Assembly (NCBI GenBank): GCA_030605125.1
Contig: JAUWBD010000015.1
Span: 1 to 42,467, forward strand
Origin: Verrucomicrobiota bacterium
GTDB taxonomy: Bacteria > Verrucomicrobiota > Verrucomicrobiia > Opitutales > Opitutaceae
Length of the DNA: 42,467 bases
Direction of reading: 5' to 3'
Below, piece by piece: positions 1-42,467 of the stretch. Each line of letters opens with the position of its first letter. Positions within the stretch are counted from its first letter, which is position 1. The notes under the pieces were generated by a model. The model had not been told where the DNA came from, did no database searches, and saw only the letters and a list, made by a program, of their open reading frames with translations. Made by a program: the position numbers and the translations under genes.

Positions 1-46
1 CGGTGGCGGAGTCGGTCTTGAGCAGGTCGAAGTGCGGGACGGGCAT
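1..46 (-). CDS. tgt: Probable queuine tRNA-ribosyltransferase, N-terminal fragment
   Basis: Only the first 15 codons are inside the window; the gene runs off the left edge. They start at an ATG on the minus strand and read MPVPHFDLLKTDSAT. That matches the usual beginning of bacterial Tgt proteins (a hydrophobic F-x-L-L-K-T-D stretch before the A-R-x-G-R-L segment). Tgt exchanges guanine 34 of certain tRNAs for the queuine precursor preQ1. The gene is divergent from the one starting at 174, with about 130 bp between them. The call rests on a very short stretch and needs the sequence to the left. Confidence 0.5.
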   Translation of the reverse strand, partial: MPVPHFDLLKTDSAT

Positions 47-173
47 CGCGCCAGCCTCCCCCGGAGCGAGGGCGGCGGCCAAGCGGTTTTTCGGGCGCGG
101 CCGAGGGCGGACGGGCGGCGGGCGGGCCGATGGTTGCCAAACTGGCGCGCCGGGCGTCATTTGTCCGCTTCTC

Positions 174-965
174 GTGCCTCCCCCGAAGAAAACACCTCGC
201 CTCCCCCTGGCCGTCGCCGTCCTCGGCGGTGCCGTGGCCCTGCTCTGGCTGGGGCTGGAGGCGGAGACGAGGCCGCCCGCGCCGGCCATCCCGCCGGAGC
301 TGCGCCGACCGCTCCCGACAGCCGCCCGCGCGACCGCGCCCGTGGCCGGCGCCTCCGCCGACGAACTCGCCCGGCTGCGCGCCGAAAACGAGCGGCTGCG
401 CGCCCAGCTCCGCGTCGAGGAGGAGACGCGCGGTGCGGTGAAGGAGGAGCTGGCCGACGCCCTGCACGAGCTCGCCGAGCTGCGCCGCCCGATGGAGATC
501 GACATGGCCAGCGCCACGCTCCGCGCGCAACTGCGTCCGGGCGAGGGCGTGGTGACCGGCGGCTACCGCATGCCCGACGGCAGGCGCTTGTTTGCCTTTA
601 TCGAGACCGACGAGCGCCCCGACGGCGGCATCGGCGTGATGGGACGTTTTTACGCGGTGCCCGATATCACCGCGCAGGCGCTCGGCCTGCAGAACTTGCT
701 CACCGAGGCGGCCAACACCCTCCAGCACGGCGAGGTCTGGATGCGCGAGGAGATCAACGAGGTCACCGGTCGTATCCAGACTTCAATGACGTCGCGCGCG
801 GTCGGTCTGGGCGCCACGGCCTTGCGGCCGGGGCAAGCCTCGATCGTCCCCATCGAGAGCACTCCGCCGATCACCTACCGGGTGTATATCGACCGCGACG
901 CCAACAACGGCCTCGACCTCGACCTGCGCCTGGAGTCGATCCCGCCCGTCGCGGCGGAGCCTTGA
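174..965 (+). CDS. Membrane-anchored coiled-coil protein of unknown function
   Basis: A protein of about 263 residues, not recognised as a named family. The GTG at 174 is chosen because it places a basic stretch (PPPKKTPR) directly before one hydrophobic helix (about residues 9-28). A proline/alanine-rich linker and a short coiled coil (about residues 62-105, rich in L, E and R) follow. The C-terminal 150 residues look like a folded extracytoplasmic domain with G-G-Y-R-M-P-D-G-R and Y-x-D-R-D-A-N-N-G features. The topology suggests an inner-membrane anchor with a periplasmic domain. It is convergent with the truncated symporter (27 bp between them). No usable Shine-Dalgarno is seen and the start could lie further upstream. 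Reading frame and composition support a real gene; function is unknown. Confidence 0.6.
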   Translation: MPPPKKTPRLPLAVAVLGGAVALLWLGLEAETRPPAPAIPPELRRPLPTAARATAPVAGASADELARLRAENERLRAQLRVEEETRGAVKEELADALHELAELRRPMEIDMASATLRAQLRPGEGVVTGGYRMPDGRRLFAFIETDERPDGGIGVMGRFYAVPDITAQALGLQNLLTEAANTLQHGEVWMREEINEVTGRIQTSMTSRAVGLGATALRPGQASIVPIESTPPITYRVYIDRDANNGLDLDLRLESIPPVAAEP

Positions 966-992
966 GCCCAAATCCGGCGATGGCCGCCGCGC

Positions 993-2219
993 CTACTCCC
1001 GCTCCACCGCGACGGGCTCCGGCGCGGGCGTAGGCGCGTTCGCCACGGGCGTCGGCTTCTTTTCCCGCGCCACCGCGAAGATCGCCGCGCTGATCGCGAG
1101 GAGCACGCCGGAGAAGATCACGAGAGTGAGCCGCTGATCCGATCCCATGACCGCGAGCACCGCCATCAACAGGCCGATCATGCCGACCGAGCTGCCACAG
1201 AGGCGCGCGGGCAAGGTCGAGGGCTGGAGCGGGCGCTCCTCCGCGCGCCGCGTGCGGACCGCCATCAACGCTTCCCATCCGCGGTTCGTCTTTTTGAGGG
1301 TCAGTTCCAGGGCGAGCAGGATGCCGATCGGCACCGCGAGCCCGATCACGATCTCGGTGACGCGCGGGTTGAGGTTGGCCCACTCGTTCACCAGCCCGAG
1401 CACGGGAAGCCCGTCGAGCGGGCCGTCCGCGGCCAGGCCGAACTTGGCCAACACGCCGGCGCCCACGCCGAGGCCGGTGACCGCCCACGCGGAGCCTAGG
1501 CCGATCTTGCGAGAGAACAGACCCCAGACGGTCGGCAGGAGCAGCGGTCCGCTGAGGATGGCGGTCGAGGCCAGCACCCAGCCGGTGTAGCTGCCGAGCA
1601 AGGGGATGAGGATCGCGCCGGCGAGCACCACCAGGCCGAGCAGGATCGTGATGATGCGCCCGGCCATCACGAGTTCACGCTCGGTGGCGTGCGGGCGCCA
1701 GAAGCGCTTGTAAACCTCGCTGGTCAGCGCGCCGGCATAGACGTTGAGCTGGGTCGTCGCCGTGCTCGCGGTCGCCGAGCACATCGCGGCGATCATGAGG
1801 CCCATCATGCCGGCGGGCAGCACCAGTTGGCAGGCGAGGATGTAGGCCTGCTCCGGATTCGCCTCCGGCTGGATGGTGCGAAAGATCATCGGCGGCAGCA
1901 TCCAGAAGATCGGGCAAACGAGCAGCAGCCCGCCGAAAAGGTAGGCGCTTTTGCGGGCGTCCTTGCCGGTCGGCACGCAGAGATGCCGTTGCACGAAGGC
2001 CCAGTCGCCGCCGACCTTGAAGAAGTGGATGATCATCCAGCCGGCGAGGAAGAGCAGGCTATACTCCGCCGCGGCGGGGAAGAAGAAGCCGTCGGGCGTC
2101 GCCTCGACGAAGGCGCCCACGCCGCCGACATGGACGAAGAGCAGCGGCACCACCGCCAACACCGAGACGGTGAGGATGATGAACTGGAGCACGTCCGTCA
2201 TCAGCACCGCCCAGAGGCC
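993..2219 (-). pseudogene. Sodium:solute symporter (SSS family), 5'-truncated
   Basis: The C-terminal part of a sodium/solute symporter with about nine hydrophobic helices. The remaining protein is about 402-404 residues, starting at a GTG at 2207 or an ATG at 2201. Intact SSS proteins usually have 480-600 residues and 13 or more helices. Family similarity starts abruptly at G-L-W-A-V-L-M-T-D-x-L-Q, which normally follows the fifth helix in a G-G-L-x-A-V-x-x-T-D context. Upstream of about 2220 the frame reads unrelated residues and reaches a TGA at 2244-2246. The first four or five helices are therefore gone, including much of the family's sodium and substrate site. The C-terminus is a proline/alanine tail. 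The break coincides with the left edge of the RHS segment. It is most likely non-functional. Confidence 0.75.
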
Positions 2220-2423
2220 GCAACAAGCGGCTCGCGAAGCCAGTCACGCATGTGGAGGTGACGCATAGAACCATACCGAGAATCTGGGAAAAAGCTCGCT
2301 CTGGCCTGCGGAGATTGCGTAGTGGTCCGGCTCGGCCTCAGGCAGCCGACCAAATCGACATCCCGCGCTTGGCCTGTATCCATTAAATAAATACGAAATA
2401 TTTCGCGTAGCTTCGGCTGCTGT

Positions 2424-2536
2424 CGCCCACGAAACCTTGGAAATTTCAGTCGCGATAAAGCGCCGCTCGAAGTGCGCCCCAACTGGGGCGCATTGAAAGC
2501 GCCTTTGTCGTGGGCTCTCCAAGGTGCCCGTGGGCG
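2424..2536. repeat. Large imperfect inverted repeat (nested palindrome)
   Basis: The outer arm 2424-2441 (CGCCCACGAAACCTTGGA) pairs with 2518-2536 (TCCAAGGTGCCCGTGGGCG). An inner pair GTGCGCCCC/GGGGCGCAT sits around a 4-nt loop near 2472-2493, with a further AAAGCGC/GCGCCTTT pairing between them. The whole folds into one long, interrupted stem. It could be a structured leader, a miniature mobile element or a boundary relic. Confidence 0.6.
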
Positions 2537-2560
2537 GACGCAAGTAGGTGCGTCCCTCTT
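2536..2560 (+). terminator. Terminator-like hairpin before the RHS gene cassette
   Basis: A perfect 7-bp stem GGACGCA/TGCGTCC with a 6-nt loop is followed by CTCTTTT. It lies 57 bp before the first gene of the cassette and could stop read-through from the left or act as a leader attenuator. The stem is short, so confidence is moderate. Confidence 0.4.
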
Positions 2561-2616
2561 TTATGTCTGCACGCCGCAGCCGGTGCAATACGCCTCGCCT
2601 GCTACCTGTTACCCCT

Positions 2617-3384
2617 ATGCAAGTTCTCTCATTCCAGTTTTTTTCGGCCTGCGTCGCCTCGCTTATCTTTCTTGCGCCGTCTCTTCACGCACTGGACGCA
2701 ACGACCGCGCTCGAGGTTGCTCCCGAGTTGTCTCGCAAAGTGGTGCATCTCGGCACGCACAAGATCACCTACATCCGCATCACTCCGCCGCAGCTCCCGC
2801 GCATGCCGGTCGCGCCCGTCGTTCCGGCGAGGGAGCCGACTGCGGAGGAACTGGCTGCCGAGGAGGCCTATGCGGCCAAGATTTACGAGCACCTCGGCCT
2901 CACCTGCATGGTTTACGTCGGCACGCCCACGGTCACGGAGCTGACGTGGTGGCACGAGGGGAAGCGCCATCGCGCTTGGTCCAATGCCGACTTCCGCCTC
3001 CTCACGCAGCTCGGCCACCTCGAAACCGAAACCCATGTCTTCTCGTGGTTCTCCTTCGTCTCCGAAGCCGTGGTGGCGGATATTCCCGTCGCCGAGCGGC
3101 CGGCCGAGTTCACGCTTTTCTCCGCCTCGGACACCGCGCCGGAGTATTACTTCGAGGGCACGGAGGCGGACATGATCGCGACCGCCAACACGCTGCTCAG
3201 CCTCGATTACATGCACGCCTACTACGAGCTTCACCGCGAACAGCTCGCTACCGAGCATGCGCAGCGAATGCAGGATGCCGCGCTCCACGAGGCGCGCGGG
3301 GCCGAGCTCGCGAAGAACTCACCCAAACGCCCCGATACCGTGATCCGCTTCTGGAAAGCGCCGGCCGCCGCTCCCGCTCCGTAA
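2617..3384 (+). CDS. Exported protein of unknown function, RHS cassette
   Basis: A 255-residue protein. The ATG at 2617 is chosen because it begins a clear Sec signal peptide (hydrophobic core FFSACVASLIFLAP, likely cleavage after SLHA). The mature part has a proline-rich stretch (about residues 55-70) and an E/A-rich helix. A folded region of aromatic residues follows (V-T-E-L-T-W-W-H-E-G-K-R-H-R-A-W near 110-125). The C-terminus has a long charged helix (Y-Y-E-L-H-R-E-Q-L-A-T-E-H-A-Q-R) and an alanine/proline tail. I do not recognise the family. It is 22 bp ahead of the next gene and in one apparent operon with the RHS gene, so it may serve export, surface anchoring or folding of the RHS protein; that is inference. 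Confidence 0.7.
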   Translation: MQVLSFQFFSACVASLIFLAPSLHALDATTALEVAPELSRKVVHLGTHKITYIRITPPQLPRMPVAPVVPAREPTAEELAAEEAYAAKIYEHLGLTCMVYVGTPTVTELTWWHEGKRHRAWSNADFRLLTQLGHLETETHVFSWFSFVSEAVVADIPVAERPAEFTLFSASDTAPEYYFEGTEADMIATANTLLSLDYMHAYYELHREQLATEHAQRMQDAALHEARGAELAKNSPKRPDTVIRFWKAPAAAPAP

Positions 3385-3406
3385 TCCCTTCCTTGTCCTC
3401 CCCGCC

Positions 3407-3922
3407 ATGAACCTATCCCGCCTCGCTTTGTTCGCACTGCCCTCGCTGCTTGCTTTCTTGTCATCGACCGCGGCGGATGAACCGCAGCAGACGGGCATCG
3501 CCCACGATTCCTGCACCGGAGCACTTGTGCTCTCTTGGGCCGGCATCCCAGGGCGCACCTACTTCATCCAAGGCTCCTTCGACCTACTCGACCCTTGGCA
3601 CTTCCTGCCGGTGATCGAGTTGGGCTCCGGCGCGTCGCTCGCCTATCACATGCTGCTTGAACCTCCCGCGCCTCGCTTTTTCCTGCGCCTGCGCTACACA
3701 GATCAGCTGCACGGCGGTGACCCCTACGCCTTCGATTTCTCCGGCGGCGGACTACCCGCAGGCTGGGCGCTTGAGCACGGGTTGAACCCCTTTGATCCCG
3801 CCGATGCCGCCAAGCCGGCCGGCAGCGGCCTCACTTGGCTGGAGCTTTACCAGCAATCCCTCGGAGACGGTGCCGATCCCGCCACTACTAACGCCGCCGC
3901 GTTGCTTGTATTCACCCCCTGA
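3407..3922 (+). CDS. Small exported protein with a dockerin/TSP3-like C-terminus
   Basis: A 171-residue protein with a signal peptide (core LALFALPSLLAFLSS, cleavage near TAA). The central region (G-R-T-Y-F-I-Q-G-S-F-D-L-L-D-P-W-H) resembles short beta-sandwich modules common in exported Verrucomicrobia proteins. The C-terminal 50 residues (G-L-P-A-G-W-x-L-x-H-G-L-N-P-F-D-P-x-D-A, then G-x-G-L-T-W-L-E-L-Y-Q-Q-S-L) resemble the 'GDGLPDWWE...GLTNLQEY' calcium-binding type of repeat, with several acidic ligands replaced. It sits 22 bp after the previous gene and 6 bp before the RHS gene, so all are probably co-transcribed. A helper role for the RHS protein is inference. Confidence 0.65.
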   Translation: MNLSRLALFALPSLLAFLSSTAADEPQQTGIAHDSCTGALVLSWAGIPGRTYFIQGSFDLLDPWHFLPVIELGSGASLAYHMLLEPPAPRFFLRLRYTDQLHGGDPYAFDFSGGGLPAGWALEHGLNPFDPADAAKPAGSGLTWLELYQQSLGDGADPATTNAAALLVFTP

Positions 3923-3928
3923 CCGCCA

Positions 3929-6900
3929 ATGTTCATGAATCTCTCTTCTTCGCGCGAAACCGAACGAGCCGGAGCCGGCCGACGAATGGTTGGGCGATGC
4001 CTTGTCGCCAGCCTCGCTTGGCTCGCCCTGTCGGCGTCGGCCTTCGGCGAGTGCGGCAGTTTGGCCGGAGTGGTGAAGACTTGGGCTAGCGTAACCAAGG
4101 AAGGCTCGCTGCTTGGCTTTTCCGGTTATCGCCCCACAGGAAACACCCAGTCGGTTGATGATCCTACCGCGCCGTGGAATGTGGGGCCGGTATGGAAATG
4201 GAAGGTCAAAACGTTGAGCGGGGAAACCCGGCTTTATGAGCATCCGCCGAGCTATGGGGTTTACACTTCGACAAGCTATTCCGGTTACATCTTGATAGAC
4301 GATTCGGGCACAACTAATGAAGCCTCATTTACTGGCTGTGATAGTGTGGGTGGCGCGCCGGACTGCGTTACCTTTCCCAACGAATACTATCCGGAGGTTC
4401 GGCCTTCTGGCATATTTCGACACGTAACTGAGGAAGCCTGCTGGGCGGAGGTGACCGGTCCAGGTTACCGAACGGAATTTGAGCTCACCGCCGCGACGAC
4501 TACCGCCTGTGGCGTCAATCCACACACCAATTGGGACGAGACACAGGGCTCTACGGAGGAACGCCTGTCCGAGCCTGACCGGCCAGAAGACGCTTGGGAA
4601 CGGGCCGGGCCGCCGGTGAAAGGGCACTTTAGGAAGGCGTTTTTGGGGGTCGCGTTAACCACTCCCGAGTCGACCGCTCCTATTTCCCTCGCCCGGCGCG
4701 CCGTCACGGTGACGCTGACCGGTTGTGGCGGCCCCTACAAAATCGTGGCGCCGTATCGAACCGGCAAATACGGCGGCCACACCGCGTTGACCGAGGCGGT
4801 ATACGCCACCAACCCCGAATTTGAGGAGAAACTGGTTCCGGATCTGGAAAACGTCACCTTCGATGAGAACGGCGAATATGCTTTTGAGCTTCCTGTTGAG
4901 GTGAATCGCGTCTCCGAACTCTGGGCGGATAAGATCGAGATGATTCCGTTGGAGGCAAAGCCGCTTGGCAGCGCCCTGTCCTGCACCTCGAGCATGCGTT
5001 TCGTGATCAACCTAGGCGCGGCCGGCGACGGCACCACCGCAGGCATCCTGCGCATCAAGGAAAATGAGCTGGGCGACGCCGCGTTCACGCCGGCGGCGCT
5101 GCAACTTGCCGCGTTCGGCGCAGAGGTGGAGGAGGTGCGCGATTCGTCGGGCTTCCTTCGGCAGGTTAAGGTCGCGGAGGGCCTTTTCGATATCATCACG
5201 CTCTCTGGCGACTCCTACAAAATCGATGTTCGCCTCGCCTCTGATGTTGGCTCGCTTGATTCCGGCACCGGCCTGTTCGCCGTTTCCGGATCGCCGATCG
5301 TCACCTATGCTGTCTCCGAAGCGCCTGGGTCCACCCTCGGTGATCGCCGGCTCATTCTCGCTGAATTGCGCGGCACCAAAACTACCGAGACGATTTTCCG
5401 CCACGCCGGCTCCGTCTGGGAAACCATCGGCGGCAACGGACTGCGTCTCGAGCGACTGACTACGACCACCGATGGCGGCGACCGCATCGAAACCCGTGAA
5501 TACCGTCAGACTGACGATACTTTGGCGTGGAAACAATCTCGCCGCATCCGGCCCTTTCCTTTCGGCGACCAAGATATCGAGTTGATCGAGGGCCAGGGCG
5601 CCGATGCCCGCACCACCAGCTACATCTACTACGACAACCCCGCGACCGACGGCGCCGCCTACGGCAAACTCAAACGTGAAGTCTCACCCTCCGGCCGATG
5701 GACCGAATGGCGCTACGACACCGCTGGCCGCCGCGAGAAGCGCGTGAGCCAGTTCCTCGACACCGCCCCCGGCTCGGCGGACAACCTCAACCGCGTGACC
5801 GAGTGGACCTACTCCACCGTGCCGGACCTCGACGGCGACGATTTGGACGAGGCGCTCGAAACCGAGATCGACACCGTCCTCGGCCAGGAAACCGGCCGCC
5901 GTCATCGCCTCAAGCTCACCGCCCCCGGCGGCGCCGGCCACGCCGCGTGGAGAGAAGAACGCCAGATCGTGACCACCGTCGCCGGAGCGTCGTGGGATGC
6001 CACGACCAACCTCGTGACGATCACCCGACTCGGCCTCGTCGGCCGCCTCAAAGATCGCACGCTCTGGCAACAAGCCCCCGATGGCTTGCTCTCGAGCCTC
6101 GATTTGGAGCCGTTGTCTGGCGGCGGCCGCAAATGGATCGCCCGCTCCGGCATCCTCCATGCCGGCGAGATCCTTGGCCGCAGGGAGGAGATCAGCGAAG
6201 ACGTCTTCGGGCGTGAAACGCTCCGGGAAGTCTATGAGTCTGGCCTCTTGGTTGAGATGGCCCTCGTAGCGACCCGCGATGAGCTGGGCCGCCCCACCGA
6301 AACCGTGTTCCTCGACGGCAGCACCGAACACCGCCAATACGCCTGCTGCGGCCTCTCCCAGTTCCGTGGGCGCGACGGCGTGTTGACGACCTACGAACAC
6401 GACGCGCTTGGCCGCGTCGAGCGCGAGAGCACCGGCGGCATCGCGCTGGTTCACACCCACGACGCGGCCGGCCGCCGCACCAAGACCGTGCGCGTCGGTT
6501 CGGACGATAGTGAAATCACCCTTTTTGAAACCACCTACGACACCTCCGGCCGCTTGGTCGCCGAGACAGATGCCGCCGGCCGGCTTACCGCCCACGTCGA
6601 GCAAATCCTCGGCGACGGGAAAACCGAACGCCGAACCCTCCATCCAGACGGAGAAGAAATCCGCCTCTACCATCCCGACGGCTCCCTCGCCTCCGTGCGC
6701 GGCGACGCCGCCGCATGGCGCGACCATGCCTACGGCGTCGATTCCAACGGCTATTTCGAACAGGAACTTTTTCCTCGCGGCGACGAAGGCGCCTCTCCCG
6801 CCGCGCAATGGGTGAAGCGTTACCGCGACCAGGCCGGGCGTCCTGTGCTTGTGCGCCACGCCGACGGGGCGGAGGAACACAGCGCCTACGACGCCTCCGG

Positions 6901-9900
6901 GCGTCTCGCCTCGCGCACCGATGCGGACGGAGTGCGCACCCTTTTTGCCTCCGGCCGCGAGGCCGGTTCCGCCGGTCGCCTGGAGGAGTGGCAAGTCGTC
7001 GTCGTCGATTTGGCCAGCCCCGGAGTCATCGACTACGCCGCCAGCGGCGCCGGCGCGGACCGGATCAGCCGCACCCGAACCGGCATCGCCCTTCGCGGTT
7101 CACTGCCGGTGTTGCGCAGCATCACCGAGCGGTGGATGGGAGACGGAGACAATCCCGAGGAAATCGCCCGCACCGAAACCACGCCAGACGGACGCCAGTG
7201 CTGGAGCACCCATCGCGGCCAGACCACGCACTTGGAGACTCAATACGACGGCTTGGGCGGCCGCATCGAAACGAGCACCCTGCCCGACGGCACGCGCCTG
7301 ATCAGCACCTACACGGGTGGTCGGCTCCATTCCGCGGAATCGAGGGATGCGGCCGACAACGTCCTTCGCTCCGACACCTACGCCTACGATCCGCACGGTC
7401 GCTTACAGAGCCAGACTCAGGTCGGGGTGGGCACAACCAGCTACACCTACTTTGACGATGGACAGGTCGAAACCGTCACCACTCCAGATCCCGGCACCGG
7501 CGCACAAACCACCAGCTACAGCTACAACAGCCGCGGCTGGCTGGCGACCGTCACGCACCCGGACTCCGCCGAAACTCACACGACATATCACCCCACCGGC
7601 CAGGTGAAACGCACCTGGGGCGCCCGAGCCTACCCCGTTGAATACGCCTACGACGCGCAGGGCCGCATGAAAACCCTGACCACCTGGCAGGACTTTGCCG
7701 GCGAAACCGGTGCGGCCACCACCACCTGGAACTACCACTCCCAGCGCGGCTGGCTCGAGAACAAGCGCCACCACGACAACAATGGCCCGAGCTACACCTA
7801 CACCCCCGCCGGCCGCCTCCACACCCGCACTTGGGCGCGCACTGCCGGCGGTTCGCCCCTCGTCACCACCTACGCCTACACCGACGCCGGCGACCTCGAA
7901 AGTATCACCTATTCTGATACGACGCCCGCCGTCTCCCACACCTACGACCGCGCCGGCCGCCTCCACACCCCCACCGACGCCGCCGGCCTGCTCACCCGCG
8001 CCTACGACCCCGCCAGCGCTCGCTTGGCCGGCGAGGCCTACACCGGCACCGGCCTCCTCTCCGGCCGAGCCATCGCCCGCACTCACGACACGCTCCATCG
8101 CCCCCAATCCCTCGCCACCGATGGCGGCCACGCCCTCGCCTACACCTACGACTCCGCTGGCCGGCTCGACACCGTGACGCAAGGATTCCACCTCGCCAAA
8201 TACGCCTACGCGGTCAACCTTGGCACCGTGGAAGGCGTGACGATCAAGCGCCTCAACGTGGAGCGGGTGAAGCACACGCGCACGACCGACGCCCTCGGCC
8301 GCACCACCTGGGTCCAGTCCGCCTCCAACGACGGTGCCACGATCCACGTCTGGCGCGACTACACCTACAACGCCGCCAACCAGCGCACCGACGTCGAGCT
8401 CGAGGACACCCGCCGCTGGGCCTACGGATACAACGACCTCGGCCAGGTGACCTCCGCCCAAAAGCGCCTCGCCGACGACACCACGCCTCTGCCCGGCTAC
8501 ACCTTCGGCTACGCCTTTGACGACATCGGCAACCGCACCGCGACCACCACCAACGGCCGCGCCGCCAGCTACACGCGCGATGCCGGCTTGCTGAACCAGT
8601 ATATGAGCCGCCAGGTCTCCGGCGCCTTCGACGTGCGCGGCGAGGCCGATCCGCTCGCCACCGTCACCGTCGAGGGCCTCTCCACCACCCGGACCGACCG
8701 CGACTTCTACCGCGAGATCGCGGCCGCCAACACCGGCTCCGCGGTCAACACCACGCTCGCCATCGTGGCGACCTTGGGCGACGACACCGTTACCCAGAAT
8801 CGTCCGGCCTTCCTCCCGCAGACGCCTGAGGCCTTCGCCCACGACGACGACGGCAACCTCACCCAAGACGGCCGCTGGGACTACACGTGGGACGCTGAGA
8901 ACCGCCTGATTGCGATGGAGACTCGCGCTGTCATCGCCGCCGCCTTCCCCGCGCTAAAGCAACGGCTCGAGTTCGCCTACGACGCCCAAGGCCGCCGCAT
9001 CGCCAAGCGCGTCTTCGATTGGGACCCTTCAACTTCATCTTTCGTCTTAATCTCAAAAACGAAGTTTCTGTATGATGGCTGGAACCTCTTGACCGAGCTC
9101 GACGCCCTCAACGGCAACGCCCTTGTCCGCTCCCATGTCTGGGGCTTGGACCTGAGCGGAAGTCAACAAGGCGCCGGCGGCGTCGGCGGCCTACTCTGGA
9201 GCAGCACGCCCACCCACAGCTTTGCCGCGAGCGCGGATGCCAACGGCAACATCGTCGCCTGGATCAACACCGCGACTCTCGCCGTCAGCGGCCGCGCCGA
9301 CTACGGCCCCTTCGGCGAGCGCGTGCAGGCCACCGGCGTCGCCGCCGCGCTACCCTTTGGCTTTTCCACGAAATACACGGACGCCGAAACCGGTCTCTTG
9401 TATTATGGTTTTCGATACAACTCTCCGAGCCTTGGCCGCTGGCTCAGCAGGGACCCCATTGAGGAAGGCGACGGGCCGAACATGTATGCGATGGTTAGGA
9501 ACAACCCGGTTAACCTCTGGGATTACCTCGGCTTGGCTTACGGGCGGAATCTAACGAAGGACGAAGCGGAAGCGCTGGCGTGCGCGATCAATAGTTGGCT
9601 CGTTGAGGCCACGGTCGCCAACGCGCTTTTCCTGTGGGGCAACGACGACAAGTCTCTTACGCTAAGATTCCTGAAGCGCTATATGGCCAAGACAGGCGGC
9701 TTGGTGAATCTCTCGTGGTCTGACATCCGCAACAAAGGCGCGGCGTCGATCAAGGCCGCTAACTTGCAAGCGCCACGCGAAGTGGAGCAGCAAGGCGTAT
9801 GGAGATTGTCGATACGCACGACTGGCGATCTCTCGACCTCCGTAGGCCGGACGATATTGGAGTATGGCAGAGACGCGAACGGCTTTTTTGGCGGCTTTGA

Positions 9901-10117
9901 TGACCGTTACACATTTTTGGACACGCGGCCCGACGAGGGCGTCGATGTCACGTTTCCTCGCCTGCAAGTGACGGGACGCGAGGTGAAATGTTGCTGGATG
10001 GGCGGCAACAACATCTCCGATGAATGGATGGCGGATCTGGAGCGTTTTGGCTTCGCAAAGTCCTTCGATGTGAAATCCCGGTGGCGGGTGAAACCCTTCT
10101 CTGAGGAGGGCTACTAA
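3929..10117 (+). CDS. Secreted RHS/YD-repeat protein with variable C-terminal (putative toxin) domain
   Basis: A 2062-residue protein. A second ATG at 3935 is also possible. After a basic start comes a hydrophobic export segment (core L-V-A-S-L-A-W-L-A-L-S-A-S-A, cleavage near AFG). Residues of about 40-480 are a lower-GC N-terminal domain. From about 500 to 1800 there are many YD-type repeats (Y-D-x-x-G-R, Y-T-Y-D-x-x-G-R-L) that build an RHS shell. The RHS core ends with G-R-W-L-S-R-D-P-I-E-E and the pre-toxin motif P-V-N-L-W-D-Y-L-G-L near residue 1868. The remaining 194 residues differ in composition from the repeats and match no toxin family I can name. In polymorphic toxins the region after such a motif is the released toxin. 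The stop codon overlaps the start of a small membrane protein. The gene sits in a segment that appears inserted between two broken genes. Confidence 0.85.
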   Translation: MFMNLSSSRETERAGAGRRMVGRCLVASLAWLALSASAFGECGSLAGVVKTWASVTKEGSLLGFSGYRPTGNTQSVDDPTAPWNVGPVWKWKVKTLSGETRLYEHPPSYGVYTSTSYSGYILIDDSGTTNEASFTGCDSVGGAPDCVTFPNEYYPEVRPSGIFRHVTEEACWAEVTGPGYRTEFELTAATTTACGVNPHTNWDETQGSTEERLSEPDRPEDAWERAGPPVKGHFRKAFLGVALTTPESTAPISLARRAVTVTLTGCGGPYKIVAPYRTGKYGGHTALTEAVYATNPEFEEKLVPDLENVTFDENGEYAFELPVEVNRVSELWADKIEMIPLEAKPLGSALSCTSSMRFVINLGAAGDGTTAGILRIKENELGDAAFTPAALQLAAFGAEVEEVRDSSGFLRQVKVAEGLFDIITLSGDSYKIDVRLASDVGSLDSGTGLFAVSGSPIVTYAVSEAPGSTLGDRRLILAELRGTKTTETIFRHAGSVWETIGGNGLRLERLTTTTDGGDRIETREYRQTDDTLAWKQSRRIRPFPFGDQDIELIEGQGADARTTSYIYYDNPATDGAAYGKLKREVSPSGRWTEWRYDTAGRREKRVSQFLDTAPGSADNLNRVTEWTYSTVPDLDGDDLDEALETEIDTVLGQETGRRHRLKLTAPGGAGHAAWREERQIVTTVAGASWDATTNLVTITRLGLVGRLKDRTLWQQAPDGLLSSLDLEPLSGGGRKWIARSGILHAGEILGRREEISEDVFGRETLREVYESGLLVEMALVATRDELGRPTETVFLDGSTEHRQYACCGLSQFRGRDGVLTTYEHDALGRVERESTGGIALVHTHDAAGRRTKTVRVGSDDSEITLFETTYDTSGRLVAETDAAGRLTAHVEQILGDGKTERRTLHPDGEEIRLYHPDGSLASVRGDAAAWRDHAYGVDSNGYFEQELFPRGDEGASPAAQWVKRYRDQAGRPVLVRHADGAEEHSAYDASGRLASRTDADGVRTLFASGREAGSAGRLEEWQVVVVDLASPGVIDYAASGAGADRISRTRTGIALRGSLPVLRSITERWMGDGDNPEEIARTETTPDGRQCWSTHRGQTTHLETQYDGLGGRIETSTLPDGTRLISTYTGGRLHSAESRDAADNVLRSDTYAYDPHGRLQSQTQVGVGTTSYTYFDDGQVETVTTPDPGTGAQTTSYSYNSRGWLATVTHPDSAETHTTYHPTGQVKRTWGARAYPVEYAYDAQGRMKTLTTWQDFAGETGAATTTWNYHSQRGWLENKRHHDNNGPSYTYTPAGRLHTRTWARTAGGSPLVTTYAYTDAGDLESITYSDTTPAVSHTYDRAGRLHTPTDAAGLLTRAYDPASARLAGEAYTGTGLLSGRAIARTHDTLHRPQSLATDGGHALAYTYDSAGRLDTVTQGFHLAKYAYAVNLGTVEGVTIKRLNVERVKHTRTTDALGRTTWVQSASNDGATIHVWRDYTYNAANQRTDVELEDTRRWAYGYNDLGQVTSAQKRLADDTTPLPGYTFGYAFDDIGNRTATTTNGRAASYTRDAGLLNQYMSRQVSGAFDVRGEADPLATVTVEGLSTTRTDRDFYREIAAANTGSAVNTTLAIVATLGDDTVTQNRPAFLPQTPEAFAHDDDGNLTQDGRWDYTWDAENRLIAMETRAVIAAAFPALKQRLEFAYDAQGRRIAKRVFDWDPSTSSFVLISKTKFLYDGWNLLTELDALNGNALVRSHVWGLDLSGSQQGAGGVGGLLWSSTPTHSFAASADANGNIVAWINTATLAVSGRADYGPFGERVQATGVAAALPFGFSTKYTDAETGLLYYGFRYNSPSLGRWLSRDPIEEGDGPNMYAMVRNNPVNLWDYLGLAYGRNLTKDEAEALACAINSWLVEATVANALFLWGNDDKSLTLRFLKRYMAKTGGLVNLSWSDIRNKGAASIKAANLQAPREVEQQGVWRLSIRTTGDLSTSVGRTILEYGRDANGFFGGFDDRYTFLDTRPDEGVDVTFPRLQVTGREVKCCWMGGNNISDEWMADLERFGFAKSFDVKSRWRVKPFSEEGY

Positions 10118-10467
10118 TGGGAGCGCCGCTTCTTGTTCTCGGGTTGGTTTTGCTTGTGCTGATTGAACTCAAGGTGCGCCGTGCGGCCTGGCGAGCTGTT
10201 GGCCTGGCCTTGGTGGCTCTGCTGCTGGTGGCGGCCTCTGCCAATGTCGGGATAGATATCGGACGCGCGCTTCAATCGAACGGGATCAATCCACATCTAA
10301 GCGCGCTGTTTAGCAGGCTCGGGCGTCTCGCCGAAGCAAATGAGGCGGAGGCTTTGAGGAGAGATGTCCTTCGTTTCCAAGCAGCGATGCCGAGTGTTTT
10401 GACCGATGAGGAAGCACTCGCGCAGCTTGTGAACGAGATCGAGAACGCGCCGCCCGCGACGCGCTAA
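10117..10467 (+). CDS. Small two-helix membrane protein, candidate immunity protein
   Basis: A 116-residue protein. Its ATG shares one base with the TAA of the RHS gene (TAATG), an arrangement typical of translational coupling. There are two hydrophobic helices at about residues 3-19 and 27-47, separated by a strongly basic turn (K-V-R-R-A-A-W-R). By the positive-inside rule the turn is cytoplasmic, and the 65-residue C-terminal helical domain, rich in acidic residues, is periplasmic. No family is recognised. The position straight after an RHS toxin-like C-terminus is the classic place for a cognate immunity gene. The topology would suit neutralising a toxin that acts at the inner membrane or periplasm. 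Function is inferred from position and topology only. Confidence 0.65.
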   Translation: MGAPLLVLGLVLLVLIELKVRRAAWRAVGLALVALLLVAASANVGIDIGRALQSNGINPHLSALFSRLGRLAEANEAEALRRDVLRFQAAMPSVLTDEEALAQLVNEIENAPPATR

Positions 10468-10578
10468 GTCAATCCGCCCAAGCGGCACACGTCGCGCCAG
10501 GCGCAGCGCCTGTCACGCCGTCTGCGTGCGCCTCCGCTTGCGCTCCGTCCGCTGGAGTGCAACCCCGCCGGACCGGTC

Positions 10579-10598
10579 ACGCGCGAAAAATCGCGCGT
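10579..10598. repeat. Short perfect palindrome at the right edge of the RHS segment
   Basis: ACGCGCGA and TCGCGCGT flank an AAAA loop, ending two bases before the ATG of the truncated SGNH gene. It marks the presumed right junction of the segment. It is too short to assign as an element end. Confidence 0.4.
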
Positions 10599-10600
10599 AG

Positions 10601-11602
10601 ATGTGGCGCAACGACGTCCTCGCCCGGAGCCCCGACCTGCTCTTCGTCGAGTTTGCCGTGAACGACACCGGCGCCGCCCCCGAGCGCATCCGCGCCGCGA
10701 TGGAGGGCATCGTCCTCCAGACCCGCCGCGCCAATCCCGCCACCGAGCTCTGCTTCGTTTACACGCTCAGCCAAAGCCAGCTCTCCGACTACCAGGCCGG
10801 CCGCCTCGCCGTCACCGCGCGAGCGATGGACGAGGTCGCCGCGCACCACGGCATCCCCTCGGTCGCCGTGGGCTTTGAGGTCGTGCGCCAGCTCGCCGAG
10901 GGCCGTCTCGTGTTTCGCGGTCCCTCCACCGGCCTCGACGCCGAAGGTCGCGACCCCGAGGGCCGCCTGGTGCTCACCGGCGATGGCATCCACCCGCTCG
11001 CCGGCGGCCACCGGCTCTACTTCACCGTCATCGAGCGTGCCCTGCGCGCATTCTTCGCCGCCCCGCCCGCCTCGTCCGCGCCCGGCGCGCTCCCGCCTCC
11101 GCTCACGCCCGAGCCCTGGGACCGCGCCACCATCCTGCCCGTCGCCGACACCGCCCGCACCGGGGAATGGATCCCGCTCCCCGCCGAGGATCGCCGCGCC
11201 CGCGTCCACCCCGCCCCGATCATGCCGGTCATCTGGCTCGCGCCCGAGGCCGGCGCCTCCCTCGCTTTCGAATTCACCGGCACCCGCTTCGGGCTCGTGG
11301 GGCTCAAGGGCCCCGACTGCGGCCAGTTCCGAGTCTTCGTCAACGACCTGCCGCCCGTCGCCGCCACCTTCTTCGACGCGCATTCGGTCGAGAACCGCTA
11401 CCACCTCGCCGCCTGGCACTACCCGCAGGCGCTCCCTCACGGCGCGCACCGCGTCCGTATCGAATTGATCGATACGCCGATCGACAAGGCCGCCATCCTC
11501 GCGCGCCGCGGCTACACGCCGCGCGATCCCTCCGCCTTCGCCCCCCACCGCCTCTACCTCGGCGGCGTGCTTCTCCCCTCCGGCCTCTCCCCCCTCCCAT
11601 GA
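10601..11602 (+). pseudogene. SGNH/GDSL-type esterase, 5'-truncated
   Basis: The first visible residues, L-A-R-S-P-D-L-L-F-V-E-F-A-V-N-D, belong to the middle of the SGNH fold (block III, with its conserved Asn). The final block is intact (G-D-G-I-H-P-L-A-G-G, with Asp and His of the catalytic set). The N-terminal 80-100 residues with the GDS serine block are missing. A TAG lies in frame immediately before the first ATG, so no upstream start rescues it. A C-terminal jelly-roll-like domain (about residues 165-333) remains. Without the nucleophile the protein should be inactive. Intact relatives act on acetylated or otherwise esterified sugars. Its stop overlaps the start of the GH35 gene (ATGA), so translation of this remnant may still drive beta-galactosidase synthesis. 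Confidence 0.75.
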
Positions 11603-13722
11603 CCGTCCACCACGACCACCGCGCCCTCCTTCTCGACGGCCGCCGCACGCTCATCCTCAGCGGCGCCGTCCACTATCCCCGCAGCACGCCGGGGATGTGG
11701 CCCGCCATCCTGCGCCACATGCGGGAATCCGGTCTCAACACCGTCGAGACCTACATCTTTTGGAATCTCCACGAGCGCCGCCCCGGCGTGCTCGATTTTT
11801 CTGGGCGGCTCGATCTGCCGCGCTTTTGCCTCCTCGCCCAGGCCGAGGGGTTGAACGTGATCCTTCGCATCGGCCCCTACATCTGCGCCGAGACCAACTA
11901 CGGCGGCCTGCCCGGCTGGCTCCGCGACGTGCCCGGCATCCGCATGCGCACCGACAACGAGCCCTTCAAGCGCGAGATGGCGCGCTGGGTGCGGCTCGTC
12001 GCCGAGATCATCCGCCCGCTCACCGCCCCCTGCGGCGGCCCCGTCATCCTCGCGCAGATCGAGAACGAATACGACAACATCGCCGCCACCTACGGCGAGG
12101 ACGGCAAACGCTACCTCCAGTGGTGTGTGGACCTCGCCCGCTCCCTCGAGCTCGGCATCCCGCTCGTGACCTGCGCCGCCGGCGGCGCGGCCGAGGCCGG
12201 CGAGAAGGACGCCGTCGCCAGCGCCGAGGGCTCGCTCGAGACGATCAACGCCTTCCGCGCCCACGAGGTCATCGACGCCCACTTCCGCTCGCATCCCCGC
12301 GCCCCCGCCCTCTGGACCGAGAACTGGACGGGCTGGTATCAGACCTGGGGCGGCGTCCTCCCCAAGCGCGACCCGCAGGAACTCGCCTACGCCACCGCCC
12401 GCTTCTTCGCCGCCGGCGGCTCCGGCGTGAACTACTTCCTCTGGCACGGCGGCACCAATTTCGGACGGGAGGGAATGTATCTCCTCACCACGTCCTACGA
12501 GTTTGGCGGCCCGCTCGACGAATACGGCCTGCCCACCGACAAGGCCCGCCACCTCGCCCGCCTCAACCACGCCCTGCGCGCCTGCGCATCCGACTTCCTC
12601 GACCACGAGCGGCCCGAGGTGCGCGCCGTCGGTCCCGCCGGCTTTATCTGCGCTTACGCCTCCGGCCTCGCCTTCCTGTGCAACGACGGCGCCGAGCCCG
12701 CCCGCCTCGCCCACGCGGGCCGCGAGCACACGCTTGCTCCGCGTTCCGTGCGCATCGTTCGCGCCGACGGGGAGCTCCTCTACGACAGCGCCGCGCCGCT
12801 CCGCCCGCTCCGCCGCACCTGGAAATCCTCCGGCGCGCGCCTCGCGCCCTTCGCGCGTCGCGAGGAACCGATGCCCTCCGACTGGCCCGTCGCGCTCGCC
12901 GCGCCCGTCACCGCCCGTCGCCCCGTCGAGCAGCTCTCCCTCACGCGCGACGAAACCGACTACTGCTGGTATGAGACCGAGTTCACCGTCGCCGCCTCCG
13001 AGGCCGGGCCCGGCCGCCTCACCTTCGAGCGCGTCGCCGACCTCGCGCACGTCTTCATCGACGGCCGCCCCGTCGCCACCACTCCGCTCCCGCTTCGCGA
13101 GCGCCGAGGCCGGATGGACGAGGGCCGCTTCACCCAGACCTTTGAGCTTACGCTCGCGCCCGGCCGCCACCGCCTCTCCGTGCTCGCTTGCGCGCTCGGC
13201 CTCATCAAAGGCGACTGGATGATCGGCTACGCCAACATGGCCGAGGAGCGCAAAGGCCTCTGGGCCCCGGTTCGCTGGAATCGTCGCGGCCTGCCCGGCC
13301 CCTGGCGCATGCAGCCCGGCCTGCTCGGCGAGCGCCTCTCCCTCCCCGCCGAGCCCGGCGCGCTCCTGCCTTGGAAAACCGCCACCGCCCGCGACACCCG
13401 CCGCCCGCTCTCCTGGTGGCGCACTACCTTTGCGCGCCCCAAGTCGCCCGGCCCCTTCGCCCTCGATCTCGGCGGCATGGGCAAGGGCCTCGTGTGGATC
13501 AACGGCCGCTGCCTCGGCCGCTACTGGAACATCCCCGAGAGCGACCCGATGGGCCCTTGGATGGCGTGGATGAAAGGCAGCCTCGTCGGCGCGCCGAGCG
13601 GCGTCGCCACCCAGCGCCACTACCACGTGCCCGCCGACTGGCTCCGCGAGCAGAACAGCCTGGTCCTCTTCGAGGAGCTCGGCGGCGACCCCGCGACGAT
13701 CCGTCTGCTGCGGCGCGTGTAG
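11599..13722 (+). CDS. Beta-galactosidase, glycoside hydrolase family 35
   Basis: A 707-residue enzyme starting at the ATG that overlaps the preceding stop. The N-terminal TIM barrel has the family hallmarks: S-G-A-V-H-Y-P-R near residue 17; N-T-V-E-T-Y-I-F-W-N-L-H-E near 47; G-P-Y-I-C-A-E; Q-I-E-N-E-Y with proton donor Glu157; and W-T-E-N-W-T-G-W-Y with nucleophile Glu241. G-T-N-F-G-R follows, and the C-terminal half has jelly-roll domains (for example N-G-R-C-L-G-R-Y-W-N-I). There is no signal peptide, so the enzyme is probably cytoplasmic and works on imported oligosaccharides by releasing terminal beta-galactose. It forms a transcription unit with the SGNH remnant and ends before an intrinsic terminator. 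If the original promoter lay between the symporter and SGNH genes, it has been lost or replaced. Confidence 0.92.
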   Translation: MTVHHDHRALLLDGRRTLILSGAVHYPRSTPGMWPAILRHMRESGLNTVETYIFWNLHERRPGVLDFSGRLDLPRFCLLAQAEGLNVILRIGPYICAETNYGGLPGWLRDVPGIRMRTDNEPFKREMARWVRLVAEIIRPLTAPCGGPVILAQIENEYDNIAATYGEDGKRYLQWCVDLARSLELGIPLVTCAAGGAAEAGEKDAVASAEGSLETINAFRAHEVIDAHFRSHPRAPALWTENWTGWYQTWGGVLPKRDPQELAYATARFFAAGGSGVNYFLWHGGTNFGREGMYLLTTSYEFGGPLDEYGLPTDKARHLARLNHALRACASDFLDHERPEVRAVGPAGFICAYASGLAFLCNDGAEPARLAHAGREHTLAPRSVRIVRADGELLYDSAAPLRPLRRTWKSSGARLAPFARREEPMPSDWPVALAAPVTARRPVEQLSLTRDETDYCWYETEFTVAASEAGPGRLTFERVADLAHVFIDGRPVATTPLPLRERRGRMDEGRFTQTFELTLAPGRHRLSVLACALGLIKGDWMIGYANMAEERKGLWAPVRWNRRGLPGPWRMQPGLLGERLSLPAEPGALLPWKTATARDTRRPLSWWRTTFARPKSPGPFALDLGGMGKGLVWINGRCLGRYWNIPESDPMGPWMAWMKGSLVGAPSGVATQRHYHVPADWLREQNSLVLFEELGGDPATIRLLRRV

Positions 13723-13738
13723 TTTTCAAACAACTACG

Positions 13739-13785
13739 GCGGGCGTCGCCGGCCCCCTCGGTGGCGCCCGCTTTCTTGCTTTTTT
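13739..13785 (+). terminator. Intrinsic terminator after the GH35 gene
   Basis: GC-rich stem GCGGGCGTCGCC / GGTGGCGCCCGC (one bulge or mismatch) around a short C-rich loop, followed by a T-rich tract ending in TTTTTT. It starts 16 bp after the GH35 stop. Confidence 0.8.
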
Positions 13786-13830
13786 CCCGGTCATCCCGGC
13801 CGGGTTTTTAAACCCCAACCCCCACCCCCC

Positions 13831-16332
13831 ATGTATTCCGCCCGCACTCTCCGGGCCGGCCTCCTCGCGGCCGCCCTCGGCTGTCTCGCGGCCTCGCGCC
13901 TCCTTGCGCTTGGCACGCCCGTCCTCACCAAGCCGGCCCACGCTTCCACCGGCCACGTCCCGCACCCGAGCTTTTTCTGGAACGCCGTCCCGGGCGCGGA
14001 TAGCTACCGCTGCGAGGTGGCGACCGACGCCGCCTTCACCCGGATCGTCTCCGTCCGTGAGGGCATCACCGTCCCGCGGCACGTGCCGCTCGACGCCCTG
14101 CCGCCCGGCACCTACCACTGGCGCGTGACGGCCCACGCCGACGGCGCCGCGAGCACCTCGGCCACGTTTACCCACACCGTCGCCGGCCCGACCCACACCA
14201 TCGACGTGCTCGCGTCGGACTCGCTGGCCGCCATCCGCGCCAAACTCGCCTCGGCCGCCGCCACGCCGCGCACCGCGGTCAATTTCCCCCAAAACGGCGC
14301 CTTCGTCTTCGACCTCGCCAGCGACGCCGAGGCTTTCCTCTTCACGCTCTCCGGCGCCACCGACCTGATCATCAACGGCCGCGGGTCCTCCATCGTCCTC
14401 AAGAACAAAGCCCATGCCGGCTTTCTCAAGCTGAGCGACTCCACGCGCGTGACGGTGCGCGACTTCGTCGTGGATTACGATCCCGTCGCGCACTCGCTCG
14501 TCCGCGTCGTGGCCAACCGCTCCACGACGAGCACGCTCGACCTCGAGGTCGAGCTCATGCCCATCGCCGGCCAGTCCTCGCCTTGGTATCCGGAGCTCAC
14601 CGACAACCCGGCCTTCACCAGCCGCTGGTCCTGGGCCGTGCTGCTCGACAAGGACCGGCCCGGGCGCCTTAAGCGCGGCGTCTCGAACGCCTTCGGGCTC
14701 TCCGCCTCCTCCTCCGCCCGCCTCAACCCCGGCGGCACGCCCGCCCGCTATCGGCTGCACCATCCGGGCTCGCCCTCCGGCCCGCTCTTCGCGCCCGGCG
14801 ATCCCGTGGCGATGCTCTGCCGCACCAATGTCGGCTCCTTCGCGTCCACCACCCGCGTCACCGACCTCACCTTCGCCGGCATCACCAGCTACGCCAGCCC
14901 GATGGGCAACTACTACTCCTTCGACGGCAGCGAGCTGAAGGTGCTCCGCTGCCGCTCCCTCCTGCGCGATTCCACCCGGCTGCTCTCCGCCAACGCGGAC
15001 GGCGTGCACGCCCACGGCAACCTCGTCGGCCCCTGGGTCGAGGGCTGCACCTTCATCGGCAACGGCGACGACGGTGTCGCGCTCTACAACAAGGGCATGG
15101 CCGTCACCGCCAAGACCTCCACGACCAGCCTCGTCGTATCCGCCACGTGGATGCACCTCAAGGCCGGCGATGTCTTCCGCGTCTTCGACCCCGTGGGCGG
15201 CGTGTTTCTCGGCGCCAGCCACACCGCCACGGGCGTCACCGCCGGCGGGGGCGGCTTCGTCGTCACCTTCACGCCCGCGCTCTCCTCGGCCGACTACGCC
15301 GCGATCACCTTCCCGGCCGATCACGACCGAAAGTTTCAGCTCTTCAACATGACCCGCCGCAACGGCCGGTTCGTCGTCTTGGACAACACGCTCACCGTGC
15401 GCGGCCGCGGCGTCATCGTGCGCTCCCCCGACGGCGAGATCTCGGGCAGCGCCTTCGTCGGCTGCTCCTCGTCCGCCATCGCGGTGCACAACGAGCCCGC
15501 GTTCTGGTTCAACGGCGCCTACTCGCGCAACCTCGCGATCCTCGACAACACCGTCGCCGACTCCGGCTTCGACACCCTGGCCCTCCACGCCGGCGCGATC
15601 GACATCCGCTTCAACCGCATCGACACCTCCGGGTCCAAATCCGTCGATGTGCTCGCGGGCGGCACCCTGCACGAGAGGATCACCGTGGCCGGAAACACCG
15701 TGACCGACTTTGCGCGCCACGGTATCTATCTCGCGAATACAGCCCACGGCGTGGTCTCCGACAACCGCTTCATCGGCACGTCCGGATCCTTCGTCCACGC
15801 GGGCGAGCGCCACGGCATCGTCGCCACGCGGACGCACGGAGCCCGCGTGACCTACAACGACTTCCTCGCCGATGCCCGTCCCCGCACCTCCGACTTTCAC
15901 GACTCGCAAAACACCGGCCTCGTCCACGCCCCGGCTCCGCTCGACAACGCCGCGCCGTCCGGCGTCTCCCTCTCCGGCGCCTGGACCGCGGGCACCGGCG
16001 TGCCGGGATACCATGGCGCCGACTACCTCTTCACCACCGCCGGCGGATCGAAGAGCGTGTTCTTCGCCCCGCCCCTTGCGCAGAGCCGCGCCTACGAGGT
16101 GCAGACGCGTTGGACGGCGCACGCCAACCGCGCGAGCAACGTGCCGATCGACGTCGTGCATGCCGGCGGAGTGCACACCTCCCTGCACGACCAGCGCTCC
16201 CGCGGCGGAGAGTGGGTCGGCCTCGGCCAATTCACCCTGACCCCGGGTCAAGGCCATGGCGTGAGAATCCGCACCCAGGGCACGGATGGCTATGTCGTCG
16301 CCGACGCCGTGCGCCTCGTCCCCGTGCCGTAG
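13831..16332 (+). CDS. Exported right-handed beta-helix protein, pectate-lyase/GH110-like
   Basis: An 833-residue protein with a signal peptide (core GLLAAALGCLAASRLLA). Residues of about 35-120 form a fibronectin-III-like module (F-F-W-N-A-V-P-G-A-D-S-Y-R and G-T-Y-H-W-R-V). The middle (about 150-690) is a parallel beta-helix with repeated I-x-x-N-x-I/V turns and S-A-N-A-D-G-V-H-A-H-G, then G-C-T-F-I-G-N-G-D-D-G-V. The latter recalls the active-site region of GH110 alpha-galactosidases and related helices. The C-terminal about 110 residues (Y-E-V-Q-T-R-W-T, V-V-A-D-A-V-R-L-V-P) look like a golvesin/Xly-type carbohydrate-binding domain. It is likely a periplasmic or extracellular glycan-active enzyme. 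The exact substrate is open, but the GH35 gene next door makes a galactose-containing glycan plausible. Confidence 0.75.
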   Translation: MYSARTLRAGLLAAALGCLAASRLLALGTPVLTKPAHASTGHVPHPSFFWNAVPGADSYRCEVATDAAFTRIVSVREGITVPRHVPLDALPPGTYHWRVTAHADGAASTSATFTHTVAGPTHTIDVLASDSLAAIRAKLASAAATPRTAVNFPQNGAFVFDLASDAEAFLFTLSGATDLIINGRGSSIVLKNKAHAGFLKLSDSTRVTVRDFVVDYDPVAHSLVRVVANRSTTSTLDLEVELMPIAGQSSPWYPELTDNPAFTSRWSWAVLLDKDRPGRLKRGVSNAFGLSASSSARLNPGGTPARYRLHHPGSPSGPLFAPGDPVAMLCRTNVGSFASTTRVTDLTFAGITSYASPMGNYYSFDGSELKVLRCRSLLRDSTRLLSANADGVHAHGNLVGPWVEGCTFIGNGDDGVALYNKGMAVTAKTSTTSLVVSATWMHLKAGDVFRVFDPVGGVFLGASHTATGVTAGGGGFVVTFTPALSSADYAAITFPADHDRKFQLFNMTRRNGRFVVLDNTLTVRGRGVIVRSPDGEISGSAFVGCSSSAIAVHNEPAFWFNGAYSRNLAILDNTVADSGFDTLALHAGAIDIRFNRIDTSGSKSVDVLAGGTLHERITVAGNTVTDFARHGIYLANTAHGVVSDNRFIGTSGSFVHAGERHGIVATRTHGARVTYNDFLADARPRTSDFHDSQNTGLVHAPAPLDNAAPSGVSLSGAWTAGTGVPGYHGADYLFTTAGGSKSVFFAPPLAQSRAYEVQTRWTAHANRASNVPIDVVHAGGVHTSLHDQRSRGGEWVGLGQFTLTPGQGHGVRIRTQGTDGYVVADAVRLVPVP

Positions 16333-16386
16333 GGACGCGTGCCGACGGCGCGGTGCTCCCTATCAGAGGCCGCGTCGTCGATGCGA

Positions 16387-16441
16387 ATTCAACCTAGGTT
16401 CGGCGAGACGCGCCGCGGCTATCGCCGGATCTAGGTTCAAG
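16387..16441. repeat. Imperfect inverted repeat, REP-like
   Basis: The left arm TTCAACCTAGGTTCGGCG (16387-16404) and right arm CGCCGGATCTAGGTTCAA (to about 16440) are near reverse complements around a GC-rich loop. It lies between two convergent genes and overlaps the stop codon of the aldo/keto reductase. It may serve as a bidirectional terminator or be a dispersed palindromic element; there is no T-tract. Confidence 0.55.
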
Positions 16442-17420
16442 GCACTTTCTGACCCCGCGCGGCCGCGAGCAGCGCATACCACTCTTCGCGCGTGAGCCGC
16501 ACGGTGTCGGCGGGCGCGGCGTCGCGGACGCGTTCCGCGCGGGTCGTGCCGAGAATGGGCTGGATGCCCGCCGGGTGACGCAGGATCCACGCGAGCGCGA
16601 CGGCGTCGGGCGTGGTGTTTTTTTCGTTGGCGATCTTCGCGAGCAGATCGGCGCATGCCGTCAGCGGGCCAGTCTCGGCCCCGATCGCGCGCAGCAGCCG
16701 GCCGCCGCCCACGGGGCCCCAAGCCTGCACGAGGATGTCGTGGAGGCGGCAGTAATCGAGCAGGCCGGTGGAGAGATTGGCCTCCGTCGTGGAGCCGGAG
16801 CGGTTCGCGAGCACGCCCTCGACCACGAGCGCGGGCTGGGCGAGCGAGAATTCGAGCTGGTTGACCACGAGCGGCTGCCGGACGTGACGACGCAGCAGCT
16901 CGATTTGCGCCGGCGTGTGGTTGCTTACCCCGAAATAGCGGACCTTGCCCGCGGCGTGCAGCGCGTCGAAAGCCGCCGCCACCTCCTCGGGCTCCACGAG
17001 CGGGTCCGGACGGTGGAGCAACAGGATGTCGAGGCGGTCGGTTTGCAGGCGGCGCAGGATGGCTTCGGTCGAGTGCGCGATGTGCTCGCGCGAGAAATCG
17101 TAGCGCGCCGGCTCGCCGCTCTCGTAGGCGTCGTTCGCGAAGCGGATGCCGACCTTCGACTGGAGCACGATGCGTTCGCGCAGGCTCGGCGTGTCGGCGA
17201 GCAGACGGCCGAAGACGGACTCCGATTTGCCACAGCAGTAGATGTCGGCGTGATCGAAAAAGTTGATCCCGCACTCGAGCGCGGCCTCCACGGCGGCGCG
17301 GGCCGTGGCCTCGGTCTCGGCCGAAACCGGCGAGTGGTCCCAAGAGCCGCCGATCTTCATGCAGCCGTAGGCGAGGCGGGAGACGACGAGGTCGGTGCGG
17401 GGTATGCGGTAGGTGTTCAT
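16437..17420 (-). CDS. Aldo/keto reductase
   Basis: A 327-residue protein. The ATG at 17420 gives the canonical start (M-N-T-Y-R-I-P-R-T-D-L-x-V-S-R-L-A-Y-G-C-M). An NADP-dependent (alpha/beta)8 reductase is indicated by the catalytic set: Asp and Tyr in F-F-D-H-A-D-I-Y, Lys in L-Q-S-K-V-G-I, and His in L-L-L-H-R-P-D-P. Cofactor-loop motifs include G-V-S-N-H and the C-terminal I-Q-P-I-L-G-T-T segment. It resembles the YdhF-type oxidoreductases. Substrate unknown. It lies 63 bp downstream of the AI-2E family gene on the same strand and ends inside an inverted repeat. Confidence 0.9.
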   Translation of the reverse strand: MNTYRIPRTDLVVSRLAYGCMKIGGSWDHSPVSAETEATARAAVEAALECGINFFDHADIYCCGKSESVFGRLLADTPSLRERIVLQSKVGIRFANDAYESGEPARYDFSREHIAHSTEAILRRLQTDRLDILLLHRPDPLVEPEEVAAAFDALHAAGKVRYFGVSNHTPAQIELLRRHVRQPLVVNQLEFSLAQPALVVEGVLANRSGSTTEANLSTGLLDYCRLHDILVQAWGPVGGGRLLRAIGAETGPLTACADLLAKIANEKNTTPDAVALAWILRHPAGIQPILGTTRAERVRDAAPADTVRLTREEWYALLAAARGQKVP

Positions 17421-17483
17421 GGAGCGGGCGAAACGTGAGCGCACCTTGGCCTCGGGCCTGGAGCCGGCGCCACAGAAAACCGC

Positions 17484-18527
17484 TCACATAGCCTGTGTAG
17501 ATCGCCCTTCCACCCACGGCACGTAAACCTGCCAATACAGGTGGTGCAGCACGCCGAAGAGCGGCGGCGCGGCGAAGACGCCGAGGATGCCGAAGGCCGT
17601 GCCCATCATCAGCACGAACACCAGCAGATGCGCCTCCGGCAGGCGCACGCGCCCCTTCATCACCAGCGGCACCACGACGTTGCTCTCGATCTGTTGCACG
17701 GCGACGTAGGCCACCAGCACCCAGAGCGCCTTCGACGGATCGGTGCCGAGCGTCACTCCCACGGCCAGCACCCCGGTGATCAGCGCGCCCACGAAGGGCA
17801 CGATGTCGAGCAGGCCCGTGAGGATCGCGATCACCAGCCAGTATTCGATCCCGAGCAAGGCCAGCGCGAGGCCGGTCATCGCGCCGGTGATCACCATCAC
17901 CAGCAACTGCCCCGCGGCCCAGCGCCGCACCACCGCCGCGCAGCCGTCCGCGACCGTCGCGGCGCGCTCCCGCAGCGAGGGCGGAAACAAGGACAGGAGG
18001 CCGCGCCGGTAGCTCTCCGCATTGGCCGCCACGAAGAGCGCGATCATCGCGATCACGACCAGCCCCGCGAGGCCGGCCGCGCCGAGCTGCAGCGCGTCCC
18101 AAAGGAATTTTCCGGTGCGTTGCAGGGCGGGGCCGAATTCCAGCGAGCGCAGATCCACCCCGCCGCCCGGCAGGCGATCCACCAGGCCTTGGGCGGCCTC
18201 GAGCGATTTGTTCGCGATCTCCGGCGCGCGCTCGATCAAGCCTCGCGCTTGGTCGGCCACCGCGCCCCAGGCCAGGTAGCCGCCGAGGCCGAGCAGGCCC
18301 AGCGCCGTCGCGGCCACCGCGCCCGTCGCGATGCCGCGCTTCAGGTGCCAGCGCCGCTCCAGCCAGCCGATCGCCGGCGTGAGCAGCACGCCGCCAAAGA
18401 CGCCGACGAGGGCGGCGAGCAACAGGAAGCGGAAGCGAAACACCGCCGCGACGGCGGCGATCATCAACGCCGCGACGAGCAGCGTCCGGACCAGTTCACG
18501 CGTGGAGAGGCCGGATCGCGGACGCAT
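17484..18527 (-). CDS. AI-2E family transporter (UPF0118/PerM type)
   Basis: A 347-residue membrane protein with about seven or eight hydrophobic helices. An N-terminal pair (about residues 14-55) precedes an extramembrane region (about 95-150). The family signature region follows: L-D-I-V-P-F-V-G-A-L-I-T-G near residue 240, then V-Q-Q-I-E-S-N-V-V-V-P-L-V-M-K-G. These are characteristic of PF01594 proteins. Members include the AI-2 exporter TqsA, PerM and sodium/proton antiporters, so the substrate cannot be assigned from sequence. It probably forms a loose unit with the aldo/keto reductase. Confidence 0.9.
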   Translation of the reverse strand: MRPRSGLSTRELVRTLLVAALMIAAVAAVFRFRFLLLAALVGVFGGVLLTPAIGWLERRWHLKRGIATGAVAATALGLLGLGGYLAWGAVADQARGLIERAPEIANKSLEAAQGLVDRLPGGGVDLRSLEFGPALQRTGKFLWDALQLGAAGLAGLVVIAMIALFVAANAESYRRGLLSLFPPSLRERAATVADGCAAVVRRWAAGQLLVMVITGAMTGLALALLGIEYWLVIAILTGLLDIVPFVGALITGVLAVGVTLGTDPSKALWVLVAYVAVQQIESNVVVPLVMKGRVRLPEAHLLVFVLMMGTAFGILGVFAAPPLFGVLHHLYWQVYVPWVEGRSTQAM

Positions 18528-18615
18528 GCCGCTCGGGACCCGCCGCGTCCGGCCGCGGTTCCCCGGAGACGCTCCCGGAGCGTGGGGCGGGCCGCGGCCC
18601 GGGAACGCGTTGCCC

Positions 18616-19419
18616 TCACCACCAGCGGAGCTGCGCCGCGTGGTGCAGGGCCTTGTCGAGCTCGGGCAGGTAGGGGTGCCACATGCGCTCCCATTCGAGC
18701 GAAAGGGTGCCGTTGTAGCGATCTTCGCGCAGGCAGTGCCGCAGCTCCTTCATCGGGAACTCGCCGTCGCCGGGCAGGACGTAGGTGTAGGGGTGGGTGC
18801 CGTTGGGCGAGGGGGTGCTCACGCTGTCCTTTACATGCATGTGGACGACGTGGTTGCGCACCGTTTTCCAGGTGTGGGCGGGCGATTCGCCGCCCTTTTT
18901 CCAAGTGTGGTGCGCGTCCCAGAGCAGGGAGATCTGCGGCGCGTGCGAGATGAGTTCGTGCAGGGTGGGGGAGGTCACGAAGCCGTCGTGGGTTTCGACC
19001 ATGAGCTCCACCGCCCAGTTGTTTTTGATCCGCTCCTCCTTCCACCATTTGAGCGTCGCCACGGCTTCGGCGATCTCGCCGGCATCGCCATGCTTGCCAC
19101 CGTCGAAGACCCGCAGCCAGGGCACGTCGGCCTCGTCGGCCCAGCGCACGAAGTTCGCGAGTTGGGCGCGATCGATGTCGTCGTGACCCACGAGCTTGAA
19201 GGAGGTGCCTAGCGCGCAGACTTTTACGTGACGTTGTTTCAGGTGGGCGGCCAATCCGGCGGGGGAGCCGTAGTGCTCTTGGAACCACGCGGGCAGGTCG
19301 GTGGTGTTGTTCAGGGTTCGCAGCTCCAGCGAGTGGAGGCCATGTCGCGCCGCCAGACCGATCGCGCCGTCGAGATCCATTTCCGGGCAGCCCAAAGTCG
19401 AGAAGGTATGCAGCATCAT
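18616..19419 (-). CDS. Sugar phosphate isomerase/epimerase family TIM-barrel protein
   Basis: A 267-residue protein of the xylose isomerase-like TIM-barrel family (AP endonuclease 2 superfamily). Metal-site motifs are visible: [10 protein letters not shown] near residue 137 (Glu and His), L-L-W-D-A-H-H-T-W near 165, V-V-H-M-H-V-K-D near 190, and S-L-E-W-E near 244. Two start ATGs are adjacent (M-M-L-H). It is divergent from a second member of the same superfamily (19589), with a 169-bp shared promoter region. Family members isomerise, epimerise or cleave keto-sugars and sugar derivatives. The exact substrate cannot be read from sequence. Confidence 0.85.
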
Positions 19420-19588
19420 GGGGTGGAAGGGGTTGTTCCCGGGATGCTGGCGCCCGCGCTACGCGGCGGCAAGCCAAGCCGCCCCGGTGACCGCAAATTC
19501 CTGCCGCCTGCAAAAGCTCTTGCGCCGCGGCCTCTTGTCGCGAGCAAATCGCGGCTCTCGTTCTCCCCCTGCAAACCCCGTAAAACCC

Positions 19589-20635
<1,047 letters not shown>

Positions 20636-20648
20636 CCCAAGCCCGAAG

Positions 20649-20767
20649 GTCGAGGAGCCGAGCAGTCGAGGGGCCGAGGAGCCGGACGGGCGAATGCCCG
20701 AGCTGTGCCCCGCATGGCCCTTCGGAAGCCAAGCTTCTCGACTCCTCGGCCCTATCGACTCCTCGAC
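20649..20767. repeat. TCGAGGAG-type inverted repeat upstream of the Gfo/Idh/MocA gene
   Basis: The left arm (20649-20684) carries GTCGAGGAGCCGAG and GGGGCCGAGGAG. The right arm (20734-20767) is close to its reverse complement (CTCGACTCCTCGGCCC, TCGACTCCTCGAC). A small CGGGC/GCCCG hairpin (20687-20700) sits in the loop. The right arm ends one base before the start codon, so folding would hide the ribosome-binding region. Confidence 0.65.
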
Positions 20768-20768
20768 T

Positions 20769-21929
20769 ATGCAAAGAAAACTTCGCTACGGAATGATCGG
20801 CGGCGGCCGCGGCGCCTTCATCGGCGCCGTCCACCGCATCGCCGCCCAGATGGACGGCCAGGCCGAGCTCGTCGCCGGCGCCTTCTCCTCCGACCCCGAG
20901 CGCTCCCGCGCCTCCGGCGAGGACCTCTACCTCGATCCCTCCCGCGTCTATGGCTCCTACGCCGAGATGGCCGAGGCCGAGGCCAAAAAGCCCGCCGGCC
21001 AGCGCCTCGACTTCGTCGTCATCGTCACGCCCAACCACCAGCACTTCCCGCCCGCGAAGCTCTTCCTCGAAAAGGGCTTCAACGTCGTGTGCGACAAGCC
21101 CGTCACCTTCGACCTCAAGGAGGCCCTCGCCCTCCGCAAGATCGTCGCCAAAACAGGAAAAGTTTTCGCCCTCACCCACAACTACACCGGCAACGCCATG
21201 GTGAAGCAGGCGCGCGACTTCGTGCGCTCCGGCAAGCTCGGCACCATCCGCAAGGTCGTGGTCGAGTATCCGCAGGGCTGGCTCTCCACCGCCCTCGAGA
21301 AGAGCGAGCAAAAGCAGGCCGCCTGGCGCACCGACCCCAAGCGCTCCGGCGCCGCCGGCTGCATGGGCGACATCGGCACGCACGCCGAGAACCTCGCCCG
21401 CTACATCACAGGCCTGCACATCGAGGAACTCTGCGCCGATCTCACCACCTTCGTGAAAGGCCGCCAGCTCGACGACGACGGCAACGTCCTCCTCCGCTTC
21501 AAGGGCGGCGCCAAGGGCGTGCTCCACAGCTCGCAGATCAGCGTCGGCGTGGAAAACGGCCTCAACATCCGCGTCTATGGCGAAAAGGCCGGCCTCTCCT
21601 GGCAGCAGGAGCACCCCAACCAGCTCCTCGTCACCTATCCCGACCGCCCCACCGAGATCTACGGCCGCGGCAACGGCTACATCACCAGCGAGGCCGCCAA
21701 GGCCGCCACGCGCATCCCCGCCGGCCACCCCGAGGGCTACCTCGAGGCCTTCGGCAACCTCTACCGCGAGGCCTTCCGCGCCATTCGCGCCGAGGTATCC
21801 GGAAAGAAACTACCGAAGGATCTCGACTACCCGACCATCGAGGACGGCGTCGAGGGCATGGCCTTCATCGAGACGGTGGTGAAGAGCTCCAAGCTCGGCG
21901 CCAAGTGGGTGAAGTTTCCGAAGGTTTGA
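20769..21929 (+). CDS. Gfo/Idh/MocA family oxidoreductase
   Basis: A 386-residue NAD(P)-dependent dehydrogenase. The N-terminal Rossmann fold has [12 protein letters not shown] near residue 8. [10 protein letters not shown] follows near residue 82, and the family's Lys motif is V-C-D-K-P-V-T near residue 105. [10 protein letters not shown] near residue 200 holds the catalytic Asp/His pair. Family members oxidise or reduce hydroxyls of sugars, sugar acids and inositols. It is co-directional with the isomerase 133 bp upstream, separated by a strong inverted repeat. The two probably act in sequence on one carbohydrate. Confidence 0.92.
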
Positions 21930-21937
21930 GGCGTTCG

Positions 21938-22000
21938 AGGTGGCGCAGGCATTCCTGCCTGCGCTGCCGGCCCGCGCAGGCAGGAATGCCTGCGCCACCT
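21938..22000. repeat. REP-type palindrome pair upstream of the RAYT gene
   Basis: Perfect 27-bp inverted arms (21938-21964 and 21974-22000) flank a 9-nt spacer. Each arm is itself a hairpin: GCGCAGGCA, loop TTCC, TGCCTGCGC, preceded by GTGG. REP elements served by RAYT transposases typically consist of a short hairpin with a GTRG-type tetranucleotide at its foot, which fits. It ends 20 bp before the transposase start. Confidence 0.85.
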
Positions 22001-22020
22001 TCAAACCCCGGCCCCCTGCC

Positions 22021-22620
22021 ATGATCGATGACCTCCACGTCACGCGGCGCGATCTGCCTCACTGGACCCGCGCGCGCCCGGGCACGCTTTACTGGGTGAC
22101 CTTCCGCCTCGCAGACTCGATCCCGCAGGAGAAACTCCGCCCGCTCCTCGCCGCTCGCGAGGACTGGCTCGCTCGCCATCCGCAGCCTTGGGATTCCACG
22201 ACTCGGGACGAGTATCGCCGCCGCTTCCCACAACAGATCGAGACGTGGCTCGACGAGGGCTACGGTTCCCGCGCGCTGGCTCGCCTCGACATCCGAGGAG
22301 CAGTGGTCGAGTGCCTTCTGCGCTACGAATCCGTCCGCTTGCGGCTCCCGGCCGCGGTAATCATGCCGACGCATGTGCATGCGCTGATCGAGCCGCTGTC
22401 GGGCTATCGGCTCACCGACCTGCTGCGCGGCATCAAGGGCGCGAGCGCCCGCGCCGCAAACCGCCTCCTTGGGCGCAGCGGTGCATTTTGGCTGGAAGAA
22501 AGCTACGACCGCATCGTGCGCGACGAGGAGGAGCGTGGCGCCTTCGAGCGCTACATCGCCGACAACCCGCTGCGCGCCGGGCTGCGGACGGAGGAGTATT
22601 GGCTGCGGGTTGGTGTTTGA
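22021..22620 (+). CDS. REP-associated tyrosine transposase (RAYT, IS200/IS605-like Y1)
   Basis: A 199-residue single-domain Y1 nuclease. The HUH metal motif is I-M-P-T-H-V-H-A-L-I (His118, His120), and the likely catalytic tyrosine is Tyr162 in E-E-S-Y-D-R-I-V-R-D. The preceding stretch L-R-G-I-K-G-A-S-A-R-A-A-N and the ending Y-I-A-D-N-P-L-R-A-G-L are typical of the RAYT group. Length and motifs are intact, so it may be active. It is flanked on both sides by matching REP palindrome pairs, the expected arrangement. RAYTs bind and cut REP hairpins as single strands and are thought to spread them through the host genome. It separates the carbohydrate genes from the chemosensory operon. Confidence 0.9.
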   Translation: MIDDLHVTRRDLPHWTRARPGTLYWVTFRLADSIPQEKLRPLLAAREDWLARHPQPWDSTTRDEYRRRFPQQIETWLDEGYGSRALARLDIRGAVVECLLRYESVRLRLPAAVIMPTHVHALIEPLSGYRLTDLLRGIKGASARAANRLLGRSGAFWLEESYDRIVRDEEERGAFERYIADNPLRAGLRTEEYWLRVGV

Positions 22621-22700
22621 AGTGGCGTAGGCATTCCTTGCCTGCGCGCCTTGGAGAACAGGCAAAACCGGAAGCGCAGGCAGGAATGCCTGCGCCACTT
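22620..22700. repeat. REP-type palindrome pair downstream of the RAYT gene
   Basis: The left arm 22620-22647 (AAGTGGCGTAGGCATTCC, continuing TTGCCTGCGC) and right arm 22674-22700 (GCGCAGGCAGGAATGCC, continuing TGCGCCACTT) are inverted copies of the same REP as upstream. The left arm has one substitution and one extra T. A 26-bp spacer separates them. The left copy overlaps the RAYT stop codon. The right copy ends 11 bp before the kinase stop codon and may act as its 3' hairpin. Confidence 0.85.
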
Positions 22701-22711
22701 GCGCCACCGCG

Positions 22712-24526
22712 TTACGCCGACGCCAGCTCGAGCCAGAAACGGGCGCCCGGGCCGGCGCACGCTTCGACGCCGCAGGTGCCGCCCATGCGCTGCACGGCGC
22801 GGGCCACTATCGCCAGACCGATGCCCGTGCCCTCGATGTGCTTCACGTTGCCCGCGCGTTCGAAAATCCCAAAGATCCTTCGCTCCATCCCGGGAGGGAT
22901 GCCGATCCCGTTGTCCTCCACCCAGAGGCGCACCCACTTGCCGCGGCCGGTGCTCGCCGTCACGTCCAGCGGCTCGGGTTCGGGGGCTCTGGGCTCAAGC
23001 AGCGGCGTGAGGTTGGCCACGGAGCGCGAGCGGGGCGCCTCGCGCCGCTCCGCCCGGATCACGATGCGTGGGGGCGCGTCCGGCCGCACGAATTTGAGCG
23101 CGTTGCCGAAAAGGTTGGCGAGGCACTGCTCGAGCAAGGTGCGCTGCGCCGAGACCCAGCCGAGGTCGCCCTGCACCCGCAGGACGCCGCCCCGGAGGCC
23201 GGGCATCAGGGCGGCGAGGTTTGCCACGAGCTCCGCGACGTCCACCGGCTCGAGCGTGACGTCCTGCCGGGCCACGCGGCTGAAGGCCAGGAGGTCGCGG
23301 GTGAGCGCGTCGAGCCGCTCGCCGGCGTGGGCCAGGCGCTCCACGATGGCGACGGCGGCAGCCGGCATCTCCGAGCGATGATCGTCGAGCAGGATCTCGG
23401 TGTAGCCGGAGAGCCAGCGGATGGGCGCGCGCAGATCGTGCGCGACGGTGTGGGAAAAACTTTCCAGCTCCTCGATCGTCTCGCGCAGACGCGCGGTGCG
23501 TTCGGCGACCGTGGTCTCGAGCGTCTCGGCGTGCCGGGCCAGCGAGGCCCGCGCCTCGTGAAGGGCTTGTTCGCGCTGCGCGCGATCGATGGTGATGGCG
23601 ATGTATTGGGAGAGCTTGCGCAGGAAGGTGATCTCGTCGGCGGCGATCGAGTCGCGCGCGTAGGAGCCGAAGGAGAGGGTGCCGAGCAGGCGCTCGCCGA
23701 TCAGCAGCGGGAAGGCGGCGTAGCTGCGCACGCCGAGCTTACGGAGGAACTGGGCGCGGGGATCGGTGCTCGTGGCGGCGTCGGAGAGGATGAGCGGCTG
23801 CCGATCGCGGGCGCAGGAGGCGCAGGGCGTGGGCGAGTCGAGCCGCAGGGTGGCGAGGGATCGGCGCGCCTCGGAGGAGACCCCGTTGGCGGACTGGAGC
23901 TGCAACTCGTCGGTGCCGGGGACGAGGAGGTAGTTGAAAAACACGTCCAACTGGAGCGGGACGGCGATCTGCGGGAAGAGCCCGGCGACGGCGTCCATCG
24001 GCCGCTCCGCCTGGAGGAGCAGGGCGAGCGAGAGGGTGAGCAGGCGGTCGTGCTCCTGTTGCCGGCGCAGGATGCGGGCCTGGTGCTCGCGCTGGGTGAC
24101 GTCCTCGATGATCGTGATCGTGCCGACGATGCCCCCGTCGGCCAGCAGGGGGACGATGCGCGCCGTCTGCCGCATGTGGGCGACGCCGAGGTCGCGGGAG
24201 GGCGGCGGCAGCCGCAGCAGGTAGCCGTGGAGCGCGGTGGCGAGCACGGCGGTCTCGCCCTCGAGGGCGCGCCGGAAGGGGCCGTCGAGCCGGCGCTCGA
24301 CGATGTCGGGGAACAGCTCGAAGAGCTCCCGGCCCAGCGTGTCGGACGCGTGCATGCCGCTGCGGGAGACCAGCCACTCGTTCCACCCGATGACGCGGAG
24401 CTTCGTATCCGTGAGCAGGATACCGAGCGGAGCGGCCTGCATCCAGCCGGGCAGCGGGTCCCGGTCCCGCCAGGGCAGGGGGCCGAGGAAGGCCGCTTCG
24501 GACGGTGACTGTTCCCGCGCGGTCAT
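22712..24526 (-). CDS. PAS-GAF sensor histidine kinase
   Basis: A 604-residue soluble kinase with no membrane helix. A PAS domain spans about residues 28-150 (G-I-L-L-T-D-T-K-L-R-V-I-G-W-N). A GAF domain spans about 170-320, with a C-A-S-C pair near residue 233. After a coiled-coil linker comes the HisKA helix with phosphorylatable His363 in S-H-T-V-A-H-D-L-R-A-P-I-R. The ATPase domain has an N box (N-L-F-G-N-A-L-K-F-V, about 472), G1 (D-N-G-I-G-I-P, about 537) and G2 (G-T-G-I-G-L). It resembles phytochrome-like/bacteriophytochrome kinases in architecture but lacks a chromophore domain. It is the last gene of the chemosensory operon, and its ATG overlaps the preceding stop (ATGA). It may phosphorylate the CheY-like protein or cheB in response to a cytoplasmic signal; that is inference. 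Confidence 0.9.
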   Translation of the reverse strand: MTAREQSPSEAAFLGPLPWRDRDPLPGWMQAAPLGILLTDTKLRVIGWNEWLVSRSGMHASDTLGRELFELFPDIVERRLDGPFRRALEGETAVLATALHGYLLRLPPPSRDLGVAHMRQTARIVPLLADGGIVGTITIIEDVTQREHQARILRRQQEHDRLLTLSLALLLQAERPMDAVAGLFPQIAVPLQLDVFFNYLLVPGTDELQLQSANGVSSEARRSLATLRLDSPTPCASCARDRQPLILSDAATSTDPRAQFLRKLGVRSYAAFPLLIGERLLGTLSFGSYARDSIAADEITFLRKLSQYIAITIDRAQREQALHEARASLARHAETLETTVAERTARLRETIEELESFSHTVAHDLRAPIRWLSGYTEILLDDHRSEMPAAAVAIVERLAHAGERLDALTRDLLAFSRVARQDVTLEPVDVAELVANLAALMPGLRGGVLRVQGDLGWVSAQRTLLEQCLANLFGNALKFVRPDAPPRIVIRAERREAPRSRSVANLTPLLEPRAPEPEPLDVTASTGRGKWVRLWVEDNGIGIPPGMERRIFGIFERAGNVKHIEGTGIGLAIVARAVQRMGGTCGVEACAGPGARFWLELASA

Positions 24527-25146
24527 GTGAGCTGGCGTTTTTCCCAGCGGCCCAGTTCCTGGAGCAGGCGGTCGAGGGAGACGATGCCGAGGATGATGAC
24601 GAGGCAGCCGTTGACCTTGCTGGCGCGGAGCTGGAAGCGCGTCTGGATGACGAGCGCGTGCTCGATCTTCTCGCTGGACTCGGCCTCGATCGAGTCGAGC
24701 ACGTCGGCGAGGGGCTCCACGTGGAGGCGGGGCACGGCGAAGGCCACGTTGACCCGGAGCAGGTTGCCGAGGATGCCGAGGCAGGCGTTGAGGAGGATGT
24801 TGCCCACCTCGGTGATCACCTCGCGCGCGCCGGCGTTGAACTGGTCGGGGGCGGAGTTCTCGTCGAGGAGGAGCTGGCTGAGGTGGAGCGCCGAGAATTC
24901 GTCGAGCAAGAGGAGGGCGCTGCCGGCGATGGGGCCGGAGAAGTCCTGCGTGACGCTGGCGACTTCGCCGGTGGCGGGCATGTCGGGCAGGCGCCCGGGG
25001 AGCTCGTCCACGGTGTGCATGGCGACCCGGGGCACCTCCAGCTCGATGCGATGGCCGGTGAGTTCGGAAAGGGCGCCGGCGGCCCGGCCGTAGCCGATGT
25101 TGATCAGCTCGGTGAGGGCGTCGCGTTGGTTGTCGGTCAATTGCAT
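24523..25146 (-). CDS. cheC: CheC-type CheY-P phosphatase
   Basis: A 207-residue protein of the CheC/CheX/FliY class. Two phosphatase active sites are visible, each with the E-x-x-N plus proline 22 residues later pattern: D-A-L-T-E-L-I-N with P39, and I-T-E-V-G-N with a proline at the same spacing. CheC proteins carry two such sites and remove phosphate from CheY-P. Some also bind the deamidase CheD, which is absent here. It overlaps the CheY-like gene by 10 bp and the kinase gene by 4 bp, so translation is coupled. It probably resets the signal of the CheY-like protein directly upstream. Confidence 0.88.
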   Translation of the reverse strand: MQLTDNQRDALTELINIGYGRAAGALSELTGHRIELEVPRVAMHTVDELPGRLPDMPATGEVASVTQDFSGPIAGSALLLLDEFSALHLSQLLLDENSAPDQFNAGAREVITEVGNILLNACLGILGNLLRVNVAFAVPRLHVEPLADVLDSIEAESSEKIEHALVIQTRFQLRASKVNGCLVIILGIVSLDRLLQELGRWEKRQLT

Positions 25147-25523
25147 GGCTGGGCCCCCGGGAGGACCGCGCTTACGGTCTCGATCAGTTTGGCGCGATTG
25201 ATCGGCTTGTTGAGAAAGGCGGCGGCGCCGGCGGCGCGCACCTGCTCTTCGGTGGAGGTCTGGATGTCGGCGGTGACGACGATCACGCGCACTTCCGGGT
25301 CGAGCTCCCGCAGCTTGGCCAGCACGTCGAGCCCATACATGCCGCTCATGACCATATCGAGGAGCACGAGGTCGGGCTTCTTGAGGAAGTAGCGCTCGAG
25401 CGCCTGGGCGCCGTCGCTGGCCTCTTCGACCGCGAAGCCCTGTTCCTGGAGAATCTGGCGGGCGGCGCGCCGGGCGAGCGAGGAGTCGTCAACGACGAGT
25501 ATCGTTTTGGGTGGATGGTTCAT
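25137..25523 (-). CDS. cheY: CheY-like single-domain response regulator
   Basis: A 128-residue receiver domain with nothing attached. The acidic pocket is Asp12-Asp13, the phosphorylation site is Asp56 (V-L-L-D-M-V-M-S-G), the switch Thr is in V-V-T-A-D, and the conserved lysine is in F-L-N-K-P-I. It is expected to accept phosphate from CheA, and perhaps from the PAS-GAF kinase of the same operon. Its output is either the flagellar motor or another partner. Its start overlaps the cheB stop (ATGA). No motor genes are nearby, so the output target is not shown by context. Confidence 0.9.
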   Translation of the reverse strand: MNHPPKTILVVDDSSLARRAARQILQEQGFAVEEASDGAQALERYFLKKPDLVLLDMVMSGMYGLDVLAKLRELDPEVRVIVVTADIQTSTEEQVRAAGAAAFLNKPINRAKLIETVSAVLPGAQPCN

Positions 25524-26605
25524 GTGTGGTCAAGAATGGCCCCGGCCATTTGGTCCAAGGGAATGGCGGCATCGCTCAGGCCCGCCTCGGCGACGGCGCG
25601 GGGCATGCCGTAGATCACGCAGCTGCTCTCCGCCTCGGTCAGCACGGTGCCGCCGCGGGCCTTCACCCAGGCGGCGCCCTGGCGGCCGTCGTCGCCCATG
25701 CCGGTCATCACGATGGCGAGCGTGCGCTCGCCGTAGGTCTCGGCGGCGGACTGGAAGAGCACGTCCACGGACGGGCGGTGAATTTTTTCGAGCGGCTGCA
25801 TCGGCAGGTGTGACAGCACCTTTCCGCCAAGGGCGCGGCGCAGCACGAGGTGCCGGCCGGCCTGGGCAAGGACGATGCGTCCGGCGCGCAGCTCGGCGCC
25901 TTCGTGCGCCTCGATGACTTCGAGGGGGCAGAGCTCGTTCAGCTTTTCCGCGTAAAGCGCGGTGTAGCCGACAGGCATGTGGAGCACCACGGCCACCGGC
26001 ACGGGCAGATTGGCGGGCAGGAGCGGCAGCAAACGGCGCAGAGCCTGCGGGCCGCCCGTGGAGATCCCGATAAGCACGATCTCGGCTTTCGCGGCGGGCA
26101 TCGCGGGGCGGGGCCCGACGCTCGGCGCGGGAGAAGCGGGTGGGGCGGCGACGAAAGCGGGGGCGGAGGCCGAGTCGTGGCGGAGGTTTGCCCGGCGCGC
26201 GCCGGCGGCCTCGCGGATCTTCGCGGCGAGCGCGTCGCGGATGGTGAGCAGCTCCTCGGTGGCGAGCGCGGTGGGTTTGCGCACGAGGTCCACGGCGCCG
26301 GCCTGGAGGGCGTCGAGCACGCGCGGCGCGTCCTGCGGGGAGGAGGTGAGGATGAGGATCGGCACCGGGCGGCTCCGCATCTGGCGCTCGACAAAGCCGA
26401 GACCGTCGAGGCGGGGCATGAGGAGATCGCAGGTGACGACGTCGGGCTGCAGTTCCTCGACGCGTTGCAGGGCCTCCTCGCCGTCGCGCGCTACGCCGAC
26501 CACCTCGATATCGGGGTGGCGGGCCAGCATTTCGCGAACGACTTTTCGCACGAAGGCGGAGTCGTCCACGACGAGGGTGCGGATGGCGCTAGGGGCGGCG
26601 TTCAA
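25520..26605 (-). CDS. cheB: CheB receptor methylesterase/deamidase
   Basis: A 361-residue two-domain protein. The N-terminal receiver has Asp14-Asp15 and phospho-acceptor Asp60 (T-C-D-L-L-M-P). The C-terminal methylesterase has nucleophile Ser182 (I-G-I-S-T-G-G-P), a histidine in V-L-H-M-P-V-G and an Asp in M-T-G-M-G-D-D-G. It removes methyl groups from receptor glutamates to give adaptation. The start is a TTG that overlaps the cheR TGA (TTGA). No ATG fits the family's start, and the same overlap style recurs along the operon, which supports this choice. Confidence 0.93.
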   Translation of the reverse strand: MNAAPSAIRTLVVDDSAFVRKVVREMLARHPDIEVVGVARDGEEALQRVEELQPDVVTCDLLMPRLDGLGFVERQMRSRPVPILILTSSPQDAPRVLDALQAGAVDLVRKPTALATEELLTIRDALAAKIREAAGARRANLRHDSASAPAFVAAPPASPAPSVGPRPAMPAAKAEIVLIGISTGGPQALRRLLPLLPANLPVPVAVVLHMPVGYTALYAEKLNELCPLEVIEAHEGAELRAGRIVLAQAGRHLVLRRALGGKVLSHLPMQPLEKIHRPSVDVLFQSAAETYGERTLAIVMTGMGDDGRQGAAWVKARGGTVLTEAESSCVIYGMPRAVAEAGLSDAAIPLDQMAGAILDHT

Positions 26606-27462
26606 GGCGAGGAGAGGGGCTTGCGACGGTAAACGAAGGCGCCGCGGACCTGGGTGAGATCAAACTCGTGGGTCAATTTCAGGAGGGATTCGGAGGCGCC
26701 GACGAAGAGATGGCCGCCGGCGGGCATGCCGCGGGCGAAGCTGGAGAGGACGCGCGAGATGGAGCTGGGCGAAAAGTAGATGAAGACGTTGCGGCAGAAG
26801 ATGACGGGCGAGGCGGCGAAGGCCGCGGTCTGATCCGGCGCGGCGAGGTTGATTTGGTGGAAGGAGACGCGGGCCATGATCGCGGGATCGAGCCGCAGGG
26901 CGTTGCCGCCGGGGACGGGGCTGAAGTAGCGCTCGCGGAGGGGCTCGGGCAGGGCGCGGAAGGAGCGTTCGCGGTAGAGGCCGGCGCGGGCCTTGGCGAG
27001 GGCGGCCGCGCTGGCGTCGCTGGCGACGATCTCGATCGGGTGCGCGCCCCAGCCGTGTTCGCGCAGCGCCATCGCGATGCTGTAGGGCTCCTCGCCGGTG
27101 GCGCAGGCGGCGCTCCAGATGCGCAGCGGCCGAGCCGGGCCGGGCTCCGCGAACCAGGCGGGGACGATGTCATCGACCAGGGCGCGCACCTGGTCGAACT
27201 CGCGCCAGAAGTAGGTCTCGGGGACGGAGAACGCGTCCTGCACGTGGTGCCACTCCTCCGGGCCTTTTTCGTCGAACTTGAGGATGTAGTAATAATCCAG
27301 ATACGAGCTGCAGCCATGGGCGACGGCGCGCTCGTGGAGTTTTTCGAGCAGGGTCGAGCAGCGGCCGTCCTCGAAGAAGACGCCGGTGCGCTCGTGGACG
27401 AGGTCGCGCAGCAGGAGCGGGACCGGGTCGGGCGCGGGGAGAAGTGGGGCGAGCCCGCTCAT
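26602..27462 (-). CDS. cheR: CheR receptor methyltransferase
   Basis: A 286-residue SAM-dependent methyltransferase of normal length. The N-terminal helical domain recognises receptor helices ([15 protein letters not shown]). The SAM site is [18 protein letters not shown] near residue 114. F-C-R-N-V-F-I-Y-F near 222 is typical of the family. It adds methyl groups to glutamates of the soluble receptor encoded just upstream. The ATG overlaps the MCP stop codon by four bases. No TPR extension is present. Confidence 0.94.
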
Positions 27463-29477
27463 GCGGCGGAGGCGCGTCGCCGCTTCGCCGGGGGCTTTCC
27501 GGCGGCGGGCATGGCGCCGGTGGCGGTGCCGGCGAGGCGGGCGGCGTCGGCGGCCTGGCGGTCGGCGACGACGCGCAATTCGGCGAGACCGGAGGCGAGG
27601 ACGGCGGCGGTGCGGCTGTCCTCGACGTTGGCCTGGCTGATGAGCTTCACCTGACGGGCGACGCTCTCGGTGGCGTCGGAGATGTCGCGCACGGCGCGGG
27701 TCTGCTCCTGCATGGCGCGGGAGGCCTGCTCGGCCTGGAGGCGGAGGGTGTCGGTGGAGGCGTTGATGCGGCTGACCGCGGTGGTCTGCTCGGACATCTG
27801 GCGCTCGAGGGAGAGGCCCATCTGGGCGAGGCGCTCGGCTTCGCGGGAAACCTGCTCGGAGGCGGAGGCCTGCTCGGCGATGGCGCGGGAGGTGGAGGCG
27901 CCGCCCCGGCGCATGGACTCGACGGCTTGGACGATCTGGGTCGCGCCGCCGGCCTGCTCGGCGGTGGCCCTGCGGATGCTGCCGGCGATGGTGTTGGTGT
28001 TTTGCGCGACCTTGATCACCTCGCGTGCGGCGCGGCTGTGCTCGCCCATGGCCTGGGCGACCTCCTTGGTGACCTTGCGGACCTGGGCGGTGGCCTGGGT
28101 GATGGCGAGCGCGCCCTTGGCCTGCTCGGCGGTGGCGGCGGCTACCTGGCGAGCCTGGGTGGCGGCCTGGTTGACGGATTCGGCGACGTGTTTTCCGGCG
28201 ATGATTTGCTCCTCGGTGGCGCGATGGATCTGGCTGACGAGGGTCGTGGTGTCGCCGATGCCGACGAGGATTTTTTGGAGGCCGGCGAGGCCGGTCTCGG
28301 ATTGGCGGGTGGTCTCCTCGACGATGCGCGCGCTCTCGTGGGCGTTGTCGGTCGCCTCGCGAGTGACGTTTTCGAGGCCGCGCACGATCTGGGCGATCTC
28401 GGCGGTGGCGCGCGAGCAGCGGTCGGCGAGGTTGCGAATCTCCTCGGCGACGACGGCGAAGCCGCGGCCGGCGTCGCCGGCGCGCGCGGCCTCGATGGAG
28501 GCGTTGAGCGAGAGGAGGTTGGTGCGCTCGGCGATGATGTTGATCGTATCGACGATGCCGGTGATCTCGGAGGTCTGCTTGTTGAGCTGGCGCATCACGC
28601 CGGTGGAGGCGCCCATGGCGGAGGAGATGCGGCCGATGCCCTGGATGGATTTTTGGATGAGCTGGCCGCCCTCGTCGGCCTCGTGCGAGAGGCGGCGGGT
28701 GAGCTCGGTGGCGCGGCCGACGGTCTCGCTCACGGAGCGGGTGGTGCGGTCGAGCTGCGTCATGCTGGAGGAGGCGTTGGTCGCGGCCTCGGCGATCATG
28801 GCGCCGTTTTGCGCGACGCCCTGGATCGAGCGCGCGATCTCCTCGATCGAGGTGGAGGTCTCGTCCACCGAGGTGGCGAGGCTCTCGGACATGGCGCTGA
28901 CCTCCTCGATGGAGGCCGCCATCTCGTTCATCGAGGAGAGCGTCTCCTCGGCGGCGGCGGAGAGTTCGTCGGCGCTACGCGCGACGCCCTGGACGGAGCG
29001 GCTCATCTCCTCGATGGAGGCACCGGTCTCGTCGAGACCGGTGGTGAGCTCATCGGAGTCCTGGGTGATGCGTTTCACGGAGCCCGCGAGCGAGGCGATG
29101 GAGGCGGTCAGCTCCTGCGAGGAGGTGGCCATGTCTTGCACCGTCTGGGTGACGGATTGGGTGGCGCCCTCGATCTGGCGAACGCCGGCGGCGACCTCGC
29201 TGGCGGAGTGCGCGACCTGGGTGGCGTTGGCGGTGACCTGCTCGATGGAGGCCGCGATCTCGTTGATGGAGGAGACGGTGGCCTCGCCGGATTCGGTGAC
29301 GGAGCCGGCCTGCGCGGCGCGCTGGCGGAGGAGTTCGGCGACGTCGGTGGCGTTGCGCGCGAGGGAGTCGAGCACGCGAATCTGCTCGACGGAATCGGCG
29401 GCGAGGCGGTCGGCGAGGTCGGCGATCTCGGAGCTCGGGGCGGAGACGGGGGCGGCGGTCGGTTTGGCTTTGGGCAT
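27459..29477 (-). CDS. Soluble methyl-accepting chemotaxis protein without a sensor domain
   Basis: A 672-residue protein that is almost entirely coiled coil. The signalling tip is textbook ([19 protein letters not shown] followed by [12 protein letters not shown]) near residues 310-360. Candidate methylation-type Glu/Gln pairs flank it on both sides. There is no membrane helix, PAS, Cache, GAF or HAMP domain. Only about 20 residues (A/P/K-rich) precede the coiled coil, and a basic tail (K-P-P-A-K-R-R-R) ends it. It should form cytoplasmic arrays with CheA and CheW. The signal may enter through a partner, the tail or CheA itself. The ATG at 29477 is chosen because it starts the conserved part, 22 bp after the cheW stop. 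Confidence 0.92.
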
Positions 29478-29499
29478 GGTGGGCGGCGGAGCGGGGGTG

Positions 29500-29979
29500 T
29501 TAAGGCGTGGGCGCGGCGGGAGCGGGCTCGGCGCCCGGCGGCAGCTCAAGTTCCTCGGGCGCGAGGACGGCGGCGACGTCGATGAGGAGGACGAGACGGT
29601 CGAGCACGGTGACGACGCCTTTCACGTAGTTCCCGCGGATGCCGTGGAGGGTCTGCTCGATGGGTTTGATGGCCTCTTGCGCGATGGCGCGAAACTCGCG
29701 GGCGGAGTCCACGATGAGGGCCACGACGCGATCATGGGCGTTGAGAAAAATCAGCCGAGTGCGCGCGTCGTGGGCGGCGCGGGGCAGGCCGAAGCGCACG
29801 CGGAGGTTGAGGGCGGGGATGACGTGTCCCCGGGAGAAGACGACGCCTTCGAGCGAGGGGGCGGTGTTGGGCACGGGGGTGACATGCTCGAGCATGTCCA
29901 CGTGTTGCACGTCGCGGCTGTGGATGCCGTAGAGCGAGCCGGCGAGCTCGAAGATCACATAGGGAGCCGAGGCGTTCAT
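29500..29979 (-). CDS. cheW: CheW coupling protein
   Basis: A 159-residue single CheW domain. Recognisable positions include [13 protein letters not shown] near residue 7, [14 protein letters not shown] near 46, V-A-L-I-V-D near 86 and [11 protein letters not shown] near 124. It links the receptor tip to the P5 domain of CheA. The C-terminal 20 residues are a P/A-rich tail. Its ATG overlaps the cheA stop (ATGA). Confidence 0.93.
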
Positions 29980-31931
29980 GGTTGGGCGGAGTCGGGGGCG
30001 TGTGAGCGCTCGTGGGGGCGTGCGGCGCCGCAGGTGAGGGCGGAGGGATCGAGGATGAGGACGGGCCGGCCGTCGCCCAGCTCGGTGGCGCCGGCGATGC
30101 CGGGCACGCGCAGCAGGGGATCGCCCATGGGGCGCACGACGACTTCCCGGTGCGCGATCACGCGATCCACCACGAGGCCGGCGAGGCCGCGTTCGGAGGC
30201 GACCACGAGCGCGGGCACGCGAGCGCGCACCTCGGCCGGGGCGCCGAGGAAGCGGTCGAGCCGGTAGATGGGCAGCACGCCGTCGCGGTAGGGGATGACC
30301 TCGGTCTGCTTCACCGGCCGGACCTCGTTTTCCTCGAATTGCACGATCTCCTCGATGAGGGCGCGGGGGATGGCGCAGGTCTGCGCGCCGACGGCCACGA
30401 TGAACGTGTCGATGATCGAGAGGGTGAGGGGGAGGCGCAGGGTGAAGCGCGTGAAGCGGCCCACTTCGCTGTGGAGCGTGAGCACGCCGCCGAGTTCGCG
30501 CAGGGTGGCGTGAACCGCGGCCATGCCGACGCCGCGGCCGGAGGCGAGATCGGCCTCCTCGCGCGTGGAGAATCCGGGGCGGCAGAGGAGGGAGAGCAGG
30601 CCGGCCTCGCCGGGCTCGGCAGGCAGGGGGATGCCGAGGGCCTTCGCGCGGGCGAAGATCCGGGCGGGATCGACGCCGCGCCCGTCGTCCTCGATCTCGA
30701 GCACGAGCGAGTGGCCGGTGCCGGTGGCGCGGAGCGTGAGGGTGGCTTGCTCGGGCTTGCCCGCGGCGGCGCGTTCGGCGGGTGTCTCGAGGCCGTGGCT
30801 GACGGCGTTTCGCACGAGGTGGAGCAGCGGCTCCTTCAGGCGCTCGACGAGATACTTGTCGATCTCCGTCTCCTGGCCGTGGAGCGCGAGGCGGACTTGT
30901 TTGCCCTGGTCTTGGGCGAGCTCGCGGACCGCGTAGGGCATGCGGGTGAAGATCTCCGCGACCGGCACCATGCGCACGCGTGTGACGGCGGCGCGCAAGT
31001 CGCGCAGGGAGCGGGAGAGCGCGAGTCCGACCTCGCCGATTTCGCCGTGGGCGCCGGCGAGGCGGGCGATGCGTTCTTCGAGGCGCGAGCGGTGGATCAC
31101 CAGCTCGCCGGTGATGCGCATGAGGTCGTCGAGCCGGCTCATGTCCACACGGATGATGTGCGAGGGGGCGATGGAGAGCGCGGCCGCGGCGGGGACGACG
31201 GGCACGGCGGCCGGGGCGGGAGCGGCGGCGGGCGTGGGCTCGGGGGCAAGTCGCAGGCCGTCGGCGAGCAGCGCTTCGAGCTCGGCCTCGGCCGGCGGGG
31301 CGGCGGGGATGCGAAGGATAAATTCAAACGAGATCCCGCCGCCGGGATGCACGCGGGGCTCGGCTTTTTCGATCACGCCGAGAGCGGAGAGGCGTTGGCG
31401 GATGCTGCCGATGTTGACGCCGCGCGCGTCGAGTTCGGGCGTGGGGGTGAAGTGGGCGCGCCAGGCGCCGCCTTCGGCGAGCGGAGCGGCGAGGGCGGCG
31501 TGCGAGTCGCCGGCGCGGCCCGGCGCCGGTCCGGTCGTCCGGTAGGTCGCGAGCGGGGCGAGCAGGTCGTCGATCACGGGCAGGGCTTGGCCGAGGCGAT
31601 GCGCGGCCACGATCTGCTCCAGGCGGTGGAGCACGTGGGAGAGCAGCTCGATGGCCGCGGGCAAGGGCGCGGAGCGGGTGGAGTTGAGGTGGCGAAGCAG
31701 ATCCTCGGCGGCGTGCGCGAGGCGCTCGGCGACGGCCAAGCCGACGATGCCGCAGATGCCCTTGAAGGAGTGAAAAGCGCGGTAGAGCGCCTCGACCCCC
31801 GCGTCGGCGCCGGCTGGGGCGTCGGCGAGCCCGGTCAGGAGCACGCGGATCTGCCCGCAGAGTTCGTCGCACTCGGCGTAGAAGTCGTCGAGCAGCTCGC
31901 CATCGAGGTCGGTGGGCGTGGTGCCGCTCAT
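29976..31931 (-). CDS. cheA: CheA chemotaxis histidine kinase
   Basis: 651 residues from the ATG at 31931. P1 (Hpt) holds His54 in A-F-H-S-F-K-G. A second small domain (about residues 155-225, H-F-T-P-T-P-E-L-D-A-R-G) could be a response-regulator docking domain. The dimerisation helices follow (S-R-L-D-D-L-M-R-I-T-G-E-L-V-I). The ATPase has H-L-V-R-N-A-V-S-H-G-L-E (N box), D-D-G-R-G-V-D (G1) and G-R-G-V-G-M (G2). The C-terminal P5 is CheW-like. It phosphorylates the CheY-like protein and CheB under receptor control. It is the first gene of the operon, with about 430 bp of non-coding sequence before the nearest tRNA. Confidence 0.94.
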   Translation of the reverse strand: MSGTTPTDLDGELLDDFYAECDELCGQIRVLLTGLADAPAGADAGVEALYRAFHSFKGICGIVGLAVAERLAHAAEDLLRHLNSTRSAPLPAAIELLSHVLHRLEQIVAAHRLGQALPVIDDLLAPLATYRTTGPAPGRAGDSHAALAAPLAEGGAWRAHFTPTPELDARGVNIGSIRQRLSALGVIEKAEPRVHPGGGISFEFILRIPAAPPAEAELEALLADGLRLAPEPTPAAAPAPAAVPVVPAAAALSIAPSHIIRVDMSRLDDLMRITGELVIHRSRLEERIARLAGAHGEIGEVGLALSRSLRDLRAAVTRVRMVPVAEIFTRMPYAVRELAQDQGKQVRLALHGQETEIDKYLVERLKEPLLHLVRNAVSHGLETPAERAAAGKPEQATLTLRATGTGHSLVLEIEDDGRGVDPARIFARAKALGIPLPAEPGEAGLLSLLCRPGFSTREEADLASGRGVGMAAVHATLRELGGVLTLHSEVGRFTRFTLRLPLTLSIIDTFIVAVGAQTCAIPRALIEEIVQFEENEVRPVKQTEVIPYRDGVLPIYRLDRFLGAPAEVRARVPALVVASERGLAGLVVDRVIAHREVVVRPMGDPLLRVPGIAGATELGDGRPVLILDPSALTCGAARPHERSHAPDSAQP

Positions 31932-32320
31932 TGGCTGCGCTTCCTGCGCACGCGAGGGATCCCGGTGGGCAAGCCGAAGTGTGCGGCGGCGGTTTCGGGA
32001 GAGTGGTGGGCGCGGTGCATGAGGGGTCGGCACGGCGCGGGGTGTCGGTCGCTCCAGACCGAGGATCCCTCTCGCTAATACCGGCTGCCAGAGTCCGATC
32101 ACGCCCTTGCGCTGTCGAGGTCGCCGCCGAACGGATTCCCCGAGCCCGCCCCCGGGAAATTCTCCTATAGCGGGACAAGGGTGTTCTTATGCATAAAAGT
32201 CGAACGGTCGAAGGCTTCTGTTTTTTCTCCCCCGGCCTGCGCGCGCCGGCGACCTACAGCCCCAGCCCCTGCGAAGAGGCCCAAATGCAAATGCGCGCAG
32301 GGCCGTAGAGCTGCGCGGTA
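31932..32320. other. Long intergenic region upstream of cheA
   Basis: No gene seen. It lies between the chemosensory operon and the tRNA terminator on the same strand, so it should carry the operon promoter. An AT-rich patch at 32150-32200 includes the 10-bp palindrome TTATGCATAA (32187-32196) and a TATAGG-like box on the minus strand. I cannot place a -35 box with confidence. Confidence 0.45.
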
Positions 32321-32358
32321 AAATAAAAAAGCCGCTACCTCTTGGGAAGTAGCGGCTT
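32321..32358 (-). terminator. Intrinsic terminator of the tRNA cluster
   Basis: On the minus strand an 8-bp GC-rich stem (GCCGCTAC/GTAGCGGC) with a short loop is followed directly by TTTTTTATTTT. It starts 7 bp after the tRNA-Gln CCA end and insulates the chemosensory operon from tRNA transcription. Confidence 0.9.
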
Positions 32359-32364
32359 AAAAAG

Positions 32365-32438
32365 TGGCTGCCCGATAAGGACTCGAACCTTAACAAGCAG
32401 AGTCAGAATCTGCTGTGCTACCATTACACCATCGGGCA
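32365..32438 (-). tRNA. tRNA-Gln (anticodon CTG)
   Basis: 74 nt including an encoded CCA. The acceptor TGCCCGA pairs with TCGGGCA, with a weak U1-A72 pair as usual for glutamine tRNAs. The anticodon loop is TTCTGAC on stem GCAGA/TCTGC, and the T loop contains TTCGAGT. It reads CAG codons and is the last tRNA of the three-gene cluster. Confidence 0.95.
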
Positions 32439-32502
32439 GTGGAAAAATCTTTTGCGCGAGCCTGCTTGGCCGGTCGGCGCGCGCGGGGAGGGGAGCGAAG
32501 GC

Positions 32503-32577
32503 TGGAGCCGGCGACTGGAGTCGAACCCGCAACCGCCTGTTTACAAAACAGGTGCTCTACCATTGAGCTACACCGGC
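32503..32577 (-). tRNA. tRNA-Thr (anticodon TGT)
   Basis: 75 nt including CCA. The acceptor GCCGGTG pairs with CGCCGGC (one wobble or mismatch), the discriminator is T, and the anticodon loop TTTGTAA sits on CCTGT/ACAGG. The D arm has AGCTCAATGGTAGAGC. It reads ACA and other ACN codons. Confidence 0.95.
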
Positions 32578-32618
32578 GTCTAAAGCCGTCCAAGCTGTCG
32601 TGACTGAGGGAAAGAACG

Positions 32619-32643
32619 GGCCCGCTTGGTGATCAAGCGGGCC
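32619..32643. repeat. Hairpin between tRNA-Lys and tRNA-Thr
   Basis: A perfect 10-bp stem GGCCCGCTTG/CAAGCGGGCC with a 5-nt loop lies 6 bp after the tRNA-Lys 3' end (minus-strand direction). Only a weak T-rich stretch follows. It may be a processing signal or a partial terminator inside the tRNA cluster. Confidence 0.6.
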
Positions 32644-32649
32644 GGAAAG

Positions 32650-32724
<75 letters not shown>

Positions 32725-32864
32725 AAAAAACGGAGGGACGAAAACTCACGTTCCCGCCCCGTGTGTCAACGCCCTTTTCCGCCGAAAAAACACGCCCCCG
32801 CGTCGCGTCGCGTCCGACCGCGCCATCGACACCCGGGCCGCGCTCCCGCTTCGCTCTCGTCCTC

Positions 32865-33662
32865 ATGGAGATAATCTTCCTCGGCACCGGCACCTCCCAC
32901 GGCGTCCCCATGCTCGCCTGCGATTGCGCCGTCTGCACCTCGCCCGACCCCCGCGACCAGCGCACCCGCGCCTCCATCCACGTCGTGATGAACGGTCTCC
33001 GTATCCAGGTGGACGCCACGCCCGAGTTTCGCCTCCAAGCCTTGCGCGAAAAGATCCCGGCCATCGACCTCTTCCTCCTCACCCACGGCCACGCCGACCA
33101 CGTCCTCGGCATGGACGACCTCCGGCGCTACTGCGATCTCCGCGAGGACGGCGTGTTGCCCGTCTATTGCTCCGCCGAGGGGGAGGAACGCGTCCGCGCG
33201 ATCTTCCCCTACGCCATTCCGGCCCCCGGCGCGGCGACCGCGCGCGATGGCTACGCGCGCTTCGACCTCCGCCGCATGCCCGCCCGCCTCGAATTGCCCG
33301 AGGGCGTGATCGAGAGCACGCCGCTCCCGCACGGGCGCATCGAGACGCTCGGCCTCGTCTTCACCGAGCGCGGCAGCGGCGCGCGCTTCGCCTACTACAC
33401 CGACTGCAAAACCGTGCCGCCCGCCGCCCGCGCCCTCGCGCAGGGCGCCGATCTGCTCGTCCTCGACGGCCTGCGCCCGGCGCCCCATCCGACCCACCTT
33501 TCCATCCCCGAGGCGCTTGCCGAAGCGGAGCAAATCGGCGCCCGGCGCACCTATTTCACCCATATCGCCCACGCCGTGCCGCATGTTTATGGGGAAACGC
33601 TCCCGCCTGCGGCCCAGGGCTTTGCCTACGACGGCTGGCGGGTGAACCTCGGAAAAGTTTAA
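32865..33662 (+). CDS. MBL-fold metallohydrolase (PhnP-like)
   Basis: 265 residues from the ATG at 32865, which begins the family's first strand (M-E-I-I-F-L-G-T-G-T-S-H-G-V-P). C-D-C-A-V-C near residue 19 is a zinc-type cluster as in PhnP and related enzymes. The main metal site is L-L-T-H-G-H-A-D-H near residue 71. Further ligands are P-H-G near 153, Y-Y-T-D near 174 (Asp) and T-H-I-A-H near 233. PhnP itself is a cyclic phosphodiesterase of phosphonate breakdown, but many relatives have other or unknown roles. There are no phosphonate genes nearby, so the substrate is open. Its stop codon lies in the first of two repeated motifs ahead of the Rrf2 gene. Confidence 0.88.
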   Translation: MEIIFLGTGTSHGVPMLACDCAVCTSPDPRDQRTRASIHVVMNGLRIQVDATPEFRLQALREKIPAIDLFLLTHGHADHVLGMDDLRRYCDLREDGVLPVYCSAEGEERVRAIFPYAIPAPGAATARDGYARFDLRRMPARLELPEGVIESTPLPHGRIETLGLVFTERGSGARFAYYTDCKTVPPAARALAQGADLLVLDGLRPAPHPTHLSIPEALAEAEQIGARRTYFTHIAHAVPHVYGETLPPAAQGFAYDGWRVNLGKV

Positions 33663-33710
33663 TCCCTACTGCCGCAGTATGAAAAAGAGCTTGCGCGATT
33701 AATCCCTACC
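33659..33710. promoter_or_regulatory. Paired TTAATCCCTAC motifs upstream of the Rrf2 gene
   Basis: TTAATCCCTAC occurs at 33659-33669 and again at 33699-33709, on the same strand and exactly 40 bp apart (about four helical turns). The first runs into a perfect palindrome TACTGC-C-GCAGTA (33667-33679). They lie within 80 bp of the Rrf2 start codon and are AT-rich compared with the region. They are a good candidate for an autoregulatory operator; the assignment is inference. Confidence 0.55.
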
Positions 33711-33737
33711 GTTTCTGTCGCCATTAAATCCGATCGC

Positions 33738-34349
33738 ATGAAGCTCTCCAAAAAAGGCGAATACGCTCTCCGCTCCCTCATCGATCTCGGCATCGCCGCC
33801 GCGGTGGGGCGCGAGCTGGTGCAGGTCACCGAGCTCGCGGACAAGGAGGTCATCCCGGCGAAGTTCCTCGAGCAGATCATGCAGGAGTTGAAGGGCGCCG
33901 GCCTCGTCGTCGCCCAGCGCGGCAAATTTGGCGGCTACCGCCTCGCCCGCCCCGCCGCCGAGATCACCATCGGCGCCGTCATCCGCTTCATCGACGGCCC
34001 GCTCGCGCCCATCGGTTGCGTTAGCCACACCGCCTACGAGAAGTGCAGCTGCCCCGACGAGGAGCACTGCGGCCTGCGCATGCTGATGCTCGACGTGCGC
34101 AACGCCATCGCCGGCATCCTCGACCGCTACTCCATCGCCGACGTGGTCGAGGTCACGCTGCGCAAGCTCCGCCGCGACGCGCTCCCGCTCCCCTTCGCCG
34201 CCCCGCGTGGCCCCGCCCGCGGCCAATCCGCCGCCAAGCCCGCGGCCCGCGCCCGCCGCGTTTCCTCCCGCGCCTCCGCCGCCGAGGCCCGCCGCCTCGC
34301 GCCGGTCGAGGGCCTGCTCTCCGAGCTGCTCCCCGACTACACGATCTAG
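33738..34349 (+). CDS. Rrf2-family transcriptional regulator, likely sulfur-responsive
   Basis: A 203-residue protein. The N-terminal winged helix is typical of Rrf2 (M-K-L-S-K-K-G-E-Y-A-L-R-S-L-I-D-L). Recognition and wing segments follow (I-P-A-K-F-L-E-Q-I-M-Q-E-L and Q-R-G-K-F-G-G-Y-R-L-A-R-P). Four cysteines cluster near residues 95-115 (G-C-V, K-C-S-C-P-D-E-E-H-C), more than in cysteine-regulator CymR, so a metal or Fe-S ligand as in IscR/NsrR is possible. The last 55 residues are an A/R-rich basic tail not typical of the family. Sulfate transport genes follow in the same direction, so control of sulfur acquisition is the likely role. Confidence 0.88.
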   Translation: MKLSKKGEYALRSLIDLGIAAAVGRELVQVTELADKEVIPAKFLEQIMQELKGAGLVVAQRGKFGGYRLARPAAEITIGAVIRFIDGPLAPIGCVSHTAYEKCSCPDEEHCGLRMLMLDVRNAIAGILDRYSIADVVEVTLRKLRRDALPLPFAAPRGPARGQSAAKPAARARRVSSRASAAEARRLAPVEGLLSELLPDYTI

Positions 34350-34387
34350 CACCCCGGTCCGCTGCGACCTCCCCCCCGATCCCGCCC

Positions 34388-34576
34388 ATGAGCTCCGCCG
34401 CCTCCTCCTCTTCCGATACTCCGGGTCCCGTTTCGCTTCCCGACTGGCTCGCCATCGTGCGCGCCAAGGTGGAGAGCCTGCGCTTCGGCGTCGTCCAGAT
34501 CGTCGTCCACGACGGCAAGGTCACCCAGATCGAGCGCACCGAGAAAACCCGCCTCGGCGGCGCGTCCGCTCCCTGA
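34388..34576 (+). CDS. YezD-like small protein (DUF2292)
   Basis: A 62-residue protein from the ATG at 34388. After an S-rich start, the conserved part I-V-R-A-K-V-E-S-L-R-F-G-V-V-Q-I-V then V-H-D-G-K-V-T-Q-I-E-R-T-E-K-T-R-L matches the whole YezD/DUF2292 family. YezD in Bacillus is encoded with sulfur-metabolism genes, and the family is often found beside sulfate assimilation genes. Here it lies between the Rrf2 regulator and the sulfate porin. Its molecular role is unknown. Confidence 0.85.
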   Translation: MSSAASSSSDTPGPVSLPDWLAIVRAKVESLRFGVVQIVVHDGKVTQIERTEKTRLGGASAP

Positions 34577-34694
34577 CCAACGATCCCTTTCCGGCCCACC
34601 GCGCCCGCGGAGGCCTTGTATTCAAGAAATCACCACGTCCGCCCGCGACCCGGCCTCGGGAGCTCCAGCACCAGCGCAAACCGCACCATCCGCC

Positions 34695-36119
34695 ATGAAC
34701 TCCACCCGCACGTCCCGCGCCACGGCCATCGCCGCCGCGCTCACCGCCATCGCCCTCGCGCCCTTCACGGCGCAGGCCCAGGCCGCCGCTCCGGCTTCCG
34801 CGGCCGACGAGATCGCCGCCCTGCGCGAGCAGATCCGCCTGCTCGACCAGAAACTCCGCGTCCTCGAGCGCAACCTCGAGATCAAGGACGAGACCGCCGC
34901 CGCCGAGGCGAAGAAGCAGCCTAAGCTCACCGCCAGCGAGGGCCGCATCGAGATCGCCTCCGCCGACGGCGCCAACTCCCTCCGCCTCCGCGGTCTCGTG
35001 CAGGCCGACGCGCGGTTCTTTTTCGACGACGCCGACGCCGCGCAGGACCAGTTCCTCCTTCGCCGCGCCCGCCTCGGCTTCGAAGGCCGCTTCGCCGAGC
35101 GCTACAGCTTCATCGTGCAGCCCGAGTTCGCCGGCTCCACCGTCTCCATCCTCGACGCCAACCTCGCCGTCGCCATCACCCCGGCCCTCAACGTCCGCGT
35201 GGGCCGCTTCAAGACGCCCGTCGGCCTCGAGCAACTTCAGTCTGACTCCGTCGCCTTCTTCAACGAGCGCTCCATCGCCACCAACCTTGCGCCCAACCGC
35301 GACGTCGGCGTCGGCGCGTTCGGCTCCGTCTTCGAGAAGCGCCTCGGCTACCAGGTCTCCGTCACCAACGGCGTGATCGACGGCGGCAACTCGCCCGCCA
35401 GCTCCGCCAACCCCGAGGGCGACTTCACGCTCGCCGCCCGCCTCTTCGCCACGCCCTTCGCCGAGGACAAGGACTCGCCGCTCAAGGGCCTCGGCTTCGG
35501 CCTCGCCGGCGCCGCCGGCAACTACGGCGGCACGACCGCGAATCCGCTGGTCAACGCCTACCGCACCGACGGCCAGCAGACTTTCTTTGCCTACCGCGGC
35601 GCCACGGTCGCAGACGGCACCGCCACCGTGCTCTCCCCGCAGGCCCACTTCTACTCCGGCCCCTTCGGCCTGCTCGCCGAATATTTCCGCAACACCGCCG
35701 AGCTGCGCAACGGCGCCAACGCCCGCGAGGTCACCAACCAAGCCTGGAACCTCAGCGTCGGCTGGGTGCTCACCGGTGAGGAAGCCTCCTACCGCGGCGT
35801 CACCCCGAAGCAGGCCTTCAACCTCTCCGCCGGCACCTGGGGCGCCTTCGAGATCGTGGCCCGCGTCGCCCATGTGGACATCGACGACAACGTCTTCGTC
35901 GGCGCCGGCACCACCTCGCTCGCCTCGCCCAATAACGCCACCGAGATCACCTCCTACGGAATCGGCCTCAACTGGTATCTCTCCCGCACCGTCCGCGCCG
36001 GCTTCAACGTCTTCCGGAGCGACCACAAGCTCGCCCCCGCCGCCACCGTCCCCGCCAGCGGCAACGCCCTCTCCGACGACGAGACCGTCTTCATCTCCCG
36101 CGTCCAGGTCGCGTTCTGA
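34695..36119 (+). CDS. OprO/OprP-type anion-selective porin
   Basis: A 474-residue outer-membrane protein. The signal peptide has core [14 protein letters not shown] and cleavage at A-Q-A. A coiled-coil stretch follows ([16 protein letters not shown]), as in trimeric OprP-like porins. The barrel begins near residue 95 ([13 protein letters not shown]), with the family stretch [10 protein letters not shown] near residue 118 and [11 protein letters not shown] near 170. It ends in an aromatic residue (R-V-Q-V-A-F), as outer-membrane barrels do. Known relatives pass phosphate or pyrophosphate. The position 28 bp before the sulfate-binding protein gene suggests sulfate entry. Confidence 0.88.
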
Positions 36120-36147
36120 AAAACGAAACAAGCGAGTTGTATCCGCC

Positions 36148-37170
36148 ATGAAACTACGCCTTTTCCCCGTCCTCGCCGCGGCCCTCGCGGCCCTTTCCCT
36201 CGCGCCCGCCGCCCACGCCCAGCGCGCCGCCCGCCCGGTCGAGTTGCTCAACGTCTCCTACGACCCCACGCGCGAGCTCTACACCGACTTCAACCGCGCC
36301 TTCGCCGCGCACTGGAAAAAGGAGACGGGCCAGGATGTCCGCATCCGCCAGTCCCACGGCGGCTCCGGCTCGCAGGCCCGCGCGATCATCGACGGCCTCG
36401 CCGCCGACGTCGCCACCCTCGCCCTCGCCTTCGACGTGGACGTGCTCCACTCGCGCGGCCAGCTCATCCCCGCCGACTGGCAATCGCGGCTCCCGCACAA
36501 CTCCTCGCCCTACACCTCGACGATCGTGTTCGTGGTGCGCAAAGGTAACCCGAAGGGCATCAAGGACTGGCCCGACATCGTGAAGCCCGGCGTCGCCGTC
36601 GTGACGCCCAACCCCAAGACCTCCGGCGGCGCGCGCTGGAACTACCTCGCCGCCTACGCCTACGGCCTGAAGGCCAACAACGACGACCACGAGGCCGCGA
36701 AAAAGTTCGTCGGCGACGTCTATCGCAACGTGCCGGTGCTCGATCCCGCCGCCCGCGGCGCCACCACCACCTTCGCGCAGCGCGGTATCGGCGACGTGTT
36801 TCTCGCCTGGGACAACGAGGCCTTCCTCGCCCTTCGCGAGTTTCCGAACGAGGGCCTCGAGATCGTCGTGCCCTCGATCAGCATCCTCGCCGAGCCGCCC
36901 GTCACCGTGGTGGACAAAAACGTGGACAAGAAAGGCAGCCGCAAGGTCGCCGAGGCGTATTTGAAATTTCTCTACACCGAGGAAGGCCAGGACATCATCG
37001 GCAAACACTTCTATCGCCCCGCTGTGAGCGAGGCAGCCAAGGCCAAATACGCCTCGCAATTCCCGGCGATCACGCTCGTGACGATCGACGAGGTCTTCGG
37101 CGGCTGGGCCAAGGCCCAACCCGAGCACTTCGGCGACGGCGGCGTCTTCGACCAGATCTATCGCCGCTAA
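36148..37170 (+). CDS. sbp: Periplasmic sulfate/thiosulfate-binding protein
   Basis: 340 residues from the ATG at 36148, with a clean signal peptide (core [14 protein letters not shown], cleavage after A-H-A). Family motifs are [12 protein letters not shown] near residue 35, [12 protein letters not shown] near 70 (sulfate-binding loop), [12 protein letters not shown] near 155 and F-L-A-W-D-N-E-A near 215. It delivers sulfate or thiosulfate to the CysTWA importer encoded downstream. The next gene, however, is an M14-like protein after an 87-bp gap with a strong hairpin. Confidence 0.95.
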
Positions 37171-37209
37171 ACCCGCGCGAAGACATCCTTCCCACCTCGA
37201 ACGAAATTC

Positions 37210-37246
37210 GCCCCGTCGGCCGGCGGCCGACCGCAGCCGACGGGGC
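37210..37246 (+). promoter_or_regulatory. Strong intercistronic hairpin after sbp
   Basis: A perfect 11-bp stem GCCCCGTCGGC/GCCGACGGGGC with a 15-nt loop, 40 bp after the sbp stop and 12 bp before the next start. There is no T-tract, so it is less likely a full terminator than an RNA-stability or attenuation element. That would favour binding protein over downstream products. Confidence 0.65.
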
Positions 37247-37257
37247 CCTCGCTTCCG

Positions 37258-38076
37258 ATGCAACTCTCTCCCTACTTCCCGCACGCCACGGTCGCGCCGT
37301 TCGTGCCCCCCGGCGTCCTGCGCGTGGACGCGCTCGCCGCCCGCCTCGCCCGGCTCTACGCCCGCTCCGAGCGCGCGCCCGCCGTCTTCGCCTCGCCCCT
37401 CGGGCCGCTCTCCGCCCAAGGCCGCGACTACACCGTCCCCCGCTTCCTCTACCTCAGCCCCCTTGGCTCCGACGAGACGCTCCGCGTCGCCGTCCACGCC
37501 GGCTACGACCACCGCGACGAACGCTCCACCGACGCCGTCCTCCACTTCATCGAGCGCCTCCTCCTCGCGCCCGACCTCGGCGACGGCGTCAACCTCGCCT
37601 TCTTCCCGCTGATCGACGTGCTCGGCCACGCCTCTGGCGAGGTGCGCGGCCTCGGCGCCGAGTCCTGGCTCGACCCGCTCTCCCCCGAGATCGCGCTGCT
37701 CGCCCGCGACGCTCGCCAACGCGCCTACGATGTCTTCGTGCGCATCGAGGCCGCGCCCTCCGCCCCCGGCGCCGCCGCCGCCGAGGTCACCGTCCGCGTG
37801 CGCGGCGATATTTCCTCCGACCTCGGCTCCCTCGCCGGCGAGCTGCTCACTTCCGAGGAGTTCGCTCCCTTCGCCGTGCGCTTCGAAGCCGAGGCCCTGC
37901 CTGTGGCCGACGGACCGCTCGCCCTCGCCGAGGATTTCGGCCGCGCTCCGCTCGAGCTCACGCTTGTCCTGCCCTCCTCTTGGTCGCCCGAGCTCTATCG
38001 CGAGGCCGTCGCGCAGATCTCCAAGCGTCTCCTGCTGCGCTACCGCGGGCATCAATCCTTCGGTCAACACATCTGA
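37258..38076 (+). CDS. Degenerate M14/aspartoacylase-like protein, likely non-catalytic
   Basis: A 272-residue protein similar in layout to the intact M14-type protein that follows. Shared points are the strand before the metal site (L-R-V-A-V-H-A-G-Y-D-H-R-D-E-R-S, matching A-I-F-G-G-L-H-G-D-E-P-A-S), the helix after it (F-I-E-R-L), and N-L-A-F-F-P-L-I-D-V-L-G. His85 and Glu88 keep the H-x-x-E spacing. The third zinc histidine is replaced (V-R-I-E-A) and the catalytic glutamate of E-T-P is gone (L-V-L-P). The L-N-P-V-G-Y...D-L-N-R segment is also lost. It probably arose by duplication and may be a partner or regulatory subunit. I infer this by eye from the pair; it has no signal peptide. Confidence 0.65.
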   Translation: MQLSPYFPHATVAPFVPPGVLRVDALAARLARLYARSERAPAVFASPLGPLSAQGRDYTVPRFLYLSPLGSDETLRVAVHAGYDHRDERSTDAVLHFIERLLLAPDLGDGVNLAFFPLIDVLGHASGEVRGLGAESWLDPLSPEIALLARDARQRAYDVFVRIEAAPSAPGAAAAEVTVRVRGDISSDLGSLAGELLTSEEFAPFAVRFEAEALPVADGPLALAEDFGRAPLELTLVLPSSWSPELYREAVAQISKRLLLRYRGHQSFGQHI

Positions 38077-38094
38077 ACCCGCGCCGCCCTCCCC

Positions 38095-38895
38095 ATGTCC
38101 GCCGCCGTCTCCGCATCGACCACGCGCGATCTCCGCGCGCTCCTCGAGCCCCTGGCCACCCTCGGCCAGGCGGACACGGCTTTTCATGTCTCCGTGATCG
38201 GCGCCTTCGATCACGAAGGCGCGCGCCATGCGCTGCCGCGCGTGCTCTTCTCCGGCCCGCCCGCCGCGCACGATCCCATCCGCCTCGCGATCTTCGGCGG
38301 TCTGCACGGCGACGAGCCCGCCAGCGTGCTCGCGCCCATCGCCTTCCTCGAGCGCCTCGCCGCCGAGCCCGAGCGCGCCACCGGCTACGAACTCGCCGTC
38401 TATCCGCTGCTCAATCCGGTCGGCTACGTGAACAACACCCGCGTCAACGGCGACGGCCTCGACCTCAACCGCCTCTTCTGGTGCGACTCCGCCCAGCCGG
38501 AGGTGCGCGCCGTCGAGCGCGAGCTCACCCGCACGCGCTTCGACGGCCTCATCACCCTCCACGCCGACGACACCTGCGAAGGCATCTACGGCTACACCCG
38601 CGGCCACGTGCTCACCGAGTCGCTGCTCGAGCCGGCCCTCCGCTCCGCCAGCTATGTGATCCCGCGCGATCAGCGCGCGCTGATCGACGGCTTCGCCGCG
38701 CGCGACGGCAAGATCGAGGCCTGCTTCGAGGGCGTGCTTTCCGCCCCGCCCGGTCAGCGCCCCCGGCCCTTCGATCTCATTTTCGAAACCCCCGCCCTTT
38801 CGCCTCTCGACCTCCAGATCGAGGCCGCCGTCACCGCGCTCGACACCATCCTCGACGAATACCGCGTCTTCCTCGCCTACGGCCAGGGCCTCTGA
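38095..38895 (+). CDS. M14-family succinylglutamate desuccinylase/aspartoacylase-like enzyme
   Basis: A 266-residue zinc enzyme without a signal peptide. Zinc ligands are His71 and Glu74 (G-G-L-H-G-D-E-P-A-S) and His156 (T-L-H-A-D-D). The substrate-binding signature is L-L-N-P-V-G-Y-V-N-N-T-R with D-L-N-R-L-F near residue 125, and the likely catalytic residue is Glu231 in F-E-T-P. Family members remove acyl groups from amino acids or cut C-terminal residues. It starts 18 bp after its degenerate paralogue and lies 33 bp before cysT, inside the sulfate importer cluster. A role in releasing or handling a sulfur-containing N-acyl compound is one idea, but nothing in the sequence proves it. Confidence 0.82.
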   Translation: MSAAVSASTTRDLRALLEPLATLGQADTAFHVSVIGAFDHEGARHALPRVLFSGPPAAHDPIRLAIFGGLHGDEPASVLAPIAFLERLAAEPERATGYELAVYPLLNPVGYVNNTRVNGDGLDLNRLFWCDSAQPEVRAVERELTRTRFDGLITLHADDTCEGIYGYTRGHVLTESLLEPALRSASYVIPRDQRALIDGFAARDGKIEACFEGVLSAPPGQRPRPFDLIFETPALSPLDLQIEAAVTALDTILDEYRVFLAYGQGL

Positions 38896-38928
38896 CGCCT
38901 CCTCACTCCCTTACTCCCTTTCCGTCCG

Positions 38929-39819
38929 ATGTCCCGCTCCTCGCGCTCCGTCATCCCCGGCTTCGGCCTCACGCTCGGCTACACGCTGTTCTACCTGGGT
39001 GTGATCGTGCTCATCCCGCTCGGCGGCCTCTTCTACAAGACCGCCGGCATGGGCTGGGACGACTTCACGCGCGCCGCCTTCGACCCGCAGGTCGTGCATT
39101 CCTACAAGGTCAGCTTTGGCGCCGCCTTCGCGGCCGCGCTGCTCAACGCCGTCTTTGGTCTCCTCGTGGCGTGGGTGCTGGTGCGCTACACCTTCCCCGG
39201 CAAACGCGTGATCGACGCGCTCGTGGACCTGCCCTTCGCCCTGCCCACCGCCGTGGCCGGCATCGCGCTCGCGGCGCTCTACGCGCCCAACGGCTGGATC
39301 GGCTCCTGGGCGCAGCCGCTCTACGCCGACTTCGTGGCCTCGCTCGAGCGCCTCGTCCCCGCGGTCCCGTGGCAAGCCTTCCTCGGCAACCGCCTCGCCT
39401 TCGATCTCCCCGGCATCTTCATCGCGCTCACCTTCATCGGTCTGCCCTTTGTGGTGCGCACCGTGCAACCGGTTCTCGAGGAGATCGAGCCCGAGCTCGA
39501 GGAGGCCGCCGCCACCCTCGGCGCCACGCGCCTGCAAACGCTCCGCCGCATCATCTTCCCGGCGGTGCTGCCCGCGCTCATCACCGGCTTCGCGCTCTCC
39601 TTCGCCCGCGCCGTCGGCGAATACGGCTCGGTGGTCTTCATCGCGGGCAACATGCCTTTCCGCTCCGAGATCTCGCCCGTGCTGATCGTCGCGAAGCTCG
39701 AGGCCTTCGACTACGCCGGCGCCACCGCCATCGCCACCGTGATGCTCGTGGCCTCCTTCGTCCTGCTCCTCGTCATCAACCTCCTCCAGCGCTGGACGCG
39801 GAGGCATGACGCGGCGTGA
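38929..39819 (+). CDS. cysT: Sulfate ABC transporter permease CysT
   Basis: A 296-residue membrane protein with about six helices. It has the CysT-type start (G-F-G-L-T-L-G-Y-T-L-F-Y-L-G-V-I-V-L-I-P-L) and D-L-P-F-A-L-P-T-A-V-A-G-I-A-L. The ATPase-coupling loop is E-E-A-A-A-T-L-G-A-T-R-L-Q-T near residue 185, and F-A-R-A-V-G-E-Y-G-S-V-V-F follows. It forms the channel together with CysW. The stop codon lies in the loop of an 18-bp perfect hairpin. Confidence 0.94.
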   Translation: MSRSSRSVIPGFGLTLGYTLFYLGVIVLIPLGGLFYKTAGMGWDDFTRAAFDPQVVHSYKVSFGAAFAAALLNAVFGLLVAWVLVRYTFPGKRVIDALVDLPFALPTAVAGIALAALYAPNGWIGSWAQPLYADFVASLERLVPAVPWQAFLGNRLAFDLPGIFIALTFIGLPFVVRTVQPVLEEIEPELEEAAATLGATRLQTLRRIIFPAVLPALITGFALSFARAVGEYGSVVFIAGNMPFRSEISPVLIVAKLEAFDYAGATAIATVMLVASFVLLLVINLLQRWTRRHDAA

Positions 39820-39837
39820 GCCGCGTCATGCCTCCGC
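39798..39837. repeat. 18-bp perfect inverted repeat over the cysT stop codon
   Basis: GCGGAGGCATGACGCGGC (39798-39815) and its exact reverse complement (39820-39837) flank a GTGA loop. The TGA stop of cysT is in that loop, so the left arm encodes the last six residues. It looks like a dispersed palindrome (REP-like) whose left arm has become coding sequence. It may also stabilise the upstream mRNA or reduce read-through to cysW. Confidence 0.8.
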
Positions 39838-39935
39838 AGATGAAGATGAAAGATTAAGATCAAGTTCATCCACCCGCGGCTCCGCCGCGCCGATTCCTCC
39901 TTCAACTTAAACTTCCCCCCTCAAACCAGAAAAAG

Positions 39936-40895
39936 ATGGCCGCCATCGTCTCACGTCTCGAACGCGCCTCGACTCGCGCCGCGCCACGTCGCGCCACGGC
40001 GGATTCGCCCGCGCTGAAGTGGACCCTGCTCACGCTCGCGCTCGGCTTCCTGCTCGTCTTCCTCGTGCTTCCGCTGGTGGCCGTGTTTGCCGAGGCGCTG
40101 CGCCGCGGCGTCGGCGCCTACCTCGAGGCGTTTCAAGACCCCGACACCTTCGCGGCCATCCGCCTTACCCTGATCGTCGCCGCCTCGGTCGTGCCGCTCA
40201 ACCTGCTCTTCGGCGTCGCCGCGGCCTGGGCCATCGCGAAATACGAGTTCAAGGGCAAGGCGCTGCTCACCACCTTCATCGACCTGCCCTTCGCCGTCTC
40301 GCCCGTTATCGCCGGGCTCATCTACGTGCTCATCTTCAGCGCGCACGGCTGGTTTCCGCCCGAGGCGCAGCAAGTCCTCTTCAAGCCCTTCGCCGCCGCC
40401 TCGGGCTGGCTCGCCTCGCAGCCCGGCTTCCTCTGGCTGGATCCGCTCGCCTACTGGTTCGAGCAGCCGAAGATCATCTTCCACACCACCGGCATCGTGT
40501 TCGCCACGATCTTCGTCACCTTCCCCTTCGTGGCGCGCGAGCTCATCCCGCTCATGCAGGCGCAGGGCAAGGACGAGGAATACGCCGCGGTGACGCTCGG
40601 CGCCTCGGGCTGGCAGACCTTTCGCCGCGTCACCTTGCCCAACGTGAAGTGGGGTCTCTTCTACGGCGTCATCCTCTGCAATGCCCGCGCGATGGGCGAG
40701 TTTGGCGCCGTCGCGGTCGTCTCCGGAAAAATCCGCGGCGAGACGACCACGATGCCCCTGCACATCGAGATTCTCTATAACGAGTATCTCTTCGTCTCCG
40801 CCTTCGCCGTCGCCTCGCTCCTCGCGCTCCTCGCCCTCGTCACCCTCGTCCTCAAGTCCGCCATCGAGTGGGCCCACTCCCGCCGCCACGCCTGA
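39936..40895 (+). CDS. cysW: Sulfate ABC transporter permease CysW
   Basis: A 319-residue membrane protein with about six helices after a basic 25-residue extension (R-A-A-P-R-R-A-T). CysW features are D-L-P-F-A-V-S-P-V-I-A-G-L-I-Y near residue 120, T-F-P-F-V-A-R-E-L-I-P near 195, and the coupling loop E-E-Y-A-A-V-T-L-G-A-S-G-W-Q-T near 212. N-A-R-A-M-G-E-F-G-A-V-A-V-V-S-G follows. It pairs with CysT. It is separated from cysT by 116 bp holding the palindrome, and from cysA by a repeat-rich 119 bp. Confidence 0.94.
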   Translation: MAAIVSRLERASTRAAPRRATADSPALKWTLLTLALGFLLVFLVLPLVAVFAEALRRGVGAYLEAFQDPDTFAAIRLTLIVAASVVPLNLLFGVAAAWAIAKYEFKGKALLTTFIDLPFAVSPVIAGLIYVLIFSAHGWFPPEAQQVLFKPFAAASGWLASQPGFLWLDPLAYWFEQPKIIFHTTGIVFATIFVTFPFVARELIPLMQAQGKDEEYAAVTLGASGWQTFRRVTLPNVKWGLFYGVILCNARAMGEFGAVAVVSGKIRGETTTMPLHIEILYNEYLFVSAFAVASLLALLALVTLVLKSAIEWAHSRRHA

Positions 40896-40909
40896 GACAA
40901 AACCAAATC

Positions 40910-40993
40910 AACCGCTAACTTTCGCTAAAGACCGCTAAGCCGATCCCCCGGTTTCTTTTCTGATTTAGCGTCCTTTAGCGCCTTTTAGCGGTT
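40910..40993. repeat. Phased CGCTAA repeats in inverted arms between cysW and cysA
   Basis: The left arm (40910-40939) carries three CGCTAA units at an exact 10-bp period. The right arm (40962-40993) is close to its reverse complement, with three TTAGCG units also 10 bp apart. The arms can pair into a stem of about 30 bp with several mismatches. No T-tract follows. It may be a dispersed intergenic element, an mRNA-stability hairpin or a protein-binding array. Confidence 0.7.
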
Positions 40994-41014
40994 CCCCCTA
41001 ATTTCTCCTCCTTC

Positions 41015-42106
41015 ATGAGCGTCATCGCCCGCAACATCACCAAGACCTTCGGCGCCTACACCGCCCTCGCCGACGTCTCCCTCGAAGTGCCCACCGGGAA
41101 ACTGGTCGCCCTCCTCGGCCCCTCCGGCTCGGGCAAGACCACGCTGCTGCGCATCATCGCCGGCCTCGAGTTCGCCGACCCCGGCAGCGGCCGCATCGAC
41201 TTCCACGGTCAGGATGTCACCGACACCCCCGCCGGCCGGCGCGGCGTCGGCTTTGTCTTCCAGCACTACGCGCTCTTCCGCCACATGACGGTCGCGCAAA
41301 ACATCGCCTTCGGCCTCACCGTGCGCCCGCGCAAGGAGCGCCCGCCCCAGGCGAAAATCGACGCCCGCGTGAAGGAGTTGCTCAAGCTCATCCAGCTCGA
41401 GGACCTCGGCGGCCGTTACCCCTCGCAGCTCTCCGGCGGCCAGCGCCAGCGCGTCGCCCTCGCCCGCGCCCTCGCCGTGGACCCGAAGGTGCTCCTCCTC
41501 GACGAGCCCTTCGGCGCGCTCGACGCCCGCGTGCGCAAGGACCTGCGCCGCTGGCTCCGCCATTTCCAGCGCGAGATCGGCGTCACCACCATCTTCGTCA
41601 CCCACGACCAGGAGGAGGCGCTCGAGCTCGCCGACGAGGTGGTTGTGATGAACAACGCCAAGATCGAGCAGGTCGGCACGCCCCAGGAGGTGTATGACCA
41701 GCCCGCCTCGCCCTTCGTGATCGAGTTTCTGGGCAACGTGAACCGCTTCGCCGCCCTCGGCCACCCGCTCCCCGGCGCCGGCGGCGACGCGCTCTATGTG
41801 CGCCCGCACGACGTGGACATCCAGCGCGACTACAAGGGCGAGCACGGCATTCGCGTGCGCATCGAGCACGTTTTCTCCGCCGGCAACTACGGTCGCCTCG
41901 CCCTCGTGCGCACCGACAACCACGAGACGATCGACGCCGAGATTTCCCGCGCCCGCCTCGCCGAGCTCGGCCTGCGCGCCGGCGAGGAGGCCTGGGTGGT
42001 CTTTCGCCACATCCGCCTCTTTCCGGCCGAGGGCAAGTTCACCGAGCGCGACGTCGTCGCCGACGACGCCGCCCCGGCCGTCGCCGACCCCGGGCGCGGC
42101 ATTTGA
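41015..42106 (+). CDS. cysA: Sulfate/thiosulfate import ATP-binding protein CysA
   Basis: A 363-residue ABC ATPase. Walker A is G-P-S-G-S-G-K-T-T near residue 36, followed by the Q loop (F-V-F-Q-H-Y-A-L-F). The signature is [11 protein letters not shown] near residue 138, Walker B is [12 protein letters not shown], and the switch His is in F-V-T-H-D-Q-E-E-A. The C-terminal regulatory domain starts near 245 (Y-V-R-P-H-D-V-D-I). It drives sulfate or thiosulfate import with CysT, CysW and Sbp. It is the last gene of the cluster and is convergent with the fragment at the window end. Confidence 0.95.
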
Positions 42107-42131
42107 ACGCCGCCCGGGGGGGCGGCGCCCC

Positions 42132-42467
42132 TCAGCCGCGGCGGATCTCGGAGCCCTGGAAGCGGATCGAGAGGCGGAAGACCTTCTTCACGCGGCACGT
42201 GATCTTGCCGGTCGCCACGTCGAACGTATCGGGAATCTCGATACGATGCAGGTCCACGGTGGCGTGGTAGCCGCGCTCGCTGAAGAGATCGATCAACATC
42301 GCCAGCGCGAGCGGGTCGTCGAGCAGCGCGTCCTCGGTGTTGACCGAGGCGATGCCCGAGATGGCGTGGCGCGTCACGATCGGCATCACCCGGCGGGCGA
42401 TGAAGTCCACCACCTTGGCCAGCAGATCGCCGTGCTCGAAGGCGTAGTCGTCGAGGCGCTTGACCAG
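42132..42467 (-). CDS. C-terminal fragment of a protein of unknown function
   Basis: The last 111 residues of a gene that continues past the right edge; the frame is open to base 42467. The visible part begins L-V-K-R-L-D-D-Y-A-F-E-H-G-D-L-L. It has a helical stretch around A-L-L-D-D-P-L-A-L-A-M-L-I-D-L-F-S and ends in a beta-rich region (V-K-K-V-F-R-L-S-I-R-F-Q-G-S-E-I-R). No family recognised. It is convergent with cysA, 25 bp away. Confidence 0.6.
   Translation of the reverse strand: MVKRLDDYAFEHGDLLAKVVDFIARRVMPIVTRHAISGIASVNTEDALLDDPLALAMLIDLFSERGYHATVDLHRIEIPDTFDVATGKITCRVKKVFRLSIRFQGSEIRRG

What the first reader, a model, noticed from the sequence alone, without database searches (positions are those of the whole stretch)
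9534..10117. Unrecognised 194-residue C-terminal domain after the RHS core: candidate new toxin
The repeat shell ends in a P-x4-D-x-x-G-L motif (P-V-N-L-W-D-Y-L-G-L). After it the sequence changes character and carries motifs I cannot place: S-W-S-D-I-R-N-K-G, D-D-R-Y-T-F-L-D-T-R-P and V-K-C-C-W-M-G-G-N-N. In polymorphic RHS proteins this position holds the toxin. The D-R-Y-x-F stretch loosely recalls toxins acting on cell-wall precursors, but that is only a hint. The protein carries its own export signal, so delivery may not need type VI secretion.
Basis: partly seen in the sequence, partly recalled or inferred. Interest (0 to 1): 0.7.

Follow-up and report, generated by a model that had tools for sequence, protein, structure and literature searches.

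The report
Orphan toxin tip on secreted RHS
A giant secreted RHS protein of an Opitutaceae-like bacterium ends in a swappable domain without known relatives and with its own small membrane gene behind it, most likely a weapon against other bacteria and its antidote, perhaps a very distant cousin of the cell-wall toxin colicin M.

Summary
Searches of the order (273 genomes), phylum (387), plasmids, phages and species contigs found no relative. The end behaves as an exchangeable toxin cassette: 183 distinct ends behind this shell type form 156 clusters; some are known toxins; the four closest shells, 62-69% identical, carry unrelated ends; GC is lower in the end than in the shell in 171 of 177. 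A 116-aa ORF with two hydrophobic segments overlaps the stop codon: probable immunity gene. Six RHS ends from the phylum form a colicin-M-like branch (profile to colicin M, E 6e-11) that lacks the catalytic HR. The domain shares ordered motifs with it, but weakly: rank 1-4 of 180 in seven rankings, far below true members; it fails the Pfam model and the signature, has no histidine, and AlphaFold2 failed. Verdict: toxin-immunity module, very likely; envelope action, likely; colicin-M descent, plausible, unproven.

The parts
3929..10117 (+). Secreted RHS/YD-repeat protein, 2062 aa (shell plus C-terminal domain)
   Evidence: PF05593 and TIGR01643 repeats
3929..4045 (+). Signal-peptide-like N terminus (residues 1-39, hydrophobic core about 24-39)
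   Evidence: hydropathy only; no signal-peptide predictor was available
9302..9535 (+). RHS-associated core, end of the shell (...DYLGL)
   Evidence: TIGR03696
9533..10114 (+). C-terminal domain, 194 aa, probable toxin module (stop codon 10115-10117)
   Evidence: unlike the ends on the closest shells; composition
9668..9727 (+). FLKRYMAKTGGLVNLSWSDI: possible counterpart of the first motif of the colicin-M-like RHS branch (colicin M from about residue 131)
   Evidence: weak
9839..9868 (+). SVGRTILEYG: possible counterpart of colicin M LGNITLK
   Evidence: weak
9899..9931 (+). DDRYTFLDTRP: possible counterpart of colicin M DDKYDFNASTHR; Asp and Tyr kept, Thr in place of Asp229, no His
10117..10467 (+). 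116-aa ORF overlapping the RHS stop codon (TAATG), two hydrophobic segments then a tail of 70 residues; probable immunity gene

Best explanation
Residues 1869-2062 are the exchangeable toxin tip of a polymorphic RHS weapon, and ORF 10117-10467 is its immunity gene; tip and immunity gene arrived together as one cassette behind an older shell (inferred from composition and from comparison of shells and ends). The protein is exported through its N-terminal signal, the RHS shell presents or encloses the tip, and the tip acts in the envelope of a competing bacterium, where a membrane-anchored immunity protein can meet it (inferred). Most likely enzyme: a strongly diverged colicin-M-fold domain that attacks a lipid-linked cell-wall precursor, with an altered active site that keeps the Asp and Tyr but lacks the catalytic His (speculative). 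My own estimates: toxin-immunity module 0.9; acts in the envelope 0.65; colicin-M descent 0.4; still hydrolysing a lipid-linked precursor 0.25. Nothing biochemical was shown.
For: Same shell, different ends: 107 distinct ends plus 76 = 183 ends, 156 clusters at BLAST E 1e-3, 136 singletons; the nearest shell is 68.6% identical over 299 aa and its end is unrelated. Known toxin families among the 103 ends scanned (E up to 0.01): phospholipases A2, M91 peptidase, WHH nuclease, colicin DNase, Ntox43, Ntox10, Tle1-like, Tox-REase-7, Fic. GC of the end is below that of its shell in 171 of 177 complete ends. The next ORF overlaps the stop. Among 101 next ORFs behind 104 complete ends of the first set, 68 have a hydrophobic segment, against 41 of 210 and 26 of 112 ORFs found at control sites by the same rule (Fisher p 3e-16 and 1e-10). 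P0002 by the positive-inside rule has its tail outside the cytoplasm (loop +4, tail -3). Colicin M link: the L256 end is over the Pfam Colicin_M cut-off (30.1 against 27) and matches colicin M 3da3 at E 8e-8; five other members without L256 still hit colicin M at 7e-6, all six at 6e-11. P0003 against the six-member HMM: rank 1 or 2 of 180 non-members by alignment method, 0 of 2000 shuffles as high; global hhalign rank 1 of 180; an ordered-motif pattern hits 6 of 6 members and P0003, 0 of 179 other ends, 3 of 20,000 shuffles (pattern written after seeing P0003); adding P0003 costs the profile 2.6 bits to colicin M, adding L117 or L123 7.3 bits (the two controls were longer, untrimmed ends).
Against: P0003 scores 4-10 bits in leave-one-out HMMs where the left-out true members score 20-63. 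Compared singly with the six members its phmmer E-values for one comparison are 0.004 to 0.13, and phmmer against all 183 ends puts none of the members held there near the top. hhalign to a 5-member family has probability 5% and aligns only 29 residues; local hhalign rank is 4 of 180; the global alignment does not put DDRYTF on the family's D-x-[YFW]-D-F, and 1 of 200 shuffles scored as high. Unrelated ends equal or beat it in single tests: L066 and L063, L120, L081 and L117, L117, L228 and L102. No Pfam Colicin_M match, no histidine, Thr where Asp229 should be; Ala at Asp229 or His235 leaves colicin M under 2% activity and no toxicity (PMC8469651, passage). AlphaFold2 gave mean pLDDT 32.5 and 36.8, so the fold is untested. 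P0002 has no cysteine, unlike Cmi. The control also shows that finding an ORF behind a stop (210 of 247 and 112 of 312 control sites) or an overlap (102 of 210, 39 of 112) is not special, and a GC dip also lies near the start of the gene.
Confidence: 0.4

Rival explanations
1. A toxin of a new, unrelated fold that acts in the envelope (for example on the membrane or another lipid), with ORF 10117-10467 as immunity protein; the colicin M likeness is coincidence.
For: No credible relative in any search; weak colicin M statistics; envelope-type next ORF. At least 76 of the 103 ends scanned match no Pfam family at E 0.01, so unknown tips are common here.
Against: Motifs in the same order as in the colicin-M-like branch (post hoc) and rank 1-4 of 180 in seven rankings.
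Confidence: 0.32
2. A cytoplasm-acting enzyme toxin (nuclease, NADase or the like) whose immunity protein happens to be a membrane protein, blocking entry rather than the enzyme.
For: Several ends on the same shell type are of cytoplasmic toxin families such as nucleases and Fic.
Against: No toxin model of any kind matches; no histidine, which argues against HNH/WHH and HKD chemistry (inference).
Confidence: 0.13
3. A decayed, catalytically dead colicin-M-like tip: the cassette is a relic or now binds a target without cutting it.
For: Asp229 and His235 counterparts missing; the literature describes ColM domains with altered motifs, HxYDx5FK and IxYNx5LK, that are thought to be inactive (PMC5821083 and PMC8469651, passages).
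Against: The reading frame is intact over 194 codons and the overlapping ORF is intact; none of six branch members has HR at that place either, so its loss need not mean decay, although each of those has 1-5 histidines elsewhere and P0003 has none.
Confidence: 0.1
4. Not a toxin: a structural or adhesive C-terminal domain of the RHS protein.
For: Toxicity is unproven.
Against: Ends differ behind similar shells, several belong to known toxin families, and composition breaks at the junction.
Confidence: 0.05

Closest known systems
RHS polymorphic toxins (Zhang et al. 2012, PMC3482391; abstract and passages seen)
   Same: YD repeats, RHS core, variable C-terminal tip after the core, small gene directly behind; the paper's tables list verrucomicrobia for several of its toxin families
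   Different: The tip matches no family of the libraries searched; 68 of 101 next genes here have a hydrophobic segment and 15 a lipobox-like pattern, whereas that paper names one lipoprotein immunity family as exceptional
Colicin M catalytic domain (Pfam PF14859; PMC8469651 and PMC5821083, passages seen)
   Same: Possibly the order of motifs: first helix motif, LGxxTL-like stretch, DDxYxF; a small membrane-linked partner (Cmi 117 aa, P0002 116 aa)
   Different: No Pfam match, DxYDx5HR not met, no histidine; P0002 has two hydrophobic segments and no cysteine while Cmi has one anchor and needs two cysteines; delivery on an RHS shell
RHS-linked colicin-M-like ends found here (L212, L224, L256, L262, L263, L283)
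   Same: Same shell type and position, membrane- or lipoprotein-like next gene (by eye), HR absent at the expected place in 6 of 6
   Different: They match each other and colicin M clearly; P0003 does so only marginally
DUF3289-DUF943 type VI effector pair, a colicin M homologue (PMC11148199; abstract and passages seen)
   Same: Colicin-M-like toxin recognised only by structure, paired with an immunity protein, toxic in the periplasm
   Different: P0003 matches no Pfam family, so none of that name; no VipB was found in this genome
HKD phospholipase D / cardiolipin synthase
   Same: WMGGNNISDEW resembles WVGGHNVGDEY or like stretches in four chance-level hits
   Different: P0003 has no histidine, so no HxKx4D motif; hit E-values 0.04-0.4

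Membership tests
RHS polymorphic toxin | RHS/YD repeats and RHS-associated core | tested here: met
   PF05593 E 4e-20; TIGR01643; TIGR03696 79.7 bits against cut-off 32.5
RHS polymorphic toxin | Variable C-terminal end behind a conserved shell | tested here: met
   183 ends, 156 clusters; nearest shells carry unrelated ends
RHS polymorphic toxin | Immunity gene directly downstream | tested here: inconclusive
   Overlapping ORF of 116 aa with two hydrophobic segments; position fits, protection not testable, no credible homologue
RHS polymorphic toxin | Tip is toxic and neutralised by the immunity protein | not testable with these tools
   Needs expression experiments
RHS polymorphic toxin | Export signal | tested here: inconclusive
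   Hydrophobic stretch 24-39 after basic residues; hydropathy only
Colicin M (PF14859) | Match to the Pfam model | tested here: not met
   No hit for P0003 whole or in two pieces
Colicin M (PF14859) | Active-site signature DxYDx5HR (Asp226, Tyr228, Asp229, His235, Arg236) | tested here: not met
   DRYTFLDTRPD: Asp and Tyr kept, Thr for Asp229, no His in 194 aa; residues from PMC8469651
Colicin M (PF14859) | Sequence kinship to colicin-M-like RHS ends | tested here: inconclusive
   Rank 1-4 of 180 in seven rankings; 0 of 2000 and 1 of 200 shuffles as high; far below true members
Colicin M (PF14859) | Colicin M fold | tested here: inconclusive
   AlphaFold2 mean pLDDT 32.5 and 36.8; no fold search run on such models
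Colicin M (PF14859) | Membrane-associated immunity partner | tested here: inconclusive
   Two hydrophobic segments, tail predicted outside; role as immunity protein unproven
Colicin M (PF14859) | Hydrolysis of lipid II | not testable with these tools
   Needs an enzyme assay
Type VI secreted Rhs effector | Type VI sheath in the genome | tested here: not met
   No VipB (PF05943) at E 0.01 in the own draft genome, 95.7% complete; control rang in E. coli
HKD phospholipase D | HxKx4D | tested here: not met
   No histidine in P0003

The most novel reading that the evidence does not exclude
A histidine-free colicin-M-fold toxin carried on a Sec-exported RHS shell: together with six related RHS ends without the HR pair it would define an RHS branch of the lipid II toxins with a different active site (Asp, an aromatic residue and in several a Ser/Thr-Arg/Lys pair instead of His-Arg), protected by varied membrane or lipoprotein immunity proteins.
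Probability: 0.28. Interest if true: 0.65.

Novelty: new member of a known kind. Interest (0 to 1): 0.45.

Why it matters
It adds an orphan toxin-immunity pair to an arsenal for which my paper searches found little: RHS proteins of Opitutaceae and relatives whose ends differ almost every time (156 clusters in 183 ends) and whose next genes mostly carry a hydrophobic segment, which suggests that many of these weapons are met in the envelope. If the colicin M link is right, the branch would show that lipid II toxins can do without the catalytic HR, and comparison could then test the colicin M mechanism, which a 2021 review calls unknown (PMC8469651, passage).

Tried and rejected
Direct homologue hunts for P0003 found only matches that I take for chance: order (273 genomes, own included, best other E 0.013), phylum (387 genomes, best other E 0.0026), genome contigs by 8-residue patterns, viral contigs (19), plasmids (12), phages (best E 5). 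I read 18 of the 36 loci these two genome searches fetched besides our own (named by eye: antisense of rpoB, cardiolipin synthases, a branching enzyme, a repeat-rich surface protein). In some searches I translated loci with minus-strand matches on the wrong strand; one search repeats six of them on the right strand and adds three.

P0002 homologues: 273 genomes, best other E 0.0015, taken as chance for a hydrophobic protein, not followed. Bridging through similar next ORFs failed.

L123 looked similar by eye; it found one weak match in 387 genomes, an autotransporter-like repeat protein, and 11 plasmid records at E 0.2 or worse.

Of 20 matches of L224 in the phylum I read five and kept two, L262 and L263, which follow RHS cores in long frames.

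Phospholipase D likeness of WMGGNNISDEW: rejected, no histidine. Plasmid searches with L224, L212 and L263 found nothing; viral contigs gave one short RHS match and none for L256.

AlphaFold2 twice (and 97/107): confidence too low, so no fold search was run. The Pfam Colicin_M search of the own genome says nothing because it rang in no control either.

Dropped before counts: cores whose match ended before query residue 60, ends under 15 aa and repeats of the same first 60 or 40 residues. The first set comes from 106 loci, the second from 66 of 80 loci. Of 183 ends 5 were open at a contig edge; of 178 complete ones 1 was not over 60 aa, leaving 177. One complete end with an X was left out of A1 (103 of 104). 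In the rank tests the members L212, L224, L256 were removed (180 of 183 left), P0003 too (179).
Full report
WHAT IS THERE. The ORF at 3929-10117(+) encodes 2062 aa with RHS/YD repeats and an RHS-associated core at residues 1792-1869. The last 194 residues match nothing in Pfam, NCBIfam, PHROGs, PADLOC or the PDB. The stated start is off by one base. GC drops to 0.57-0.61 and GC skew turns positive over 9300-10499, covering this end and the next ORF, between stretches of 0.60-0.73 and 0.66-0.77; a similar dip lies near the start of the gene (4050-4499, same call), so the dip alone is not proof of import. The next ORF, 10117-10467, overlaps the stop codon (TAATG) and encodes 116 aa with two hydrophobic segments (residues 2-20 and 28-46), a loop of charge +4 and a tail of charge -3, i.e. 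a tail predicted outside the cytoplasm. The N terminus of the RHS protein looks like a signal peptide by hydropathy.

IT IS AN EXCHANGEABLE END. The core was found in 57 of 120 genomes of the family. From 30 loci of that search, stretches of the own genome and 80 stretches asked for by place I extracted 107 distinct ends, 104 complete; a genome-contig scan, of which the best 80 of 330 relatives are kept, gave 76 more, 74 complete. The 183 ends fall into 156 clusters, 136 of them singletons, at BLAST E 1e-3. The nearest shells over the last 300 residues are 68.6% (L181), 65.8% (L182), 67.0% (L183, 215 aa) and 62.4% (L190) identical to ours, and their ends do not resemble P0003. The own genome has two more core ends, on other contigs, with different tips. 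Of 177 complete ends over 60 aa, 171 have lower GC than their shell, mean difference -0.084. Among the 103 ends scanned with Pfam at E up to 0.01, known toxin families appear in a minority: phospholipases A2, M91 peptidase, WHH nuclease, colicin-type DNase, Ntox43, Ntox10, Tle1-like, Tox-REase-7 and Fic; at least 76 match nothing. So the position holds toxins, and this end is one of many that no library knows.

THE GENE BEHIND. Of 104 complete ends in the first set, 101 have an ORF of at least 55 aa beginning near the stop, 61 overlapping it, 68 with a hydrophobic 19-residue segment. A control with the same rule at out-of-frame stops in the shell and at stops on the other strand gave ORFs at 210 of 247 and 112 of 312 sites, overlapping in 102 and 39, hydrophobic in 41 and 26. 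So ORF presence or overlap alone is not special in such DNA, but the hydrophobic share is (68 of 101 against 41 of 210; Fisher p 3e-16). Many of these weapons therefore seem to be met in the envelope. This is an inference from hydropathy, not from a topology predictor.

NO DIRECT RELATIVE. P0003 has no credible homologue in 273 genomes of the order, 387 of the phylum, genome contigs and viral contigs by peptide patterns, plasmids or phages. phmmer against the other 182 ends gives best E 0.25. These searches reach close relatives best; a large protein database was not available.

A COLICIN-M-LIKE BRANCH OF RHS ENDS. Looking for D-x-Y-x-[FWL] among the new ends led me to L224 and L256. L256 passes the Pfam Colicin_M cut-off, matches 444 plasmid records at best E 4e-5, the 30 listed being annotated as colicin M or colicin, and colicin M in the PDB at E 8e-8. 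L262 and L263 came from 387 phylum genomes with L224 as query, L212 from the collected ends, L283 from 164 genomes with the profile. Five of them without L256 still hit colicin M at E 7e-6, the first motif aligning with colicin M ALAHYLWGNG; all six give 6e-11. None of the six has DxYDx5HR: after the x5 stand SR, TR, PS, SK, SK and SD. Only L256 passes Pfam; L224 matches at E 0.09, L212, L262, L263 and L283 not at all. Their next genes look like membrane or lipoproteins by eye. A review reports that Ala at Asp226, Tyr228, Asp229, His235 or Arg236 leaves under 2% of colicin M activity (PMC8469651, passages).

DOES P0003 BELONG? For: it carries the branch's motifs in order, FLKRYMAKTGGLVNLS (9668-), SVGRTILEYG (9839-), DDRYTF (9899-) and DTRP (9920-); a pattern for the first three and a final F-x-[VI] hits 6 of 6 members, P0003, 0 of 179 other ends and 3 of 20,000 shuffles, but I wrote the pattern knowing P0003. 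With the six-member HMM it is first or second of 180 non-members and 0 of 2000 shuffles reach its score; the matching part lies within residues 38-109, before the motif by which L224 and L256 were picked. Global hhalign ranks it first of 180 (16.1 against 10.0 for the next). Adding it to the profile costs 2.6 bits to colicin M, adding L117 or L123 costs 7.3 (only two controls, and longer ones). Against: leave-one-out members score 20-63 bits, P0003 4-10; singly compared with the six members it gets E 0.004 (L263) to 0.13 for one comparison; local hhalign puts it fourth of 180; hhalign probability is 5%; one of 200 shuffles beat it in global mode, and that alignment does not pair DDRYTF with the family motif; in the conserved-column count it ties for second (18 of 27) behind unrelated L081 (21); with the first four-member HMM two unrelated ends ranked above it; L120 beats it in two of the HMM versions. 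One calibration cuts both ways: L256, a proven colicin M relative, left out of the family scores 14.4 in global hhalign, P0003 14.3. It lacks any histidine and has Thr at the Asp229 place. AlphaFold2 with one and with four sequences failed (mean pLDDT 32.5 and 36.8). I give descent from the colicin M fold 0.4.

MECHANISM. Shown by sequence: shell, junction, orphan end, overlapping small gene, change of composition. Inferred: acquisition as a cassette, export by the signal, presentation by the shell, action in the envelope of a rival, neutralisation by the membrane protein. Speculative: hydrolysis of a lipid-linked precursor. Type VI delivery is unlikely because no VipB was found in the 95.7% complete draft genome.

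LITERATURE. PMC3482391 (abstract and passages) describes the RHS toxin logic and lists verrucomicrobia for several families; PMC5821083 (passages) and PMC8469651 (passages) describe ColM motifs, deviant motifs and membrane immunity proteins; PMC11148199 (abstract and passages) proposes DUF3289 as a colicin M homologue with DUF943 as immunity; PMC12419801 (passages) unifies a further toxin domain with the colicin M fold; PMC12057145 (passages) mentions Rhs-toxin-like domains in a giant protein of a PVC lineage. Searches for Opitutaceae with RHS repeat and toxin (0 papers), Verrucomicrobi with polymorphic toxin, Rhs and immunity (5 papers), Verrucomicrobi with Rhs, contact-dependent and toxin (8 papers) and colicin M with Rhs or CDI terms listed no title or abstract start that describes these ends; I read passages of six papers only, and closed journals are not in the library.

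VERDICT. A probable orphan toxin tip with its immunity gene in a known kind of system; the possible histidine-free colicin M branch is the interesting part, and the colicin M kinship is solid only for the six relatives, not for the window's own domain.

Noticed in passing
window 993-2207 (-) and 10601-11602 (+): Both genes flanking the RHS operon seem to lack their 5' parts: a sodium:solute symporter ORF matches Pfam SSF only from position 146, a GDSL hydrolase ORF only from position 56. The RHS segment may have replaced the starts of two genes.
   Followed up: partly
window 2548-3384 (+) and 3407-3922 (+): Two ORFs with signal-like N termini (by eye) lie directly upstream of the RHS gene (6-base gap before the ATG at 3929), without Pfam matches; possible export or surface partners of the shell.
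   Followed up: partly
L212, L224, L256, L262, L263, L283: An RHS-linked colicin-M-like branch of which Pfam recognises one of six, with the catalytic HR absent at the expected place in 6 of 6.
   Followed up: yes
ends: About two thirds of the ORFs behind these RHS ends (68 of 101) carry a hydrophobic segment and 15 a lipobox-like pattern, which points to envelope-located immunity.
   Followed up: partly
L181 1656-2177 (+): The end on the closest shell has FWRWFFGSSRQWVRI and later KSDFNPGG, faintly like the colicin-M-like branch by eye, but fits no family.
   Followed up: no
genome G275: One relative genome holds 14 RHS core sites, four of them on one contig within about 13 kb, perhaps an array of ends.
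   Followed up: no
window 9989-10027: CCWMGGNNISDEW resembles the cardiolipin synthase stretch WVGGHNVGDEY in four chance-level hits without the HKD residues.
   Followed up: yes
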